A stretch of DNA of 48,221 nt from Acholeplasmatales bacterium. Lineage in GTDB: Bacteria > Bacillota_I > Bacilli_A > Acholeplasmatales > Anaeroplasmataceae. The translations under genes were made by a program, and so were the position numbers. The notes below the pieces were generated by a model. That model did no database searches. It was not told the origin of the DNA and saw only the letters and a program-made list of their open reading frames with translations. The DNA lies in assembly GCA_024698125.1 (NCBI GenBank), contig JAILRQ010000112.1:1-48221 (forward strand), given 5' to 3'. Positions 1-48,221 of this stretch are shown here, piece after piece. How positions within the stretch are numbered: position 1 is the first letter of the stretch; each line of letters opens with the position of its first letter.

Positions 1-32
1 CCTTTTTCTCTAAATCTTTTTAAAGCATTCAT
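1..32 (-). CDS. Partial CDS, first codons only (unidentified)
   Basis: Only the first ten codons (M-N-A-L-K-R-F-R-E-K) lie inside the window, so the product cannot be identified. The case for a real gene is its context: a promoter (-35 TTGCAA, 17 bp, -10 TATAAT at 57-85) and an AGGATGG ribosome binding site about 9 bases before this ATG. An upstream in-frame ATG at 44 would sit almost at the predicted transcription start, so I prefer 32. Confidence 0.45.
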   Translation of the reverse strand, partial: MNALKRFREK

Positions 33-56
33 TTCAAAACCCATCCTAACGATTTA

Positions 57-85
57 ATTATATAAAAATACACCATAAATTGCAA
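57..85 (-). promoter_or_regulatory. Sigma-A-type promoter for the gene leaving the left edge
   Basis: On the minus strand, TTGCAA (80-85) and TATAAT (57-62) are 17 bp apart. Predicted start of transcription is near 50. It lies just downstream of the terminator at 92-121, so it begins a new transcription unit. Confidence 0.65.
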
Positions 86-91
86 CAATAT

Positions 92-121
92 AAAAAGGAC
101 AATTCAAGTCGAATTGTCCTA
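92..121 (-). terminator. Intrinsic terminator of the thyA-to-phosphatase operon
   Basis: A GGACAATT/AATTGTCC stem with a short loop is followed on the minus strand by a U-rich run. The stem starts directly at the stop codon of the histidine phosphatase gene and closes the nine-gene operon. Confidence 0.85.
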
Positions 122-697
122 GTTTTGAGTTTCAATATTAAAATCTTTAACCATAACCTTATCTTTATCTACATTAAATATAGATAGGGCGCAGTTTGAA
201 AGTCTATCCTCAAAATGATATTTATCAGGATCACAGTAGGTTGTGATAGCCTTAATAGTATGAGAATGTGTTGTTACTAATACCCTTTTACCATCATAAA
301 GCTTTGCTACTCTATAAAGCTCATCTAGTACTCTTTTTTGTACCTCATAGCTTTTTTCAAGTCCCTCTGCACTGTCATCATTTATTTCCTTAAATACCTC
401 ATGACAGACATCGCAGCCCTCCTTTACTCCAAACGAGCGCTCTATAAAGCCTTCACTTTTGATAATATCAAGACCTGTATTACATACATCGTTAATTATT
501 TCAGCAGTTTTAACTGCTCTTGATAGTGGAGAGGAGTATATCACATCAAATGTATACCCATTTCTTTTTAAAAACTCTCCACATAGTAAAGCCTGAGACA
601 TACCACATTCATTAAGTGGTATATCTCTTCTTCCTTGAATATGCTTTTTCTTATTCTCATCTGTTTGTCCATGTCTGATAAATATAAACTCAGTCAT
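119..697 (-). CDS. Histidine phosphatase family protein (phosphoglycerate mutase-like)
   Basis: A 192-residue member of the histidine phosphatase (branch 2, GpmB/CobC-like) superfamily. The N-terminus carries the diagnostic R8-H9-G10 motif with the phospho-accepting histidine and Q-T-D-E behind it. A second Arg follows (SSPLSRAVKTA, near residue 55-60), then a catalytic acid region around residues 82-90, and a late histidine in the T-T-H-S-H motif. These complete the usual active site. The substrate cannot be told from sequence; candidates are small phosphate esters such as phosphoglycerate or alpha-ribazole phosphate. It is the last gene of the long operon, 2 bases after the adhE stop, and the terminator stem abuts its TAG stop. 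Confidence 0.85.
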   Translation of the reverse strand: MTEFIFIRHGQTDENKKKHIQGRRDIPLNECGMSQALLCGEFLKRNGYTFDVIYSSPLSRAVKTAEIINDVCNTGLDIIKSEGFIERSFGVKEGCDVCHEVFKEINDDSAEGLEKSYEVQKRVLDELYRVAKLYDGKRVLVTTHSHTIKAITTYCDPDKYHFEDRLSNCALSIFNVDKDKVMVKDFNIETQN

Positions 698-699
698 TA

Positions 700-3288
700 T
701 TACTTCATAAACTCCTTTGTATCAAATGCAGTCATATAGATTTCCTTCATGTCTGCAACAAGAGGTACTCTTGGGTTAGCTGGTGAGCATTGATCCTCAT
801 ATGCAAGATATGAAAGCTTCTCAACAACTGCCTCTAAATCCTCTCTCTTTATTCCCTGAGCCTCAAAGCTCATCTTAATTCCTACTGAAGCGGCTAACTC
901 TCCACAAGCCTTAGCATATGCCTCGACTCCCTCTTCAACAGTATTAAACTTAAGTCCAATTGCACTTGCAAGCTCTGCATAACGCTCATTTGCGTCATAC
1001 TTGTTATACTTTGGCCAAGTAGAAAGCTTTTCAGGCATTGTACCATTATATCTAATTATATGTGGTAATAGGATTGCATTAATTCTTCCATGTGGTATTG
1101 TATAAAACTCTGCTCCAAACTTATGAGCCATAGAGTGGCACATTCCAAGGAAGGCATTAGCAAATGCCATACCAGCGATTGTAGATGCATTGTGCATCTT
1201 CTCTCTTGCCTCTTGATTTCCAGTATCATAAGACTCCTTTAAATACTTAAATACCATCTTAATTGCTTGAACAGCAAGTCCATCTGTGTAATCATTTGCA
1301 AGAGTTGAAACATAAGCCTCAGTTGCATGTGTTAATACATCAAGTCCTGTATCTGCAACAATACTTCTTGGAAGTGTATCTACAAATAGAGGATCTACGA
1401 TTGCAACTGATGGTGTAAGTGCATAGTCTGTAAGAGGATATTTCTTATGCTCTACTGCATCAGTTAATACCGCAAATGGTGTAACCTCAGAACCTGTACC
1501 TGATGTAGTTGGAATACATACAAGCTTTGCAAGCTTTCCAAGGGATGGATAACGGAAGGCACGCTTACGAATATCCATAAACTTTTGCTTTAAATCATTG
1601 AAATCAATTTCTGGATGCTCATAGAATAGCCACATTCCCTTAGCACAGTCCATAGGGCTTCCTCCTCCAAGGGCAATAATTGTGTCTGGCTTAAATGATT
1701 TCATAAGCTCAACTCCACGCTTTACTGTCTGAATAGATGGGTCTGGCTCTACATCACAGAATAGCTGATATGTAACCTCATTACGTCTAATCTTAAGCTG
1801 GTCAGTTACCTTATCTACATAGCCAAGCTGAACCATTGATTGATCAGTTACAATAATTACACGGTTAACAAATTCCATTTGGTGTAGGTATTCAATTGAA
1901 TTACGTTCAAAATAAATCTTAGGTGGTACCTTAAACCATTGCATATTGTTACGTCTCCTTCCAACCTTCTTAATGTTAAGTAGATTAATTGCTGATACAT
2001 TATCATCTGTAGAATTGTGTCCATAAGATCCACATCCTAGAGTCATTGATGGTATAAATGAATTATACACATTTCCAATTCCACCAAATGTTGATGGAGA
2101 ATTCCAAATGATACGTATTGCAGGTATTTCAGTACCAAATCTTTCTGATAGGGCCTTATCCCTTGTGTGGATAGCGGCACTATGTCCAAGTCCATTGAAC
2201 ATTACCATTTCCTTGGCAAGTCTAATACCATCATCATTTCCCTTAGCCTTAAGTAGGGCTAGTATTGGAGATAGCTTTTCTCTTGTAAGAGGCTCATTTA
2301 CTCCTACATTATCACATTTAACCAGTACAACTGGTGTATTTTCTTTAATCTTAAATCCAGCATCAGCACATATCTCTGCAGCAGGATGTCCTACAATGTT
2401 TGGATTTAGCTTTGCAGCCTCATAGTTTGTCTCATCTACACCAAACATAAACTTCTCAAGCATTTTCTTCTCGCTTGGCTTAGCTACATAGCATAAATGT
2501 CTTTCAAACTCCTTAACTGCCTCATCATATATACTTTCATCGATAATTACAGCCTGCTCTGAAGCACAAACCATACCATTATCAAATGACTTTGACATAA
2601 CGATATCATTAACTGCCTGCTTAATATCACAGTCAGCTGCCATAAATGCAGGAACATTTCCAGCTCCTACTCCTAAGGCTGGCTTACCACAAGAGTATGC
2701 GGCCTTAACCATGGCATTACCACCTGTTGCTAAAATCATCGCAACTCCGTCATGATTCATAAGAGCTGAAGTCTTTTCCATAGAAGGCTCTTCAATCCAT
2801 TGAATACAATACTTTGGAGCTCCTGCCTCGATTGCTGTATCACGAACAATCTTTGCAGCCGCGATTGATGATTTATTTGCACTTGGGTGGAAGCTAAAGA
2901 TAATTGGGTTACGAGTCTTTAAGCAAATTAGTGACTTAAATACTGCAGTAGCTGTTGGGTTTGTAACTGGTGTAAGACCTGCTACAACTCCTACTGGCTC
3001 AGCAATCTTTACGATTCCTGTTACAGGATTATCATCAACTACACCTACAGTCTTTAAATGACGCATATGATTTACAACATACTCACATGCAAAAAGATTC
3101 TTTGTAGCCTTATCCTCAAATACTCCTCTTCCTGTTTCCTCATAAGCTAGCTTTGCAAGCTCACCATGAGCCTCAATTGCTCTTACTGAAGCCTTGGCTA
3201 CAATGTAGTCAATTTGCTCCTGAGTAAATCCTTCATACTCCTCTAGGGCTTTACTTGCATTTTCAACTAAAACATCGATTTCTTTCAT
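700..3288 (-). CDS. adhE: Bifunctional acetaldehyde-CoA/alcohol dehydrogenase AdhE
   Basis: A 862-residue two-domain enzyme that reduces acetyl-CoA to acetaldehyde and then ethanol with NADH, the main ethanol-forming step of mixed fermentation. The N-terminal aldehyde dehydrogenase half has the catalytic Cys in a G-M-V-C-A-S-E context (about residue 240). The C-terminal iron-dependent alcohol dehydrogenase half has the GGGSPMD nucleotide motif and the metal-binding histidines in HATEAY and C-H-S-M-A-H-K-F-G. Length matches the family (about 860-890), and the family forms filaments called spirosomes. I place the start at the ATG at 3288, which has a GAGGG site 8 bases upstream; an in-frame TTG at 3303 is less likely. 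It sits between the Sel1 gene and the phosphatase gene in one operon. Confidence 0.97.
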   Translation of the reverse strand: MKEIDVLVENASKALEEYEGFTQEQIDYIVAKASVRAIEAHGELAKLAYEETGRGVFEDKATKNLFACEYVVNHMRHLKTVGVVDDNPVTGIVKIAEPVGVVAGLTPVTNPTATAVFKSLICLKTRNPIIFSFHPSANKSSIAAAKIVRDTAIEAGAPKYCIQWIEEPSMEKTSALMNHDGVAMILATGGNAMVKAAYSCGKPALGVGAGNVPAFMAADCDIKQAVNDIVMSKSFDNGMVCASEQAVIIDESIYDEAVKEFERHLCYVAKPSEKKMLEKFMFGVDETNYEAAKLNPNIVGHPAAEICADAGFKIKENTPVVLVKCDNVGVNEPLTREKLSPILALLKAKGNDDGIRLAKEMVMFNGLGHSAAIHTRDKALSERFGTEIPAIRIIWNSPSTFGGIGNVYNSFIPSMTLGCGSYGHNSTDDNVSAINLLNIKKVGRRRNNMQWFKVPPKIYFERNSIEYLHQMEFVNRVIIVTDQSMVQLGYVDKVTDQLKIRRNEVTYQLFCDVEPDPSIQTVKRGVELMKSFKPDTIIALGGGSPMDCAKGMWLFYEHPEIDFNDLKQKFMDIRKRAFRYPSLGKLAKLVCIPTTSGTGSEVTPFAVLTDAVEHKKYPLTDYALTPSVAIVDPLFVDTLPRSIVADTGLDVLTHATEAYVSTLANDYTDGLAVQAIKMVFKYLKESYDTGNQEAREKMHNASTIAGMAFANAFLGMCHSMAHKFGAEFYTIPHGRINAILLPHIIRYNGTMPEKLSTWPKYNKYDANERYAELASAIGLKFNTVEEGVEAYAKACGELAASVGIKMSFEAQGIKREDLEAVVEKLSYLAYEDQCSPANPRVPLVADMKEIYMTAFDTKEFMK

Positions 3289-3299
3289 AAACTTATCCC

Positions 3300-4442
3300 T
3301 CAATTCTTAAATCCTACATTACCATCCATATCAACAACAAGCATATCTAAAAGATTCTCATCATCAATACTTCCTAATGCCTGTGCCTTAAGTAGCTCAT
3401 CATAGCCTTCCTTAATATTCTGCTCTACTCCGTGTCCATAGATATAGCATTTTCCAATGTATAGGTGTGCAACACCTAAATCATAGGCATCAAGTGACTT
3501 ATTGAAAAACTCAAAGGCCTTTTGGTAATCCTGTGAGATTCCTTCCCCATAATATCTCATTTTCCCACAACAGAAATATGAGTAGGATACCTCCTCAGAT
3601 ACCTCGCAGCTTTGTGCTGCCTCCATATAGTATTCATATGCCTTAATCAAATCCTTTTTAACTCCCCTACCAAAGAATAATAGATCTCCCATTCTATTAT
3701 AGGCTGTAGGATAGCCATGATTAAGCGCGATATTATAATACTTATACGCCTTATTATAACAAATTTCTACACCATCCCCATAGCAATATGCTTCACCGAC
3801 ATTTATCGTTGACTCCAAATCTCCAAGCATTGAAGCCTTCATATAGCATGTAAATGCATACTCTAAATCCTGCTCTACATTCTCTCCTGCAAAATACATA
3901 TCACCAAGCTTTTTTAAAGCTCTAATGCTATTAAGTGAGGCTGCCTCCTTTAATAAAGAGACGGCCTTCATAACATTATTAGAGATAGTTTGATTTTTTA
4001 AATATAGTGAAGCTAAGGCATATATGCTTTTAACCTCACCCTTCTCTCTTCCTTCAAGGAAGAATCTTTCTGCCTCATCAAATGACTCAATACATCCAAG
4101 TCCATTTAATGTCATATATCCCATATAAAATGACGCGTCCTTTGCACCATTTGAATGAGCCTCTAAAAATAAGCTATAGGCCTCCTCAAGATCTCTTTTA
4201 ATAGATGTACCCTCAAGGAATAATATTCCCATAGCGATATAGGCATCATAATCCTGTGCCTCTACACCCTTTTGATAATACTCAAGGGCCTTCTTAGGAC
4301 TTTTCTCAACGAAGTAACCAGCAAGATATAAATCACCCATATGCTTATATGCAGTTTTATCACGCCTCAATATAGCCTTATAGCAAATGTTATAAGCCTT
4401 CTTGTACTGGTGCTTATTTATATACCTGTCGATATCCTTCAC
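3300..4442 (-). CDS. Sel1-repeat (TPR-like) protein
   Basis: A 380-residue protein made almost entirely of Sel1-like repeats of about 36 residues, eight to ten copies with the recurring pattern A-x-x-Y/F-x-x-x-A and G-D-x-x-Y/F-x-G. No signal peptide or membrane segment is visible, so it is probably a cytoplasmic scaffold. Sel1 repeats form an alpha-solenoid that binds other proteins; the partner here is unknown. The start is a GTG at 4442, preceded by GGGGTG 7 bases upstream that overlaps the stop of the exonuclease gene. Position between an exonuclease and adhE gives no clear functional link. Confidence 0.9.
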   Translation of the reverse strand: MKDIDRYINKHQYKKAYNICYKAILRRDKTAYKHMGDLYLAGYFVEKSPKKALEYYQKGVEAQDYDAYIAMGILFLEGTSIKRDLEEAYSLFLEAHSNGAKDASFYMGYMTLNGLGCIESFDEAERFFLEGREKGEVKSIYALASLYLKNQTISNNVMKAVSLLKEAASLNSIRALKKLGDMYFAGENVEQDLEYAFTCYMKASMLGDLESTINVGEAYCYGDGVEICYNKAYKYYNIALNHGYPTAYNRMGDLLFFGRGVKKDLIKAYEYYMEAAQSCEVSEEVSYSYFCCGKMRYYGEGISQDYQKAFEFFNKSLDAYDLGVAHLYIGKCYIYGHGVEQNIKEGYDELLKAQALGSIDDENLLDMLVVDMDGNVGFKN

Positions 4443-4448
4443 TAAGAA

Positions 4449-5378
4449 TCACCCCAATATCTCGTTAACGTTAATATATTTAATACCTTCCTCATTAAGG
4501 GCATCAAGCCTTTCCTTGTGACCAACAATAAGGATTGTATCATTTTCTCTTTCTCTAAGTGTTATACCACCATTATTATAAATAACCCTTTGAGCCTCTA
4601 TAGCCTTATCAGCATATTGCACTACCTGATTAGAAAATGAAAATCTCATTCCCTTATACTTATCTGATAATGGCTTATCTGACTCCTTACCATACAATGG
4701 TAAAAGGTTCTTAAGCTTTTCCTTATTCTTTAAATATTCCTGCTGCTTACGCTCCTTTTGTGCCTTACGCTCAAGCTTCTTTTTCTTAAATCCTTCAACA
4801 GATGCAAGCTCAAGCTTATACTTATCTAAAATAAGTCTAAGTGATCTTGTATCAAGCTTATCCATAATAGCCTTAAATACAAGGAGTGTCATATAGGCAT
4901 CATCATCTGATTTATGAAGTGTTTCATCACTAATATCAATTCCAAGCTCTAATGCCGCATTATCAAGTGAGGTATTATTCTCTTCCCCACTATAAAGCCT
5001 ATAGATTGTTTGTACATCTAAATACTTAAAATTAAAATCAGGAAGATGATATCTCATATTTGCATCAAGGATAAACTTAATATCATTATCAAGTGAAAAT
5101 CCAAATACTATAACATCAGATGTAAAAAGCTCCTTAATCTTATCATAATGCTCCTTATAGGTAGGGGCATTATAGAATTCCTTTTTAGGATATGAAAGCT
5201 GTACATCACTTTTCTTATTATATAAGTGATAATCAAATGGAGCCTCAGGATTTACAATAATGTCTTCCTTATTTATTAAATTAAAATCTATGTCTGAAAG
5301 ACAATATCCAAGTGAGCAAATCTTTGATACCTTATCAAAGGAGTTTGCACATTCACAATCATAAAACAAATACTTCAT
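4449..5378 (-). CDS. DEDD-family 3'-5' exonuclease with C-terminal BRCT-like domain
   Basis: A 309-residue protein. Residues 1-175 are a DnaQ-like RNase T/exonuclease fold with the acidic metal ligands D7 and E9 (Y-D-C-E), an internal acid in D-N-D near residue 99, and H155 with D160 of the H-x4-D motif. A highly charged Lys/Glu linker (about 195-225) leads to a C-terminal domain of about 75 residues. That domain has the G-G turn, a hydrophobic strand (D-T-I-L-I-V-G) and a final helix pattern typical of BRCT folds. The combination suggests a proofreading or repair nuclease rather than an RNase, but this is inference. It begins 2 bases after the preceding gene with a GAGGAG site. Confidence 0.8.
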   Translation of the reverse strand: MKYLFYDCECANSFDKVSKICSLGYCLSDIDFNLINKEDIIVNPEAPFDYHLYNKKSDVQLSYPKKEFYNAPTYKEHYDKIKELFTSDVIVFGFSLDNDIKFILDANMRYHLPDFNFKYLDVQTIYRLYSGEENNTSLDNAALELGIDISDETLHKSDDDAYMTLLVFKAIMDKLDTRSLRLILDKYKLELASVEGFKKKKLERKAQKERKQQEYLKNKEKLKNLLPLYGKESDKPLSDKYKGMRFSFSNQVVQYADKAIEAQRVIYNNGGITLRERENDTILIVGHKERLDALNEEGIKYINVNEILG

Positions 5379-5380
5379 TA

Positions 5381-5905
5381 TTAAAGCTCCTCTAGATTAT
5401 ATAAATCAGTTGCGCTTACTATATAGATTCCACCAACTAAATCATTAACATAAACAAAGACCTTATTAACATTATCTAAGTGGTTATAGATAAAGTCTGT
5501 ATTAGGATATACAATGATAAGCTTCTTTGTTTCTCTATTTTTATCAATTGCTGGCTCAAATTTGTAAAATGAACCAAGCTTAATCTTCTTTTTTGTCTTT
5601 AAATGCTTATCCATAAAATAGAATCTATCATCTATAAAATGGATATCATAATTTTTAGGATTTGGTAAAAGATAAATAAAATATCTAGAATTTCTTAAAA
5701 TCATCTCATAATCATAGGGTAGATTATGAACTCTATAAAGCCTTTCAATATTATTTTCTCCTAAGAAATCCTTAAGCTTTTTATTAATCTTATAGCGAGA
5801 GTACATGATATTAAATGGCTTTATAAGGATAAATGCTATGATTGAAGCAACGATTAATACTGCAATTATAATTAATAGCACAGTACCATATGAAATTAAT
5901 ATCAC
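5381..5905 (-). CDS. Hypothetical single-pass membrane protein
   Basis: I do not recognise this 174-residue protein. It has one strongly hydrophobic segment (about residues 5-30), followed by a basic stretch and a soluble domain of about 140 residues rich in Tyr, Asp and Lys. The positive-inside rule puts that domain in the cytoplasm. The start is a GTG at 5905 with AGAGGG 8 bases upstream; no nearby ATG is in frame. It is embedded in the thyA-to-phosphatase operon between another small membrane protein and the exonuclease. Confidence 0.7.
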   Translation of the reverse strand: MILISYGTVLLIIIAVLIVASIIAFILIKPFNIMYSRYKINKKLKDFLGENNIERLYRVHNLPYDYEMILRNSRYFIYLLPNPKNYDIHFIDDRFYFMDKHLKTKKKIKLGSFYKFEPAIDKNRETKKLIIVYPNTDFIYNHLDNVNKVFVYVNDLVGGIYIVSATDLYNLEEL

Positions 5906-5920
5906 CTAAATCACCCTCTT

Positions 5921-6169
5921 CTATAATCCCTTATACTTTTCTGTATAATTCTTATACCAAACTCCAAGTATCTTTAATAGGACATATCCTTCTACAAGGA
6001 CACTTCCTACAAAAAGGATTGTAGCAATTATAATTACTACATTATTTTTAATTGCAAGAACACTTACTAAAAAGAATATCATAAAGATAAAGGTTACAAG
6101 AAATGTTACCCCTGCAGCTATCTTCATCTTTTTAGTAACTGTATATCCACCATTAGTTTGATTGTCCAT
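5921..6169 (-). CDS. Hypothetical small membrane protein, two membrane segments
   Basis: An 82-residue protein with two predicted membrane helices (roughly residues 17-38 and 42-66) and short charged ends. I do not recognise a family. I choose the ATG at 6169, which has an AGGTG site 6-7 bases upstream; an in-frame ATG at 6184 has no ribosome binding site. The gene overlaps the 3' end of plsC by 17 bases, so translation is probably coupled to plsC. An accessory role near the acyltransferase is possible but unsupported. Confidence 0.65.
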   Translation of the reverse strand: MDNQTNGGYTVTKKMKIAAGVTFLVTFIFMIFFLVSVLAIKNNVVIIIATILFVGSVLVEGYVLLKILGVWYKNYTEKYKGL

Positions 6170-6971
6170 CTCTAACACCTGCATTTACAATTTCGAATAC
6201 CTTTTCTCCAAGCTCCTGAGTATTAAGCTTGTCATATTCCTCCTTATAAATTGGCTTATGAATAATAATCTTACATCTATTAGCCTTAAACTTGTTCAGA
6301 TGCTTAAACTTAGATGTACCAATAATACTTACAGGAGAAATTGCTGCTCCAGCCTTAGTGGCAAGCTTATAGGCACCTGCCTTAACCTCAACCATCTCTT
6401 CTGTATCACGTGTCTTAATTCCACCCTCTGGGAAAATAATATATCCCATCTTAGTTTCCTTAATTCTCTTGATACCAACAATCATTTCCTTTGCAGCCTC
6501 TCTATCATTTTCTCTATTGATAGAAATAGCTCCCATATAATTCATTAGCCTATGCATAAATCCAACCTTGTTTAGGGTAGATTTACCAACAGCTGAAATG
6601 ATTGACTTGTTACACATTCTATATACATAGAATAAAATAACTGGATCTAGCATTGACTTGTGATTTGCATATACAACAACTGGGTCAGCTGGAATATTTT
6701 CCTTACCCTCAATTTCAATCTTAATATTAAAGAAAATTAAGATAAGGTCTACATATTGCCATAATACCCAATGCTTAAATCTATTTTGTGGCTTTGTAAT
6801 CTTAAAGATAAATAGATTTAATCCTAGTAATAGAACAAACATTACAAGCATTGTAAGAATTCCACAAACAACCCATAATACATACCACCAATTATTTGGA
6901 GATGGTAGGAATACACAATAAAGTGCTGTTGATGCAAAGAAACAAATCAACATATAAAAAATTAATAACAT
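6153..6971 (-). CDS. plsC: 1-acyl-sn-glycerol-3-phosphate acyltransferase (PlsC family)
   Basis: A 272-residue membrane-bound acyltransferase that converts lysophosphatidate to phosphatidate in phospholipid synthesis. Two N-terminal hydrophobic stretches (about residues 1-22 and 28-58) anchor it. The catalytic N-H-x4-D motif is at residues 103-109 and the F-P-E-G substrate-binding motif at 180-183. Both are intact, as are the R-E-N region and the late P-V block. It starts 5 bases after folA, with AGGAAG as ribosome binding site, inside the nine-gene operon. Substrate preference within the PlsC family cannot be read from the sequence. Confidence 0.93.
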   Translation of the reverse strand: MLLIFYMLICFFASTALYCVFLPSPNNWWYVLWVVCGILTMLVMFVLLLGLNLFIFKITKPQNRFKHWVLWQYVDLILIFFNIKIEIEGKENIPADPVVVYANHKSMLDPVILFYVYRMCNKSIISAVGKSTLNKVGFMHRLMNYMGAISINRENDREAAKEMIVGIKRIKETKMGYIIFPEGGIKTRDTEEMVEVKAGAYKLATKAGAAISPVSIIGTSKFKHLNKFKANRCKIIIHKPIYKEEYDKLNTQELGEKVFEIVNAGVRDGQSN

Positions 6972-6976
6972 ACTAA

Positions 6977-7438
6977 TTACTTCCTTTTATATACTAGGTA
7001 GGTAGCTACATCGCTTTCCCTTTTTGATTCTAAGATGTAATCATCATAGCAAACCTCTGGGAAATATGTATCTCCTACATAATCACCTTTTATAAGTGAA
7101 ACATATAGATAATCTGCATGCTCAAGCATTAGCTTATATATTTGAGCTCCTCCAATTACCCATAAATCATCTTCCTTTAATGCTTCATCTATTGAATGAA
7201 TTACATTAATTCCTTCAATCTTAATATCCCTATGAGTTAATAGATAAATCTTTCCATAAGGAAGTGGCTTATCCTTATAATATCCCATTAAGGATACATA
7301 GTTATTATATCCAAGAAGGACTGTTTGACCCTGTGTTAAAGACTTATAGTATAATAAATCCTCCTTGCAATGCCAAGCCATTTTATTATTAGCTCCAATA
7401 AGTCCATTCTTGTCCTGTGCCCAAATAAGCTTTATCAT
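6977..7438 (-). CDS. folA: Dihydrofolate reductase
   Basis: A 153-residue NADPH-dependent reductase that regenerates tetrahydrofolate after the ThyA reaction. The N-terminus (W-A-Q-D-x-N-G-L-I-G) and the catalytic acid D27 in W-H-C-K-E-D-L are clear, as is the cofactor-binding I-G-G-A-Q-I-Y motif near residue 96. It is divergent elsewhere: the usual L-P-W is M-A-W, and the usual G-R-x-T-Y-E-S is G-Y-N-N-Y-V-S, so the conserved Arg and Thr of the cofactor loop are missing. The start overlaps the thyA stop by four bases, which supports the pairing with ThyA and an active role. Confidence 0.93.
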
Positions 7439-8316
7439 ACCGCAACAGCTCCCTTAATAGCTGGATATGGATCATATCCCTCTAGTTCAAAGTCCTCAAT
7501 CTTAAAATCAAAGATTGACTTAACATTTGGATTAATCTTCATATGAGGTAAAGCCTTAGGCTTTCGTGTAAGCTGAAGATTAATTTGGTCAACGTGGTTA
7601 GAATAAATATGAGCATCACCCATAGTATGAATAAACTCACCAACACCAAGTCCACAAACCTGCGCAATCATCATTGTAAATAATGAATATGATGCGATAT
7701 TGAATGGAACTCCAAGGAATATATCTGCACTTCTTTGATATAGCTGGCAAGAAAGCTTTCCATCTATAACATAGAATTGCATAAATGAATGGCATGGAGG
7801 TAAGGCCATTTGATCAACCTCACATGGATTCCATGCTGAGATAATTAAACGTCTTGAGTTAGGGTTATGCTTAATCTCTTCAATAAGATTTTTAAGCTGA
7901 TCTACACCCTCCTCATTAAAGTTTCTCCATTGTCTTCCATAAACTGGTCCAAGCTCACCCCATTTAACAACAAATGGATCATCTGAGGGAAGAGACTTAA
8001 GATGCTCTGCAAATTGCTTCATGTCATCTCCATTAAACTCATCTGACTTCTTATACTTCTCATAAGCCCAATCATCCCAAATATGAACATTGTTATCAAC
8101 TAAATACTTAATATTAGTTGAACCAGAGATGAACCATAAAAGCTCATGAATAATTCCTCTTAAAAATACCTTCTTTGTTGTAAGTAATGGGAATCCCTCA
8201 TTAAGGTCATAGCGGGCCTGGTATCCAAAAATAGAATACGTACCAGTTCCAGTTCTATCATCCTTGTAATGCCCATTAGCTAAAATGTGTCTACATAAAT
8301 CTAAATACTGCTTCAT
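7435..8316 (-). CDS. thyA: Thymidylate synthase ThyA
   Basis: A 293-residue folate-dependent thymidylate synthase that methylates dUMP to dTMP. The catalytic Cys175 lies in A-L-P-P-C-H-S. The R-x-G-T-G phosphate loop (about 21-25), the [10 protein letters not shown] block and the Q-R-S-x-D block are intact. It is about 30 residues longer than the 264-residue E. coli form because of an insertion around residues 83-112, as in lactobacillar ThyA. I place the start at the ATG at 8316, with AGGAG upstream, rather than a TTG at 8322. It is the first gene of the long operon. Confidence 0.97.
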
Positions 8317-8341
8317 TTCCAATCACTCCTAATTATTATTA

Positions 8342-8347
8342 ATTATA
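8342..8347 (-). promoter_or_regulatory. Extended -10 promoter of the thyA operon
   Basis: TGTTATAAT on the minus strand is a TGn-extended -10 element located 26 bases before the thyA start. No good -35 box is seen 16-18 bp upstream. It is the only promoter I can find for the nine genes that follow. Confidence 0.6.
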
Positions 8348-8360
8348 ACATAATTAATAT

Positions 8361-8389
8361 AAAAAAATAAAGAAGATTACTCTTCTTTA
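8361..8389 (-). terminator. Intrinsic terminator after the small membrane protein gene
   Basis: AAAGAAGA/TCTTCTTT stem with a TTAC-type loop and a run of U on the minus strand. The stem overlaps the stop codon of the gene at 8377-8880. Confidence 0.8.
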
Positions 8390-8880
8390 TTACTCTTATT
8401 AGCCTTTATATCCTTGATAAGCTTTATAATCTCACAAACAATTGGGAACATAAGGATAATTGCGATAGCATAATTACCCCAAGTATGAGATAAGAACTTA
8501 GCAATCTCACTATAGCTATTAAAGTGAGGACCTGGATTAACAAGTCTCATGTAAAAAACAAACATAACCGCTGTGACCATAAGTAGACATAATCTTATTA
8601 GGTCAATCTTAATATTCTTTCTATTATCATATAAAACATTAACAACAATAATAGCTACAATAAATAAGAATGGTAATAAGCATAAGAAAGAAAACTCAAG
8701 GTATTTTCCAATTCCACTTGAAGAACCACTTTCTACTCCCGCAATAGCATGCCATGCATTAATATCACTATCAATTGTTCCTGCTTCTAGATGAAACATT
8801 GGGAAGAATGACCCTATTATAATAATAAATGCACATATACCAATTTCAATGTATGAAAGGTAATTTAAAATCTTTTTCAC
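8377..8880 (-). CDS. Hypothetical membrane protein, four membrane segments
   Basis: I do not recognise this protein of 167 residues. Four hydrophobic segments can be seen (roughly residues 10-28, 65-85, 96-114 and 134-153). A polar loop of about 35 residues rich in Gly and Ser lies between the first two, and a charged Lys-rich tail follows the last. The start must be the GTG at 8880, with GGGTGA 5 bases upstream, because an earlier in-frame TTG at 8892 lies at or before the predicted transcription start. It has its own promoter and terminator, so it is expressed alone between ssb and thyA. Confidence 0.7.
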   Translation of the reverse strand: MKKILNYLSYIEIGICAFIIIIGSFFPMFHLEAGTIDSDINAWHAIAGVESGSSSGIGKYLEFSFLCLLPFLFIVAIIVVNVLYDNRKNIKIDLIRLCLLMVTAVMFVFYMRLVNPGPHFNSYSEIAKFLSHTWGNYAIAIILMFPIVCEIIKLIKDIKANKSNKEE

Positions 8881-8896
8881 ATTATCACCCAATTAC

Positions 8897-8924
8897 ATTA
8901 TATCATAGAAAAATTCAATTGCAA
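8897..8924 (-). promoter_or_regulatory. Promoter of the small membrane protein gene
   Basis: TTGCAA (8919-8924) and TATAAT (8897-8902) are separated by 16 bp on the minus strand. The predicted transcription start near 8890 decides for the GTG start at 8880. Confidence 0.65.
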
Positions 8925-8948
8925 AATAAAATGAGGGTTTCCCCTCAT
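8923..8948 (-). terminator. Intrinsic terminator of ssb
   Basis: ATGAGGG/CCCTCAT stem with a four-base loop, followed on the minus strand by a U-rich run. It starts at the ssb stop codon. Confidence 0.85.
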
Positions 8949-8949
8949 C

Positions 8950-9288
8950 TTATTCCTCAAGAGATTGCTTATTAAGAGATAGGAAAAGTACACGTTCTGC
9001 TACTACCTCTTGAGTATAGATATTTTTTCCATTAATATCCTCTTTTCTAGTTTGAAGTCTTCCCTTAACAGCTAGGGCATCACCCTTTCTAGCATGCTCA
9101 GCAACACTTCCGACAAAAGGCTCCCATAAGGAGATATTAATAAAATCGGCATCATAAGTATTTGTTTGAGGATTTTTAAATGAACGAGTAACGGCTAATG
9201 TCATAGTTGATACATCCTTACCATTCTCAGTCTTTCTAACCTCAATATCACGTACTAAGCGCCCTACAAGAAACACATAATTATACAA
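8950..9288 (-). CDS. ssb: Single-stranded DNA-binding protein, short SsbB-like form
   Basis: A 112-residue OB-fold protein that binds single-stranded DNA. The fold is clear from V-G-R-L-V-R-D-I-E-V at the N-terminus, the F-I-N-I-S-L-W core strand (about 49-55) and K-G-D-A-L-A-V-K-G-R-L-Q-T-R. It ends after the OB fold. The acidic D-D-x-P-F tail used by replicative SSB to recruit partners is absent, so it resembles B. subtilis SsbB (about 113 residues) rather than SsbA. The start is a TTG at 9288, chosen because a full AAAGGAGG site lies 7 bases upstream. It is transcribed alone. Confidence 0.9.
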   Translation of the reverse strand: MYNYVFLVGRLVRDIEVRKTENGKDVSTMTLAVTRSFKNPQTNTYDADFINISLWEPFVGSVAEHARKGDALAVKGRLQTRKEDINGKNIYTQEVVAERVLFLSLNKQSLEE

Positions 9289-9332
9289 ATCAGATCCTCC
9301 TTTCCTTGAAAAATATAATAATTTATTTTACT

Positions 9333-9363
9333 AAAAAATAAAAACGACCAATTAAGGTCGTTT
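9333..9363 (-). terminator. Intrinsic terminator of the yfmF-yfmH unit
   Basis: AACGACC/GGTCGTT stem with a six-base loop and a long U-rich tract on the minus strand. It lies about 110 bases after the yfmH stop. The rest of 9289-9473 holds the ssb ribosome binding site and AT-rich DNA with no clear promoter. Confidence 0.75.
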
Positions 9364-9473
9364 CATTATTCATTGATTGCATAAATAAAATGATTTTTAT
9401 AAATGCTTAATTCAATTTTAAATTAATAAATAATTGTTACTTCTACTTTTTTCAAAGGATTAATATAAATCCT

Positions 9474-10718
9474 TTATTTCATAAAGATTTTAACCTTTAT
9501 AGCATTCTTATAAAAATTAAATGCGTTATAAACATCATCAAGAGTGACATTATTAATAAGCTCTGGAATTTTAATAAAATCCTCATGCATTGCCATCTTA
9601 AATGCCATACTTTCAGCAAGTACAGAGATATTATCTCCAATAGAATATGTACCACCTAGATAATATCTTTTAAATAGAATTAAATCCTCTTCGTTCATTT
9701 GCTTAATATCAAAGGATTCTAAATTATCTAGGATGTTTTGAAGCATTACATCAGCCTCTTCATCCTCAATGGATACAACTCCATATAGCATATCCTCCTC
9801 ATGGAAGACTGTTACATCAAGAGAGGTATTAATTAATCCCTCATTAAGCATTTTAAGCCTGTTATCTCCTGATGAGGAATACATATAATAGAATAATGCC
9901 TGGAAGTTAAAGAAATCAGCCTCTGTTGATTCCATCATCTTAAAGCCTATTGAAGCCTTTGGAATCTCTATATTCTGATTATTTATAACAAAGGATTCCT
10001 CCTTTGCTTGATTACTTAAAAGATGAATTAAACCACATGGCTCATTCTTATAATCTAAAAAGTAATTATTAACCTCCTTATAAACCAGATCAAAATCTAC
10101 ATCACCTACAACTATAAGTGACATATTAGATGGCTTATAGAAGGCATTGTATCCATCATATAGATCCTCTGGCTTAAAGGACTTAATATCCTCTTCACTA
10201 CCAAGCACTGAATCTACTCTTGCACTACCCTTATATAAAAGCTCTACCATCTTTATATCATACCAATAGTAAGGATCCTCCTCCTTACGACTCTTCTCCT
10301 CAAGGATTATTGGTATTTCCTTATCAAGTGAAGGCTTGTTAAAATATGGATGCAGCACAAAATCAAAGGTTTTAAGCATTGGCTTTATAATATCATTTGG
10401 TGTTTGGAAGTGATAGCAGGTAAAGTTGGTTGTTGTAAATGCATTAGCGTCAACTCCCATCATTGAAAGCTCTCTGAATGCATCACTTCCATCACTATTT
10501 TCATATATCTTATGCTCAATTGCATGAGCTATACCACTTTTTAGGTGGTATTCCAAAGAATTATAGGTAAAGTCCTTATAATTAGATCCAAATCCTACTG
10601 TAAGAAAGACTGCCTTATTTATAAATCCCTTTTTTCTTACAAATCTAATGTTAAGCCCACAATCTAATACCTTATCATAATATTCTAGGTTAAAAGCCTT
10701 GTTCTCTATAAATCTCAT
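9474..10718 (-). CDS. yfmH: M16 (pitrilysin) family metallopeptidase, YfmH-like
   Basis: A 414-residue M16 peptidase. The inverted zinc motif H-x-x-E-H is intact at H65-A-I-E68-H69, with the downstream glutamate provided by the E-E-K-S-R-K-E-E-D region about 75 residues later. It therefore looks catalytically competent. It overlaps the neighbouring yfmF by four bases (ATGA). In B. subtilis the YfmF/YfmH pair is required for 5-aminopentanol modification of elongation factor P, and the adjacent arrangement here matches. The partner lacks the motif, as in other M16 heterodimers where one subunit is active and one shapes the chamber. Confidence 0.88.
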   Translation of the reverse strand: MRFIENKAFNLEYYDKVLDCGLNIRFVRKKGFINKAVFLTVGFGSNYKDFTYNSLEYHLKSGIAHAIEHKIYENSDGSDAFRELSMMGVDANAFTTTNFTCYHFQTPNDIIKPMLKTFDFVLHPYFNKPSLDKEIPIILEEKSRKEEDPYYWYDIKMVELLYKGSARVDSVLGSEEDIKSFKPEDLYDGYNAFYKPSNMSLIVVGDVDFDLVYKEVNNYFLDYKNEPCGLIHLLSNQAKEESFVINNQNIEIPKASIGFKMMESTEADFFNFQALFYYMYSSSGDNRLKMLNEGLINTSLDVTVFHEEDMLYGVVSIEDEEADVMLQNILDNLESFDIKQMNEEDLILFKRYYLGGTYSIGDNISVLAESMAFKMAMHEDFIKIPELINNVTLDDVYNAFNFYKNAIKVKIFMK

Positions 10719-11944
10719 TCTAATATACCTCTAAAGCAATATCTTAAAACTGGGGCTAGGGACTTGGCAGCCTTAACGATATCCTCTCTTTTAATCTTTT
10801 TATAAAGGCTTATAATATCATCTATTGTATAATCAATTCCATATGTAAGCTTCTTACTCTTATGAATCACATTATTTGTAAATGAATCATATCTTTTAAG
10901 CATTCTATTTATAGAAAGAGCTCTTGCGCTTTCCATAAGCTCATCACTAAAATTATTATTTTTTATATCATTTATAATAGAGTCTACAAGCTCCATTATT
11001 TCTTTAGTATTTTCCTTTTTATGCTCACAGGCTACTGTGACAAATGATGTTTGAGAATTATACTGACATTTAATGTTATAGCATAAGCCTCTCTTCTCTC
11101 TTATTTCATTAAAGAATAGAGATGTTGCGTCTCCTGCAAGCATTCTTGATAGCATTGATAGGGCCAGGCTTTCAAGCTTATCTATTTCAAAGACTCCAGT
11201 ATAATAGGCCATTCTAAGATATGACTCATAGCCTTTATAATCATCTGTTTTTTCAATAATATTTGCTGGAAGCTTATATTCCCATCTTGGATTTAGGCAA
11301 ATCTTATCATTATAGCTATCAATTAATGCTCTATCATTATCACTAAGATTTCCATATACCCTTATGATTAAGTCATCGCACTCAATCATATGCCTATATT
11401 CCTTAACTAAATCAGCATTAGTTATTTTTTTAACATCCTCTAGAGCTCCATCAGAATCAATATATCCTCCCATATGCTTATATAGTAGGGCTCTTGCGTT
11501 TATATAGGATTGAAATCCCTTATCCTCTAAATCAGATAGTATATTATCATATAGCTCATCCTGCTGCTGGTTAAATATCAATTCATCAAAATGATTGTCT
11601 ATAATAAGCGGGTTATATACAATCTCTTTAAAGATATCAACGCAGTCCTTAAAGGTATATTTGTTATCATTTAGGCTATTTGGATTTATAAAATCCATGT
11701 AAAAGCTTAAGCCTAAATGGTTATCTGATTCAAGGTTTGTAACACTAACCTGAGCTCCATATAGCCTATCAAGTGCCTTACATAGTAAGGCATTGTTTGG
11801 ATATTTCTTACAAGCCATTACTAAAAGGTAGGATAATAGGGCTCTTGTTGTGGCATGACGCTGTGTATCCTTTTTGCTTAAAAATAAATATTCAATTCTT
11901 AAAATATTACGTTTGTTTTTATCATCTAGAATTGTTAATTTCAT
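10715..11944 (-). CDS. yfmF: M16 family peptidase-like protein, non-catalytic partner, YfmF-like
   Basis: A 409-residue M16-fold protein. The expected H-x-x-E-H motif near residue 60 is missing, while the late R-E-K-R-G-L-C-Y block characteristic of M16 C-terminal domains is present (about residue 280). This makes it the inactive subunit of a heterodimer with the active peptidase encoded next. The start is placed at the ATG at 11944; an in-frame TTG at 11962 lies inside the deoD terminator. The ribosome binding site (AAAGAGA) is weak. No separate promoter is seen in the 40 bases before it, so expression may depend on read-through from deoD. Confidence 0.85.
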   Translation of the reverse strand: MKLTILDDKNKRNILRIEYLFLSKKDTQRHATTRALLSYLLVMACKKYPNNALLCKALDRLYGAQVSVTNLESDNHLGLSFYMDFINPNSLNDNKYTFKDCVDIFKEIVYNPLIIDNHFDELIFNQQQDELYDNILSDLEDKGFQSYINARALLYKHMGGYIDSDGALEDVKKITNADLVKEYRHMIECDDLIIRVYGNLSDNDRALIDSYNDKICLNPRWEYKLPANIIEKTDDYKGYESYLRMAYYTGVFEIDKLESLALSMLSRMLAGDATSLFFNEIREKRGLCYNIKCQYNSQTSFVTVACEHKKENTKEIMELVDSIINDIKNNNFSDELMESARALSINRMLKRYDSFTNNVIHKSKKLTYGIDYTIDDIISLYKKIKREDIVKAAKSLAPVLRYCFRGILE

Positions 11945-11960
11945 AATTTCTCTTTCTAAC

Positions 11961-11988
11961 AAAAAAGGAATTGCTCATTCCTTTTTTA
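11961..11988 (-). terminator. Intrinsic terminator after deoD (leaky?)
   Basis: AAAAAAGGAAT/ATTCCTTTTTT-type stem with a four-base loop, with U tracts on both strands. It overlaps the deoD stop codon and lies only 17 bases before the yfmF start, so partial read-through is likely. Confidence 0.75.
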
Positions 11989-12702
11989 TAAGTTAATATT
12001 TAATGCCATTTCAATCATTGCAGTAAACTTAGTTTCTCTTTCATCAGGACTCATTTCCTCTTCATAGCAGAATGAATCTGATACTGTTAAAAGACAACCT
12101 GCATTCTTATTTAAGGCCTTTGCTATTGTAAATAAGGCAAATGATTCCATTTCAACAGCCTTACATCCTCTTCCCTTTACATCATCAAGATATGACTTTT
12201 CAAGGTGATAGAATAAATCTGATGAATGGATACAGCACTTTTCATATTTTATTCCAAGCTCCTCTGCAGAAGCCTCTAGAGCATCTACTACAGACTCTGT
12301 TGGATATGCATAGTCATCATAATCATTATTGAACACTACTGCATAATTTGAATCAGTGTAGCACTTATCTACAAGTATTATATCGTATAGATTTAAATCT
12401 GGAGTATATCCTCCACAAGATCCGATTCTGATTATTGTTTTTACATCATAATACTTATAAAGCTCATAGGCATAAATACCAATAGATGGCATACCCATTC
12501 CTGATGCCATAACAGAAATCCTTCTTCCGTTATATGTACCAGTATAACCTAATACATTACGTACTGCGTTAAACTGTACTACATCCTCTAAATATTTATC
12601 TGCTATAAACTTCGCTCTAAGCGGATCTCCAGGCATTAGTACTAAATCAGCTACTAATGACTTATCTTCGCACCCAATGTGCGGGGTAGGAATATTACTC
12701 AT
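11986..12702 (-). CDS. deoD: Purine nucleoside phosphorylase DeoD
   Basis: A 238-residue hexameric-type purine nucleoside phosphorylase that splits purine (deoxy)ribonucleosides with phosphate. The phosphate-binding G-D-P-L-R motif (about residues 25-29), V-R-N-V-L-G-Y-T-G, G-M-G-M-P-S and the catalytic Asp in V-S-D-S-F are intact. Length matches the family (about 235-240). Its start overlaps the end of deoC by eight bases, so the two salvage genes are co-translated. Deoxyribose-1-phosphate made here would need a DeoB-type mutase, not seen in this window, to reach DeoC; the phosphohexomutase further upstream is a different enzyme. Confidence 0.96.
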   Translation of the reverse strand: MSNIPTPHIGCEDKSLVADLVLMPGDPLRAKFIADKYLEDVVQFNAVRNVLGYTGTYNGRRISVMASGMGMPSIGIYAYELYKYYDVKTIIRIGSCGGYTPDLNLYDIILVDKCYTDSNYAVVFNNDYDDYAYPTESVVDALEASAEELGIKYEKCCIHSSDLFYHLEKSYLDDVKGRGCKAVEMESFALFTIAKALNKNAGCLLTVSDSFCYEEEMSPDERETKFTAMIEMALNINL

Positions 12703-13351
12703 TTTCTTTATTGCCCTCCATAATTTCTATACCACTTGATGTACCGATACGTGTAGCACCGGCCTCAACCATTCTTTTATAATCGTCGTATGAATGAATA
12801 CCACCTGAGGCCTTAACACCCATACTATCTCCAACTGTTTTTGACATTAAGGCTACAGCCTCTACTGTAGCTCCCTTTGTACCAAAGCCAGTTGATGTCT
12901 TTACAAAGTCAGCACCAGCCTTTAATGCCATCTTTGAGCACTCTACTATCTCCTCATCTGTAAGATAGCATGTCTCAAGAATAACCTTAACTGTAGTACC
13001 TCCTGCCGCATCAACTACTGCAAGTATATCCTGATATACTCCCTCATAGTTATGCTCCTTTGCAAGACCAATATTTATTACCATATCTACCTCATCAGCA
13101 CCATCTGCTATAGCACGTGTTGTTTCATATGCCTTGCAGTCTGAAGTATTGGCACCTAGTGGGAAGCCAATAACTGTGCAGATTAATACATCTGACCCAT
13201 GAAGTAGCTCCTTTGCAAGACTAACTCTTGCAGGATTTACACATACACTCTTGAAATTATATTTATAGGCCTCATTGCAAAGCTTTAAAATATCTTCTCT
13301 TGTAGCATAAGCCTTTAGAAGTGTATGATCGATAAGCTTAGTATCAACCAT
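12695..13351 (-). CDS. deoC: Deoxyribose-phosphate aldolase DeoC
   Basis: A 218-residue TIM-barrel aldolase that cleaves 2-deoxyribose-5-phosphate to acetaldehyde and glyceraldehyde-3-phosphate. The Schiff-base lysine is K151 in G-A-D-F-V-K-T-S-T-G-F-G. The acidic D-E-V-D-M-V block (86-91) and the late V-K-A-S-G-G lysine are present. The start is the ATG at 13351, preceded by a perfect GGAGG 7 bases upstream, rather than an in-frame TTG at 13372. The acetaldehyde released could be reduced to ethanol by AdhE, also encoded in this window. It follows the hypothetical gene by 10 bases. Confidence 0.97.
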   Translation of the reverse strand: MVDTKLIDHTLLKAYATREDILKLCNEAYKYNFKSVCVNPARVSLAKELLHGSDVLICTVIGFPLGANTSDCKAYETTRAIADGADEVDMVINIGLAKEHNYEGVYQDILAVVDAAGGTTVKVILETCYLTDEEIVECSKMALKAGADFVKTSTGFGTKGATVEAVALMSKTVGDSMGVKASGGIHSYDDYKRMVEAGATRIGTSSGIEIMEGNKENE

Positions 13352-13361
13352 TATAATCCTC

Positions 13362-14222
13362 CTATATATCAAGGATATCCTTTAGCTCAATTTCCTTTAA
13401 GGCAATTTGAGGCTCAGGATATTTACCCTTAGTTATATTTTTTCTAACCTTCTTAACACTCTTTGGGTTAAGCATATATATTGTGAACAATCCAGAATCA
13501 ATAACCTCTAAGAACTTACCTATGTTTTTCATAAGTAGGCTAAAGCTTATTATCTTTCTTATGATTCCGTCGTCATAAATAAATAGCTGAGCATCAGCTG
13601 GAATAATGAAGGGATTTAAGCCATCCCATTTAGCCGCAACGAAAGCATTTCTTGATGCTGGCTTACGGTAGAACTCAAACTCTACAGGCTCAGCATTATC
13701 ATCTCGATACATTTCCCTTAGATGATTCTTCTGCTCGATATACTGATAAACATGCTCTAGTGTTGTAGCATCCATCTTAGAATAATCCATGAACTCATCC
13801 TCATGCTTATTCTTATAAGCTTGCTTGATCATTTGATATGCCTTAACACAGGTTTGTCTCTTAAATGGCAATGCGTCACTAAATGTTTCATTATAAACCA
13901 TAAGATTATATCTCTTACACATTGTTTCAACAATGTTTAAGATCTTATTTAGCTTATATGAAGGATATAGTAGCTCAATCTCAACTCTAATATTAACATC
14001 CAAGTATTGTGGAGATATTTGCGTTGAGTTTATTACTGATTTATCACCAATAATAAATTGCGCCTTAAGATTTATATCTTCATTATCGTAATATGCAATT
14101 TTTTCAGCTTCTCTAGTTTCCATATCTAAAGTGATGTATTTTGTCTCATTTAGATATTCAAGCAAATCGGCTCTATCGAAGTTTCTGGTATTTTCTTTAA
14201 AGAAATAGTATTTGAACTTCAT
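13362..14222 (-). CDS. Hypothetical protein heading the deoC-deoD operon
   Basis: I do not recognise this 286-residue protein. No signal peptide or membrane segment is evident. It is mixed alpha/beta in composition, with an N-terminal region rich in Tyr, Phe and Lys and a middle Lys/Tyr/His helix-forming part (about 140-185). Its C-terminus is basic (K-S-V-K-K-V-R-K). I favour the ATG at 14222; a GTG at 14234 is directly next to the AAGGG site and so less likely. A clear promoter precedes it and deoC follows 10 bases after, so it is the first gene of the nucleoside-salvage operon. A role tied to nucleosides is only a guess from position. Confidence 0.75.
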   Translation of the reverse strand: MKFKYYFFKENTRNFDRADLLEYLNETKYITLDMETREAEKIAYYDNEDINLKAQFIIGDKSVINSTQISPQYLDVNIRVEIELLYPSYKLNKILNIVETMCKRYNLMVYNETFSDALPFKRQTCVKAYQMIKQAYKNKHEDEFMDYSKMDATTLEHVYQYIEQKNHLREMYRDDNAEPVEFEFYRKPASRNAFVAAKWDGLNPFIIPADAQLFIYDDGIIRKIISFSLLMKNIGKFLEVIDSGLFTIYMLNPKSVKKVRKNITKGKYPEPQIALKEIELKDILDI

Positions 14223-14246
14223 AAACTTGCACACCCTTCACCTTAT

Positions 14247-14275
14247 ATTATAATCTATTTATTTTCAAAACTCAA
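14247..14275 (-). promoter_or_regulatory. Promoter of the hypothetical-deoC-deoD operon
   Basis: TTGAGT (14270-14275) and TATAAT (14247-14252) are 17 bp apart on the minus strand. An inverted repeat (14280-14298) lies directly upstream of the -35 box. Confidence 0.75.
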
Positions 14276-14279
14276 CATT

Positions 14280-14298
14280 TATACTATTTTATAGTATA
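14280..14298. repeat. Inverted repeat next to the deo operon promoter, possible operator
   Basis: TATACTA (14280-14286) and TAGTATA (14292-14298) are perfect 7-base arms around a 5-base AT spacer, five bases upstream of the -35 box. Position fits a regulator site, but the AT-rich composition makes chance plausible. Confidence 0.35.
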
Positions 14299-14299
14299 C

Positions 14300-14323
14300 A
14301 AAAAGAGCCACAGCTGTGGCTCT
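14300..14323 (-). terminator. Intrinsic terminator of ileS
   Basis: A 20-base perfect palindrome with AGAGCCACAG/CTGTGGCTCT arms, followed on the minus strand by five U, 12 bases after the ileS stop. Confidence 0.88.
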
Positions 14324-14335
14324 AATTCAATATTT

Positions 14336-17062
14336 TTACTTATTTAGATTGTCAACAATCTTACGGCAGCGAGGGCATAGCTCTCCCTCATCTACTTCTG
14401 GAACGATTGCCCAGCAACGAGCACATACATATCCCTTAGCAGGCTCTACTGCAACATCAAACTTATCTCCAGCCTTTTCCTCATATTGAGAAACGATTAG
14501 GATTTGTCCAATATTTGAGTTTAAAGCATCGAAGCACTCCTTTGCTTCCTTATCAAGAGTTACTGTAACCTTAGCATTAAAGCTCTTTCCAATAACCTTT
14601 GCGGCTCTAGCGTCCTCAAGAGCCTTATTGATTTGATCACGATACTTCATGAACTTATCAAATGAAGACTCAAGAGCCTTCATCTCCTCAGTAATTGCTG
14701 ATACCTTTGGCATACGAGTTAGATATACATCCTCTGCCTCTCCAAATCCTGATGCATCATATGCCTCAGACATTGTATGAGGGATAATTGGTGATAATAC
14801 CTTAATTAAGGCGTCACAAATATAATAGAATACTGTTTGAGTTGATAATCTTTCCTTTGAAGCTGGATCCTCAATATATAGAATATCCTTAGTGAAGTCT
14901 AGGTAGAATGCACTTAATGTAGTTGATACATAAGCCATAGTCTCCTTATAAACATCATTGAAATCAAACTCATCATAGCAATCATAAACCTTTTGGATGT
15001 ACTCTTGAAGCTTGATATACATATACTTATCAACTGGCTTTAGCTCATCATATGATAAAGCCTTAGACTTATCAAAATCAGAAATGTTTGTTAATAAGAA
15101 CTTTAATGTATTACGAATCTTACGGTAAGACTCAGATACCTGCTTTAGTAGATCCATTGACATAGGCATATCTGCTCTATACTCAACTGATGCTACCCAT
15201 AAACGAAGGATATCTGCACCATATTGGTTACATACCTTATTAGGGTCAACAGTATTACCTAAAGACTTACTCATCTTTCTTCCTTGTCCATCAAGTGTAA
15301 ATCCATGAGATACTACATTCTTATATGGAGCAACTCCTGTAGTTGCAACTCCTGTAATAATTGAAGAGTTGAACCATCCTCTATATTGGTCAGAACCCTC
15401 AAGATATAGATCAGCTGGGTACTTAAGACCACGACGAGCCATTAATCTATGAGATGATCCTGAATCGAACCAAACGTCCATAATGTCATTTTCCTTCTTG
15501 AAAATTCCATTAGGTGATCCTGGGTTAGTATATCCCTCTGGAAGTAGGTCCTTAGCCTCACGCTCGAACCATACATTTGATCCATACTTTCCAAATAGGT
15601 CAGCAACATGCTTTAATACATCCTGGTCAAGGATTGCATCTCCATTCTCACAATAGAAAATAGGAATTGGAACTCCCCAAACTCTTTGACGAGAAATACA
15701 CCAGTCATGTCTATCCTTAATCATGTTAGAGATACGTACATCTCCCCACTTTGGATTCCAGTTAACATTCTTGATTGCGTTTAAAATATCGTCCTTAATA
15801 GGATCAATTGATGCAAACCATTGTGGTGTTGCACGGAAGATTACTGGCTTCTTTGTACGCCAGTCATGAGGATAGCTGTGTGTGATAGGATCTAGTAATA
15901 ATAGGTTTCCAGAAGCCTTCATATCCTCAATAATTGGATCCTCAGATGCCTCATAGAACATACCTGCATACTTACCAGCACCCTCCATTTGCATACCCTT
16001 ATCATCGATTAATACAAGTGTATCTAGACCATAAGCCTTACCAGCCTCATAGTCCTCCTCTCCATATCCTGGAGCGATATGTACAAATCCTGTACCATCA
16101 GTTGTAGTTACATAATCAGCATTAATACATGGAGATACTCTATCATATAATGGGTGCTTATACTTAAGCTTTAATAGCTCATTACCCTTAATATTCTCTA
16201 ATACCTCTACACCCTCTAGGTTAAGCTTTTGTGCAAGAGCATCCTTAAGCTCAGATGCACAAATCATCTTACCATGGTTTGTAGTATTAATTAATACATA
16301 GTCAATTTCTGGTCCAGCAGCTACTGCAAGGTTTCCTGGAAGAGTCCAAGGTGTAGTTGTCCAAACCATAAACTTAGCATCCTTAAAATTACCCTCTCCG
16401 TTAACGATAGGTAATGTAAAATAGATAGCCTTTGATGTAATATCCTTATACTCAATCTCAGCCTCAGCTAAAGCTGACTCTGAAGATGGAGACCAGTATA
16501 CTGGCTTTAATCCCTTATAGATTAATCCTCTTTCTGCCATTTTTGCAAATACAAGGATTTGATCACGCTCAAAATCATGCTGAAGTGTTACATATGGATT
16601 ATCCCAGTCTCCTAAAACTCCAAGACGCTTAAATCCAGCCTTTTGACGCTCAACCTGCTTCCAAGCATACTCCTCACAAAGCTTACGGAACTCAGCCTTC
16701 TCCATAGTCTTACGGTTTACACCCTGCTTTTGAAGTGCTGTCTCAATAGGAAGTCCGTGTGTATCCCATCCTGGAATATATACAGACTTAAATCCCTTCA
16801 TATTCTTATAACGAACTACAAAGTCCTTTAAAATCTTATTTAAGGCATGTCCTAAATGGATATCTCCATTAGCGTATGGAGGTCCATCATGAATTGTGTA
16901 TTCCTCACAACCCTCATTTTGCTTAATAACCTTGTTATATAGGTCCATCTTATCCCATTTTTCTTGGATCTTTGGCTCCTTGTTATTAAGATTACCTCTC
17001 ATTTCAAAAGAGGTTGTACCCATAAATAAGGTATCTTTATAATCCTTCTTCTCGTTTTGCAT
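14336..17062 (-). CDS. ileS: Isoleucyl-tRNA synthetase
   Basis: A 908-residue class I aminoacyl-tRNA synthetase that charges tRNA-Ile. The HIGH motif appears as H-L-G-H (69-72) and the second signature as K-M-S-K-S. Between them lies the editing (CP1) domain with the T-T-P-W-T-L-P-G block. The C-terminus carries two C-x-x-C pairs of a zinc knuckle, typical of bacterial-type IleRS. The start is the ATG at 17062 with AAGGAGG 6 bases upstream; an in-frame extension to 17128 would run through the T-box terminator and is rejected. Expression is controlled by the T-box leader directly upstream, so it should rise when tRNA-Ile is uncharged. Confidence 0.98.
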   Translation of the reverse strand: MQNEKKDYKDTLFMGTTSFEMRGNLNNKEPKIQEKWDKMDLYNKVIKQNEGCEEYTIHDGPPYANGDIHLGHALNKILKDFVVRYKNMKGFKSVYIPGWDTHGLPIETALQKQGVNRKTMEKAEFRKLCEEYAWKQVERQKAGFKRLGVLGDWDNPYVTLQHDFERDQILVFAKMAERGLIYKGLKPVYWSPSSESALAEAEIEYKDITSKAIYFTLPIVNGEGNFKDAKFMVWTTTPWTLPGNLAVAAGPEIDYVLINTTNHGKMICASELKDALAQKLNLEGVEVLENIKGNELLKLKYKHPLYDRVSPCINADYVTTTDGTGFVHIAPGYGEEDYEAGKAYGLDTLVLIDDKGMQMEGAGKYAGMFYEASEDPIIEDMKASGNLLLLDPITHSYPHDWRTKKPVIFRATPQWFASIDPIKDDILNAIKNVNWNPKWGDVRISNMIKDRHDWCISRQRVWGVPIPIFYCENGDAILDQDVLKHVADLFGKYGSNVWFEREAKDLLPEGYTNPGSPNGIFKKENDIMDVWFDSGSSHRLMARRGLKYPADLYLEGSDQYRGWFNSSIITGVATTGVAPYKNVVSHGFTLDGQGRKMSKSLGNTVDPNKVCNQYGADILRLWVASVEYRADMPMSMDLLKQVSESYRKIRNTLKFLLTNISDFDKSKALSYDELKPVDKYMYIKLQEYIQKVYDCYDEFDFNDVYKETMAYVSTTLSAFYLDFTKDILYIEDPASKERLSTQTVFYYICDALIKVLSPIIPHTMSEAYDASGFGEAEDVYLTRMPKVSAITEEMKALESSFDKFMKYRDQINKALEDARAAKVIGKSFNAKVTVTLDKEAKECFDALNSNIGQILIVSQYEEKAGDKFDVAVEPAKGYVCARCWAIVPEVDEGELCPRCRKIVDNLNK

Positions 17063-17081
17063 AATTTCCTCCTTAAAATAT

Positions 17082-17112
17082 AAAAAAATCGTCCTTAAAT
17101 TAAGGACGATTA
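17082..17112 (-). terminator. T-box-controlled terminator of ileS
   Basis: AATCGTCCTTAA/TTAAGGACGATT stem followed by seven U on the minus strand, 20 bases before the ileS start. Its upstream half follows the T-box sequence directly, the standard terminator/antiterminator switch. Confidence 0.9.
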
Positions 17113-17315
17113 TAAACCGTGGTACCACCTTAGTTCAGGAATTAATCCTGCACTCATTAAGCCTGTAACGTAGGCATACGAGGCTTGCTTATCCCAAGCC
17201 CTCCTTTGCTAGTGATCTATAAATACTAATATTTTTAAATCTTTCACCAAATGATTTAATCTCTTTGAAATATTATTTGTATTTAACGTCTAGCATATAA
17301 CGGATTTTTTAATAC
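17082..17315 (-). promoter_or_regulatory. T-box riboswitch (tRNA-Ile sensing) of ileS
   Basis: The T-box core AAGGTGGTACCACGG is at 17117-17131 (minus strand). Its UGGU bulge matches the ACCA end expected for tRNA-Ile. Stem I can be drawn: GCTAG (17290-17294) pairs with CTAGC (17208-17212), and TAAATAC (17279-17285) pairs with GTATTTA (17220-17226). The 3' side of the loop between them reads TAGATCA, placing the specifier codon AUC (17214-17216) before a purine, as in known T-boxes. Uncharged tRNA-Ile should stabilise the antiterminator and switch ileS on. This leader fills almost all of the gap 17063-17364. Confidence 0.93.
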
Positions 17316-17321
17316 TCACCT

Positions 17322-17350
17322 ATTATACAAAATAATTAATTATTTGTAAA
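17322..17350 (-). promoter_or_regulatory. Promoter of the ileS T-box leader
   Basis: TTTACA (17345-17350) and TATAAT (17322-17327) are 17 bp apart on the minus strand. No terminator is seen between the lipoprotein gene stop (17365) and this promoter. Confidence 0.75.
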
Positions 17351-17364
17351 TAATAAAATTGAAT

Positions 17365-18033
17365 TTACCAGGCAACAGCTACTCCATCAGCATAATGCCA
17401 ATAGTTTCCTTCAGCCTCTTCCTCTGAATAGTAGTAAACGTGGTCTAATAAATCACTATTGTAATAAGAATCAACATTAACATTTGCCCAATCCTCACTA
17501 CTTCCATTATAGAATACATATTCTAATGATTTACATCCATAGAATGCACTTGAATCAATAAGCTTTAGTGTTGAAGGAAGGATGATTGTATTTAATGATG
17601 AGCATTTATTAAATGCGTGCATCTCAATTTTACATGTACCCTCCTTGATTTCAATATATTCAAGGCCTGTACATAGCATAAATGTTCTTAGTGAAATCAT
17701 ATACATTGAGCTTGATAATGTTACAGACTTAAGAGATGTATCATATGCAAAGCATGAATCTCCTACAACCTGTACTGAATCAGGTATTACAACACTTTCA
17801 AGATATGTCATTTCATAAAATACCATATCATCAATTGAAAGTACCTTCTTACCGTTTTCCTCCTCCTCTGGAATAACAACATCCACAGGATCATCTATTA
17901 AGCATTCAGTAAGTGATAGTCCACCATTTTCAACTATATAATAGAAATCTTCAGTTGAATAAGATACCGTTCCACATCCTACAAGGATAAATAGAAGGGT
18001 AAATATTAAACCAATTGGGAATAATTTTTTCAT
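17365..18033 (-). CDS. Lipoprotein with BspA-type leucine-rich repeats
   Basis: A 222-residue secreted lipoprotein. It has a lysine start, a hydrophobic stretch and a lipobox L-V-G-C with the acylated Cys at residue 20. About four or five BspA-type (LRR_5) repeats follow, with the recurring pattern V-V-I-P-x-S-V-x-x-I/V-x-x-x-x-F-x-x-C/Y-x-x-L-x-x-V, ending in a Tyr/Glu-rich tail. Such repeats are common in surface proteins of gut bacteria and bind proteins. I use the ATG at 18033 with GAGGAG 7 bases upstream; a TTG at 18048 is rejected. It is the last gene of the jet-sepF operon, 21 bases after sepF, and no clear terminator follows. Confidence 0.82.
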   Translation of the reverse strand: MKKLFPIGLIFTLLFILVGCGTVSYSTEDFYYIVENGGLSLTECLIDDPVDVVIPEEEENGKKVLSIDDMVFYEMTYLESVVIPDSVQVVGDSCFAYDTSLKSVTLSSSMYMISLRTFMLCTGLEYIEIKEGTCKIEMHAFNKCSSLNTIILPSTLKLIDSSAFYGCKSLEYVFYNGSSEDWANVNVDSYYNSDLLDHVYYYSEEEAEGNYWHYADGVAVAW

Positions 18034-18054
18034 TATTGTTCTCCTCAAAAGAAA

Positions 18055-18363
18055 TTAGTTCTCCCTTGTATGTTCAATAAACTCCCTTAATGAACCATCT
18101 AGGAATTCTTCCTTTTTAGCAAAAAGGTAGATATCCTCTTTAATCTTTACAGTCTCACCATCAAGCGCATAAGATGCTCCGCTTAAAAAAGCAAGCATCT
18201 TATTATAAGCCATAGGGTCTAGCTCTTGAAAGTTAACAACTATCGGATTATTATCGATAAGCTCCTCAACAAGCTCTGCAGCTCTCTTATCGTTATCCTC
18301 TAGCTTTTCAAATACAATTCTTTTAGAAGCCTTTAGCTTCTCAGGTGATTTATGTCCAAACAT
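18055..18363 (-). CDS. sepF: SepF-like cell division protein, short form
   Basis: A 102-residue protein containing the SepF (DUF552) core: N-P-I-V-V-N-F-Q-E-L-D, then L-A-F-L-S-G-A-S-Y-A-L-D-G and I-K-E-D-I-Y-L-F. SepF forms rings that bundle FtsZ and anchor it to the membrane. B. subtilis SepF has about 150 residues with an N-terminal amphipathic membrane helix; here only about 35 charged residues precede the core and no such helix is obvious. Its ATG shares one base with the jetC stop (TAATG), so translation is coupled to the SMC gene. Whether it binds FtsZ or has been recruited to the SMC complex is open. Confidence 0.82.
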   Translation of the reverse strand: MFGHKSPEKLKASKRIVFEKLEDNDKRAAELVEELIDNNPIVVNFQELDPMAYNKMLAFLSGASYALDGETVKIKEDIYLFAKKEEFLDGSLREFIEHTREN

Positions 18364-21300
18364 TAGTCAGTTACCTCCTCTTCCTCATCGAAGGCAGTCT
18401 TGTTAGCCTTATCAATTACAGATAGGGCCTGGGCTCTTGTTCCCTGACGAACCATGATAAGTGTAGTATTTGTGTATTCCTGTAAAACCTCAATACGCTC
18501 TGCTGATTGTGGGCAGGCAAGGATTAGCTGGATTGGCATTGATGCAATGAACTTCATCATAGCTCTCATACGAGGGAAGTCCATCTTATCGAACACCTCA
18601 TCGAACATTACAAGTCCAATTGTATCCTTAACTCCAACCTTATTATTCTCAAATATACGTACGAATGCGGCAATAATTGCTACATAGAATGGAACCTGAG
18701 TTTCTCCTCCTGAACGAGATTTGAATACCTTAGAATATAGCATTGTCTGTCCATTTCCATCAATAATCTTGATGTCATAGTCCATATATGTACGGTAATC
18801 AGTAAACTTGTTCATTGCACCTTCGCTATTAAGCTCATCCTGTGCAAGGGAAGTAAATAGCTCCTCTAGCTGAGTCTCATACTTAACCTCGAAGTCTGTT
18901 GTAAATAATGACTCTCCTGTGATTTCGTTCTCATTTGTAACCATATCATAGAAGGCACTATATTCACTTGACTTAGGGAAAATGAATTGATATGAATCAG
19001 CACCGAACTTAATCTTAGATAATGTTTCATTAATCTTTCCAATTTCAGCCTCTGCTGAAAGGATATTATTACGAAGCTTAGATAAGAAGTCCTCCTTGAA
19101 GATGATTTCAGCATCCTCACGTGCAGTTCTTACCTTCTTCTCATATTGGATAAGCTCACTCTTTTGTAGCTTATCTAGCTCATTTAAGAACTTCTTAACC
19201 TCAGCAATTCCAACGCTTAATGTTGAATTATAGGCATTAACATACTTGAATTGCTTATTAAGAAGGGCATCACATTGCGTATTGTATAATGCCTCCTGAT
19301 TCTTAAGCTTTTGCTCAAACTCATCAAGAGCCTTAGTAGGATTTGCTGAGTTAGAAATCTCATCAAATTGATCCTTAGCCTGGTTCTCAATAAGGATATT
19401 ATCCTTAGCAAGCTCCTTAAGCTCCTTATCATACTCTACTAGATTCTTTTCAAGGTCAGTAATACGTTGCTGAGCTTGACCAACAGAGATACGGATTCCT
19501 CCAATCTCCTGGTTGATTTGAACCTTCTTTTCATCATTAGCCTTAAGTGATTCTAATACCTTGTCATAATCAGACTTAACATCTGATACTCCCATAGCCT
19601 TAGAATTATTCTTTTGCTTCTTTAAATCCTTAATCTTAGAATCAAGGTTTTGAGCCTTAATTGCGTTATCAAGTGAATTAATTAAGGCGTTGAAATCAAG
19701 AGTCTTAATTAATTGAAGCTCATCGTCTAATGCTTGGATATTATGAGTGATATCATAATACTTATTCTTTTGCTCTAATGCCTTAGAGTTCCAGTACTCT
19801 GTTTGATCCTGAAGGGCATTAGCTCCAATGAATGGCTTATCAATATTTGGATTTAGAGCACGAACTGTATATCCTCTATAAATTAATCCATCATTTGTAA
19901 TAGATGTATTATAGTTTTCAAGCTCTTGCTCGTTATCACACATGATAACTCCACCACATGTAAAGTTGATATAGTACTGTGCATCAACATTCTCTGATGA
20001 CATGATTGATGCAAGTGAGTTCTTCTCAAATGACTTATACTTGCTGATTTGCTTTGTATTTACAAGTCCTGTACCATAGAAGTTATACTTATTCTTAATA
20101 CGTGCAAATACAGATAGGGCTGTATCATAATACTTAGGCTCTACAATCATATCAAAACGTCTATTTGCAAGGAAGATTTCAATTGTATCTGCCCAAGTCT
20201 TATCCTTAATATCGATAAGCTCTGCAAAGAAATGTACTGATACATCAAATCCGTAGATATTCTTAAGTCCTAAGGCAATATCATTACGAAGCTGTAATAG
20301 CTTTGGATTATATCTAAGCTTATTGTTAGATAATCCCTTTAATGCTTGTGAAATCTCATTGATTTCAGCAAGACACTCTGATCTTTCCTTAGATAAAGAT
20401 CCCTTTTCAATATTGATTTCCTCAATAGTATTTTCAAGTCTATTCTCAACATCAATTAATGTAAGCTTAGTCTTTTCACTATCAAAGTTAGATACTGAAG
20501 ATAATGGAAGGTTTGCCATCTCAGAATAAATCTTCTTATCAGATGCCATCTTTCGAAGCTCCATTACAGAATCCTTAAACTCTGAAGCCTTCTTTACATA
20601 AAGTGACATAGAGTCCTTTACTTCATTATATTCTCTTGAAGCCTTCTCTAGCTGACGGTCAATATATTCCTCAGCCTTGAATTCCTCACTATTAGCTAAA
20701 ATATTATATAGCTCATTACGTCTATCCTCTAGAGCTGCCTTCTCCTCTGCAAGGTCTGCAAGAGAGTCAGTCTTTAGCTGACGCTGCTCATCATATAAAG
20801 CAATTTGATTTTGGGCATCCTCAATTGAAGACTTAACATTCATAACATCAAATAGCTTCATTAAATATTCATAATAATTCTTTTGCTCCTCAAACTCCTC
20901 AATAGTTTGATATGTAGCTTGGATATCCTCAAGGTCTGTAATCTTATTCTTAATTACATTAAGAGTTCCCTCAAGCTCCTTATAAGCACGAATTGAATCC
21001 TGAATTGAAGAAACATCGATTTGCTTCTCCTCTAGGATATTTTGGTAAATAAAGTCCTTAACGTTTGCGATTGGCTTGAAGGCAAGTGCCTTAACAATTA
21101 GCTTGAAGTAATCCTCGTTAATTGAACCAAAGGCGTTACGGAATCCTCTCTTAGCCTCGTTCTTAGTAGAATAAATCTCCATATCACGGTTATTCTTCTT
21201 AAACTCCATGATTGAATAGATATGTCCACCCTCACCTAGGTATAGCTTATCATCGATTGCACAATGTCCTCTATACATAATATGCTTTGCAGGTCCGATT

Positions 21301-21644
21301 TCTCCAACTGCATCAATTACAGCTCCAAGAACAAATGTATCCTCTGTTGTTTCATTATAGAACTCTAGACAGATATGACCTGTTACATCTCCATCACGAA
21401 GATATTCCTTATCCTCTGCACCAAGCTTACACTTAACATAGCCCTTAAGATCACGCTTTCCCTTTTCATTAGCTGCAAGGTTAAATGTTTGATCTCCTCC
21501 AGTTAAAATAAATGTAATGGCATCTAGGATTGTTGACTTTCCTGAGGCATTTTGTCCTGTAAGTAGGATATTATCCTTAACCTCAATAGTTTCGTTTGAA
21601 AGATAATGCCAGTTAATTAATCTAATTTTCTTAAGCTTAATCAT
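18363..21644 (-). CDS. jetC: SMC-like ATPase JetC (MksB/MukB-type condensin subunit)
   Basis: A 1093-residue SMC-superfamily ATPase of the Wadjet JetC/MksB group. Walker A is G-Q-N-A-S-G-K-S-T (30-38), the ABC signature S-G-G-E is at 978-981, and Walker B ends D1015-E1016, so ATP binding and hydrolysis look intact. Long Glu/Lys coiled coils (about 215-425 and 630-890) flank a central hinge region (about 440-620). This complex holds and extrudes DNA loops. It lies directly after jetA and jetB, two bases from jetB. The TOPRIM nuclease JetD expected next in a Wadjet system is missing; sepF follows instead. Confidence 0.92.
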   Translation of the reverse strand: MIKLKKIRLINWHYLSNETIEVKDNILLTGQNASGKSTILDAITFILTGGDQTFNLAANEKGKRDLKGYVKCKLGAEDKEYLRDGDVTGHICLEFYNETTEDTFVLGAVIDAVGEIGPAKHIMYRGHCAIDDKLYLGEGGHIYSIMEFKKNNRDMEIYSTKNEAKRGFRNAFGSINEDYFKLIVKALAFKPIANVKDFIYQNILEEKQIDVSSIQDSIRAYKELEGTLNVIKNKITDLEDIQATYQTIEEFEEQKNYYEYLMKLFDVMNVKSSIEDAQNQIALYDEQRQLKTDSLADLAEEKAALEDRRNELYNILANSEEFKAEEYIDRQLEKASREYNEVKDSMSLYVKKASEFKDSVMELRKMASDKKIYSEMANLPLSSVSNFDSEKTKLTLIDVENRLENTIEEINIEKGSLSKERSECLAEINEISQALKGLSNNKLRYNPKLLQLRNDIALGLKNIYGFDVSVHFFAELIDIKDKTWADTIEIFLANRRFDMIVEPKYYDTALSVFARIKNKYNFYGTGLVNTKQISKYKSFEKNSLASIMSSENVDAQYYINFTCGGVIMCDNEQELENYNTSITNDGLIYRGYTVRALNPNIDKPFIGANALQDQTEYWNSKALEQKNKYYDITHNIQALDDELQLIKTLDFNALINSLDNAIKAQNLDSKIKDLKKQKNNSKAMGVSDVKSDYDKVLESLKANDEKKVQINQEIGGIRISVGQAQQRITDLEKNLVEYDKELKELAKDNILIENQAKDQFDEISNSANPTKALDEFEQKLKNQEALYNTQCDALLNKQFKYVNAYNSTLSVGIAEVKKFLNELDKLQKSELIQYEKKVRTAREDAEIIFKEDFLSKLRNNILSAEAEIGKINETLSKIKFGADSYQFIFPKSSEYSAFYDMVTNENEITGESLFTTDFEVKYETQLEELFTSLAQDELNSEGAMNKFTDYRTYMDYDIKIIDGNGQTMLYSKVFKSRSGGETQVPFYVAIIAAFVRIFENNKVGVKDTIGLVMFDEVFDKMDFPRMRAMMKFIASMPIQLILACPQSAERIEVLQEYTNTTLIMVRQGTRAQALSVIDKANKTAFDEEEEVTD

Positions 21645-21646
21645 TA

Positions 21647-22231
21647 TTATGCACCCTCACTTTCATCTGAAATATGCTCAATAGTCTCATATACCTCACT
21701 TATTTGCTCAGTATTTACAGCAAATAGAATTGTTGGGTAAATAATGATTCTTGCACTAGATGATGTAATATCACCTAAGATTTCAATAATGTTAAATCTT
21801 CTAAATAATCTTAGGGATTCAATTAAATCAGTCTTATTAATTCTCTTCTTTATTTCAAGATAATTATACTTAGTATGAATGTCTTCAACATTAACACTAA
21901 TATTTTCATTTAAAGATGTCTCCTTCATCTTTTCATGATATAGAATACGAAGAATTAATAAAACGATTGTATGGTCTCTTTTTAGCTTAATTGAGTTAGC
22001 TGCTGGTGTACCTGATAAATATGCTACACCAAGGTCAGTATTAACATTTAGCTCATATCCTAATATGTTAAAGAATTCCTCAAATAAGTCCTTGTAGTTA
22101 ATTAGGAAATAATAATCATTTTTGTTGTTTTCCTTATCACGGCAAAGGAAAGTATTTGCAAGCATCTTATTACAAATGCTTTGGAAGCTATCCTTTTGTC
22201 CTTGAGAGAATGATTCATAATTTGTAAGCAT
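21647..22231 (-). CDS. jetB: JetB-like (MksE/DUF4194) subunit of the SMC complex
   Basis: A 194-residue protein of the JetB/MksE family, the KITE (tandem winged-helix) subunit that binds the kleisin JetA and DNA. The recognisable features are the A-N-T-F-L-C-R region near residue 24-30, a central L-R-I-L-Y-H-E-K helix and a C-terminal winged-helix stretch ending in I-I-I-Y-P-T-I. No enzyme motif is expected. Its ATG shares one base with the jetA stop (TAATG), which ties the stoichiometry of the two. Assignment rests on sequence pattern, size and the jetA-jetB-jetC order. Confidence 0.88.
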   Translation of the reverse strand: MLTNYESFSQGQKDSFQSICNKMLANTFLCRDKENNKNDYYFLINYKDLFEEFFNILGYELNVNTDLGVAYLSGTPAANSIKLKRDHTIVLLILRILYHEKMKETSLNENISVNVEDIHTKYNYLEIKKRINKTDLIESLRLFRRFNIIEILGDITSSSARIIIYPTILFAVNTEQISEVYETIEHISDESEGA

Positions 22232-23682
22232 TAGATTTGTTCCTCCCTTGTAATCTTGAAGTTAGCCATCTTGAAGTAATCCGTTTGGATGGTATTCTCC
22301 ATTTTCTCAATCTTATAATTGTGCTCTGATGCAAATATTAGCACATAAATACACATTAACGCTTCATCAAATGTTCCGTTAGGATTTACGATAGACATAG
22401 CCTCAAGTGAGCCATTTTCATCAAGCCTTCTTAAAATAAAATCTGTCATATAGGCTGGATCATATTTACTTCTAAATCCTTGAAGTACTGATGAATCAAG
22501 TGCTTCAAAATCAAATCTATCTAAATCGATTGATGAGAAATCACTACGGCTATACTTTCCTCTTGGGCTATATAGTGATCCCTCACTAAATCCTTTTACT
22601 GAAGGAAGGTTTACAACGCTATTAATCTTAGTCATAGCTCTATCAACCTTACCAAGCTTATTCTCATTCTTAATATACTTTAGCATTGTATTAAGCTTAC
22701 CTATAATGTTATCCTCCTCTGTAAGAAGGAACTTAACCTTACCAATTGTTGAATTGATATAATTCTTATTCTTCTCATCAATTCCTGTAATGAAGGAATC
22801 AAGCTCATTAAAGATATCAACCATTTCATCAATATCACGGTTAGCCTTATCCATTGCAAGGTTAGCATTTCTAAATCTATACATATAGTCAGATGCAATC
22901 TGCTCCATAGCTATAGAGTTTGATGAAATCTCCTCAAGCCTTGTTACAATCTTTAGTCGATACTTATTGATATTATCTGCAGTCTTAAGCTTTGTATATG
23001 TTGGCTCATAAATCTCTGCATTATATTCCATAAGCTTTGCCATAAGGTCCTTAATTTCAGATGTTTCAACAACTGAATTAATGTAATCCTTAATTCTTGA
23101 ATCCATCTTTCTTAAGGAACGGATTAAAAGCTTAGTGTTCTTATATACCTCAGATATCATTAAAGGATAATCTAGGTCATCATTAGTTAATAATGAATAA
23201 ATTGTATAAATATAACCCTTATATTCGTTAGGGTCTACTATTGCAGTGAAGGTTGGTGTAGCATAGTCATCATCCTCACTATAATAATCATATGTAAGAG
23301 TTTGTGGACAGATTTGCTGTAATGCCTCAATCATTGTAATAGCAACATCTGTAAAGTTTAAAACCTCTGTATAATCAGGTGTTAAATCAATATAGATCCA
23401 TCCGCATTCCTCAAGACGACGTATAACTAGATTTGCAGTCTCACGCATGTTTTCTGGCTGCTCTAGGCTATCATGGAACTCATCCTCATCATCTTCATAT
23501 AAATTATCATGATTTTCAAGATAAATGGTAAGCTCATCTGCAATAAGCTTTCTATCTACTCCAAGAATAGACCCTGTCTCATATATGGCAAAAGCTTGCA
23601 TCGCGCAAGCTGTATATAAACGTCTATTTTTACTTGATAGGATAGAAAAAAAGTTTTGTGGTATTATATCAAATAATTCCAT
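22231..23682 (-). CDS. jetA: JetA-like (MksF) kleisin subunit of the SMC complex
   Basis: A 483-residue protein with the JetA/MksF layout. An N-terminal winged-helix-like domain opens with L-F-D-I-I-P-Q-N-F-F-S-I-L, an acidic stretch (near 75-90) follows, then a long helical middle (about 190-350) and a C-terminal winged helix. In the family this kleisin bridges the two SMC heads. The start is the ATG at 23682: the family begins with this LFDIIP-type sequence, and the upstream ATG at 23709 lies at the predicted transcription start. It is the first gene of the operon. Confidence 0.9.
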   Translation of the reverse strand: MELFDIIPQNFFSILSSKNRRLYTACAMQAFAIYETGSILGVDRKLIADELTIYLENHDNLYEDDEDEFHDSLEQPENMRETANLVIRRLEECGWIYIDLTPDYTEVLNFTDVAITMIEALQQICPQTLTYDYYSEDDDYATPTFTAIVDPNEYKGYIYTIYSLLTNDDLDYPLMISEVYKNTKLLIRSLRKMDSRIKDYINSVVETSEIKDLMAKLMEYNAEIYEPTYTKLKTADNINKYRLKIVTRLEEISSNSIAMEQIASDYMYRFRNANLAMDKANRDIDEMVDIFNELDSFITGIDEKNKNYINSTIGKVKFLLTEEDNIIGKLNTMLKYIKNENKLGKVDRAMTKINSVVNLPSVKGFSEGSLYSPRGKYSRSDFSSIDLDRFDFEALDSSVLQGFRSKYDPAYMTDFILRRLDENGSLEAMSIVNPNGTFDEALMCIYVLIFASEHNYKIEKMENTIQTDYFKMANFKITREEQI

Positions 23683-23713
23683 TAATGCATTCACTCCCTT
23701 ATAACACATTAAT

Positions 23714-23742
23714 ATTTTAACATTAAAGTGCTTTAATTACAA
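23714..23742 (-). promoter_or_regulatory. Promoter of the jetABC-sepF-lipoprotein operon
   Basis: TTGTAA (23737-23742) and TAAAAT (23714-23719) are 17 bp apart on the minus strand, with a TGT extension before the -10 box. The expected start near 23707 gives a 25-base leader. Confidence 0.65.
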
Positions 23743-23753
23743 TTAAATTATTA

Positions 23754-23782
23754 GAAAAAAAGGGAATATTAATATTCCCTTT
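23754..23782 (-). terminator. Intrinsic terminator of ychF
   Basis: Perfect 24-base palindrome AAAGGGAATATT/AATATTCCCTTT followed by a U run on the minus strand, 9 bases after the ychF stop. Confidence 0.85.
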
Positions 23783-23791
23783 ATAATACTC

Positions 23792-24892
23792 TTATACATT
23801 AAACTTGAATAGCATTACGTCTCCGTCCTGAACTACGTAATCCTTACCCTCTTGTCTAACTCTTCCAGCCTCTCTACACTTAAGATATGAACCAGCGTTT
23901 ACTAGGTCATCATAAGATACAGTTTCAGCTCTAATAAATCCTCTTTGGAAGTCAGTATGGATAATACCTGCACATTCTGGTGCAGTCATTCCCTTACGGA
24001 ATGTCCATGCTCTAACCTCCTTCTCTCCTGCTGTAAAGTATGTAGCAAGTCCTAATAGGTCATAGGTTGCTCTTACAAGCTTGTTAAGTCCTGCCTCAGG
24101 AATTCCAAGCTCCTCAAGATACATTGGCTTATCCTCTTCAGGAAGCTCTGAAATCTCAGCCTCAATTTCAGCAGAGATAGGTACTACCTGTGATCCCTCA
24201 GCCTTTGCATATTCAACTAGGGCATTATAATACTTAGACTGCTCAGGATTTCCGATTTCTTCCTCGCTCATGTTAGCAACATACATAATCTTCTTTCCTG
24301 TAAGGAATCCATAGTTCTTAATAATCTCTAGCTCTTCCTTTGATAAATCTAGGCTTCTTACTGGCTTATTTTCTAGTAATGTCTCTTCAATTCTCTTTAA
24401 AATTGCATACTCAACCTCAGCATTATCCATCTTAGATTGTGCCTTCTTTGCAATCTTTTGAATACGGTTTTGAACAACCTCTAGGTCTGCAAGAGCAAGC
24501 TCAATACCAATAGTCTCAACGTCACGAACAGGGTCTACTGTTCCCTCAACGTGAGTAATATTATCATCGTCGAAGCATCTTACAACCTCAACGATTGCGT
24601 CTACCTGTCTAATATTTCCAAGGAATTGGTTTCCAAGTCCTTCACCCTTAGATGCACCCTTTACAAGTCCTGCAATATCAGTAAACTCACAAATAGCGTG
24701 TACTAAAGACTTTGGCTTATACATTTCGTTAAGCTTATCTAGACGTACATCAGGAACCTCAACGACTCCCACATTAGGCTCAATTGTGGCAAATGGGTAG
24801 TTAGCCGCAAGTGCTCCAGCCTTAGTAATTGCATTAAATAATGTTGACTTTCCAACGTTAGGAAGACCAACTATTCCGGCAGTTAGTGCCAT
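23792..24892 (-). CDS. ychF: Redox/translation-associated GTPase YchF
   Basis: A 366-residue member of the Obg-related YchF/OLA1 family. The G1 loop is G-L-P-N-V-G-K-S-T (9-17), G3 is D-I-A-G-L, and the G4 position is N-M-S-E instead of N-K-x-D, as expected for this ATP-preferring family. A coiled-coil middle and a C-terminal TGS domain follow. YchF associates with ribosomes and responds to oxidative stress in other bacteria. I place the start at the ATG at 24892, with GGAG 8 bases upstream, rather than a GTG at 24901. It has its own promoter and terminator. Confidence 0.96.
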   Translation of the reverse strand: MALTAGIVGLPNVGKSTLFNAITKAGALAANYPFATIEPNVGVVEVPDVRLDKLNEMYKPKSLVHAICEFTDIAGLVKGASKGEGLGNQFLGNIRQVDAIVEVVRCFDDDNITHVEGTVDPVRDVETIGIELALADLEVVQNRIQKIAKKAQSKMDNAEVEYAILKRIEETLLENKPVRSLDLSKEELEIIKNYGFLTGKKIMYVANMSEEEIGNPEQSKYYNALVEYAKAEGSQVVPISAEIEAEISELPEEDKPMYLEELGIPEAGLNKLVRATYDLLGLATYFTAGEKEVRAWTFRKGMTAPECAGIIHTDFQRGFIRAETVSYDDLVNAGSYLKCREAGRVRQEGKDYVVQDGDVMLFKFNV

Positions 24893-24922
24893 ATTCATCA
24901 CTCCAATTTTTATAACACTACT

Positions 24923-24950
24923 ATTATACTTTATTTAAAAAATAAATCAA
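24923..24950 (-). promoter_or_regulatory. Promoter of ychF
   Basis: TTGATT (24945-24950) and TATAAT (24923-24928) are 16 bp apart on the minus strand, immediately after the ppa stop. No strong terminator separates ppa from it. Confidence 0.7.
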
Positions 24951-25484
24951 TTATTTACAGAACTTTTCATGGTATAATTTTTTACTTCTACTAATAACCT
25001 CTAAAGCACGTGCCTTATCCTGTACCTCATGTACATATGTTTCCTTATGCTCAAGAGTTTTATAGTATGTAAAGAAATGTGATATTTCCTCAAATAAATG
25101 CTTTGGTAGGTCCTCAATGTCATTATATGAGTTATAGTTAGGATCATTTAGTGGAACGGCAATAATCTTTGCATCATTTCCCTTATCATCAGACATAATT
25201 AATACTCCAATTGGCTTACATTCAACAATTGCCCCTGGAATAATCTCCTCACTACATAATACTAAAACATCTAATGGATCACCATCATCCTCGTATGTAC
25301 GAGGAATAAATCCATAATTTGCTGGATAATGAGTTGCAGTATAAAGTACTCTATCAAGACGTAGTACTCCTGTCTCCTTATCTAGCTCATACTTATTCTT
25401 ACTATTTTTAGATATCTCAATACAAGCCATAAAATCCCATGGCTCAATTCTTTTATCATCTATATCGTGCCAAATATTCATCAT
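24951..25484 (-). CDS. ppa: Family I inorganic pyrophosphatase
   Basis: A 177-residue soluble pyrophosphatase that hydrolyses pyrophosphate and so drives biosynthetic reactions. The signature D-D-G-D-P-L-D is at residues 66-72, giving three of the Mg2+-binding aspartates, and Y-P-A-N-Y-G-F-I-P lies just before it. Length agrees with bacterial family I enzymes. Many Bacillota instead use family II enzymes (PpaC), so its use here is worth noting. Its ATG shares one base with the stop of the preceding hypothetical gene (TAATG), with GGAGG 7 bases upstream. Confidence 0.95.
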   Translation of the reverse strand: MMNIWHDIDDKRIEPWDFMACIEISKNSKNKYELDKETGVLRLDRVLYTATHYPANYGFIPRTYEDDGDPLDVLVLCSEEIIPGAIVECKPIGVLIMSDDKGNDAKIIAVPLNDPNYNSYNDIEDLPKHLFEEISHFFTYYKTLEHKETYVHEVQDKARALEVISRSKKLYHEKFCK

Positions 25485-26146
25485 TATTTATCCTCCATAT
25501 CTTCCTTATTATTTCTATCGGGATAGATGAAGAATACCTTATCCTTAGTAAATCTTGCATTCTCAAGGAATGATTTACCAAGATAATGGACAAAAGGTAC
25601 TACATCATACATAACCGCAAGCCATAAATAGAATGATGGCTTTGCTTCCTTATCTCTTGTGTAATCATTTAAGGCCTTAATTCGCTCCTTATAGCTTGAT
25701 TTATTATCAAGGCTATAATAATGCTTAATGTTTCTATAATCCTCCATACGATAGGCCTTATTTTGAGTTTTAAATATCTCATAAATATCATCACTCATTT
25801 GCTTTAAATCCTCTACCCTTATGTCATTTAAATGGCATAGGAAGGTTTCTGGATAGGCGTACTTACAGTAATCTATAAAGATTGTTGGTACATAAAGATT
25901 AAAGTATGGCTTAAATCTTTCGTTAGGCATTTCCCTATAGGATATTACTGCATCTAGCATAATAATCTTTGTAAGATTAGAAAATCCCTTATATATATTC
26001 TTTGTTTCAAAAGCTTTTGATTCAGGATTATATTTTATAATATAATATTTTAATCTTGAAAGCTTTTTAAGCTCGGGCGAATTTAAAATAGAGAGGTTGG
26101 CCTTTCTAACATATAAATCCTTTATAATTCGTTTTTTATATGCCAT
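25484..26146 (-). CDS. Hypothetical protein translationally coupled to ppa
   Basis: I do not recognise this 220-residue protein. It is basic at the N-terminus (K-K-R-I-I-K-D-L-Y-V-R-K) and rich in Tyr and Lys throughout. One moderately hydrophobic stretch near residues 175-195 contains aromatic residues and is more likely a buried core than a membrane segment. The start is the ATG at 26146, with AGGGG about 9 bases upstream. It has its own promoter and is coupled to ppa by a one-base stop-start overlap, so the two products are made together. I see no known motif that would give a function. Confidence 0.72.
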   Translation of the reverse strand: MAYKKRIIKDLYVRKANLSILNSPELKKLSRLKYYIIKYNPESKAFETKNIYKGFSNLTKIIMLDAVISYREMPNERFKPYFNLYVPTIFIDYCKYAYPETFLCHLNDIRVEDLKQMSDDIYEIFKTQNKAYRMEDYRNIKHYYSLDNKSSYKERIKALNDYTRDKEAKPSFYLWLAVMYDVVPFVHYLGKSFLENARFTKDKVFFIYPDRNNKEDMEDK

Positions 26147-26180
26147 ATAGACCAACCCCTCTCATCTTCTTCTTTATTTA

Positions 26181-26209
26181 ATTATAGCCAATTTATTGAC
26201 GATTTACAA
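26181..26209 (-). promoter_or_regulatory. Promoter of the hypothetical-ppa operon
   Basis: TTGTAA (26204-26209) and TATAAT (26181-26186) are 17 bp apart on the minus strand. The -35 box lies inside the last codons of the phosphohexomutase gene, so no terminator separates the two units. Confidence 0.72.
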
Positions 26210-27887
26210 CCTCAAGAACGGCATTTTGAATATCTTTACATAGCTTATCTGCATTTTCGTATGAATCTGCGATACCCTCTGTGTAAATCTTAATCTTAGG
26301 CTCTGTTCCTGATGGACGTAATACGAACCATGATCCGTTATCAAATACATATCTTAATACATTTGATGTAGGAAGAGTAAGCTTATATGTCTTACCTGTT
26401 CTAAAATCAATACCCTCATGAGTTTGATAATCCTCGCGGCATACTACATTAAAGCTTCCGAACTTAAGCTCCTTCTCATTACGGAAGAAGTCCATAATTG
26501 TCTTCATCTTCTCCTTACCATCAAGTCCCTCAAGGTAGATATTAGAAATAGTATCTCTATAGTATCCATATTCCTTATATAGATCCTCTAATACATCAAC
26601 TAAATCCTTACCCTGCTCAAGATAGTAGGCAGCAGCCTCACATAATAATAGACATGCTTGTGCTGAATCCTTATCACGGATGTTTGTATCAACAAGGCAT
26701 CCATAAGACTCCTCGTATCCAAATACATAATCACCCTTATTCTCACGAGTCTTGATAACTCCTGCAATAAACTTAAATCCAGTTAAAACATTAACTGTTT
26801 CAATACCATACTTTTCTGCAACCTTTGCGGCCATTTGGCTTGATACAATTGTAGTTACCATATAACCATTCTTTGGCCACTTTGGATCCATCTTCTTCTT
26901 ATTCTCACAAATATAGTTGAATAGGATTGTTGCCATTTCATTTCCTGTAAGAAGGACATATTGACCATTGTGTAATACACCGCATCCAAGTCTATCAGCA
27001 TCTGGGTCTGATGCAAGAAGTAATCTTGCTCCAATCTCAGTACCATACTTAATTGACTTGTTGAATGCATCCTTATTCTCTGGGTTAGATGACTCAGCAT
27101 ATGTAAAATCAGGATCTGGAGTCATTTGCTCCATAACTGGTCTTACATTATATCCCATATCCTGAAGGAAGCGTGGGATATATACTGAACCTGTTCCATG
27201 AAGTGGAGTATATGTAATTAAGAACTTCTTATCTACATCCTTATTAAGTCTTACTCCTGCGATATCATCAAGGTATGGTCCATCAAGCTCATCATATAAA
27301 TAATGAACATTCTTCCATCCCTCACTATACTTAATAGTAAATACATTATCAATAGCATTAATCTCCTTGATAACCTCATCTGCCTCAAATGGTTGAAGCT
27401 GACATCCATCCTCATTATAAGCCTTAAATCCATTGTATTCCTTTGGATTATGAGATGCAGTAATCATAATTCCTCCTGCACACTCTAGATGACGTACTGT
27501 CCAAGATAGCTGTGGAGTTGGACGAAGGGTATTATAAACAAATACCTTTGCAAATCCTAAAGAAGTTAAAACATGAGCAGCCTCATTTGCAAACTCCTTT
27601 GAGTTATGACGATTATCAAACGAAATCGCAACTCCTCTCTTTAAAGCCTTCTTAACATTCTTAATTAGATAGCGACCAAATCCTAGGGTAGCCTTTCTAA
27701 TATTATAAATATTAAGACGTGCAGTACCAGGTCCCATTATTCCTCTAATTCCACCTGTACCAAACTCTAAATCCTCTGTGAAGGCTTCCTTAAGCTCTTC
27801 ATCATCCATATTCTTGATTTGCGCTCTAAATTGCTTATCAAGCCCATTACAGCTTAACCAAAAATCCGCTTTCTCTTTATAATCCAT
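26193..27887 (-). CDS. pgcA: Alpha-D-phosphohexomutase (phosphoglucomutase PgcA type)
   Basis: A 564-residue enzyme that interconverts hexose-1- and hexose-6-phosphates, feeding sugar nucleotide and cell envelope synthesis. The phosphoserine loop T-A-S-H-N-P centres on S145, the metal loop is D-P-D-A-D-R, the sugar-binding loop is G-Y-E-E-S-Y-G, and the phosphate-binding loop R-P-S-G-T-E-P-K lies near the C-terminus. All four are intact. Length (about 560-580) fits the PgcA/phosphopentomutase-like group, so activity on pentose phosphates is also possible and would link to DeoD and DeoC. I use the ATG at 27887, one base after the previous stop, where the family N-terminus begins. Confidence 0.93.
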   Translation of the reverse strand: MDYKEKADFWLSCNGLDKQFRAQIKNMDDEELKEAFTEDLEFGTGGIRGIMGPGTARLNIYNIRKATLGFGRYLIKNVKKALKRGVAISFDNRHNSKEFANEAAHVLTSLGFAKVFVYNTLRPTPQLSWTVRHLECAGGIMITASHNPKEYNGFKAYNEDGCQLQPFEADEVIKEINAIDNVFTIKYSEGWKNVHYLYDELDGPYLDDIAGVRLNKDVDKKFLITYTPLHGTGSVYIPRFLQDMGYNVRPVMEQMTPDPDFTYAESSNPENKDAFNKSIKYGTEIGARLLLASDPDADRLGCGVLHNGQYVLLTGNEMATILFNYICENKKKMDPKWPKNGYMVTTIVSSQMAAKVAEKYGIETVNVLTGFKFIAGVIKTRENKGDYVFGYEESYGCLVDTNIRDKDSAQACLLLCEAAAYYLEQGKDLVDVLEDLYKEYGYYRDTISNIYLEGLDGKEKMKTIMDFFRNEKELKFGSFNVVCREDYQTHEGIDFRTGKTYKLTLPTSNVLRYVFDNGSWFVLRPSGTEPKIKIYTEGIADSYENADKLCKDIQNAVLEVVNRQ

Positions 27888-27888
27888 A

Positions 27889-28734
27889 TTACCTATTCCC
27901 TCTAACTTTCTCTTCATCACGAAGATCATTTAAATTCTTTAACGCAACCATCTTTGCAAAAACCTTTCTTATAACAAGGTCAAGATAAGAGTTTTCTCTA
28001 TAATCAGCTGGTGCGATAAAATCAACTCTGTTTTCCTCAAATAGCTTACGAGCTATCCTATCATTATTCTCCTGATAGATTGCGATAGCTGTACCACCAT
28101 TTTCTCTTACAAGCTTCATACATGGTACATCTGTTAATCCATCACCAAAATAAATCATATTCTCGAATCGGACATATCTATCCTCATCCTTAATTTTAGC
28201 ATTAAGCTTCTCTTCATCATTTAAATCAAAGGCACCCTTTGATATTCTAAATAGAAATTGTGTCTTCATTGTATAATTTACAACATATGCAGGGAAGTCT
28301 GCAATTCCATCCTTATCATAATGGAACTCACATGCATATACCTCCTTGAAGTATTTTGCAATCTCAGTTCCCTTTACAATTTCCTTAAGTCCTGATGAAA
28401 TAATATAATGCTCTGCCTCAAAGCCAAGTGAGTTAGCCATTTGATTGATACGCACAAAGAAATCCTTAACTCCCTGAAAAAGCTTAACCTTACTACCACA
28501 GGTATTAAGGTATTCTCTTGTAAGAGCTATATTATTTCTTTTAGCATACTTCATCATAGTATACATATATGCAAGTATTTTTTCAATATTATTTCCTGGA
28601 TTTTTTGCCTCATTTGAGGTAGCTGTCCAAAACTCATTAGCTGATAGCTGCATATTTGGAATAAACTCATATTCCTGCATATCTCTATCGCAAAGAGTTT
28701 TGTCGAAATCATACATAAATACAACCTTTTCCAT
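27889..28734 (-). CDS. HAD-superfamily phosphatase, phosphoserine phosphatase-like
   Basis: A 281-residue haloacid dehalogenase-fold hydrolase. Motif I is D9-F-D11-K-T-L with the nucleophile D9, motif II is the Ser-rich I-I-S-S-G block near residue 110, and motif IV is G-D-G-L-T-D near residue 200. It is longer than classical SerB, with extra helices after motif I (cap). The substrate is unknown; family members act on phosphoserine, phosphocholine or similar esters. It starts 4 bases after lepA with GAGGAG, and is followed one base later by the phosphohexomutase gene, so the three are co-transcribed. Confidence 0.85.
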   Translation of the reverse strand: MEKVVFMYDFDKTLCDRDMQEYEFIPNMQLSANEFWTATSNEAKNPGNNIEKILAYMYTMMKYAKRNNIALTREYLNTCGSKVKLFQGVKDFFVRINQMANSLGFEAEHYIISSGLKEIVKGTEIAKYFKEVYACEFHYDKDGIADFPAYVVNYTMKTQFLFRISKGAFDLNDEEKLNAKIKDEDRYVRFENMIYFGDGLTDVPCMKLVRENGGTAIAIYQENNDRIARKLFEENRVDFIAPADYRENSYLDLVIRKVFAKMVALKNLNDLRDEEKVRGNR

Positions 28735-28738
28735 ATAA

Positions 28739-30571
28739 CTACTCCTCGTCTGTTTTTAGAACAGCTAGGAAGGCTTCCTGTGGCACCTCGACTGAACCGA
28801 TAGCCTTCATCTTTTTCTTTCCTTCCTTTTGCTTCTCTAAAAGCTTTTTCTTACGTGAAATATCTCCACCATAGCACTTAGCTAAAACGTCCTTACGCAT
28901 AGCCTTGATATCAGAACGTGCAATAACCTTATTTCCAATTACTGCCTGAACTGGTACCTCAAATAGCTGACGTGGTATAAGCTCCTTAAGCTTTTCTACC
29001 ATTTGCTTACCTCTTGGATAAGCAAAATCTCTATGTACTATCATAGATAAGGCATCTACTGTATCTCCGTTAAGCATAATATCCATCTTAACTAGGTTAG
29101 ATTCCTTATATTCACCAATTTCATAATCCAAAGATGCATATCCCTTTGTATAAGACTTAAGCTTATCAAAGAAATCATATACTATTTCAAGAAGTGGCAT
29201 ATCATAGTGAATTGAAACTCTTGTTTCCTCAAGATATTTCATATCAATGAATGTACCTCTCTTCTTTTGACAAAGCTCCATAATAGCTCCAATATATTCA
29301 GATGGAGACATGATTGTTGCGGTAACATATGGCTCCTCAATATAACGAACGCTATTTGGTGCTGGAAGATCTGCTGGGTTTGAAATCTCAATCATTTCTC
29401 CATTTGTTAAATATACATGATACTTAACTGATGGAGCTGTCGCAATTAGCTCAATATTAAACTCACGAGATATTCTTTCTCTTATAATATCCATATGAAG
29501 TAGGCCAAGGAAGCCTGTTCTAAATCCAAATCCTAAGGCCTGTGATGATTCTGGCTCATAGATTAGGGATGCATCTGAAAGCTTTAGCTTATCAAGGGCA
29601 TCTCTTAGATCAGGATATTGCTTTGTATCTATTGGATAAAGTCCACAGAATACCATTGGATTTAGCTTACGATATCCCGCAAGCACCTCATCTGTATGGT
29701 TTTCAACAGTAGTGATTGTATCTCCCACTGAAACATTATTGATATCCTTAATTGAGGCAGTGATGTATCCTACATCTCCTGCTGTAAGATATTCAACAGG
29801 AACCTCCTTTGGAGTTCTTACTCCAAGCTCTACTACCTGATACTTTGTCTTAGAGGCATTAAGCTCAATAGTATCTCCAAGCCTTATTGTACCAGATACT
29901 ATACGTACTAAAATAATAACTCCTCTATAGGAATCAAAGGCACTATCAAAGATTAAGGCCTTAACAGGACCCATTGGGTCTCCTGTTGGGGCAGGTACCT
30001 TTGATACTACCTGCTCAAGGATTTCTCTTATACCAATACCAGCCTTTGCAGAGGCTAATACTGCCTCATCTGCAGGTATTCCAATAACATCCTCAATTTC
30101 TTTTCTAACCTCCTCAGCATGTGCTGATGGAAGATCAATCTTATTGATTAAAGGTAATATTTCTAGATTGTTATCTAAGGCTAGATAAACATTAGCTAGC
30201 GTTTGAGCCTCAACTCCCTGAGTCGCATCTACTACAAGTATTGCTCCCTCACAAGCCGCAAGGCTACGTGATACCTCATATGTAAAATCGACGTGACCTG
30301 GAGTATCAATTAGGTGGAAGATATATTCATTACCATCTAAGGCCTTATACTTTAAAGCTATCGCATTAAGCTTAATAGTAATTCCTCTTTCACGCTCAAG
30401 CTCCATAGAATCAAGCATTTGATCCTGCATTTCACGCTTCTCTATACTCTCACACATTTCAATGATTCTATCTGAAAGTGTTGTTTTACCATGATCAATA
30501 TGGGCAACTATACAGAAGTTTCTAATACTTCTTTGTCTTTTTAAAAGTTCTTCTTTATTTAACTCTTTCAC
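28739..30571 (-). CDS. lepA: Elongation factor 4 (LepA)
   Basis: A 610-residue translational GTPase that acts on the ribosome, probably in initiation and back-translocation. The G1 loop A-H-I-D-H-G-K-T-T is at 23-31, G3 is D-T-P-G-H, G4 is N-K-I-D, and the LepA-specific C-terminal domain ends with the basic [12 protein letters not shown] block. The start is taken as the GTG at 30571, because the family begins shortly before R-x-x-R-N-F, and AAGGAG lies 10 bases upstream. An in-frame extension to 30604 has no family support. Confidence 0.97.
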
Positions 30572-30607
30572 GGCTATATAGCTCCTTATAACTAAAATAC
30601 ACAACTT

Positions 30608-30636
30608 ATTTTACTATATTTAGGCATTATTTACAA
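30608..30636 (-). promoter_or_regulatory. Promoter of the lepA-HAD-pgcA operon
   Basis: TTGTAA (30631-30636) and TAAAAT (30608-30613) are 17 bp apart on the minus strand, right after the MATE terminator. Confidence 0.65.
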
Positions 30637-30637
30637 T

Positions 30638-30673
30638 AAAAAAAGGACCTTAACTTTTAAGTTAAGGCCTTTT
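30638..30673 (-). terminator. Intrinsic terminator of the MATE transporter gene
   Basis: GGCCTTAAC/GTTAAGGTCC-type stem followed by seven U on the minus strand. The upstream arm includes the last codons and stop of the gene. Confidence 0.85.
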
Positions 30674-32492
30674 CCTCATTATCAGGTTTTTCAAATCCAG
30701 AATCATCCCCAAGCTCCTTTATACTAAGCTCAACAAACTCAGGCTCAGGGTCACTAAATCTCATACCCTTATAGCCCTTTTTCTTAACCTTTAGAAGGAA
30801 GATTAAAAGGAATAGGGCTGATAAGAATAGGATTAGCATATTTGATATTCCCATTGATAGACCAGCACAGAATGTAGGAGATAGGTCTGGGAAGAATTTA
30901 TGCAAGCAGAATAATATAATTATTCTTGATCCTATTCTTGATAGATTTAGAATTGTTGATAGTCCAGTTTGTCCAAATCCATACAACAGTCCTAATACTG
31001 CTGCGTTTATTCCAAGGGCAGGAATAGAGAGTGAATCCCATTTAAAGATCTTTCTTACCATTTCCTTATATGCCTCAGACTTTTCATCTGCGGATGTAAA
31101 GAGGTCAGTAATTTGATCTAGCAATATGAATCTCATTAAAATATATCCAACAATTGAGATTGAAGCCGCAAGCCCAAGTGTTCTCCAGAAAACCCTAATG
31201 GCTCTCTTCATATTTTTAGCTCCAACGTTTTGCGAAACGATAGAGGACTCTCCTTCTTCAAATGAGTTGGTAGGTGAGGTTACAAGACCTGACATATTGT
31301 TTGAAACACCAAGTGTTCCAACAATTAGTCCATCAGTCGCGACATTCCAATACCTTCCACACATTCCATTTACAACAACCTTTCCTAAAGACATAACGAA
31401 CTTTCCTAAGAAAATAGGAATTGAAAGTATTAGGATAGGCTTTACATATATTGATACTGGCACCATCATCTTAATTGATAGGCGTAGGATATTTGATCTA
31501 CTAAATAATCTAAATAATCCAATTGTAGTAAGGGTTGCTTGTCCTATAATTGTAGCTACCTCTACATACTTAATATCCTTAAGCTTTAATCCATAAATAA
31601 AGAATACTGTAAATGTCATCTTAAGGGTAATTACAAGGATATTTAGGTATAGGGCAATCTTTGAATTACCCTTAGCCTTTTCAAGTCCAATAAATACATT
31701 ATTTATTGATACGAAGGCTAGCTCAAATAGCTGTAATCTGAAGTAGGTTTTTCCAAGAGCCACAGATGCAGGTGCTACCTGACATAGCTCCATAATAGGA
31801 ACTGCAAGTGGTATTAGGATAAGCATTAATATTCCTGACATTAAAAGTGACATAAAGAATAGGTTTGATGAGGCATGACGCGCAGCCACTACATTACCCT
31901 TTCCATAATATCTTGATATTAATACTCCTCCTCCAGCAGCTAGTCCTCCACCAAAGGCTGAAATAGTATTTTTAATTTGTGAAATTGATGATACCGCATT
32001 TTGGGCATCAGTAGAAATCTTTGCACAAATGATTTGGTCAATTATTGTATATAATGCATTAAAGAATTGGTAAACAAAGATTGGCATACAAATAAGAAGT
32101 ATTGTACCAATAATATTTCCTGTAAGAATTAGCTTACGTCTTTGCTTACTCTTATCTATTGAAAAACTGTTTTTAGCTTCCTTAAAGCTCTTGTTCTTAA
32201 GATTATCAATATATCTATCATAGATGTCTATATGCTCAGCATACTCATCTACGCCCTTTAAAACCATAGAGTCTCTCTTCTTTATGGCCTTATATAGGGC
32301 GTACTCCTTACTTGTGATGAATAGCTTAGGGGTCTTAGATAAAAACTTCTCCTTTGTATTAGACTCCAGATAATTGATTTTCTCATTGACTTTATTAAGC
32401 TTATACTTTAAGTAGTAATTTCTCTTAGTATTAGAATCATCAATCAAAGCTTCATATTTAGTTTGCTTAAGGTATAAATCTTCTAATACCAT
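30657..32492 (-). CDS. MATE-family efflux transporter with N-terminal extension
   Basis: A 611-residue membrane protein. From about residue 125 onward it has the twelve-helix MATE layout, opening with P-I-F-V-Y-Q-F-F-N-A-L-Y-T-I-I-D and followed by the G-G-G-L-A-A-G-G-G-V-L-I-S-R-Y-Y-G-K-G block near residues 180-200. MATE proteins export drugs or metabolites with Na+ or H+. The first 125 residues are hydrophilic, Lys/Glu-rich and probably coiled coil, and are not part of the usual family (about 440-470 residues). A charged tail of about 35 residues ends the protein. The ATG at 32492 has GAGGAG 8 bases upstream; the GTG at 32501 is too close to it. Confidence 0.88.
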   Translation of the reverse strand: MVLEDLYLKQTKYEALIDDSNTKRNYYLKYKLNKVNEKINYLESNTKEKFLSKTPKLFITSKEYALYKAIKKRDSMVLKGVDEYAEHIDIYDRYIDNLKNKSFKEAKNSFSIDKSKQRRKLILTGNIIGTILLICMPIFVYQFFNALYTIIDQIICAKISTDAQNAVSSISQIKNTISAFGGGLAAGGGVLISRYYGKGNVVAARHASSNLFFMSLLMSGILMLILIPLAVPIMELCQVAPASVALGKTYFRLQLFELAFVSINNVFIGLEKAKGNSKIALYLNILVITLKMTFTVFFIYGLKLKDIKYVEVATIIGQATLTTIGLFRLFSRSNILRLSIKMMVPVSIYVKPILILSIPIFLGKFVMSLGKVVVNGMCGRYWNVATDGLIVGTLGVSNNMSGLVTSPTNSFEEGESSIVSQNVGAKNMKRAIRVFWRTLGLAASISIVGYILMRFILLDQITDLFTSADEKSEAYKEMVRKIFKWDSLSIPALGINAAVLGLLYGFGQTGLSTILNLSRIGSRIIILFCLHKFFPDLSPTFCAGLSMGISNMLILFLSALFLLIFLLKVKKKGYKGMRFSDPEPEFVELSIKELGDDSGFEKPDNEEKALT

Positions 32493-32512
32493 CCTAATCA
32501 CTCCTCAACTAT

Positions 32513-32531
32513 ATTTTACCCTATTAAGGGT
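32513..32531 (-). promoter_or_regulatory. Weak promoter and inverted repeat upstream of the MATE gene
   Basis: A TAAAAT -10-like element (32513-32518) overlaps an inverted repeat ACCCT-ATTA-AGGGT (32518-32531). No good -35 box is seen. The repeat could be an operator for a regulator of the transporter; this is only positional inference. Confidence 0.35.
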
Positions 32532-32568
32532 TTAAAGTTAGGAAAAAGTATCGCAAAAAAACTGCAAT

Positions 32569-32599
32569 AAAAAAGCATCCTTGAATGATTCAAGAATGC
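32569..32599 (-). terminator. Intrinsic terminator of rnpB
   Basis: A 12-base stem GCATTCTTGAAT/ATTCAAGGATGC with one G-U type mismatch, then a U run on the minus strand, 9 bases after the end of the P1 stem. Confidence 0.88.
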
Positions 32600-32608
32600 C
32601 ATTTTATA

Positions 32609-32963
32609 CACAAAATTATATAAGCCATGTTATGTATTCATTACTGAATGGTAATCATCTATCTATGACATAAGTCATCCCTCCCAATAGCTTCTAGTTC
32701 GCCTTGGGAAAGCTCTCCTACCAAATTTGGATTTCTAGCTTGAGGGGTTTACCGCGTTTCATCTATTTATTTCTAAATAGCTCGTCTCTGTGGCACGTTT
32801 AGATATAGCCATATCTTACGACTTAGGCCTTAATCTGCCGTTACCCTAAAGGGTACCCAGCCTTATTTTTTAGACTGGCACAAACACTACAGCCATCACA
32901 GGCTGTGCTAGCATGGACTTTCCTAACGTATATAAATATACGCTCGATTACCCTAATTTTATG
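32609..32963 (-). ncRNA. rnpB: RNase P RNA, type B
   Basis: The catalytic RNA of RNase P, which trims tRNA 5' ends. On the minus strand the conserved blocks appear in order: GGGTAATCG, GGAAAGTCCATGCT, GTAGTGTTTGTGCC, ACGGCAG, GTGCCACAG, AACGCGGTAAACCCC, the AAATTTGGTAGG block and ACATGGCTTA. They match the Bacillus-type (B) RNA. The ends are set by a ten-base P1 helix between 32954-32963 and 32609-32618, giving about 355 nt. A promoter at 32971-32999 and a terminator at 32569-32599 frame it. Confidence 0.95.
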
Positions 32964-32970
32964 CTTCTTT

Positions 32971-32999
32971 ATTATAAGGTAAAAGACTTAGTTAGTCAA
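32971..32999 (-). promoter_or_regulatory. Promoter of rnpB
   Basis: TTGACT (32994-32999) and TATAAT (32971-32976) are 17 bp apart on the minus strand, 8 bases before the predicted RNA start. The -35 box follows the mntP stop directly. Confidence 0.85.
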
Positions 33000-33602
33000 T
33001 TAGAATATTCCTGTAAAGAATATTATAAATCCTATAACTATAAGAATAGATCCTCCAAGAATTTGGGCAGCAGGTCCTAATTTAAGACCTACCTTCTTTC
33101 CTATAAATACTGATGGTATACAAATAAGGAATGTTACAATAGCAATTATTAGTGCACAAATTATAGCATTTGTTACACTATAATCTGCAATAGCAATACC
33201 AACAGATAAGGCATCTATTGATGTAGCAATTGCCTGAATTATTAAGGCCTTTATTGTAAGATGTGATATCTCACATTCCTTTTCTATACCCTTTCTTCTA
33301 TCAATAATACAATTAATTCCATCAACCGCCATTCGAATTCCTACTATAAATAGGATTACAAGGGCGACAATTGGTACTACATGATACTTTTCAACAAAAT
33401 CTAAGGCCTCATATAATGTATGTCCTAGCATATATCCTAAAAGTGGCATTAGCCCCTGGAATAGACCAAACATACCAGCTATTAGAAATATCTTTTTTAG
33501 GCGCATTTTATTATCATTTAAGCCATTAGCCATTGATACTGCTGAAGCATCCATAGCTAATCCTACACCTAGGGCTAGGCTTCCTAAAATAAGCTTTAAC
33601 AT
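33000..33602 (-). CDS. mntP: Manganese efflux pump MntP
   Basis: A 200-residue inner-membrane Mn2+ exporter with six predicted membrane helices in two related halves. The conserved acids appear in A-M-D-A-S-A-V-S-M-A-N-G (helix 1, D18) and in the second half near A-T-S-I-D-A-L-S-V-G (about residue 130). A strong AGGAGG site precedes the ATG. The Mn2+-sensing riboswitch directly upstream confirms the assignment. No promoter is seen between pnp and the riboswitch, and no terminator separates it from the rnpB promoter. Confidence 0.96.
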   Translation of the reverse strand: MLKLILGSLALGVGLAMDASAVSMANGLNDNKMRLKKIFLIAGMFGLFQGLMPLLGYMLGHTLYEALDFVEKYHVVPIVALVILFIVGIRMAVDGINCIIDRRKGIEKECEISHLTIKALIIQAIATSIDALSVGIAIADYSVTNAIICALIIAIVTFLICIPSVFIGKKVGLKLGPAAQILGGSILIVIGFIIFFTGIF

Positions 33603-33626
33603 AATATCCTCCTATTAAAACTTGGC

Positions 33627-33678
33627 AAAAATAAAAGCGAGCGCAAATACATAGCTTTATTCTATGTATAAGTCTCGC
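33627..33678 (-). terminator. Terminator arm of the Mn2+ riboswitch
   Basis: GCGAG/CTCGC and ATACATAG/CTATGTAT pair to a long hairpin followed by a U-rich run on the minus strand. Its 5' arm includes the CTTATA strand that also closes aptamer stem P1, so the two folds exclude each other. Confidence 0.85.
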
Positions 33679-33756
33679 TTTTTAATACTATACCTGGCAT
33701 AGGCCATTATGTAGATATAGTAACTTGAACCGTTTCAAGCAAACTACTCCCTTATA
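33667..33756 (-). promoter_or_regulatory. yybP-ykoY (Mn2+) riboswitch aptamer of mntP
   Basis: On the minus strand, P1 strands TATAAG (33751-33756) and CTTATA (33667-33672) enclose the conserved GGGAGTAG and, at the 3' side, GCGAGAC, the hallmarks of this aptamer. The P1 3' strand overlaps the terminator, so Mn2+ binding should prevent termination and switch mntP on, as known for this class. It starts 19 bases after the pnp stop. Confidence 0.9.
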
Positions 33757-33774
33757 AAACCTGGGGGTATTTAA

Positions 33775-35937
33775 TTACTTAGCCTCTTCCTCGTCCTTCT
33801 TGAACTCAGGCTTTAAGGCATCCTTACGAGATAGGTCAACCTGTCCCTTCTCATTAACGTTGATACACTTAACAAGGATTTCGTCACCTACATGGCAAAC
33901 ATCCTCAACCTTCTCAACTCTCTTAGTATCAAGCTTAGAGATATGGCATAATCCTTGGCATCCATCCCATAGCTCAACGAAGGCACCGTAAGCTTCAACA
34001 CGTACAACCTTACCAGTGTAGATCTTTCCAACCTCTACCTCACGAACAAGGTCAGAGATTTGCTTAATTGTATTATCTACAACAGCTGTATCCATATGCA
34101 TTACATAAACTCTTCCGTCTTGCTCGATGTCGATCTTAACGTTATCGTTATCTGCAATGATTTGGTTAATTACCTTTCCTCCAGATCCAATTACATCCTT
34201 AATCTTATCTGGATTAATAGTAATCATCTTTACCTTTGGAGCATACTTAGAAAGCTCTGGACGTACTGCAGGGATAGTCTTCATCATATGATCAAGAATC
34301 TCAAGTCTTCCCTTACGAGCTTGTGCTAATGCTTCCTTTAAGATTTCATAAGTAATTCCCTTAATCTTAATATCCATTTGTAGAGCTGTAATTCCCTCAG
34401 TAGTTCCTGCTACCTTGAAATCCATATCTCCTAGGTGGTCCTCAAGACCTTGGATATCAGTAAGGATTGTATAATCATCACCATAAGTGATAAGTCCCAT
34501 AGCGATTCCAGCAACTGGAGCCTTTAAAGGTACTCCTGCAGCCATTAATGCCATAGTTGATGCACAGATTGTAGCCTGTGAAGATGATCCATTAGACTCT
34601 AAGATCTCAGATACACAACGGATTGTGTATGGGAACTCATCCTCTGATGGGATAACATATGATAATGCTCTTTCTCCTAAAGCTCCATGTCCAATCTCAC
34701 GACGTCCTGGTGCTCCATATCTTCCAGTCTCTCCTACTGAGAATGAAGGGAAGTTATAGTGAAGAATCCATCTCTTTGGCTTCTCATCATTTAATCCATC
34801 AAGAATTTGGTTATCAGTTAAAGGTCCTAGTGTAGCTACTGATAATGATTGAGTTTGTCCTCTTGTGAATAGTGCAGAACCATGTGTACGTGGTAATACA
34901 TCTACTCTTGAAGATAGAGGTCTAATCTCATCAGTCTTACGTCCATCTGGACGAATCTTATCTACAGAAATTAAACGACGAACCTCTGTATGAAGGATAG
35001 ACTCTAATGAGTGGTTAACGTTATCCATTAAATGCTTCTTAGCATCTAGGTCGAATACCTTAACTCCCTCAACCTCCTTAAAGAAGTTTCTCTCGTTGAA
35101 ATGCTCAACAGTCTTAGCATTAACTGCGTCGATTGCTGCATATCTCTCAAGCTTATCCTCAATACGGATAGCTGCTACTAAATCCTTTTCAGCGAAGGCC
35201 TTAACCTCAGCATCGATGTCCTTATCAACCTCGAATAGAGTTACAGCCATCTTCTCCTTTCCAACCTCTTTAATAATAGTTTGTTGGAAATCACATAGCT
35301 CTTGAATAGCCTTATGTCCGAATACAAGTGCTTGCCACATAGCATCCTCAGATACTTGGTCAGCTCCTGCCTCAACCATGTTGATTGCTTGGTGAGTACC
35401 AGCAACTGTAAGGTTGATGTCAGTATTCTCCATTTGCTCTGGTGTAGGGTTAATTACATACTCTCCATTAACTCTTCCTACCTTAACTCCAGCGATTGGT
35501 CCATCAAATGGAATCTCTGAAATACAAAGTGCAATTGAAGATCCTAGCATTGCAGCCATCTCTGGTGTGCACTCTGGGTCATTTGATAATACTGTATTTA
35601 CAACTTGAACCTCATTGTTAAATCCTTCTGGGAATAGAGGTCTGATTGGTCTATCAATTAGTCTTGAAGTTAGAGTCTCATGCTCTGAAGCCTTACCCTC
35701 TCTTCTTAAAAATCCTCCAGGAATCTTTCCTGCTGCATATTGCTTCTCTTGGTATAAAACCATTAATGGGAAGAAATCTTGAACAGTCTCAGATACCTTA
35801 GTTACTACTGCTGATAATACTACTGTATCTCCGTAGTATACCATACAAGCTCCATTAGCTTGCTTTCCTACTTCTCCGATTTCAACCTTAAGTGGACGTC
35901 CAGCCCAGTTGAACTCGAATGTTCTTACATCACTCAT
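33775..35937 (-). CDS. pnp: Polyribonucleotide nucleotidyltransferase (PNPase)
   Basis: A 720-residue trimeric 3'-5' phosphorolytic exoribonuclease of mRNA decay. Two RNase PH domains flank an alpha-helical segment. The second PH domain carries the [12 protein letters not shown] phosphate site and the D-I-Q-G[10 protein letters not shown] metal acids. A KH domain (I-G-S-G-G-K, near 570) and an S1 domain (near 630-700) complete it. Length agrees with the family (about 700-725). It lies after rpsO, the usual order, but has its own extended -10 promoter, and rpsO has its own terminator. Confidence 0.98.
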
Positions 35938-35990
35938 TTGTTTTCTCCTTTAGTTCTTTTTATCATTATTACTCTTTTAACAACATTTAC

Positions 35991-35996
35991 ATTATA
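35991..35996 (-). promoter_or_regulatory. Extended -10 promoter of pnp
   Basis: TGGTATAAT on the minus strand is a TGn-extended -10 element 54 bases before the pnp start. The -35 region (TGTATT) is poor. The AT-rich 36003-36062 shows nothing else. Confidence 0.6.
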
Positions 35997-36062
35997 CCAC
36001 ATAACAAAATAAAAATACATCTATTATTTTTCTATATTTTTAAATACCTAGAAAAAGTATTA

Positions 36063-36096
36063 TTAAAAATAATAAAGGGAACCCAAAAAGGTTCCC
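36063..36096 (-). terminator. Intrinsic terminator of rpsO
   Basis: GGGAACC/GGTTCCC stem with a U-rich tail on the minus strand, starting 8 bases after the rpsO stop. Confidence 0.85.
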
Positions 36097-36103
36097 AATG
36101 TTA

Positions 36104-36373
36104 TTAGTATCTTAATCCTAGCTTCTCGCAAGTTGCCTTGTACTCCTCAAGATTCTTAGACTCTAAGTATCTTAATAGAGAACGTCTTTGTCCTACCTTA
36201 GTAAGTAGTCCACGTCTTGCTCCGAAATCGTGGATATTTGTAGAAAGGTGCTCATTTAAAGCCTCAATCTCCTTAGTAAGAATAGCTACTTGAACTGCAG
36301 TTGATCCTGTGTTCTTAGCGTTTCCACCAAAATCCTTAACGATTTGTGCCTTTACTTCCTTAGAAAGTGCCAT
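36104..36373 (-). CDS. rpsO: 30S ribosomal protein S15
   Basis: An 89-residue primary 16S rRNA-binding protein of the small subunit. The family core is complete: G-S-x-x-V-Q-V-A-I-L-T-x-x-I, L-x-x-H-L (38-43), the H-D-F-x-x-R-R-G-L-L block around 48-57 and L-R-Y-L. Length is the standard 89. A GGAGG site precedes the ATG. It has its own promoter and a structured leader of about 85 bases that may mediate feedback by S15, as seen in other bacteria. Confidence 0.98.
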   Translation of the reverse strand: MALSKEVKAQIVKDFGGNAKNTGSTAVQVAILTKEIEALNEHLSTNIHDFGARRGLLTKVGQRRSLLRYLESKNLEEYKATCEKLGLRY

Positions 36374-36389
36374 GCTTTTGTTCCTCCGT

Positions 36390-36458
36390 TTTCCTAAATA
36401 TTTGACTCGATATCCAACGTATTCGCCCTGGAGTGGTCGACATACAAAGAATACGTCC
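36390..36458 (-). promoter_or_regulatory. Structured rpsO leader, putative S15 autoregulatory element
   Basis: On the minus strand an 8-base perfect inverted repeat (36449-36456 with 36417-36424) encloses 24 bases, right at the predicted 5' end of the rpsO transcript. S15 is known to repress its own mRNA through leader structures in several phyla; the exact fold here is not proven. Confidence 0.4.
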
Positions 36459-36464
36459 TTTGAT

Positions 36465-36493
36465 ATATTATCACAACATCATTTTTATTTCAA
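36465..36493 (-). promoter_or_regulatory. Promoter of rpsO
   Basis: TTGAAA (36488-36493) and TAATAT (36465-36470) are 17 bp apart on the minus strand, just after the ribF stop. Confidence 0.6.
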
Positions 36494-36501
36494 GCAATTT
36501 T

Positions 36502-37404
36502 TTAATTATTTAGCTTAAAGTAGCTCATTCCATATTTCTTATTGCTCTTAAGCTCTTCTATTAGCTCATCAACTGATGAAAATCTCTTCTCAGGTCTAAC
36601 CCTTGTAATAAAGAATACCTCTAAATATTCATCATAAATATCCTTATCAAAATTAAATATATTAATCTCAAGCCTGATATCATCCTGCATGTTAAATGTA
36701 GGATTATGTCCTATATTTGCCATACCATATAGTATTTCATTATTATGCTTAATCTTACATAGATAAACTCCATTAGCTGGAAGGATGAAATCATTATATT
36801 TAATATTTGCAGTTCTAAATCCTATTGTTCTACCTAAGGCATTCCCATGAACTACTACTCCTGATATCATATATGGTCTATTAAGCATTCTATTAGCATT
36901 CTCTATATCACCAGCTAATAGATAATCTCTTATAGCTGTTGATGATACTCTAATACCATCAAGCATAAACTTATCCATTACATGTGTTTCAAACCAAGTC
37001 TTTAAATCCTCTGGGCTTCCCATTCCCTTATATCCAAATGAGAAATCATAGCCACATACTACTCTTTTAGGATTTAGCCTCTTTAAAAAATCTAAAAAAT
37101 CCTCCTTAGGCATTCTCATGAAATCCTTATTAAATATAACCTTACAAATAGCATCACATCCAATATTTGCTAAAGCCTTACACTTGGCATCATATGGTGT
37201 GATATATTTAGGATTCTTAATATCCTTAATAAAGGTCATTGGGTGTGGCTCAAATGTCATAGCACAAACCATATCCCCAAATGATGATGCATATTCAATT
37301 AATCTTTTATGACCTAAATGTACACCATCAAAGTTTCCTATACATAATGTATATTCACTAAGAGATAATGTATCATTTGGGCTTGCTATAACATATTCCT
37401 TCAT
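36502..37404 (-). CDS. ribF: Bifunctional riboflavin kinase/FAD synthetase RibF
   Basis: A 300-residue enzyme that phosphorylates riboflavin to FMN and adenylylates it to FAD. The N-terminal nucleotidyltransferase domain has G-N-F-D-G-V-H-L-G-H (23-32) and the I-R-V-S-S-T-A-I-R-D block. The C-terminal flavokinase domain has G-R-T-I-G-F-R-T-A-N and N-G-V-Y. Both halves are intact. It follows truB by 10 bases, the usual truB-ribF arrangement. No terminator is seen between ribF and the rpsO promoter. Confidence 0.97.
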   Translation of the reverse strand: MKEYVIASPNDTLSLSEYTLCIGNFDGVHLGHKRLIEYASSFGDMVCAMTFEPHPMTFIKDIKNPKYITPYDAKCKALANIGCDAICKVIFNKDFMRMPKEDFLDFLKRLNPKRVVCGYDFSFGYKGMGSPEDLKTWFETHVMDKFMLDGIRVSSTAIRDYLLAGDIENANRMLNRPYMISGVVVHGNALGRTIGFRTANIKYNDFILPANGVYLCKIKHNNEILYGMANIGHNPTFNMQDDIRLEINIFNFDKDIYDEYLEVFFITRVRPEKRFSSVDELIEELKSNKKYGMSYFKLNN

Positions 37405-37414
37405 AATAACCCTC

Positions 37415-38275
37415 TTATAAAATAATAACTGGCTTATATTTGTATAAATCTACTGGAGCGTAAATTGCTATAAGGCTATCCTTGTGATAAACAAGGAATG
37501 GCTTATCTGTTTTTATTTGCCTTGAATCAAGAACAACACCATTCTTGGCAAGATGCGAAAAATAATCATTAAGCTCAAGCTTCTCTAAATCCTTAAATAC
37601 CTCTTCTATAGATATTAAATGTGCTTCTAAATTAGGATCATCAAGCTTTACTGAATCCTCTATCCTAAACTGTCCACTTGAAAGCCTATCAAGTGAATAC
37701 ATTAAAGAAGGTACACCAAGCTCTTGTCCTAAATCTCTTGCAAATGATCTTACATAAAATCCCTTTGAGGTATTAAGATAAATATCAATTGCATAATAGC
37801 CATCAATTTGATATAAATCAGATTCTATTCTATAGCTATTAACTCTTACATCCCTTGGCTTAAGCTCAACCCTTTCACCCTTACGAGCTAAATCATACAT
37901 CTTCTTACCACAAACCTTTATAGCTGAAAACATTGGTGGTATTTGTTCCTTTTGACTTGAGACCTTATCTATAGCCTTAAGTAATTCTTCTTTATTAATA
38001 TCTACTCTTTTATCTTCTACTATATTACCTGTAATATCAAGTGTATCGCTTGATTTACCAAATAAAATTGTAGTCCTATATTCCTTTGTATGCTCTATAA
38101 GTAAAGGAAGTGTCTTACAGGCCTTTCCAAGAGTTACAACAAGTACACCTGTTGTATTTGGATCTAGGGTTCCTGTATGTCCTACATGCTTTGTATTTGT
38201 TAATCTTTTAATTTTATTGCATACCCCAAATGAGGTAATACCCTTATCCTTATTAATTATTAAAAATCCGTCCAT
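37415..38275 (-). CDS. truB: tRNA pseudouridine(55) synthase TruB
   Basis: A 286-residue pseudouridine synthase that modifies U55 in the T-loop of tRNAs. The catalytic Asp38 lies in G-H-T-G-T-L-D-P. K-x-K-G-I-T-S near the N-terminus and the Y-D-L-A-R-K-G and V-R-S-F-A-R-D-L-G blocks are typical. Length is within the family range. The gap upstream holds the terminator of the previous unit and a TGATAAAAT -10-like sequence (minus strand, near 38295) that may be its promoter. Confidence 0.97.
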   Translation of the reverse strand: MDGFLIINKDKGITSFGVCNKIKRLTNTKHVGHTGTLDPNTTGVLVVTLGKACKTLPLLIEHTKEYRTTILFGKSSDTLDITGNIVEDKRVDINKEELLKAIDKVSSQKEQIPPMFSAIKVCGKKMYDLARKGERVELKPRDVRVNSYRIESDLYQIDGYYAIDIYLNTSKGFYVRSFARDLGQELGVPSLMYSLDRLSSGQFRIEDSVKLDDPNLEAHLISIEEVFKDLEKLELNDYFSHLAKNGVVLDSRQIKTDKPFLVYHKDSLIAIYAPVDLYKYKPVIIL

Positions 38276-38303
38276 AATTACCTCACCAGAAATATTTTAT
38301 CAT

Positions 38304-38328
38304 AAAAAAAGCCTGTTTTACACAGACT
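38304..38328 (-). terminator. Intrinsic terminator of the thiT operon
   Basis: AGTCTGT/ACAGGCT stem (one G-U pair) with a five-base loop, followed by seven U on the minus strand, 18 bases after the stop of the small membrane protein gene. Confidence 0.85.
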
Positions 38329-38346
38329 TTTATATATAAACCCTAT

Positions 38347-38772
38347 TTAGTTATTCTTATTCTTTCTTAAATCTAAGAATAATAGAATTGCTCCTGCAAG
38401 AATAAATCCTCCAAAAATAGCACATTCTAAATAATTAGTAATAACTGTTGCTCCCTTTTCCTTAGCAATTGACTTAAACATCATTCCTAAAGGATATAAG
38501 CATGTAAGAGCACCAAGAGTTAATCCTCCATAAACATATGAAGCCTTAACCTTAAGGCTAAATCCTTCATTAAGCTTAGCATTTAGATATAGGTCATATA
38601 GACCTACAACAAGAACAACAATTCCACAAATAGCAAGAACTACTAAATCCATATCCATAGAAATATCAGTTCCCCATCCATCATCATACTTCTCATATGA
38701 TTGAATTGATAATACTAGGTATAAAATAGTTACAAATAATCCAAATAAAGTAGTAAATATTCCTCTCTTCAT
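38347..38772 (-). CDS. Small membrane protein in the TPP-controlled thiT operon
   Basis: I do not recognise this 141-residue protein. Four hydrophobic segments are visible (about residues 5-24, 43-65, 82-105 and 114-134), with short charged ends and a Lys-rich C-terminus. Its ATG shares one base with the thiT stop (TAATG), so translation is coupled and its expression must follow the same TPP riboswitch. It is too short to be a complete transporter. A role with ThiT, for example as an accessory subunit, is inference from position only. No known ECF T-component motif is seen. Confidence 0.75.
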   Translation of the reverse strand: MKRGIFTTLFGLFVTILYLVLSIQSYEKYDDGWGTDISMDMDLVVLAICGIVVLVVGLYDLYLNAKLNEGFSLKVKASYVYGGLTLGALTCLYPLGMMFKSIAKEKGATVITNYLECAIFGGFILAGAILLFLDLRKNKNN

Positions 38773-39437
38773 TATTCATTTACCTCCTTATTTTGCTCAT
38801 CCTCACTAAATACCTCCTCAGTATTTACCTTCTCCTCATCGCTTGCATTGATGAATGCTGGATAGAATAGAGCCACAAGTACCATAATAGCAGTACATAA
38901 AATCCAGTTAGGAATACAGTATAGACCATTGTATAGGAATGAGTAAGCATATCCTGATACTCCCCACATCTCTCCTGGCCAGAAGAAGCATCCAGATAGA
39001 GTATGTGATGCATACTTAAGAAGTGATCCTACAGAGCATCCAACAATTATCCATAAAAGCTTTTGCCCCTTAGTCTCTGACTTATGATATAGCCCTGCAA
39101 AGCATCCAGCAAATCCACAAACAGTATATCCAAGTACATAATCAAGCATTACCTGTACAAAAGGTCCTGCAGTACTCTTCCATCCCTCCATAGATCCAGA
39201 GTTAATAACATAAATACCACCAAGCATTTGAACAATAGAAAGAATTAAACCACATAAAATTCCTGGTACAAATCCTCTTCTGTAGCAAATGATAAATACA
39301 GGAATCATAGCAAATCCTATGCTTCCTCCATTAGGGAAGGCACTCTTCCAAATTCCTCCCTGCAGTACATCAAGAACAAATCCGATAGCTGCGAAAATAG
39401 CAATTTCTGCTAAAACACGAACATTAAACTTTTTCAT
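38772..39437 (-). CDS. thiT: Energy-coupled thiamine transporter ThiT (ECF S component)
   Basis: A 221-residue membrane protein that captures thiamine and works with a shared ECF ATPase module encoded elsewhere. It has about six membrane helices. Family marks include the N-terminal A-E-I-A-I-F-A-A-I-G-F block, G-G-S-I-G-F-A-M-I-P, and the aromatic/acidic substrate region (W-K-S-T-A-G-P and S-G-Y-A-Y-S-F-L-Y-N-G). The C-terminal 30 residues form an acidic Glu/Asn-rich tail not usual for ThiT. The TPP riboswitch and promoter upstream support the assignment. An AGGAGG site precedes the ATG. Confidence 0.93.
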   Translation of the reverse strand: MKKFNVRVLAEIAIFAAIGFVLDVLQGGIWKSAFPNGGSIGFAMIPVFIICYRRGFVPGILCGLILSIVQMLGGIYVINSGSMEGWKSTAGPFVQVMLDYVLGYTVCGFAGCFAGLYHKSETKGQKLLWIIVGCSVGSLLKYASHTLSGCFFWPGEMWGVSGYAYSFLYNGLYCIPNWILCTAIMVLVALFYPAFINASDEEKVNTEEVFSEDEQNKEVNE

Positions 39438-39461
39438 TATTTTCTATTTCCTCCTTATAAT

Positions 39462-39492
39462 AAAAAAATGTTCCAAAAATTTTTGGGAACAT
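39462..39492 (-). terminator. TPP-controlled terminator of thiT
   Basis: ATGTTCC/GGAACAT-type stem with an AU-rich upper part and a U run on the minus strand. Its 5' arm (GTTCCCA, 39484-39490) can pair instead with the riboswitch 5' strand TGGGAGC (39596-39602). Confidence 0.85.
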
Positions 39493-39524
39493 ACTAAGAT
39501 AAAGATAAAATATAAAACTATATT

Positions 39525-39603
39525 TAATCCCTACGCTAGCATTACCTAGATCAGGTTAGGTCGAAGATTACATCTTCCTCTCAGCCGGTCCTCCAGCTCC
39601 CAT
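39525..39603 (-). promoter_or_regulatory. TPP riboswitch of thiT
   Basis: On the minus strand the THI-box blocks appear in order: GGGAGC, GGCTGAGAGG, ACCTGATCTAGG, TAATGCTAGCGTAGGGA. Binding of thiamine pyrophosphate should free the terminator at 39462-39492 and shut off thiT and its partner gene. It is almost identical to the second copy at 43262-43339. Confidence 0.97.
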
Positions 39604-39608
39604 AAAAT

Positions 39609-39636
39609 ATTATACTATTGAAAATAATTTTTTCAA
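39609..39636 (-). promoter_or_regulatory. Promoter of the thiT riboswitch
   Basis: TTGAAA (39631-39636) and TATAAT (39609-39614) are 16 bp apart on the minus strand, starting right at the tenA stop. Confidence 0.75.
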
Positions 39637-39638
39637 TA

Positions 39639-40313
39639 CTATTTTATAAATGTAAGCTCATTATTATAGCTCATATTCCAGAAAGCAAGCTCTCTATCAG
39701 ATGAGAATCTAAAAATAGCCTTACACTTCTCCTTGCTGCAAGGATACTTATTCATAAGTAGATTTCCAAAATCTGCCCACTCCTTACACCAAGCATCCAT
39801 ATCTGGTGAAATATATCCTTCAAGAATTGACTTATATGGATTATTATCAAGCATCTTAGGATTTTCCTTATAGCACTTATTAAATATATATCCATATGAT
39901 AGCATACAAGGAAGTATTGACATACATCCCTCTACAATAGATCCACTAGAACACCAGTTCATCATTGAATCAATGTATATTTGGCTTTCAACATCAGGAA
40001 TTGTAGTCTCAACATCCTCTTCCTTAAGATTATGCTTTAAAATATAATCTCTTCTTACAGATGTCTCTCCTTCATTTACAAATGAAAGGATATTATAAAA
40101 CATTCTAACCTCCTCAAGTGTATTACACTTTGAGATTAGATATGCATAGCACTTTGCATAGTTAAGAAGGTATCTTGTATCCTCAACAATATACTTTAAA
40201 ACCTTCTTATCTTCAATAGTACCATTTATAAGCCCCTCAACAAATGGGGTTTTAATACATTCATCCCATACTGGGATTGAATCTTGTATAATTTCATCCA
40301 TGTAATTAATCAT
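39639..40313 (-). CDS. tenA: Aminopyrimidine aminohydrolase / thiaminase II TenA
   Basis: A 224-residue all-helical TenA protein that recovers the pyrimidine (HMP) moiety from degraded thiamine. The catalytic Cys136 lies in S-I-L-P-C-M-L-S-Y-G-Y, the active-site Asp45 in E-D-T-R-Y-L, and the late Glu in R-E-L-A-F-W-N-M. The family signature is intact. It overlaps thiD by eight bases and is the last gene of the TPP-controlled thiM operon. Its product would feed ThiD directly. Confidence 0.95.
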   Translation of the reverse strand: MINYMDEIIQDSIPVWDECIKTPFVEGLINGTIEDKKVLKYIVEDTRYLLNYAKCYAYLISKCNTLEEVRMFYNILSFVNEGETSVRRDYILKHNLKEEDVETTIPDVESQIYIDSMMNWCSSGSIVEGCMSILPCMLSYGYIFNKCYKENPKMLDNNPYKSILEGYISPDMDAWCKEWADFGNLLMNKYPCSKEKCKAIFRFSSDRELAFWNMSYNNELTFIK

Positions 40314-41106
40314 TAAAATTGTTCTCCTTTATTAAGCATCCATGGTCCATAGGTCCACTTCCCTTACCTAAATCAAGCATAGCCTTAAGGCATGCCTCTA
40401 GGTATCTTTTGCTTCTTCTAATGGCTGTTTCTAAATCATATCCCTTAGCAAGGTTTGAGGCAATGGCACTAGAAAGGGTACATCCTGTACCATGAGTGTT
40501 TGGATTATTAATTCTTTCTCCCTTAATCCAAATACACCTACCATCTACATAAAGAAGGTCGTTACTATCATTTACTCTATGTCCACCCTTTAATAAAACT
40601 GCCTTACATCCAAGCTTTGATATAATACGTGCAGCCTCCTCCATATCAGAGGCTTTATTTATTTTTATACCAGATAAAACCTCTCCCTCTGGAATATTTG
40701 GTGTAATAACCTCTGCAAGAGGTATTAGCTCATGAATTAAAATAGAAATGGCATCATCTGATAAAAGCTTAGCTCCAGAGGTTGCGACCATTACTGGATC
40801 TAATACTATATTTTTAGCCTTATACTCCTTAAGCTTTAAGGCTATAGCCTTTATTAATTCCTTATCGCTTACCATTCCAATCTTTACTGCATCTGGATAG
40901 ATATCAGTAAAGATAGCGTCAAGCTCATTGTTTAAAAAAGCTGGTGATGCATTTAAAATATCAAAAACACCTGTTGTGTTTTGAGCAGTAAGGGCTGTAA
41001 TTGCGGTTTCTGCAAAGCAGTTATTTGCAATTATAGTTTTAATATCAGCCTGGATTCCTGCTCCACCTGATGAATCAGATCCTGCAATAGATAATACTAC
41101 CTTCAT
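40306..41106 (-). CDS. thiD: Hydroxymethylpyrimidine/phosphomethylpyrimidine kinase ThiD
   Basis: A 266-residue ribokinase-fold enzyme that phosphorylates HMP twice to HMP-PP. The N-terminal I-A-G-S-D-S-S-G-G-A-G-I-Q-A-D block and the anion-hole G-T-G-C-T-L-S-S-A motif with the catalytic base region are intact, as is D-P-V-M-V-A-T-S-G. The start is the ATG at 41106, which shares one base with the stop of the thiE-HAD gene (TAATG). An ATG at 41118 has AGG directly next to it and is rejected. It supplies the HMP-PP used by ThiE. Confidence 0.96.
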   Translation of the reverse strand: MKVVLSIAGSDSSGGAGIQADIKTIIANNCFAETAITALTAQNTTGVFDILNASPAFLNNELDAIFTDIYPDAVKIGMVSDKELIKAIALKLKEYKAKNIVLDPVMVATSGAKLLSDDAISILIHELIPLAEVITPNIPEGEVLSGIKINKASDMEEAARIISKLGCKAVLLKGGHRVNDSNDLLYVDGRCIWIKGERINNPNTHGTGCTLSSAIASNLAKGYDLETAIRRSKRYLEACLKAMLDLGKGSGPMDHGCLIKENNFND

Positions 41107-42386
41107 TACTTCCACCATCCTAAATCAATATAATAATCCATGTATGGATTTATTTGATCATACTTTTTAATATTCTTCTTTGTGGCAACACCACAAACAC
41201 AAGCACCACTCTTAAATGCTCCCTCTAAGGCATGAGGAGTATCCTCAAGGATTAGAGTTCTTCTAGGATTTAATCCTAAATCAGAAATGATTTTCTTATA
41301 TCCTACTCCATCTACCTTTGTCACATTAAAGGTAGTTGATGTGAATAGCTTATCAAACATATTTAATATTCCATTCTTTTTAAGTGAATCAAGGACTAAT
41401 AGTGATGATGTGGCTGTATATAGATATAGCTTATGGTTTCTTTTAATTTCATTTAAGAAATTAAGCGCTCCATCACTAATTAAAAGATTAGTGTATTCAT
41501 TTTTAATGAATATATTCATCTCGTCTAATAGGCTATCTACATCCATATCCTTAAAATACTTATCTCTTATATATAAGGCTGCCTCATCATTAGTCATGCA
41601 TCTTGTTTCCTTATCTACATCACCAACTGGCTTTACTCCCTTTGATTTTAAAAATCTTGAGCATACATCATCCCACATATCTAAAGAGTTAAGTAATGTT
41701 CCATCATAATCTATGATATATGAATCATAGTCAGATGGATCAAATCTAAATCTATTCATATTACTTAGAAGTGTTTTTGAGGAAAATGTTATATCCTTTG
41801 AGGCAAATATTGCTGATACTACACTAATACCATCAATTAAGGTATTTTTTAGCTCATACATATTTTCTGATGTAATACCTCCAATGGCTACAACAGGTAT
41901 ATCTACAGCAAAGCATATTTCTGCAAGTGTCTTTTTAGATACAGTAATCGCATCAGGCTTTGTTGATGTATTAAATATTGTACCTACTCCTAAATAATCT
42001 GCTCCCATTTTTTCTGCAAGAATTGCTTCCTCAACAGTTTCTGCAGAAACTCCTAATATTTTATTATCTCCAATAATCTCTCGTACCTTATCTGCTCTCA
42101 TATCAGATTGTCCTACATGTATTCCATCAGCATCTACTGCCTTAAATACATCTACATTATCATTTATGATAAATGGTACATTATATTTCTTACATACCTC
42201 TTTGATTTCAAGACCAAGGCTTATAAAGGCTTCATTATCTAATTCCTTTTCTCTTAGCTGAATCATAGTGGCCCCACCAAGTATTGCTTCTTCTACGCAA
42301 TCCTTTAATTTTCTCCCGTTTAACCAATAGCTATCAGTTACTGCATAAAGCTTAAGCTTAGATGTCAAATCTTTCAATTTTAGCAC
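41106..42386 (-). CDS. thiE: Fused thiamine-phosphate synthase (ThiE) and HAD phosphatase
   Basis: A 426-residue fusion. Residues 1-205 are ThiE, with Q-L-R-E-K, F-I-I-N-D-N, H-V-G-Q-S-D, G-A-D-Y-L-G-V-G-T and V-A-I-G-G-I, and join HMP-PP with thiazole phosphate to thiamine phosphate. From about 222 a HAD hydrolase follows, with D-Y-D-G-T-L, a Ser/Thr motif II (T-A-T-S-S), a Lys in G-Y-K-K and the E-D-T motif IV. The phosphatase most likely acts on thiamine phosphate to give thiamine for ThiN, since thiN rather than thiL is seen nearby. The 5' end overlaps thiM by 29 bases; the start may be the GTG at 42386 or a TTG at 42377. Confidence 0.92.
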   Translation of the reverse strand: MLKLKDLTSKLKLYAVTDSYWLNGRKLKDCVEEAILGGATMIQLREKELDNEAFISLGLEIKEVCKKYNVPFIINDNVDVFKAVDADGIHVGQSDMRADKVREIIGDNKILGVSAETVEEAILAEKMGADYLGVGTIFNTSTKPDAITVSKKTLAEICFAVDIPVVAIGGITSENMYELKNTLIDGISVVSAIFASKDITFSSKTLLSNMNRFRFDPSDYDSYIIDYDGTLLNSLDMWDDVCSRFLKSKGVKPVGDVDKETRCMTNDEAALYIRDKYFKDMDVDSLLDEMNIFIKNEYTNLLISDGALNFLNEIKRNHKLYLYTATSSLLVLDSLKKNGILNMFDKLFTSTTFNVTKVDGVGYKKIISDLGLNPRRTLILEDTPHALEGAFKSGACVCGVATKKNIKKYDQINPYMDYYIDLGWWK

Positions 42387-43170
42387 CTACCTCAAGCTTG
42401 ATGTCATCAAGATTAGAAAGCTCATCAATTAAACCAATATGAAGGCTTCCTGTACCCTTAGCATAAGATAGTGCTCTTTCACCTGAAATACCTACTGCAA
42501 TTACTCCTGCAACGCAAGCCTTAAGCTTATCGCTTGGGTTTGCGACAAGGGATGCCGCAATAACTCCTGCAGTCATACATCCTGTACCTGTAATTGCTCT
42601 CATCTCTTTGCATCCATTATCTGTAATGTATGCAGCCTTATCTGATGCAATAACATCAATAGGTCCTGTGATTGCAATTATAGCTCCAGTCTTTTGTGAA
42701 AGCTCCTTTGCCATCTTGAATACATCAAACATATTTTCTCTTGTAACATTATCCGAAACATCTGCATCTACTCCCTTAGTAGATTGTGATACGTTTGCTA
42801 ATGCCTTAATCTCTGAGATATTTCCCTTAATACAATCAAACTTAACATTTGCCATTAACTCAGCTATAACCTTATTTCTATAAGGTGTAGCTCCTGCTCC
42901 ACATGGATCAAGAACTACTACATGTCCAAGCTTGTTTGCTCTTTTACCAGACTCAATCATAGCCTTAACAGTATTTTCATTTAATGTACCTGGATTAATA
43001 ACAAGTGCATTACAAATATTTTGCATGTCAGGGGCATCATTTACCTCATCTGTCATGATTGGAGATGCTCCAATTGCAAGTGCTGCATTTGCTACATCAT
43101 TTACAGTTACATAGTTTGTAATGAAATGAATAAGTGGTGTTTTTTCTCTGATGTTTTTTATAAATTCCAT
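42358..43170 (-). CDS. thiM: Hydroxyethylthiazole kinase ThiM
   Basis: A 270-residue ribokinase-fold enzyme that phosphorylates salvaged hydroxyethylthiazole. The N-terminal P-L-I-H-F-I-T-N-Y-V-T, G-A-S-P-I-M, L-D-P-C-G-A-G-A-T, G-N-x-S-E and the anion-hole G-T-G-C-M are all present; the Cys in the last motif is the usual active-site residue. It is the first gene after the second TPP riboswitch, with AAGGAGG before the ATG. The gene ends inside the start of thiE, so the four thiamine genes are tightly coupled. Confidence 0.97.
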   Translation of the reverse strand: MEFIKNIREKTPLIHFITNYVTVNDVANAALAIGASPIMTDEVNDAPDMQNICNALVINPGTLNENTVKAMIESGKRANKLGHVVVLDPCGAGATPYRNKVIAELMANVKFDCIKGNISEIKALANVSQSTKGVDADVSDNVTRENMFDVFKMAKELSQKTGAIIAITGPIDVIASDKAAYITDNGCKEMRAITGTGCMTAGVIAASLVANPSDKLKACVAGVIAVGISGERALSYAKGTGSLHIGLIDELSNLDDIKLEVGAKIERFDI

Positions 43171-43189
43171 AATAATCCTCCTTATAAAT

Positions 43190-43214
43190 AAAAAAGTGCT
43201 CAGAATGGGAGCAC
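43190..43214 (-). terminator. TPP-controlled terminator of thiM
   Basis: GTGCTC/GAGCAC stem followed by a U run on the minus strand. The 5' arm and loop contain GCTCCCA (43206-43212), complementary to the riboswitch strand TGGGAGC (43332-43338), giving an antiterminator when TPP is absent. Confidence 0.87.
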
Positions 43215-43261
43215 ACTATTATAAAGAAAAAATATAATAATCATTAAAAATGATTCATATT

Positions 43262-43339
43262 TAATCCCTACGCTAGCATTACCTAGATCAGGTATGGTCG
43301 AAGATACATCTTCCTCTCAGCCGGTTATCCAGCTCCCAA
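43262..43339 (-). promoter_or_regulatory. TPP riboswitch of the thiM operon
   Basis: On the minus strand the THI-box blocks GGGAGC, GGCTGAGAGG, ACCTGATCTAGG and GCTAGCGTAGGGA are in order. It differs from the thiT copy at only a handful of positions. TPP binding should terminate transcription before thiM, thiE-HAD, thiD and tenA. Confidence 0.97.
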
Positions 43340-43344
43340 ACAAA

Positions 43345-43373
43345 ATTATACATAAATAATCATATAATTACAA
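43345..43373 (-). promoter_or_regulatory. Promoter of the thiM riboswitch
   Basis: TTGTAA (43368-43373) and TATAAT (43345-43350) are 17 bp apart on the minus strand, just after the thiN terminator. Confidence 0.78.
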
Positions 43374-43374
43374 T

Positions 43375-43403
43375 AAAAAAAGAGTAAGTTTTTAAACTTA
43401 CTC
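43375..43403 (-). terminator. Intrinsic terminator of mutS2-thiN
   Basis: GAGTAAGTTT/AAACTTACTC stem followed by a U run on the minus strand, 3 bases after the thiN stop. Confidence 0.87.
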
Positions 43404-43405
43404 CA

Positions 43406-44017
43406 TTATCTTTGATCCTCCATAGATTTAATGCATAAAATTTCCCCATCACAGGAAATATATGCCATTTCATCTACGATTTCATTTGATACTCCAAGAG
43501 GATTATATAAATCAAGCCTTATATTCTCCCCACTATACTTAAATCCCTTTAGTGTAATTGTTGAATCCTTTAATGGGAAGAAAGAGATAAACTTATATTT
43601 ATCCTTTTTAAATACCTTATTTGATGATACAATCTCCATTTCTGAATAATCATCTATAAACTTAACATTAGGATATTTCTTTAATGCACAAATGTTTGCG
43701 ACTAAGTGCTCAATTCTTTTACCCTGTAATCCTCCAAGTACTATGATTTCACTATATGTATAGTAAATCTCTTCAATAGCATCAAAGGTATCTGTATCAT
43801 CCTTTATAGGATTTAGCTTCTTTACATTTTTAGCATACTTCTTAGCCTTAATAAATCCCTTTTCTCCAGCCGTATCAAAATCTCCTAGGGCAAGGTCCAT
43901 TTCTATTCCAGCCTTTGCTAGCATATAGGCTCCAAGGTCTACTCCAACAATATATGCATCAGTTAAATCATAATTCTTTAAAGTGACATTCTGTCCACAA
44001 ACTATAATAGCCTTCAT
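43406..44017 (-). CDS. thiN: Thiamine pyrophosphokinase ThiN
   Basis: A 203-residue enzyme that transfers pyrophosphate from ATP to thiamine to form TPP. The N-terminal catalytic domain has the L-G-D-F-D motif (about 45-49), D-D-T-D-T (73-77) and G-G-L-Q-G-K-R-I-E-H, a variant of the usual G-G-R-x-D-H. A beta-rich thiamine-binding domain follows. It starts one base after mutS2 and lies outside TPP riboswitch control, so the last step stays on when salvage genes are off. That is sensible because TPP must always be made from imported thiamine. Confidence 0.93.
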   Translation of the reverse strand: MKAIIVCGQNVTLKNYDLTDAYIVGVDLGAYMLAKAGIEMDLALGDFDTAGEKGFIKAKKYAKNVKKLNPIKDDTDTFDAIEEIYYTYSEIIVLGGLQGKRIEHLVANICALKKYPNVKFIDDYSEMEIVSSNKVFKKDKYKFISFFPLKDSTITLKGFKYSGENIRLDLYNPLGVSNEIVDEMAYISCDGEILCIKSMEDQR

Positions 44018-44018
44018 A

Positions 44019-46343
44019 TTACTTTAGGGTTACAACGGTTACACCGTTTAAACCTTCTCCCTCACCTCCATATCTCCATGATTTTACATATGGAGATTTC
44101 TTTAGATATGCTTGAACAGCATTACGTACAGCACCTGTACCAAATCCATGAATGATATAAACAATACTCATATTAGCCATGAATGCCTTATCAATAAAGA
44201 TATCTATTGCATCCTTAACCTCTTCATATCTATATCCTCTTAAATCAAGCTCAAGCTTTGCATACTTTGCAGGTGTAGAACCTTGAGGCTTCTTATATTT
44301 CTTAGAATTATCTACTGGTGGCTTAGTAAGCTTTAAATCCTTCTTACTAAAGCTCATAGTAAATTGCCCTACCTGAACCTCATACTTATTCTTATTAATT
44401 GATGTGATTTGACCAGTTCTATCATAAGACTTAATGTATACAAAATCTCCAACCTTTAAATCCTCATCAAAAACATTTTCCTCATATCCCTTAGACTTAA
44501 GGTTACGAGCAGCAAACTTGATGTCTGCAAGCTCATGCTCCTTAGCCTCCTTATCCTTCTTATAGGCATCAATTTCTTGAATAAGCTTTTCAGAGCTTTC
44601 CTTGGCATCATTTATAATATCATCAGCTTCTGCTGAAGCCTTCTTTAGGATTTGAAGACGCTCTGATTCAATCTTCTTCTTATAAAGCTCAAGATCTACC
44701 ATCTTCTTATTGTAGTCATTTAGAAGATTCTCATAATCCTTTTGCATCTTAAGAAGCTTTTCATTCTCCTCATCAAGATTTGACATAAGATTTGTAGCCT
44801 CATCATTATCTCCCGCATTAATCTTTACTGCCTCATTTATAATTACATCATTAATTCCTAATGATTTAGCAATAGAGATAGCATTACTCTTTCCAGGCAC
44901 TCCTATTAAAAGCCTATATGTAGGCTTATATGTTTCTGGGTCAAACTCAACAGAGGCATTTACAATGTCCTGATTTGAATATGCGTACTCCTTTAAATCA
45001 GAGTAATGGGTTGTAACAATAACCCTTGCACCTCTTTTGTAAAGATAGTCAATAATAGAAATTGCAAGAGATGATCCCTCCTTAGGATCAGTTCCTGAAC
45101 CAATCTCATCAACAAGGCATAGTGATGATGGTGTAACATTATCACAAATACGCTTAATCTTTGTCATATGAGATGAGAATGTTGATAGAGATTGCTCAAT
45201 AGATTGCTCATCTCCAATATCAACAAAGATATTATCAAAGGTTGATACCATAGATGTATCTGATGCAGGTATTGCAATACCGCATAATGACATAAGTGTT
45301 AAAAGACCACATGTCTTTAATACTACAGTCTTACCTCCTGTATTTGGTCCTGTAATAATCATTACCATATACTTATCTCCAAGGCTTATTGTTTGGGCTA
45401 CAACCTTATCCTTATCAATTAGTGGATGCTTTGCATTCACTAGGTTTAGTATTCCCATATCATTAAGCTTTGGAAGATTATAATCATTAGCCTTTTGATA
45501 TAAAGCCTTAGTATAGATGATATCAAGAGAAAGTAGACCCTCAATATTTGAAGTCATTTCCTCCATACAAGAATTAATTGATAAAGATATTTCCTTTAAA
45601 ATATCTTCGACCTCTCTTCTTTCATCAGCCTTAGCATTTTCAATTTCAGCCTCAATCATTTGGCATTCAATTGGTTCAATATATACTGTTGTACCAGATG
45701 ATGATACATCAAGTAATAATCCCTTAACCTGATTCTTATATTCAATCTTATATGGAAGACATAAATGTCCTCCACGAGAGGCTACAAGACCTTCTGTAAG
45801 CATTGAGGATTTTGTTTGTAATAGCTCATTAAACTTAGAATGTAATCTGTTGTTTAATTGAGATAAGGCTCTACGAGCTTTAGCTAATCCTTCAGAAGCA
45901 TTATCCTTAATGTTTCCTTGCTCATCTACCTTATATGATAGGTCATTCTTTAATCTTTGATTAAATGAAATCTTATCAAAGTACTTATCTAGATTATCTG
46001 TTTTAATCTTATTGTTTCTAAGATATGTAGCATATCTTTTTACATTTGATGTTGTATTTAATAAAGAAATGAATGATAAAAGCTCAGGAGATGTTATAAC
46101 TCCTCCTATTTCAATTCTTTTTAATACATCATCTATATTATCAAGCTCTAAAAGAGGAAGGTCATCATATTTAACGATAGCGTTATATGCTTCTCTTTCC
46201 TCTTCCTGCATAATATTTAATTCCTCTAGGTTTGTTATTGGAGTAAGATTTAAAATATAATCCTTAGTTTTTGACCAATGTGTATATCTAGACACATCAC
46301 TAAGAATCTTATCAAACTCTAATGCTTTTAAATCATATGACAT
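44019..46343 (-). CDS. mutS2: MutS2 family ATPase/endonuclease
   Basis: A 774-residue MutS-related protein. The ATPase core has Walker A G-P-N-T-G-G-K-T, Walker B ending D-E-I-G-S-G-T-D-P and T-T-H-Y-S. A coiled-coil region (about 510-620) and a C-terminal Smr domain (L-D-L-R-G near 695 and I-H-G-F-G-T-G) complete it. In B. subtilis MutS2 rescues collided ribosomes, and in other species it limits recombination. The Smr signature H-G-K-G is H-G-F-G here, a small change. A promoter-like TATAAT (46361-46366) and GGTGAT precede the ATG. It is co-transcribed with thiN. Confidence 0.95.
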   Translation of the reverse strand: MSYDLKALEFDKILSDVSRYTHWSKTKDYILNLTPITNLEELNIMQEEEREAYNAIVKYDDLPLLELDNIDDVLKRIEIGGVITSPELLSFISLLNTTSNVKRYATYLRNNKIKTDNLDKYFDKISFNQRLKNDLSYKVDEQGNIKDNASEGLAKARRALSQLNNRLHSKFNELLQTKSSMLTEGLVASRGGHLCLPYKIEYKNQVKGLLLDVSSSGTTVYIEPIECQMIEAEIENAKADERREVEDILKEISLSINSCMEEMTSNIEGLLSLDIIYTKALYQKANDYNLPKLNDMGILNLVNAKHPLIDKDKVVAQTISLGDKYMVMIITGPNTGGKTVVLKTCGLLTLMSLCGIAIPASDTSMVSTFDNIFVDIGDEQSIEQSLSTFSSHMTKIKRICDNVTPSSLCLVDEIGSGTDPKEGSSLAISIIDYLYKRGARVIVTTHYSDLKEYAYSNQDIVNASVEFDPETYKPTYRLLIGVPGKSNAISIAKSLGINDVIINEAVKINAGDNDEATNLMSNLDEENEKLLKMQKDYENLLNDYNKKMVDLELYKKKIESERLQILKKASAEADDIINDAKESSEKLIQEIDAYKKDKEAKEHELADIKFAARNLKSKGYEENVFDEDLKVGDFVYIKSYDRTGQITSINKNKYEVQVGQFTMSFSKKDLKLTKPPVDNSKKYKKPQGSTPAKYAKLELDLRGYRYEEVKDAIDIFIDKAFMANMSIVYIIHGFGTGAVRNAVQAYLKKSPYVKSWRYGGEGEGLNGVTVVTLK

Positions 46344-46360
46344 AATTAATCACCATAAAC

Positions 46361-46366
46361 ATTATA
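46361..46366 (-). promoter_or_regulatory. Probable -10 element of mutS2-thiN
   Basis: TATAAT on the minus strand 18 bases before the mutS2 start. The -35 region is only a T-rich tract shared with the adjacent terminator. Confidence 0.5.
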
Positions 46367-46378
46367 CACTATTTATTT

Positions 46379-46408
46379 AAAAAAAATAGGAAGTAATTAA
46401 ACTTCCTA
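46379..46408 (-). terminator. Intrinsic terminator of the DUF3592-like pair
   Basis: TAGGAAGT/ACTTCCTA stem with a six-base loop and eight U on the minus strand. The stem contains the stop codon of the zinc-ribbon membrane protein gene. Confidence 0.87.
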
Positions 46409-47098
46409 TATATCTTGTGCCTTACAATTAGGGCATTTTGTGACTTCTTCTGGTATTACTGCATCACAATATGGACATCTTTTTGTAATACCACTAACCC
46501 TACTTTGTCCTACATATTCCTTTAATGGTTCACCTGTAGTTTCAAGTTTTTTCTTGGCCTTTTCCTCCAAACGCCTCTTCTCACTTTTTATATATGATCG
46601 GATACTTGCAATTATCATTATTGCTCCTGCACCACCAAATATAACTATAATTACAAACGCATTTACCTTTTGGTCCTCGAAATGATAGATATTAGGCCTT
46701 AAGACTGCTACATATATATCATACTCTTCTCCAACTAAAACCTTATAATCTCCTGAAGATGTTAAATCATCATCACCACTACCTGTATAGGTTTTACCCT
46801 TATAGGTATATGTAAAATCATAGCCCTCATATGGTTCATTATCATACAATGTATAAGTATCTGTGATTGTTGCGGTTGTTTTAACTGTTAAATCTTGAAC
46901 AAAGCCCATAATTCCAAATACTAAGAAAAACACTCCAAATGCTACAACAATAAGCATACCGACTAATGGAAATCTATTGGTTGCATAAATCCTATCTGAA
47001 TGTCCTACATAAAAACTATGGCTTGAACCTGAATGTCCTCCAGAGTGTCCTCCACTAGAGTGTCCACCACTAGAATGACCTCCATGAAATCCTCCCAT
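46406..47098 (-). CDS. DUF3592-like membrane protein with His/Gly/Ser-rich N-terminus and zinc ribbon
   Basis: A 230-residue membrane protein with an unusual layout. Residues 1-33 are a Gly-Ser-His repeat (S-S-G-G-H units). Helix one (about 46-66) is followed by an extracellular beta domain (about 70-140) with the T-A-T-I-T-D and Y-T-Y-K-G-K-T-Y patterns of DUF3592. A second helix is near 148-168, then a basic linker and a C-terminal zinc ribbon of two C-P-x-C pairs. Both ends should face the cytoplasm. The same T-T-A-T-I-T-D domain is found in the preceding gene, so the two are paralogues. Function is unknown; the His-rich end and zinc ribbon suggest metal binding. Confidence 0.78.
   Translation of the reverse strand: MGGFHGGHSSGGHSSGGHSGGHSGSSHSFYVGHSDRIYATNRFPLVGMLIVVAFGVFFLVFGIMGFVQDLTVKTTATITDTYTLYDNEPYEGYDFTYTYKGKTYTGSGDDDLTSSGDYKVLVGEEYDIYVAVLRPNIYHFEDQKVNAFVIIVIFGGAGAIMIIASIRSYIKSEKRRLEEKAKKKLETTGEPLKEYVGQSRVSGITKRCPYCDAVIPEEVTKCPNCKAQDI
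47037..47092 (-). repeat. Short tandem repeats encoding Ser-Gly-Gly-His units
   Basis: Imperfect copies of a 15-base unit, each encoding S-S-G-G-H or S-G-G-H, form the start of the zinc-ribbon membrane protein gene. Such repeats can expand or contract by slippage. Confidence 0.6.
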
Positions 47099-47117
47099 TA
47101 ATCCTCATCCCCTATTA

Positions 47118-47723
47118 TTAATTTTCATCATCCTTATTAGGATGAGTAAGTTCTTCAAGAGTTTTTCTATTTCCATAGTTATTTGCTCTTGCAATTGTAT
47201 CTAAATCATCATTATCAATCTCTCCATCGTGATTAGTATCACCAATTGATTGAAGTAAAAGCTTATGCTTCTTATATCCCTTTAATACTAAAACAATTCC
47301 TAAAATTCCAAAGCCACCGCAAGAAACTAGTGCCACTACTCCAATAGTAATACTATTTTTTTGTGAGACATTTTCTGGCTGTAGGAGATGAACATAAATT
47401 GTAATTTCATCACCAACAGAATAACTTTCCTTACTTTTTAGCTTTGCAGAGTATCTATCATCTTTATAGGTATATTCAAGACTATACTCAATCGAATATT
47501 CTGTTTGCTCCTTATCTGTGATAGTAGCCGTAGTTTTGGTACAAATAGATGTAACCATTAAGAATAAACCTGCAATTATAAATAATGAGCATAGAACAAT
47601 AGCTGCTATTAGGTTTGGTTTTGTCATACCTCTAACCCTTTCAACAGTTCTACGTCCTCCTTCTACAGTTTCTACCTTGTAGTTCTCCTTAGTACCACTA
47701 ATATATACCTTTTTATCTCCCAT
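47118..47723 (-). CDS. DUF3592-like membrane protein with EF-hand/dockerin-like tail
   Basis: A 201-residue paralogue of the next gene. A basic N-terminus of about 33 residues precedes helix one (about 34-58). The extracellular domain (about 60-120) shares T-T-A-T-I-T-D, Y-T-Y-K and V-G-D-E-I-T-I-Y-V with the neighbour. Helix two (about 124-147) and a C-terminal tail follow. In the tail, G-D-T-N-H-D-G-E-I-D-N-D-D-L fits a calcium-binding dockerin/EF-hand loop. With both helices the tail should be cytoplasmic, odd for a dockerin-like site. It lies 19 bases before its paralogue. Function is unknown. Confidence 0.75.
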   Translation of the reverse strand: MGDKKVYISGTKENYKVETVEGGRRTVERVRGMTKPNLIAAIVLCSLFIIAGLFLMVTSICTKTTATITDKEQTEYSIEYSLEYTYKDDRYSAKLKSKESYSVGDEITIYVHLLQPENVSQKNSITIGVVALVSCGGFGILGIVLVLKGYKKHKLLLQSIGDTNHDGEIDNDDLDTIARANNYGNRKTLEELTHPNKDDEN

Positions 47724-47777
47724 TTTCCTTTTCCCCTTTTAACTCCATTAATTTAAGATTTTGATTTCTTAAAAAAC

Positions 47778-47799
47778 ATCTAAATAGTCTTCATTTAGA
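47778..47799 (-). other. Weak AT-rich hairpin in the leader of the DUF3592-like pair
   Basis: TCTAAAT/ATTTAGA arms separated by seven or eight bases, with a U-rich run following on the minus strand, between the -10 element and the first gene. It could be a weak attenuator, but the stem has little GC. Confidence 0.25.
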
Positions 47800-47807
47800 A
47801 GAGTTTC

Positions 47808-47835
47808 ATTATACTTTTATATCTTACCATATCTA
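47808..47835 (-). promoter_or_regulatory. Probable promoter of the DUF3592-like pair
   Basis: TATAAT (47808-47813) with a poor -35 box TAGATA (47830-47835) 16 bp upstream on the minus strand. The rest of the gap 47724-48040 holds the neighbouring terminator and AT-rich DNA without other visible features. Confidence 0.5.
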
Positions 47836-47952
47836 CCCTAGATATTTCTATACTTTCTTCTTATTTAATAGCAATAATTATAAATGAACTTATTAATATA
47901 AATGTTAATCAAATTTTGATTATTTAAAGTGGCAAATAATTATAATTTAATT

Positions 47953-47989
47953 AAAAAAAGAGAATGGATACCAGTAAACTGATATCCAT
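47953..47989 (-). terminator. Intrinsic terminator of the surface protein gene at the right edge
   Basis: ATGGATATCA/TGGTATCCAT stem with a six-base loop and a run of U on the minus strand, about 50 bases after the stop of the partial gene. Confidence 0.82.
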
Positions 47990-48040
47990 ACTATATTAAA
48001 TTCCACCTAGAAATGTATTCAAAAATAAGCAATTAAACTC

Positions 48041-48221
48041 TTATATCCACTTAGCATATAATGTAGTTTTTTCATAATCCTGGTCTTTATAATATTCTCT
48101 ATTATCATTTAACCATTTCTTCTCTTTTATAATATCTAAAGAAAAATCCCACTTATTTATACATTCACTTTCCTTATACCATCCATCAAATGTATATCCT
48201 TCTCTTTCTGGATTCTGTGGT
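48041..48221 (-). CDS. Partial CDS, C-terminal end of a Flg_new/InlB B-repeat surface protein
   Basis: The last 59 codons of a gene that enters from the right edge. The translation contains G-Y-T-F-D-G-W-Y, then a charged stretch, then T-T-L-Y-A-K-W-I at the end. This is the classic Listeria-Bacteroides (Flg_new, InlB B-repeat) pattern of large secreted surface proteins. The frame is set by the TAA at 48041-48043 and continuous reading to 48220. No LPXTG anchor follows the repeat, so the protein is secreted or held by other means. A terminator follows at 47953-47989. Total size is unknown. Confidence 0.82.
   Translation of the reverse strand, partial: PQNPEREGYTFDGWYKESECINKWDFSLDIIKEKKWLNDNREYYKDQDYEKTTLYAKWI

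What the first reader, a model, noticed from the sequence alone, without database searches (positions are those of the whole stretch)
18055..23682. Wadjet-family jetABC operon without jetD, continued by sepF
The three structural genes of a Wadjet/MksBEF complex are intact (JetC Walker A 30-38, signature 978-981, Walker B D1015-E1016), but the TOPRIM nuclease JetD, which is required for plasmid cleavage, is missing. In its place a SepF-like gene begins on the last base of the jetC stop. This suggests a nuclease-free, housekeeping loop-extruding complex linked to cell division, rather than a defence system. It may be an uncharacterised condensin-divisome link.
Basis: partly seen in the sequence, partly recalled or inferred. 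Interest (0 to 1): 0.75.

Follow-up and report, generated by a model that had tools for sequence, protein, structure and literature searches.

The report
Nuclease-free Wadjet as sole condensin
A bacterial family of wall-less gut microbes and its relatives have lost the usual chromosome-folding machine (Smc-ScpAB) and instead carry a Wadjet-type DNA-looping complex without its DNA-cutting subunit, encoded in one unbroken gene block with the cell-division gene sepF, which suggests a plasmid-defence machine became their housekeeping chromosome organiser.

Summary
In detail: jetA-jetB-jetC-sepF, all on the minus strand (23709-18055), ATPase motifs intact and invariant, no jetD here or elsewhere in this 94.6%-complete genome. 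The block recurs in all 51 family loci read (Anaeroplasmataceae), usually with jetC stop and sepF start overlapping, although outer neighbours often changed. None of 100 sampled genomes of the order has ScpA or ScpB, and SMC-hinge hits fall essentially only inside JetC, so JetABC is the only condensin-type complex found. Across 296 Bacilli-class genomes JetC and ScpA are largely mutually exclusive (10 have both), and JetD accompanies JetC mainly where Smc-ScpAB is kept. A nuclease-free JetABC has probably replaced Smc-ScpAB as housekeeping condensin, in at least two JetC lineages (AU p=3e-8).

Correction: sepF did not take jetD's place. In sister families sepF lies in an ancestral ftsZ-ychF-ylmE-sepF-ileS cluster; jetABC moved in beside it. 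Block retention indicates selection on the operon, but a physical JetABC-SepF link is untested. The principle (MksBEF from JetABCD by JetD loss) is already proposed for Pseudomonas, which keeps Smc; sole-condensin use in these lineages and the sepF operon were not found in the papers I could search.

The parts
23714..23742 (-). promoter-like site (TTGTAA-17-TAAAAT, TG before the second hexamer) directly before jetA
   Evidence: consensus match only, total matches not above shuffles
23759..23782 (-). terminator-like hairpin between ychF and jetA, suggesting the operon starts at jetA
   Evidence: consensus scan; 5 found against 3.4 in shuffles
22231..23709 (-). jetA, kleisin subunit (MksF-like), 492 aa
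   Evidence: PF18982 2e-72, PADLOC JetA1 1e-114; conserved JetA alignment
21647..22231 (-). jetB, KITE subunit (MksE-like), 194 aa
   Evidence: PF13835 1e-32, PF21980 MksE 6e-8, PADLOC JetB1 3e-67
18363..21644 (-). jetC, SMC-like ATPase (MksB-like), 1093 aa; Walker A 30-38, signature 978-981, Walker B 1015-1016
   Evidence: PADLOC JetC1 7e-301; invariant motifs; profile aligns full length to solved JetC 8as8/9qxt and 8dk2
18055..18363 (-). sepF, FtsZ membrane anchor, 102 aa; starts on the last base of the jetC stop; only SepF above cut-off in the genome
   Evidence: PF04472 1e-12, fold match to B. subtilis SepF
17365..18048 (-). fast-evolving lipoprotein with BspA-type leucine-rich repeats, a few bases after sepF; not conserved with the block, probably not part of the system
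   Evidence: PF13306 7e-25; 75% aa identity and dN/dS 0.19 to G001, against 95-97% for jetABC-sepF
23792..24901 (-). ychF GTPase, upstream neighbour retained from the ancestral sepF cluster
   Evidence: (ychF-ylmE-sepF in f2-f5)
14336..17128 (-). ileS (T-box leader at 17309-17099), downstream neighbour retained from the ancestral sepF cluster

Best explanation
This is a nuclease-free type I Wadjet/MksBEF-like loop-extruding complex that serves as the housekeeping condensin. Smc, ScpA and ScpB were lost in this lineage and JetABC, freed of JetD, took over chromosome folding and sister separation. Proposed mechanism: JetC dimers with JetA (kleisin) and JetB (KITE) bind DNA and use ATP to reel in chromosomal loops; without JetD the fully extruded, stalled state that triggers plasmid cutting in Wadjet has no consequence, so the motor only folds DNA. 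In the Anaeroplasmataceae ancestor jetABC was inserted next to sepF in the division cluster, and sepF became the translationally coupled last gene of the block, so condensin and Z-ring anchor are made together. Shown: genes, motifs, absence of JetD and of Smc-ScpAB, universality, conserved operon, purifying selection. Inferred: loop extrusion and housekeeping role. Speculative: direct contact of JetABC with SepF.
For: JetC in all 54 other family members searched, including genomes of 97-100% completeness. ScpA 0/100 and ScpB 0/100 genomes of the order, with 9-11 of 14 controls ringing; weak SMC_hinge hits fall inside JetC itself, apart from one partial hit below the cut-off. JetD in 7/100 genomes, never beside the sepF-linked copy; where the locus was read it accompanies second, divergent JetABC copies or an f5 copy. 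In 296 class genomes: JetC only 73, ScpA only 132, both 10, neither 81. JetD lies beside a JetC in 7 of 9 readable ScpA-positive genomes and in all Clostridia loci fetched. JetD-less copies fall in separate lineages; holding f1/f2/f4/f23/f24 and f3 together is rejected, p-AU 2.6e-8. jetC-sepF adjacency 51/51, gap -14 to +10 in 50, whereas ychF is kept upstream in 26/45 and ileS downstream in 16/46, and neither in 10 loci. Low dN/dS. FtsZ present.
Against: No functional data. 81 class genomes, including family f5 and most of the small-genome genus g23, have neither JetC nor ScpA, so some relatives live without a detectable condensin and JetABC need not be essential. Haloplasmataceae have JetD-less JetABC copies together with Smc-ScpAB, so JetD loss does not require Smc loss. 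The JetC/ScpA pattern is not corrected for shared ancestry. A highly diverged Smc, or an unrelated nuclease acting in trans, could be missed.
Confidence: 0.77

Rival explanations
1. JetABC-SepF is a physical condensin-divisome module: SepF tethers the complex to the Z-ring or membrane so that chromosome clearance and constriction are coordinated (an addition to the best explanation, about the sepF link).
For: Block retained in all 51 loci although outer neighbours changed in many; overlap of jetC stop and sepF start; in G031 ftsZ itself lies directly upstream of jetA.
Against: In f2, f3, f4, f23 and f24 the same type of complex exists without sepF linkage. sepF sequence and fold are ordinary. 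Operon retention is equally explained by sepF depending on the jetA promoter.
Confidence: 0.2
2. The block is only a co-expression unit frozen by gene overlap: jetABC inserted upstream of sepF, captured its transcription and translation, and separation is now costly; there is no direct relation between the proteins (an alternative reading of the sepF link only).
For: sepF-ileS order is ancestral; overlap and Shine-Dalgarno-like site inside jetC; no terminator between jetC and sepF.
Against: The block persists over deep divergence (JetC 49-55% identity) and many rearrangements; both proteins would act at the same stage of the cell cycle.
Confidence: 0.6
3. It is still an anti-plasmid Wadjet that uses another nuclease encoded elsewhere.
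For: All three structural subunits are of the Wadjet type I family; in Wadjet the extrusion step is carried by JetABC.
Against: No JetD domain in this genome or in nearly all relatives; presence in every family member is unlike a defence system; true JetABCD occurs as a separate second copy in some of the same genomes.
Confidence: 0.06
4. A degenerate remnant of a Wadjet system without function.
For: JetD is missing.
Against: Invariant ATPase motifs, dN/dS about 0.05, universal presence in the family.
Confidence: 0.01

Closest known systems
Wadjet type I (JetABCD, MksBEFG, EptABCD)
   Same: JetA, JetB and JetC families with matching PADLOC type I models; full-length match to solved JetC (8as8, 9qxt, 8dk2); same gene order
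   Different: no JetD/MksG nuclease in the genome; present in all family members instead of patchily; followed by sepF
MksBEF of Pseudomonas aeruginosa (thought to be JetABCD that lost JetD; PMC10586767)
   Same: JetD-less complex with a chromosomal role
   Different: Pseudomonas keeps Smc; here Smc, ScpA and ScpB are undetectable in the whole order, and the lineage is unrelated
MukBEF of enterobacteria
   Same: SMC-like complex that replaced Smc-ScpAB (PMC10586767)
   Different: JetABC here is much closer to type I Wadjet by sequence; an independent replacement
ylm/sepF division cluster (sepF ... divIVA-ileS in B. subtilis, from general knowledge)
   Same: sepF upstream of ileS; ftsZ-ychF-ylmE-sepF-ileS in sister families
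   Different: jetABC occupies the ylmE slot next to sepF in Anaeroplasmataceae

Membership tests
Wadjet type I defence system | JetA, JetB and JetC subunits in that order | tested here: met
Wadjet type I defence system | JetC ATPase motifs intact | tested here: met
Wadjet type I defence system | JetD/MksG TOPRIM nuclease (PF09983) in the operon or genome | tested here: not met
   so it is not filed as a Wadjet defence system
Wadjet type I defence system | restricts circular plasmids | not testable with these tools
   needs transformation or plasmid stability assays
MksBEF-type bacterial condensin | SMC-like ATPase + kleisin + KITE, without MksG | tested here: met
MksBEF-type bacterial condensin | acts on the chromosome (folding, segregation) | not testable with these tools
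   indirect support only: universality and absence of Smc-ScpAB
Smc-ScpAB condensin | ScpA and ScpB present | tested here: not met
   0/100 genomes of the order
SepF (FtsZ anchor) | SepF fold and PF04472 match | tested here: met
SepF (FtsZ anchor) | FtsZ partner in the genome | tested here: met
   FtsZ 9.7e-128 on contig C52
SepF (FtsZ anchor) | membrane binding by an N-terminal amphipathic helix | tested here: inconclusive
   short MFGHK/MGLFGKK-type N-terminus, no helix predicted in residues 1-11, lower confidence there

The most novel reading that the evidence does not exclude
Anaeroplasmataceae and relatives use a domesticated, nuclease-free Wadjet complex as their only condensin, and in this family it is physically tied to the Z-ring through SepF, so that chromosome loop extrusion and division form one module.
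Probability: 0.17. Interest if true: 0.9.

Novelty: new variant of a known kind. Interest (0 to 1): 0.7.

Why it matters
It would be an independent case, besides MukBEF, of a defence-related SMC complex taking over the whole chromosome, in lineages that include cultivable wall-less bacteria. It offers a natural test of whether JetABC extrudes loops on chromosomes and how SMC complexes switch between immunity and housekeeping. The review PMC10586767 states that chromosomal activity has not been documented for JetABCD and proposes that MksBEF arose by loss of JetD; here that change coincides with loss of Smc-ScpAB and appears in at least two JetC lineages, with Haloplasmataceae showing both states together.

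Tried and rejected
Defence system: rejected for lack of JetD and for universality. Chance adjacency of sepF: rejected (51/51 loci). 'SepF replaced JetD': rejected by the ancestral sepF cluster in f2-f5. Linkage as mere leftover synteny: rejected in its simple form, because both outer neighbours are gone in 10 loci while the block stays. Single origin of the JetD-less JetC of f1-type and f3: rejected by AU test on a 32-protein tree; the same test on 69 proteins did not finish. JetA structure prediction did not finish, so its kleisin identity rests on profile matches. Literature searches found no description of JetABC as sole condensin in these orders or of a sepF link; Petrushenko 2011 is not held, and most subscription papers are missing, so novelty is not certain.

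Full report
Observation. The region holds four genes on the minus strand in the order jetA (23709-22231), jetB (22231-21647), jetC (21644-18363), sepF (18363-18055). Profile searches identify JetA (PF18982, 2e-72), JetB (DUF4194 1e-32; MksE 6e-8), JetC (PADLOC type I JetC, 7e-301) and SepF (PF04472, 1e-12). The sepF ATG overlaps the jetC stop (TAATG) with a ribosome-binding-like GAGGAGG inside jetC. A terminator-like hairpin and a promoter-like site lie directly before jetA (consensus matches only). SepF is modelled with pLDDT 95 and matches B. subtilis SepF and the C. glutamicum SepF-FtsZ complex.

Genome context. The window lies in a 1.50 Mb, 94.6% complete genome. It has no JetD, no ScpA, no ScpB and no SMC hinge match, a single SepF over the family cut-off and one FtsZ on another contig. 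In the same way f24 matches Izimaplasma/Izemoplasmatales records, f12 a Haloplasma contractile bin, and f4 the bin Lab288P1bin79, which GTDB puts in Acholeplasmatales according to PMC12786226. That f3 is Acholeplasmataceae and its genus g23 the phytoplasmas is my inference from relationship and genome size.

Distribution. All 54 other f1 genomes have JetC, and the SepF hit lies beside it in all but one (G042, where JetC is incomplete and no SepF was found). In 51 f1 loci read in detail jetC is directly followed by sepF, with a gap of -14 to +10 bases in 50 and +67 in one. Upstream, ychF is kept within two genes in 26 of 45 loci; downstream, ileS within two genes in 16 of 46; in 10 loci neither is kept. 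The four-gene block is therefore more stable than its surroundings. Between this genome and its congener dN/dS is 0.047-0.057 for jetA, jetB and jetC and 0.036 for sepF, like the housekeeping neighbours ychF (0.031) and ileS (0.093).

How the block arose. In f2, f3 and f5 sepF sits in a cluster with ychF and ylmE upstream and ileS downstream, with ftsZ and tgt further upstream in f3 and f5; f4 has ychF-ylmE-sepF-ileS too. In the same order jetABC lies elsewhere without jetD: before ptsI or other genes in f3, before a beta-lactamase-like gene in f2, before groES-groEL in f4. In the window the order is ychF-jetABC-sepF-lipoprotein-ileS. So jetABC entered the sepF cluster in the f1 ancestor, in the slot of ylmE.

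Replacement of Smc-ScpAB. ScpA and ScpB are missing from all 100 sampled genomes of the order while the controls ring; the SMC_hinge matches in the order are weak and inside JetC, apart from one partial hit below the cut-off. In 296 class genomes drawn at 90% completeness or more JetC occurs in 83 and ScpA in 142; 10 have both, 73 JetC only, 132 ScpA only, 81 neither. The SMC hinge follows ScpA. Fisher p=1e-15, but this ignores shared ancestry and should be read as a pattern, not a test. Genomes with both belong to f12 and f17, and 7 of 9 readable ones have jetD beside a jetC; in families f1, f2, f3, f4, f7, f11, f21, f23 and f24, where JetC occurs without ScpA, the main copy has no jetD. Clostridial loci all have jetD. 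Where JetD exists in f1 and the locus was read, it accompanies a second, divergent JetABC (G003, G022, G025, G028); G012 has a JetD hit whose surroundings were not examined.

Phylogeny. JetC of f1, f2, f4, f23 and f24 form one well supported clade without JetD; f3 lies apart, nearer Haloplasmataceae JetD-less copies. Holding the two groups together is rejected (p-AU 2.6e-8, 32 proteins, LG+G4). So nuclease-free JetABC arose, or was acquired, at least twice. Haloplasmataceae carry JetD-less copies with Smc-ScpAB, and G135 has JetD-less, JetD-bearing and Smc systems together, a plausible intermediate state.

Mechanism. Established knowledge: in Wadjet, JetABC extrudes DNA and JetD cuts small circles (total extrusion model, PMC10586767). 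Without JetD the same motor would fold DNA without cutting. The review proposes exactly this origin for Pseudomonas MksBEF, which works beside Smc. Here the complex is the only condensin-type complex detected, so I conclude (0.77) that it is the housekeeping condensin. Loop extrusion and chromosomal action are inferred, not shown. That SepF and JetABC touch is possible (0.2); co-expression alone, frozen by gene overlap, is more likely (0.6). These two figures concern only the sepF link and are not alternatives to the condensin conclusion.

Comparison and novelty. By composition it is an MksBEF-type condensin; it fails the defining JetD feature of a Wadjet defence system. The kind is known; the variant (sole condensin of several Bacilli families, in one operon with the division gene sepF in one of them) was not found in the open papers searched, with the limit that Petrushenko 2011 and most subscription papers are not held.

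Noticed in passing
window 13362-14234 (-); L153 9319-10206, L154 5060-5941, L157 4091-4495: A ~290 aa protein family without a significant Pfam match is conserved after ileS (often ileS-surE-[290 aa]-deoC) in f1, f2, f3 and f5, and its homologues lie directly downstream of JetD-less jetC, on the opposite strand, in Haloplasmataceae (E 1e-50, 5e-58, 3e-21).
   Followed up: partly
window 17309-17099 (-): T-box leader upstream of ileS (Rfam RF00230, 93.4 bits).
   Followed up: yes
L148 and L154 (G135), L147 and L152 (G151): Haloplasmataceae genomes hold Smc-ScpAB, a full JetABCD and a JetD-less JetABC side by side, a possible transition state.
   Followed up: partly
families f5 and genus g23 of the order; 81 of 296 class genomes: Neither JetC nor ScpA detected: these bacteria seem to lack any known condensin of these types.
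   Followed up: no
L196 / G031:C18: ftsZ lies directly upstream of jetA, giving ftsZ-jetA-jetB-jetC-sepF in one Anaeroplasmataceae genome.
   Followed up: partly
window 17365-18048 (-): Fast-evolving BspA-type leucine-rich-repeat lipoprotein between sepF and ileS in this genus (75% identity between congeners against 95-97% for jetABC-sepF).
   Followed up: partly
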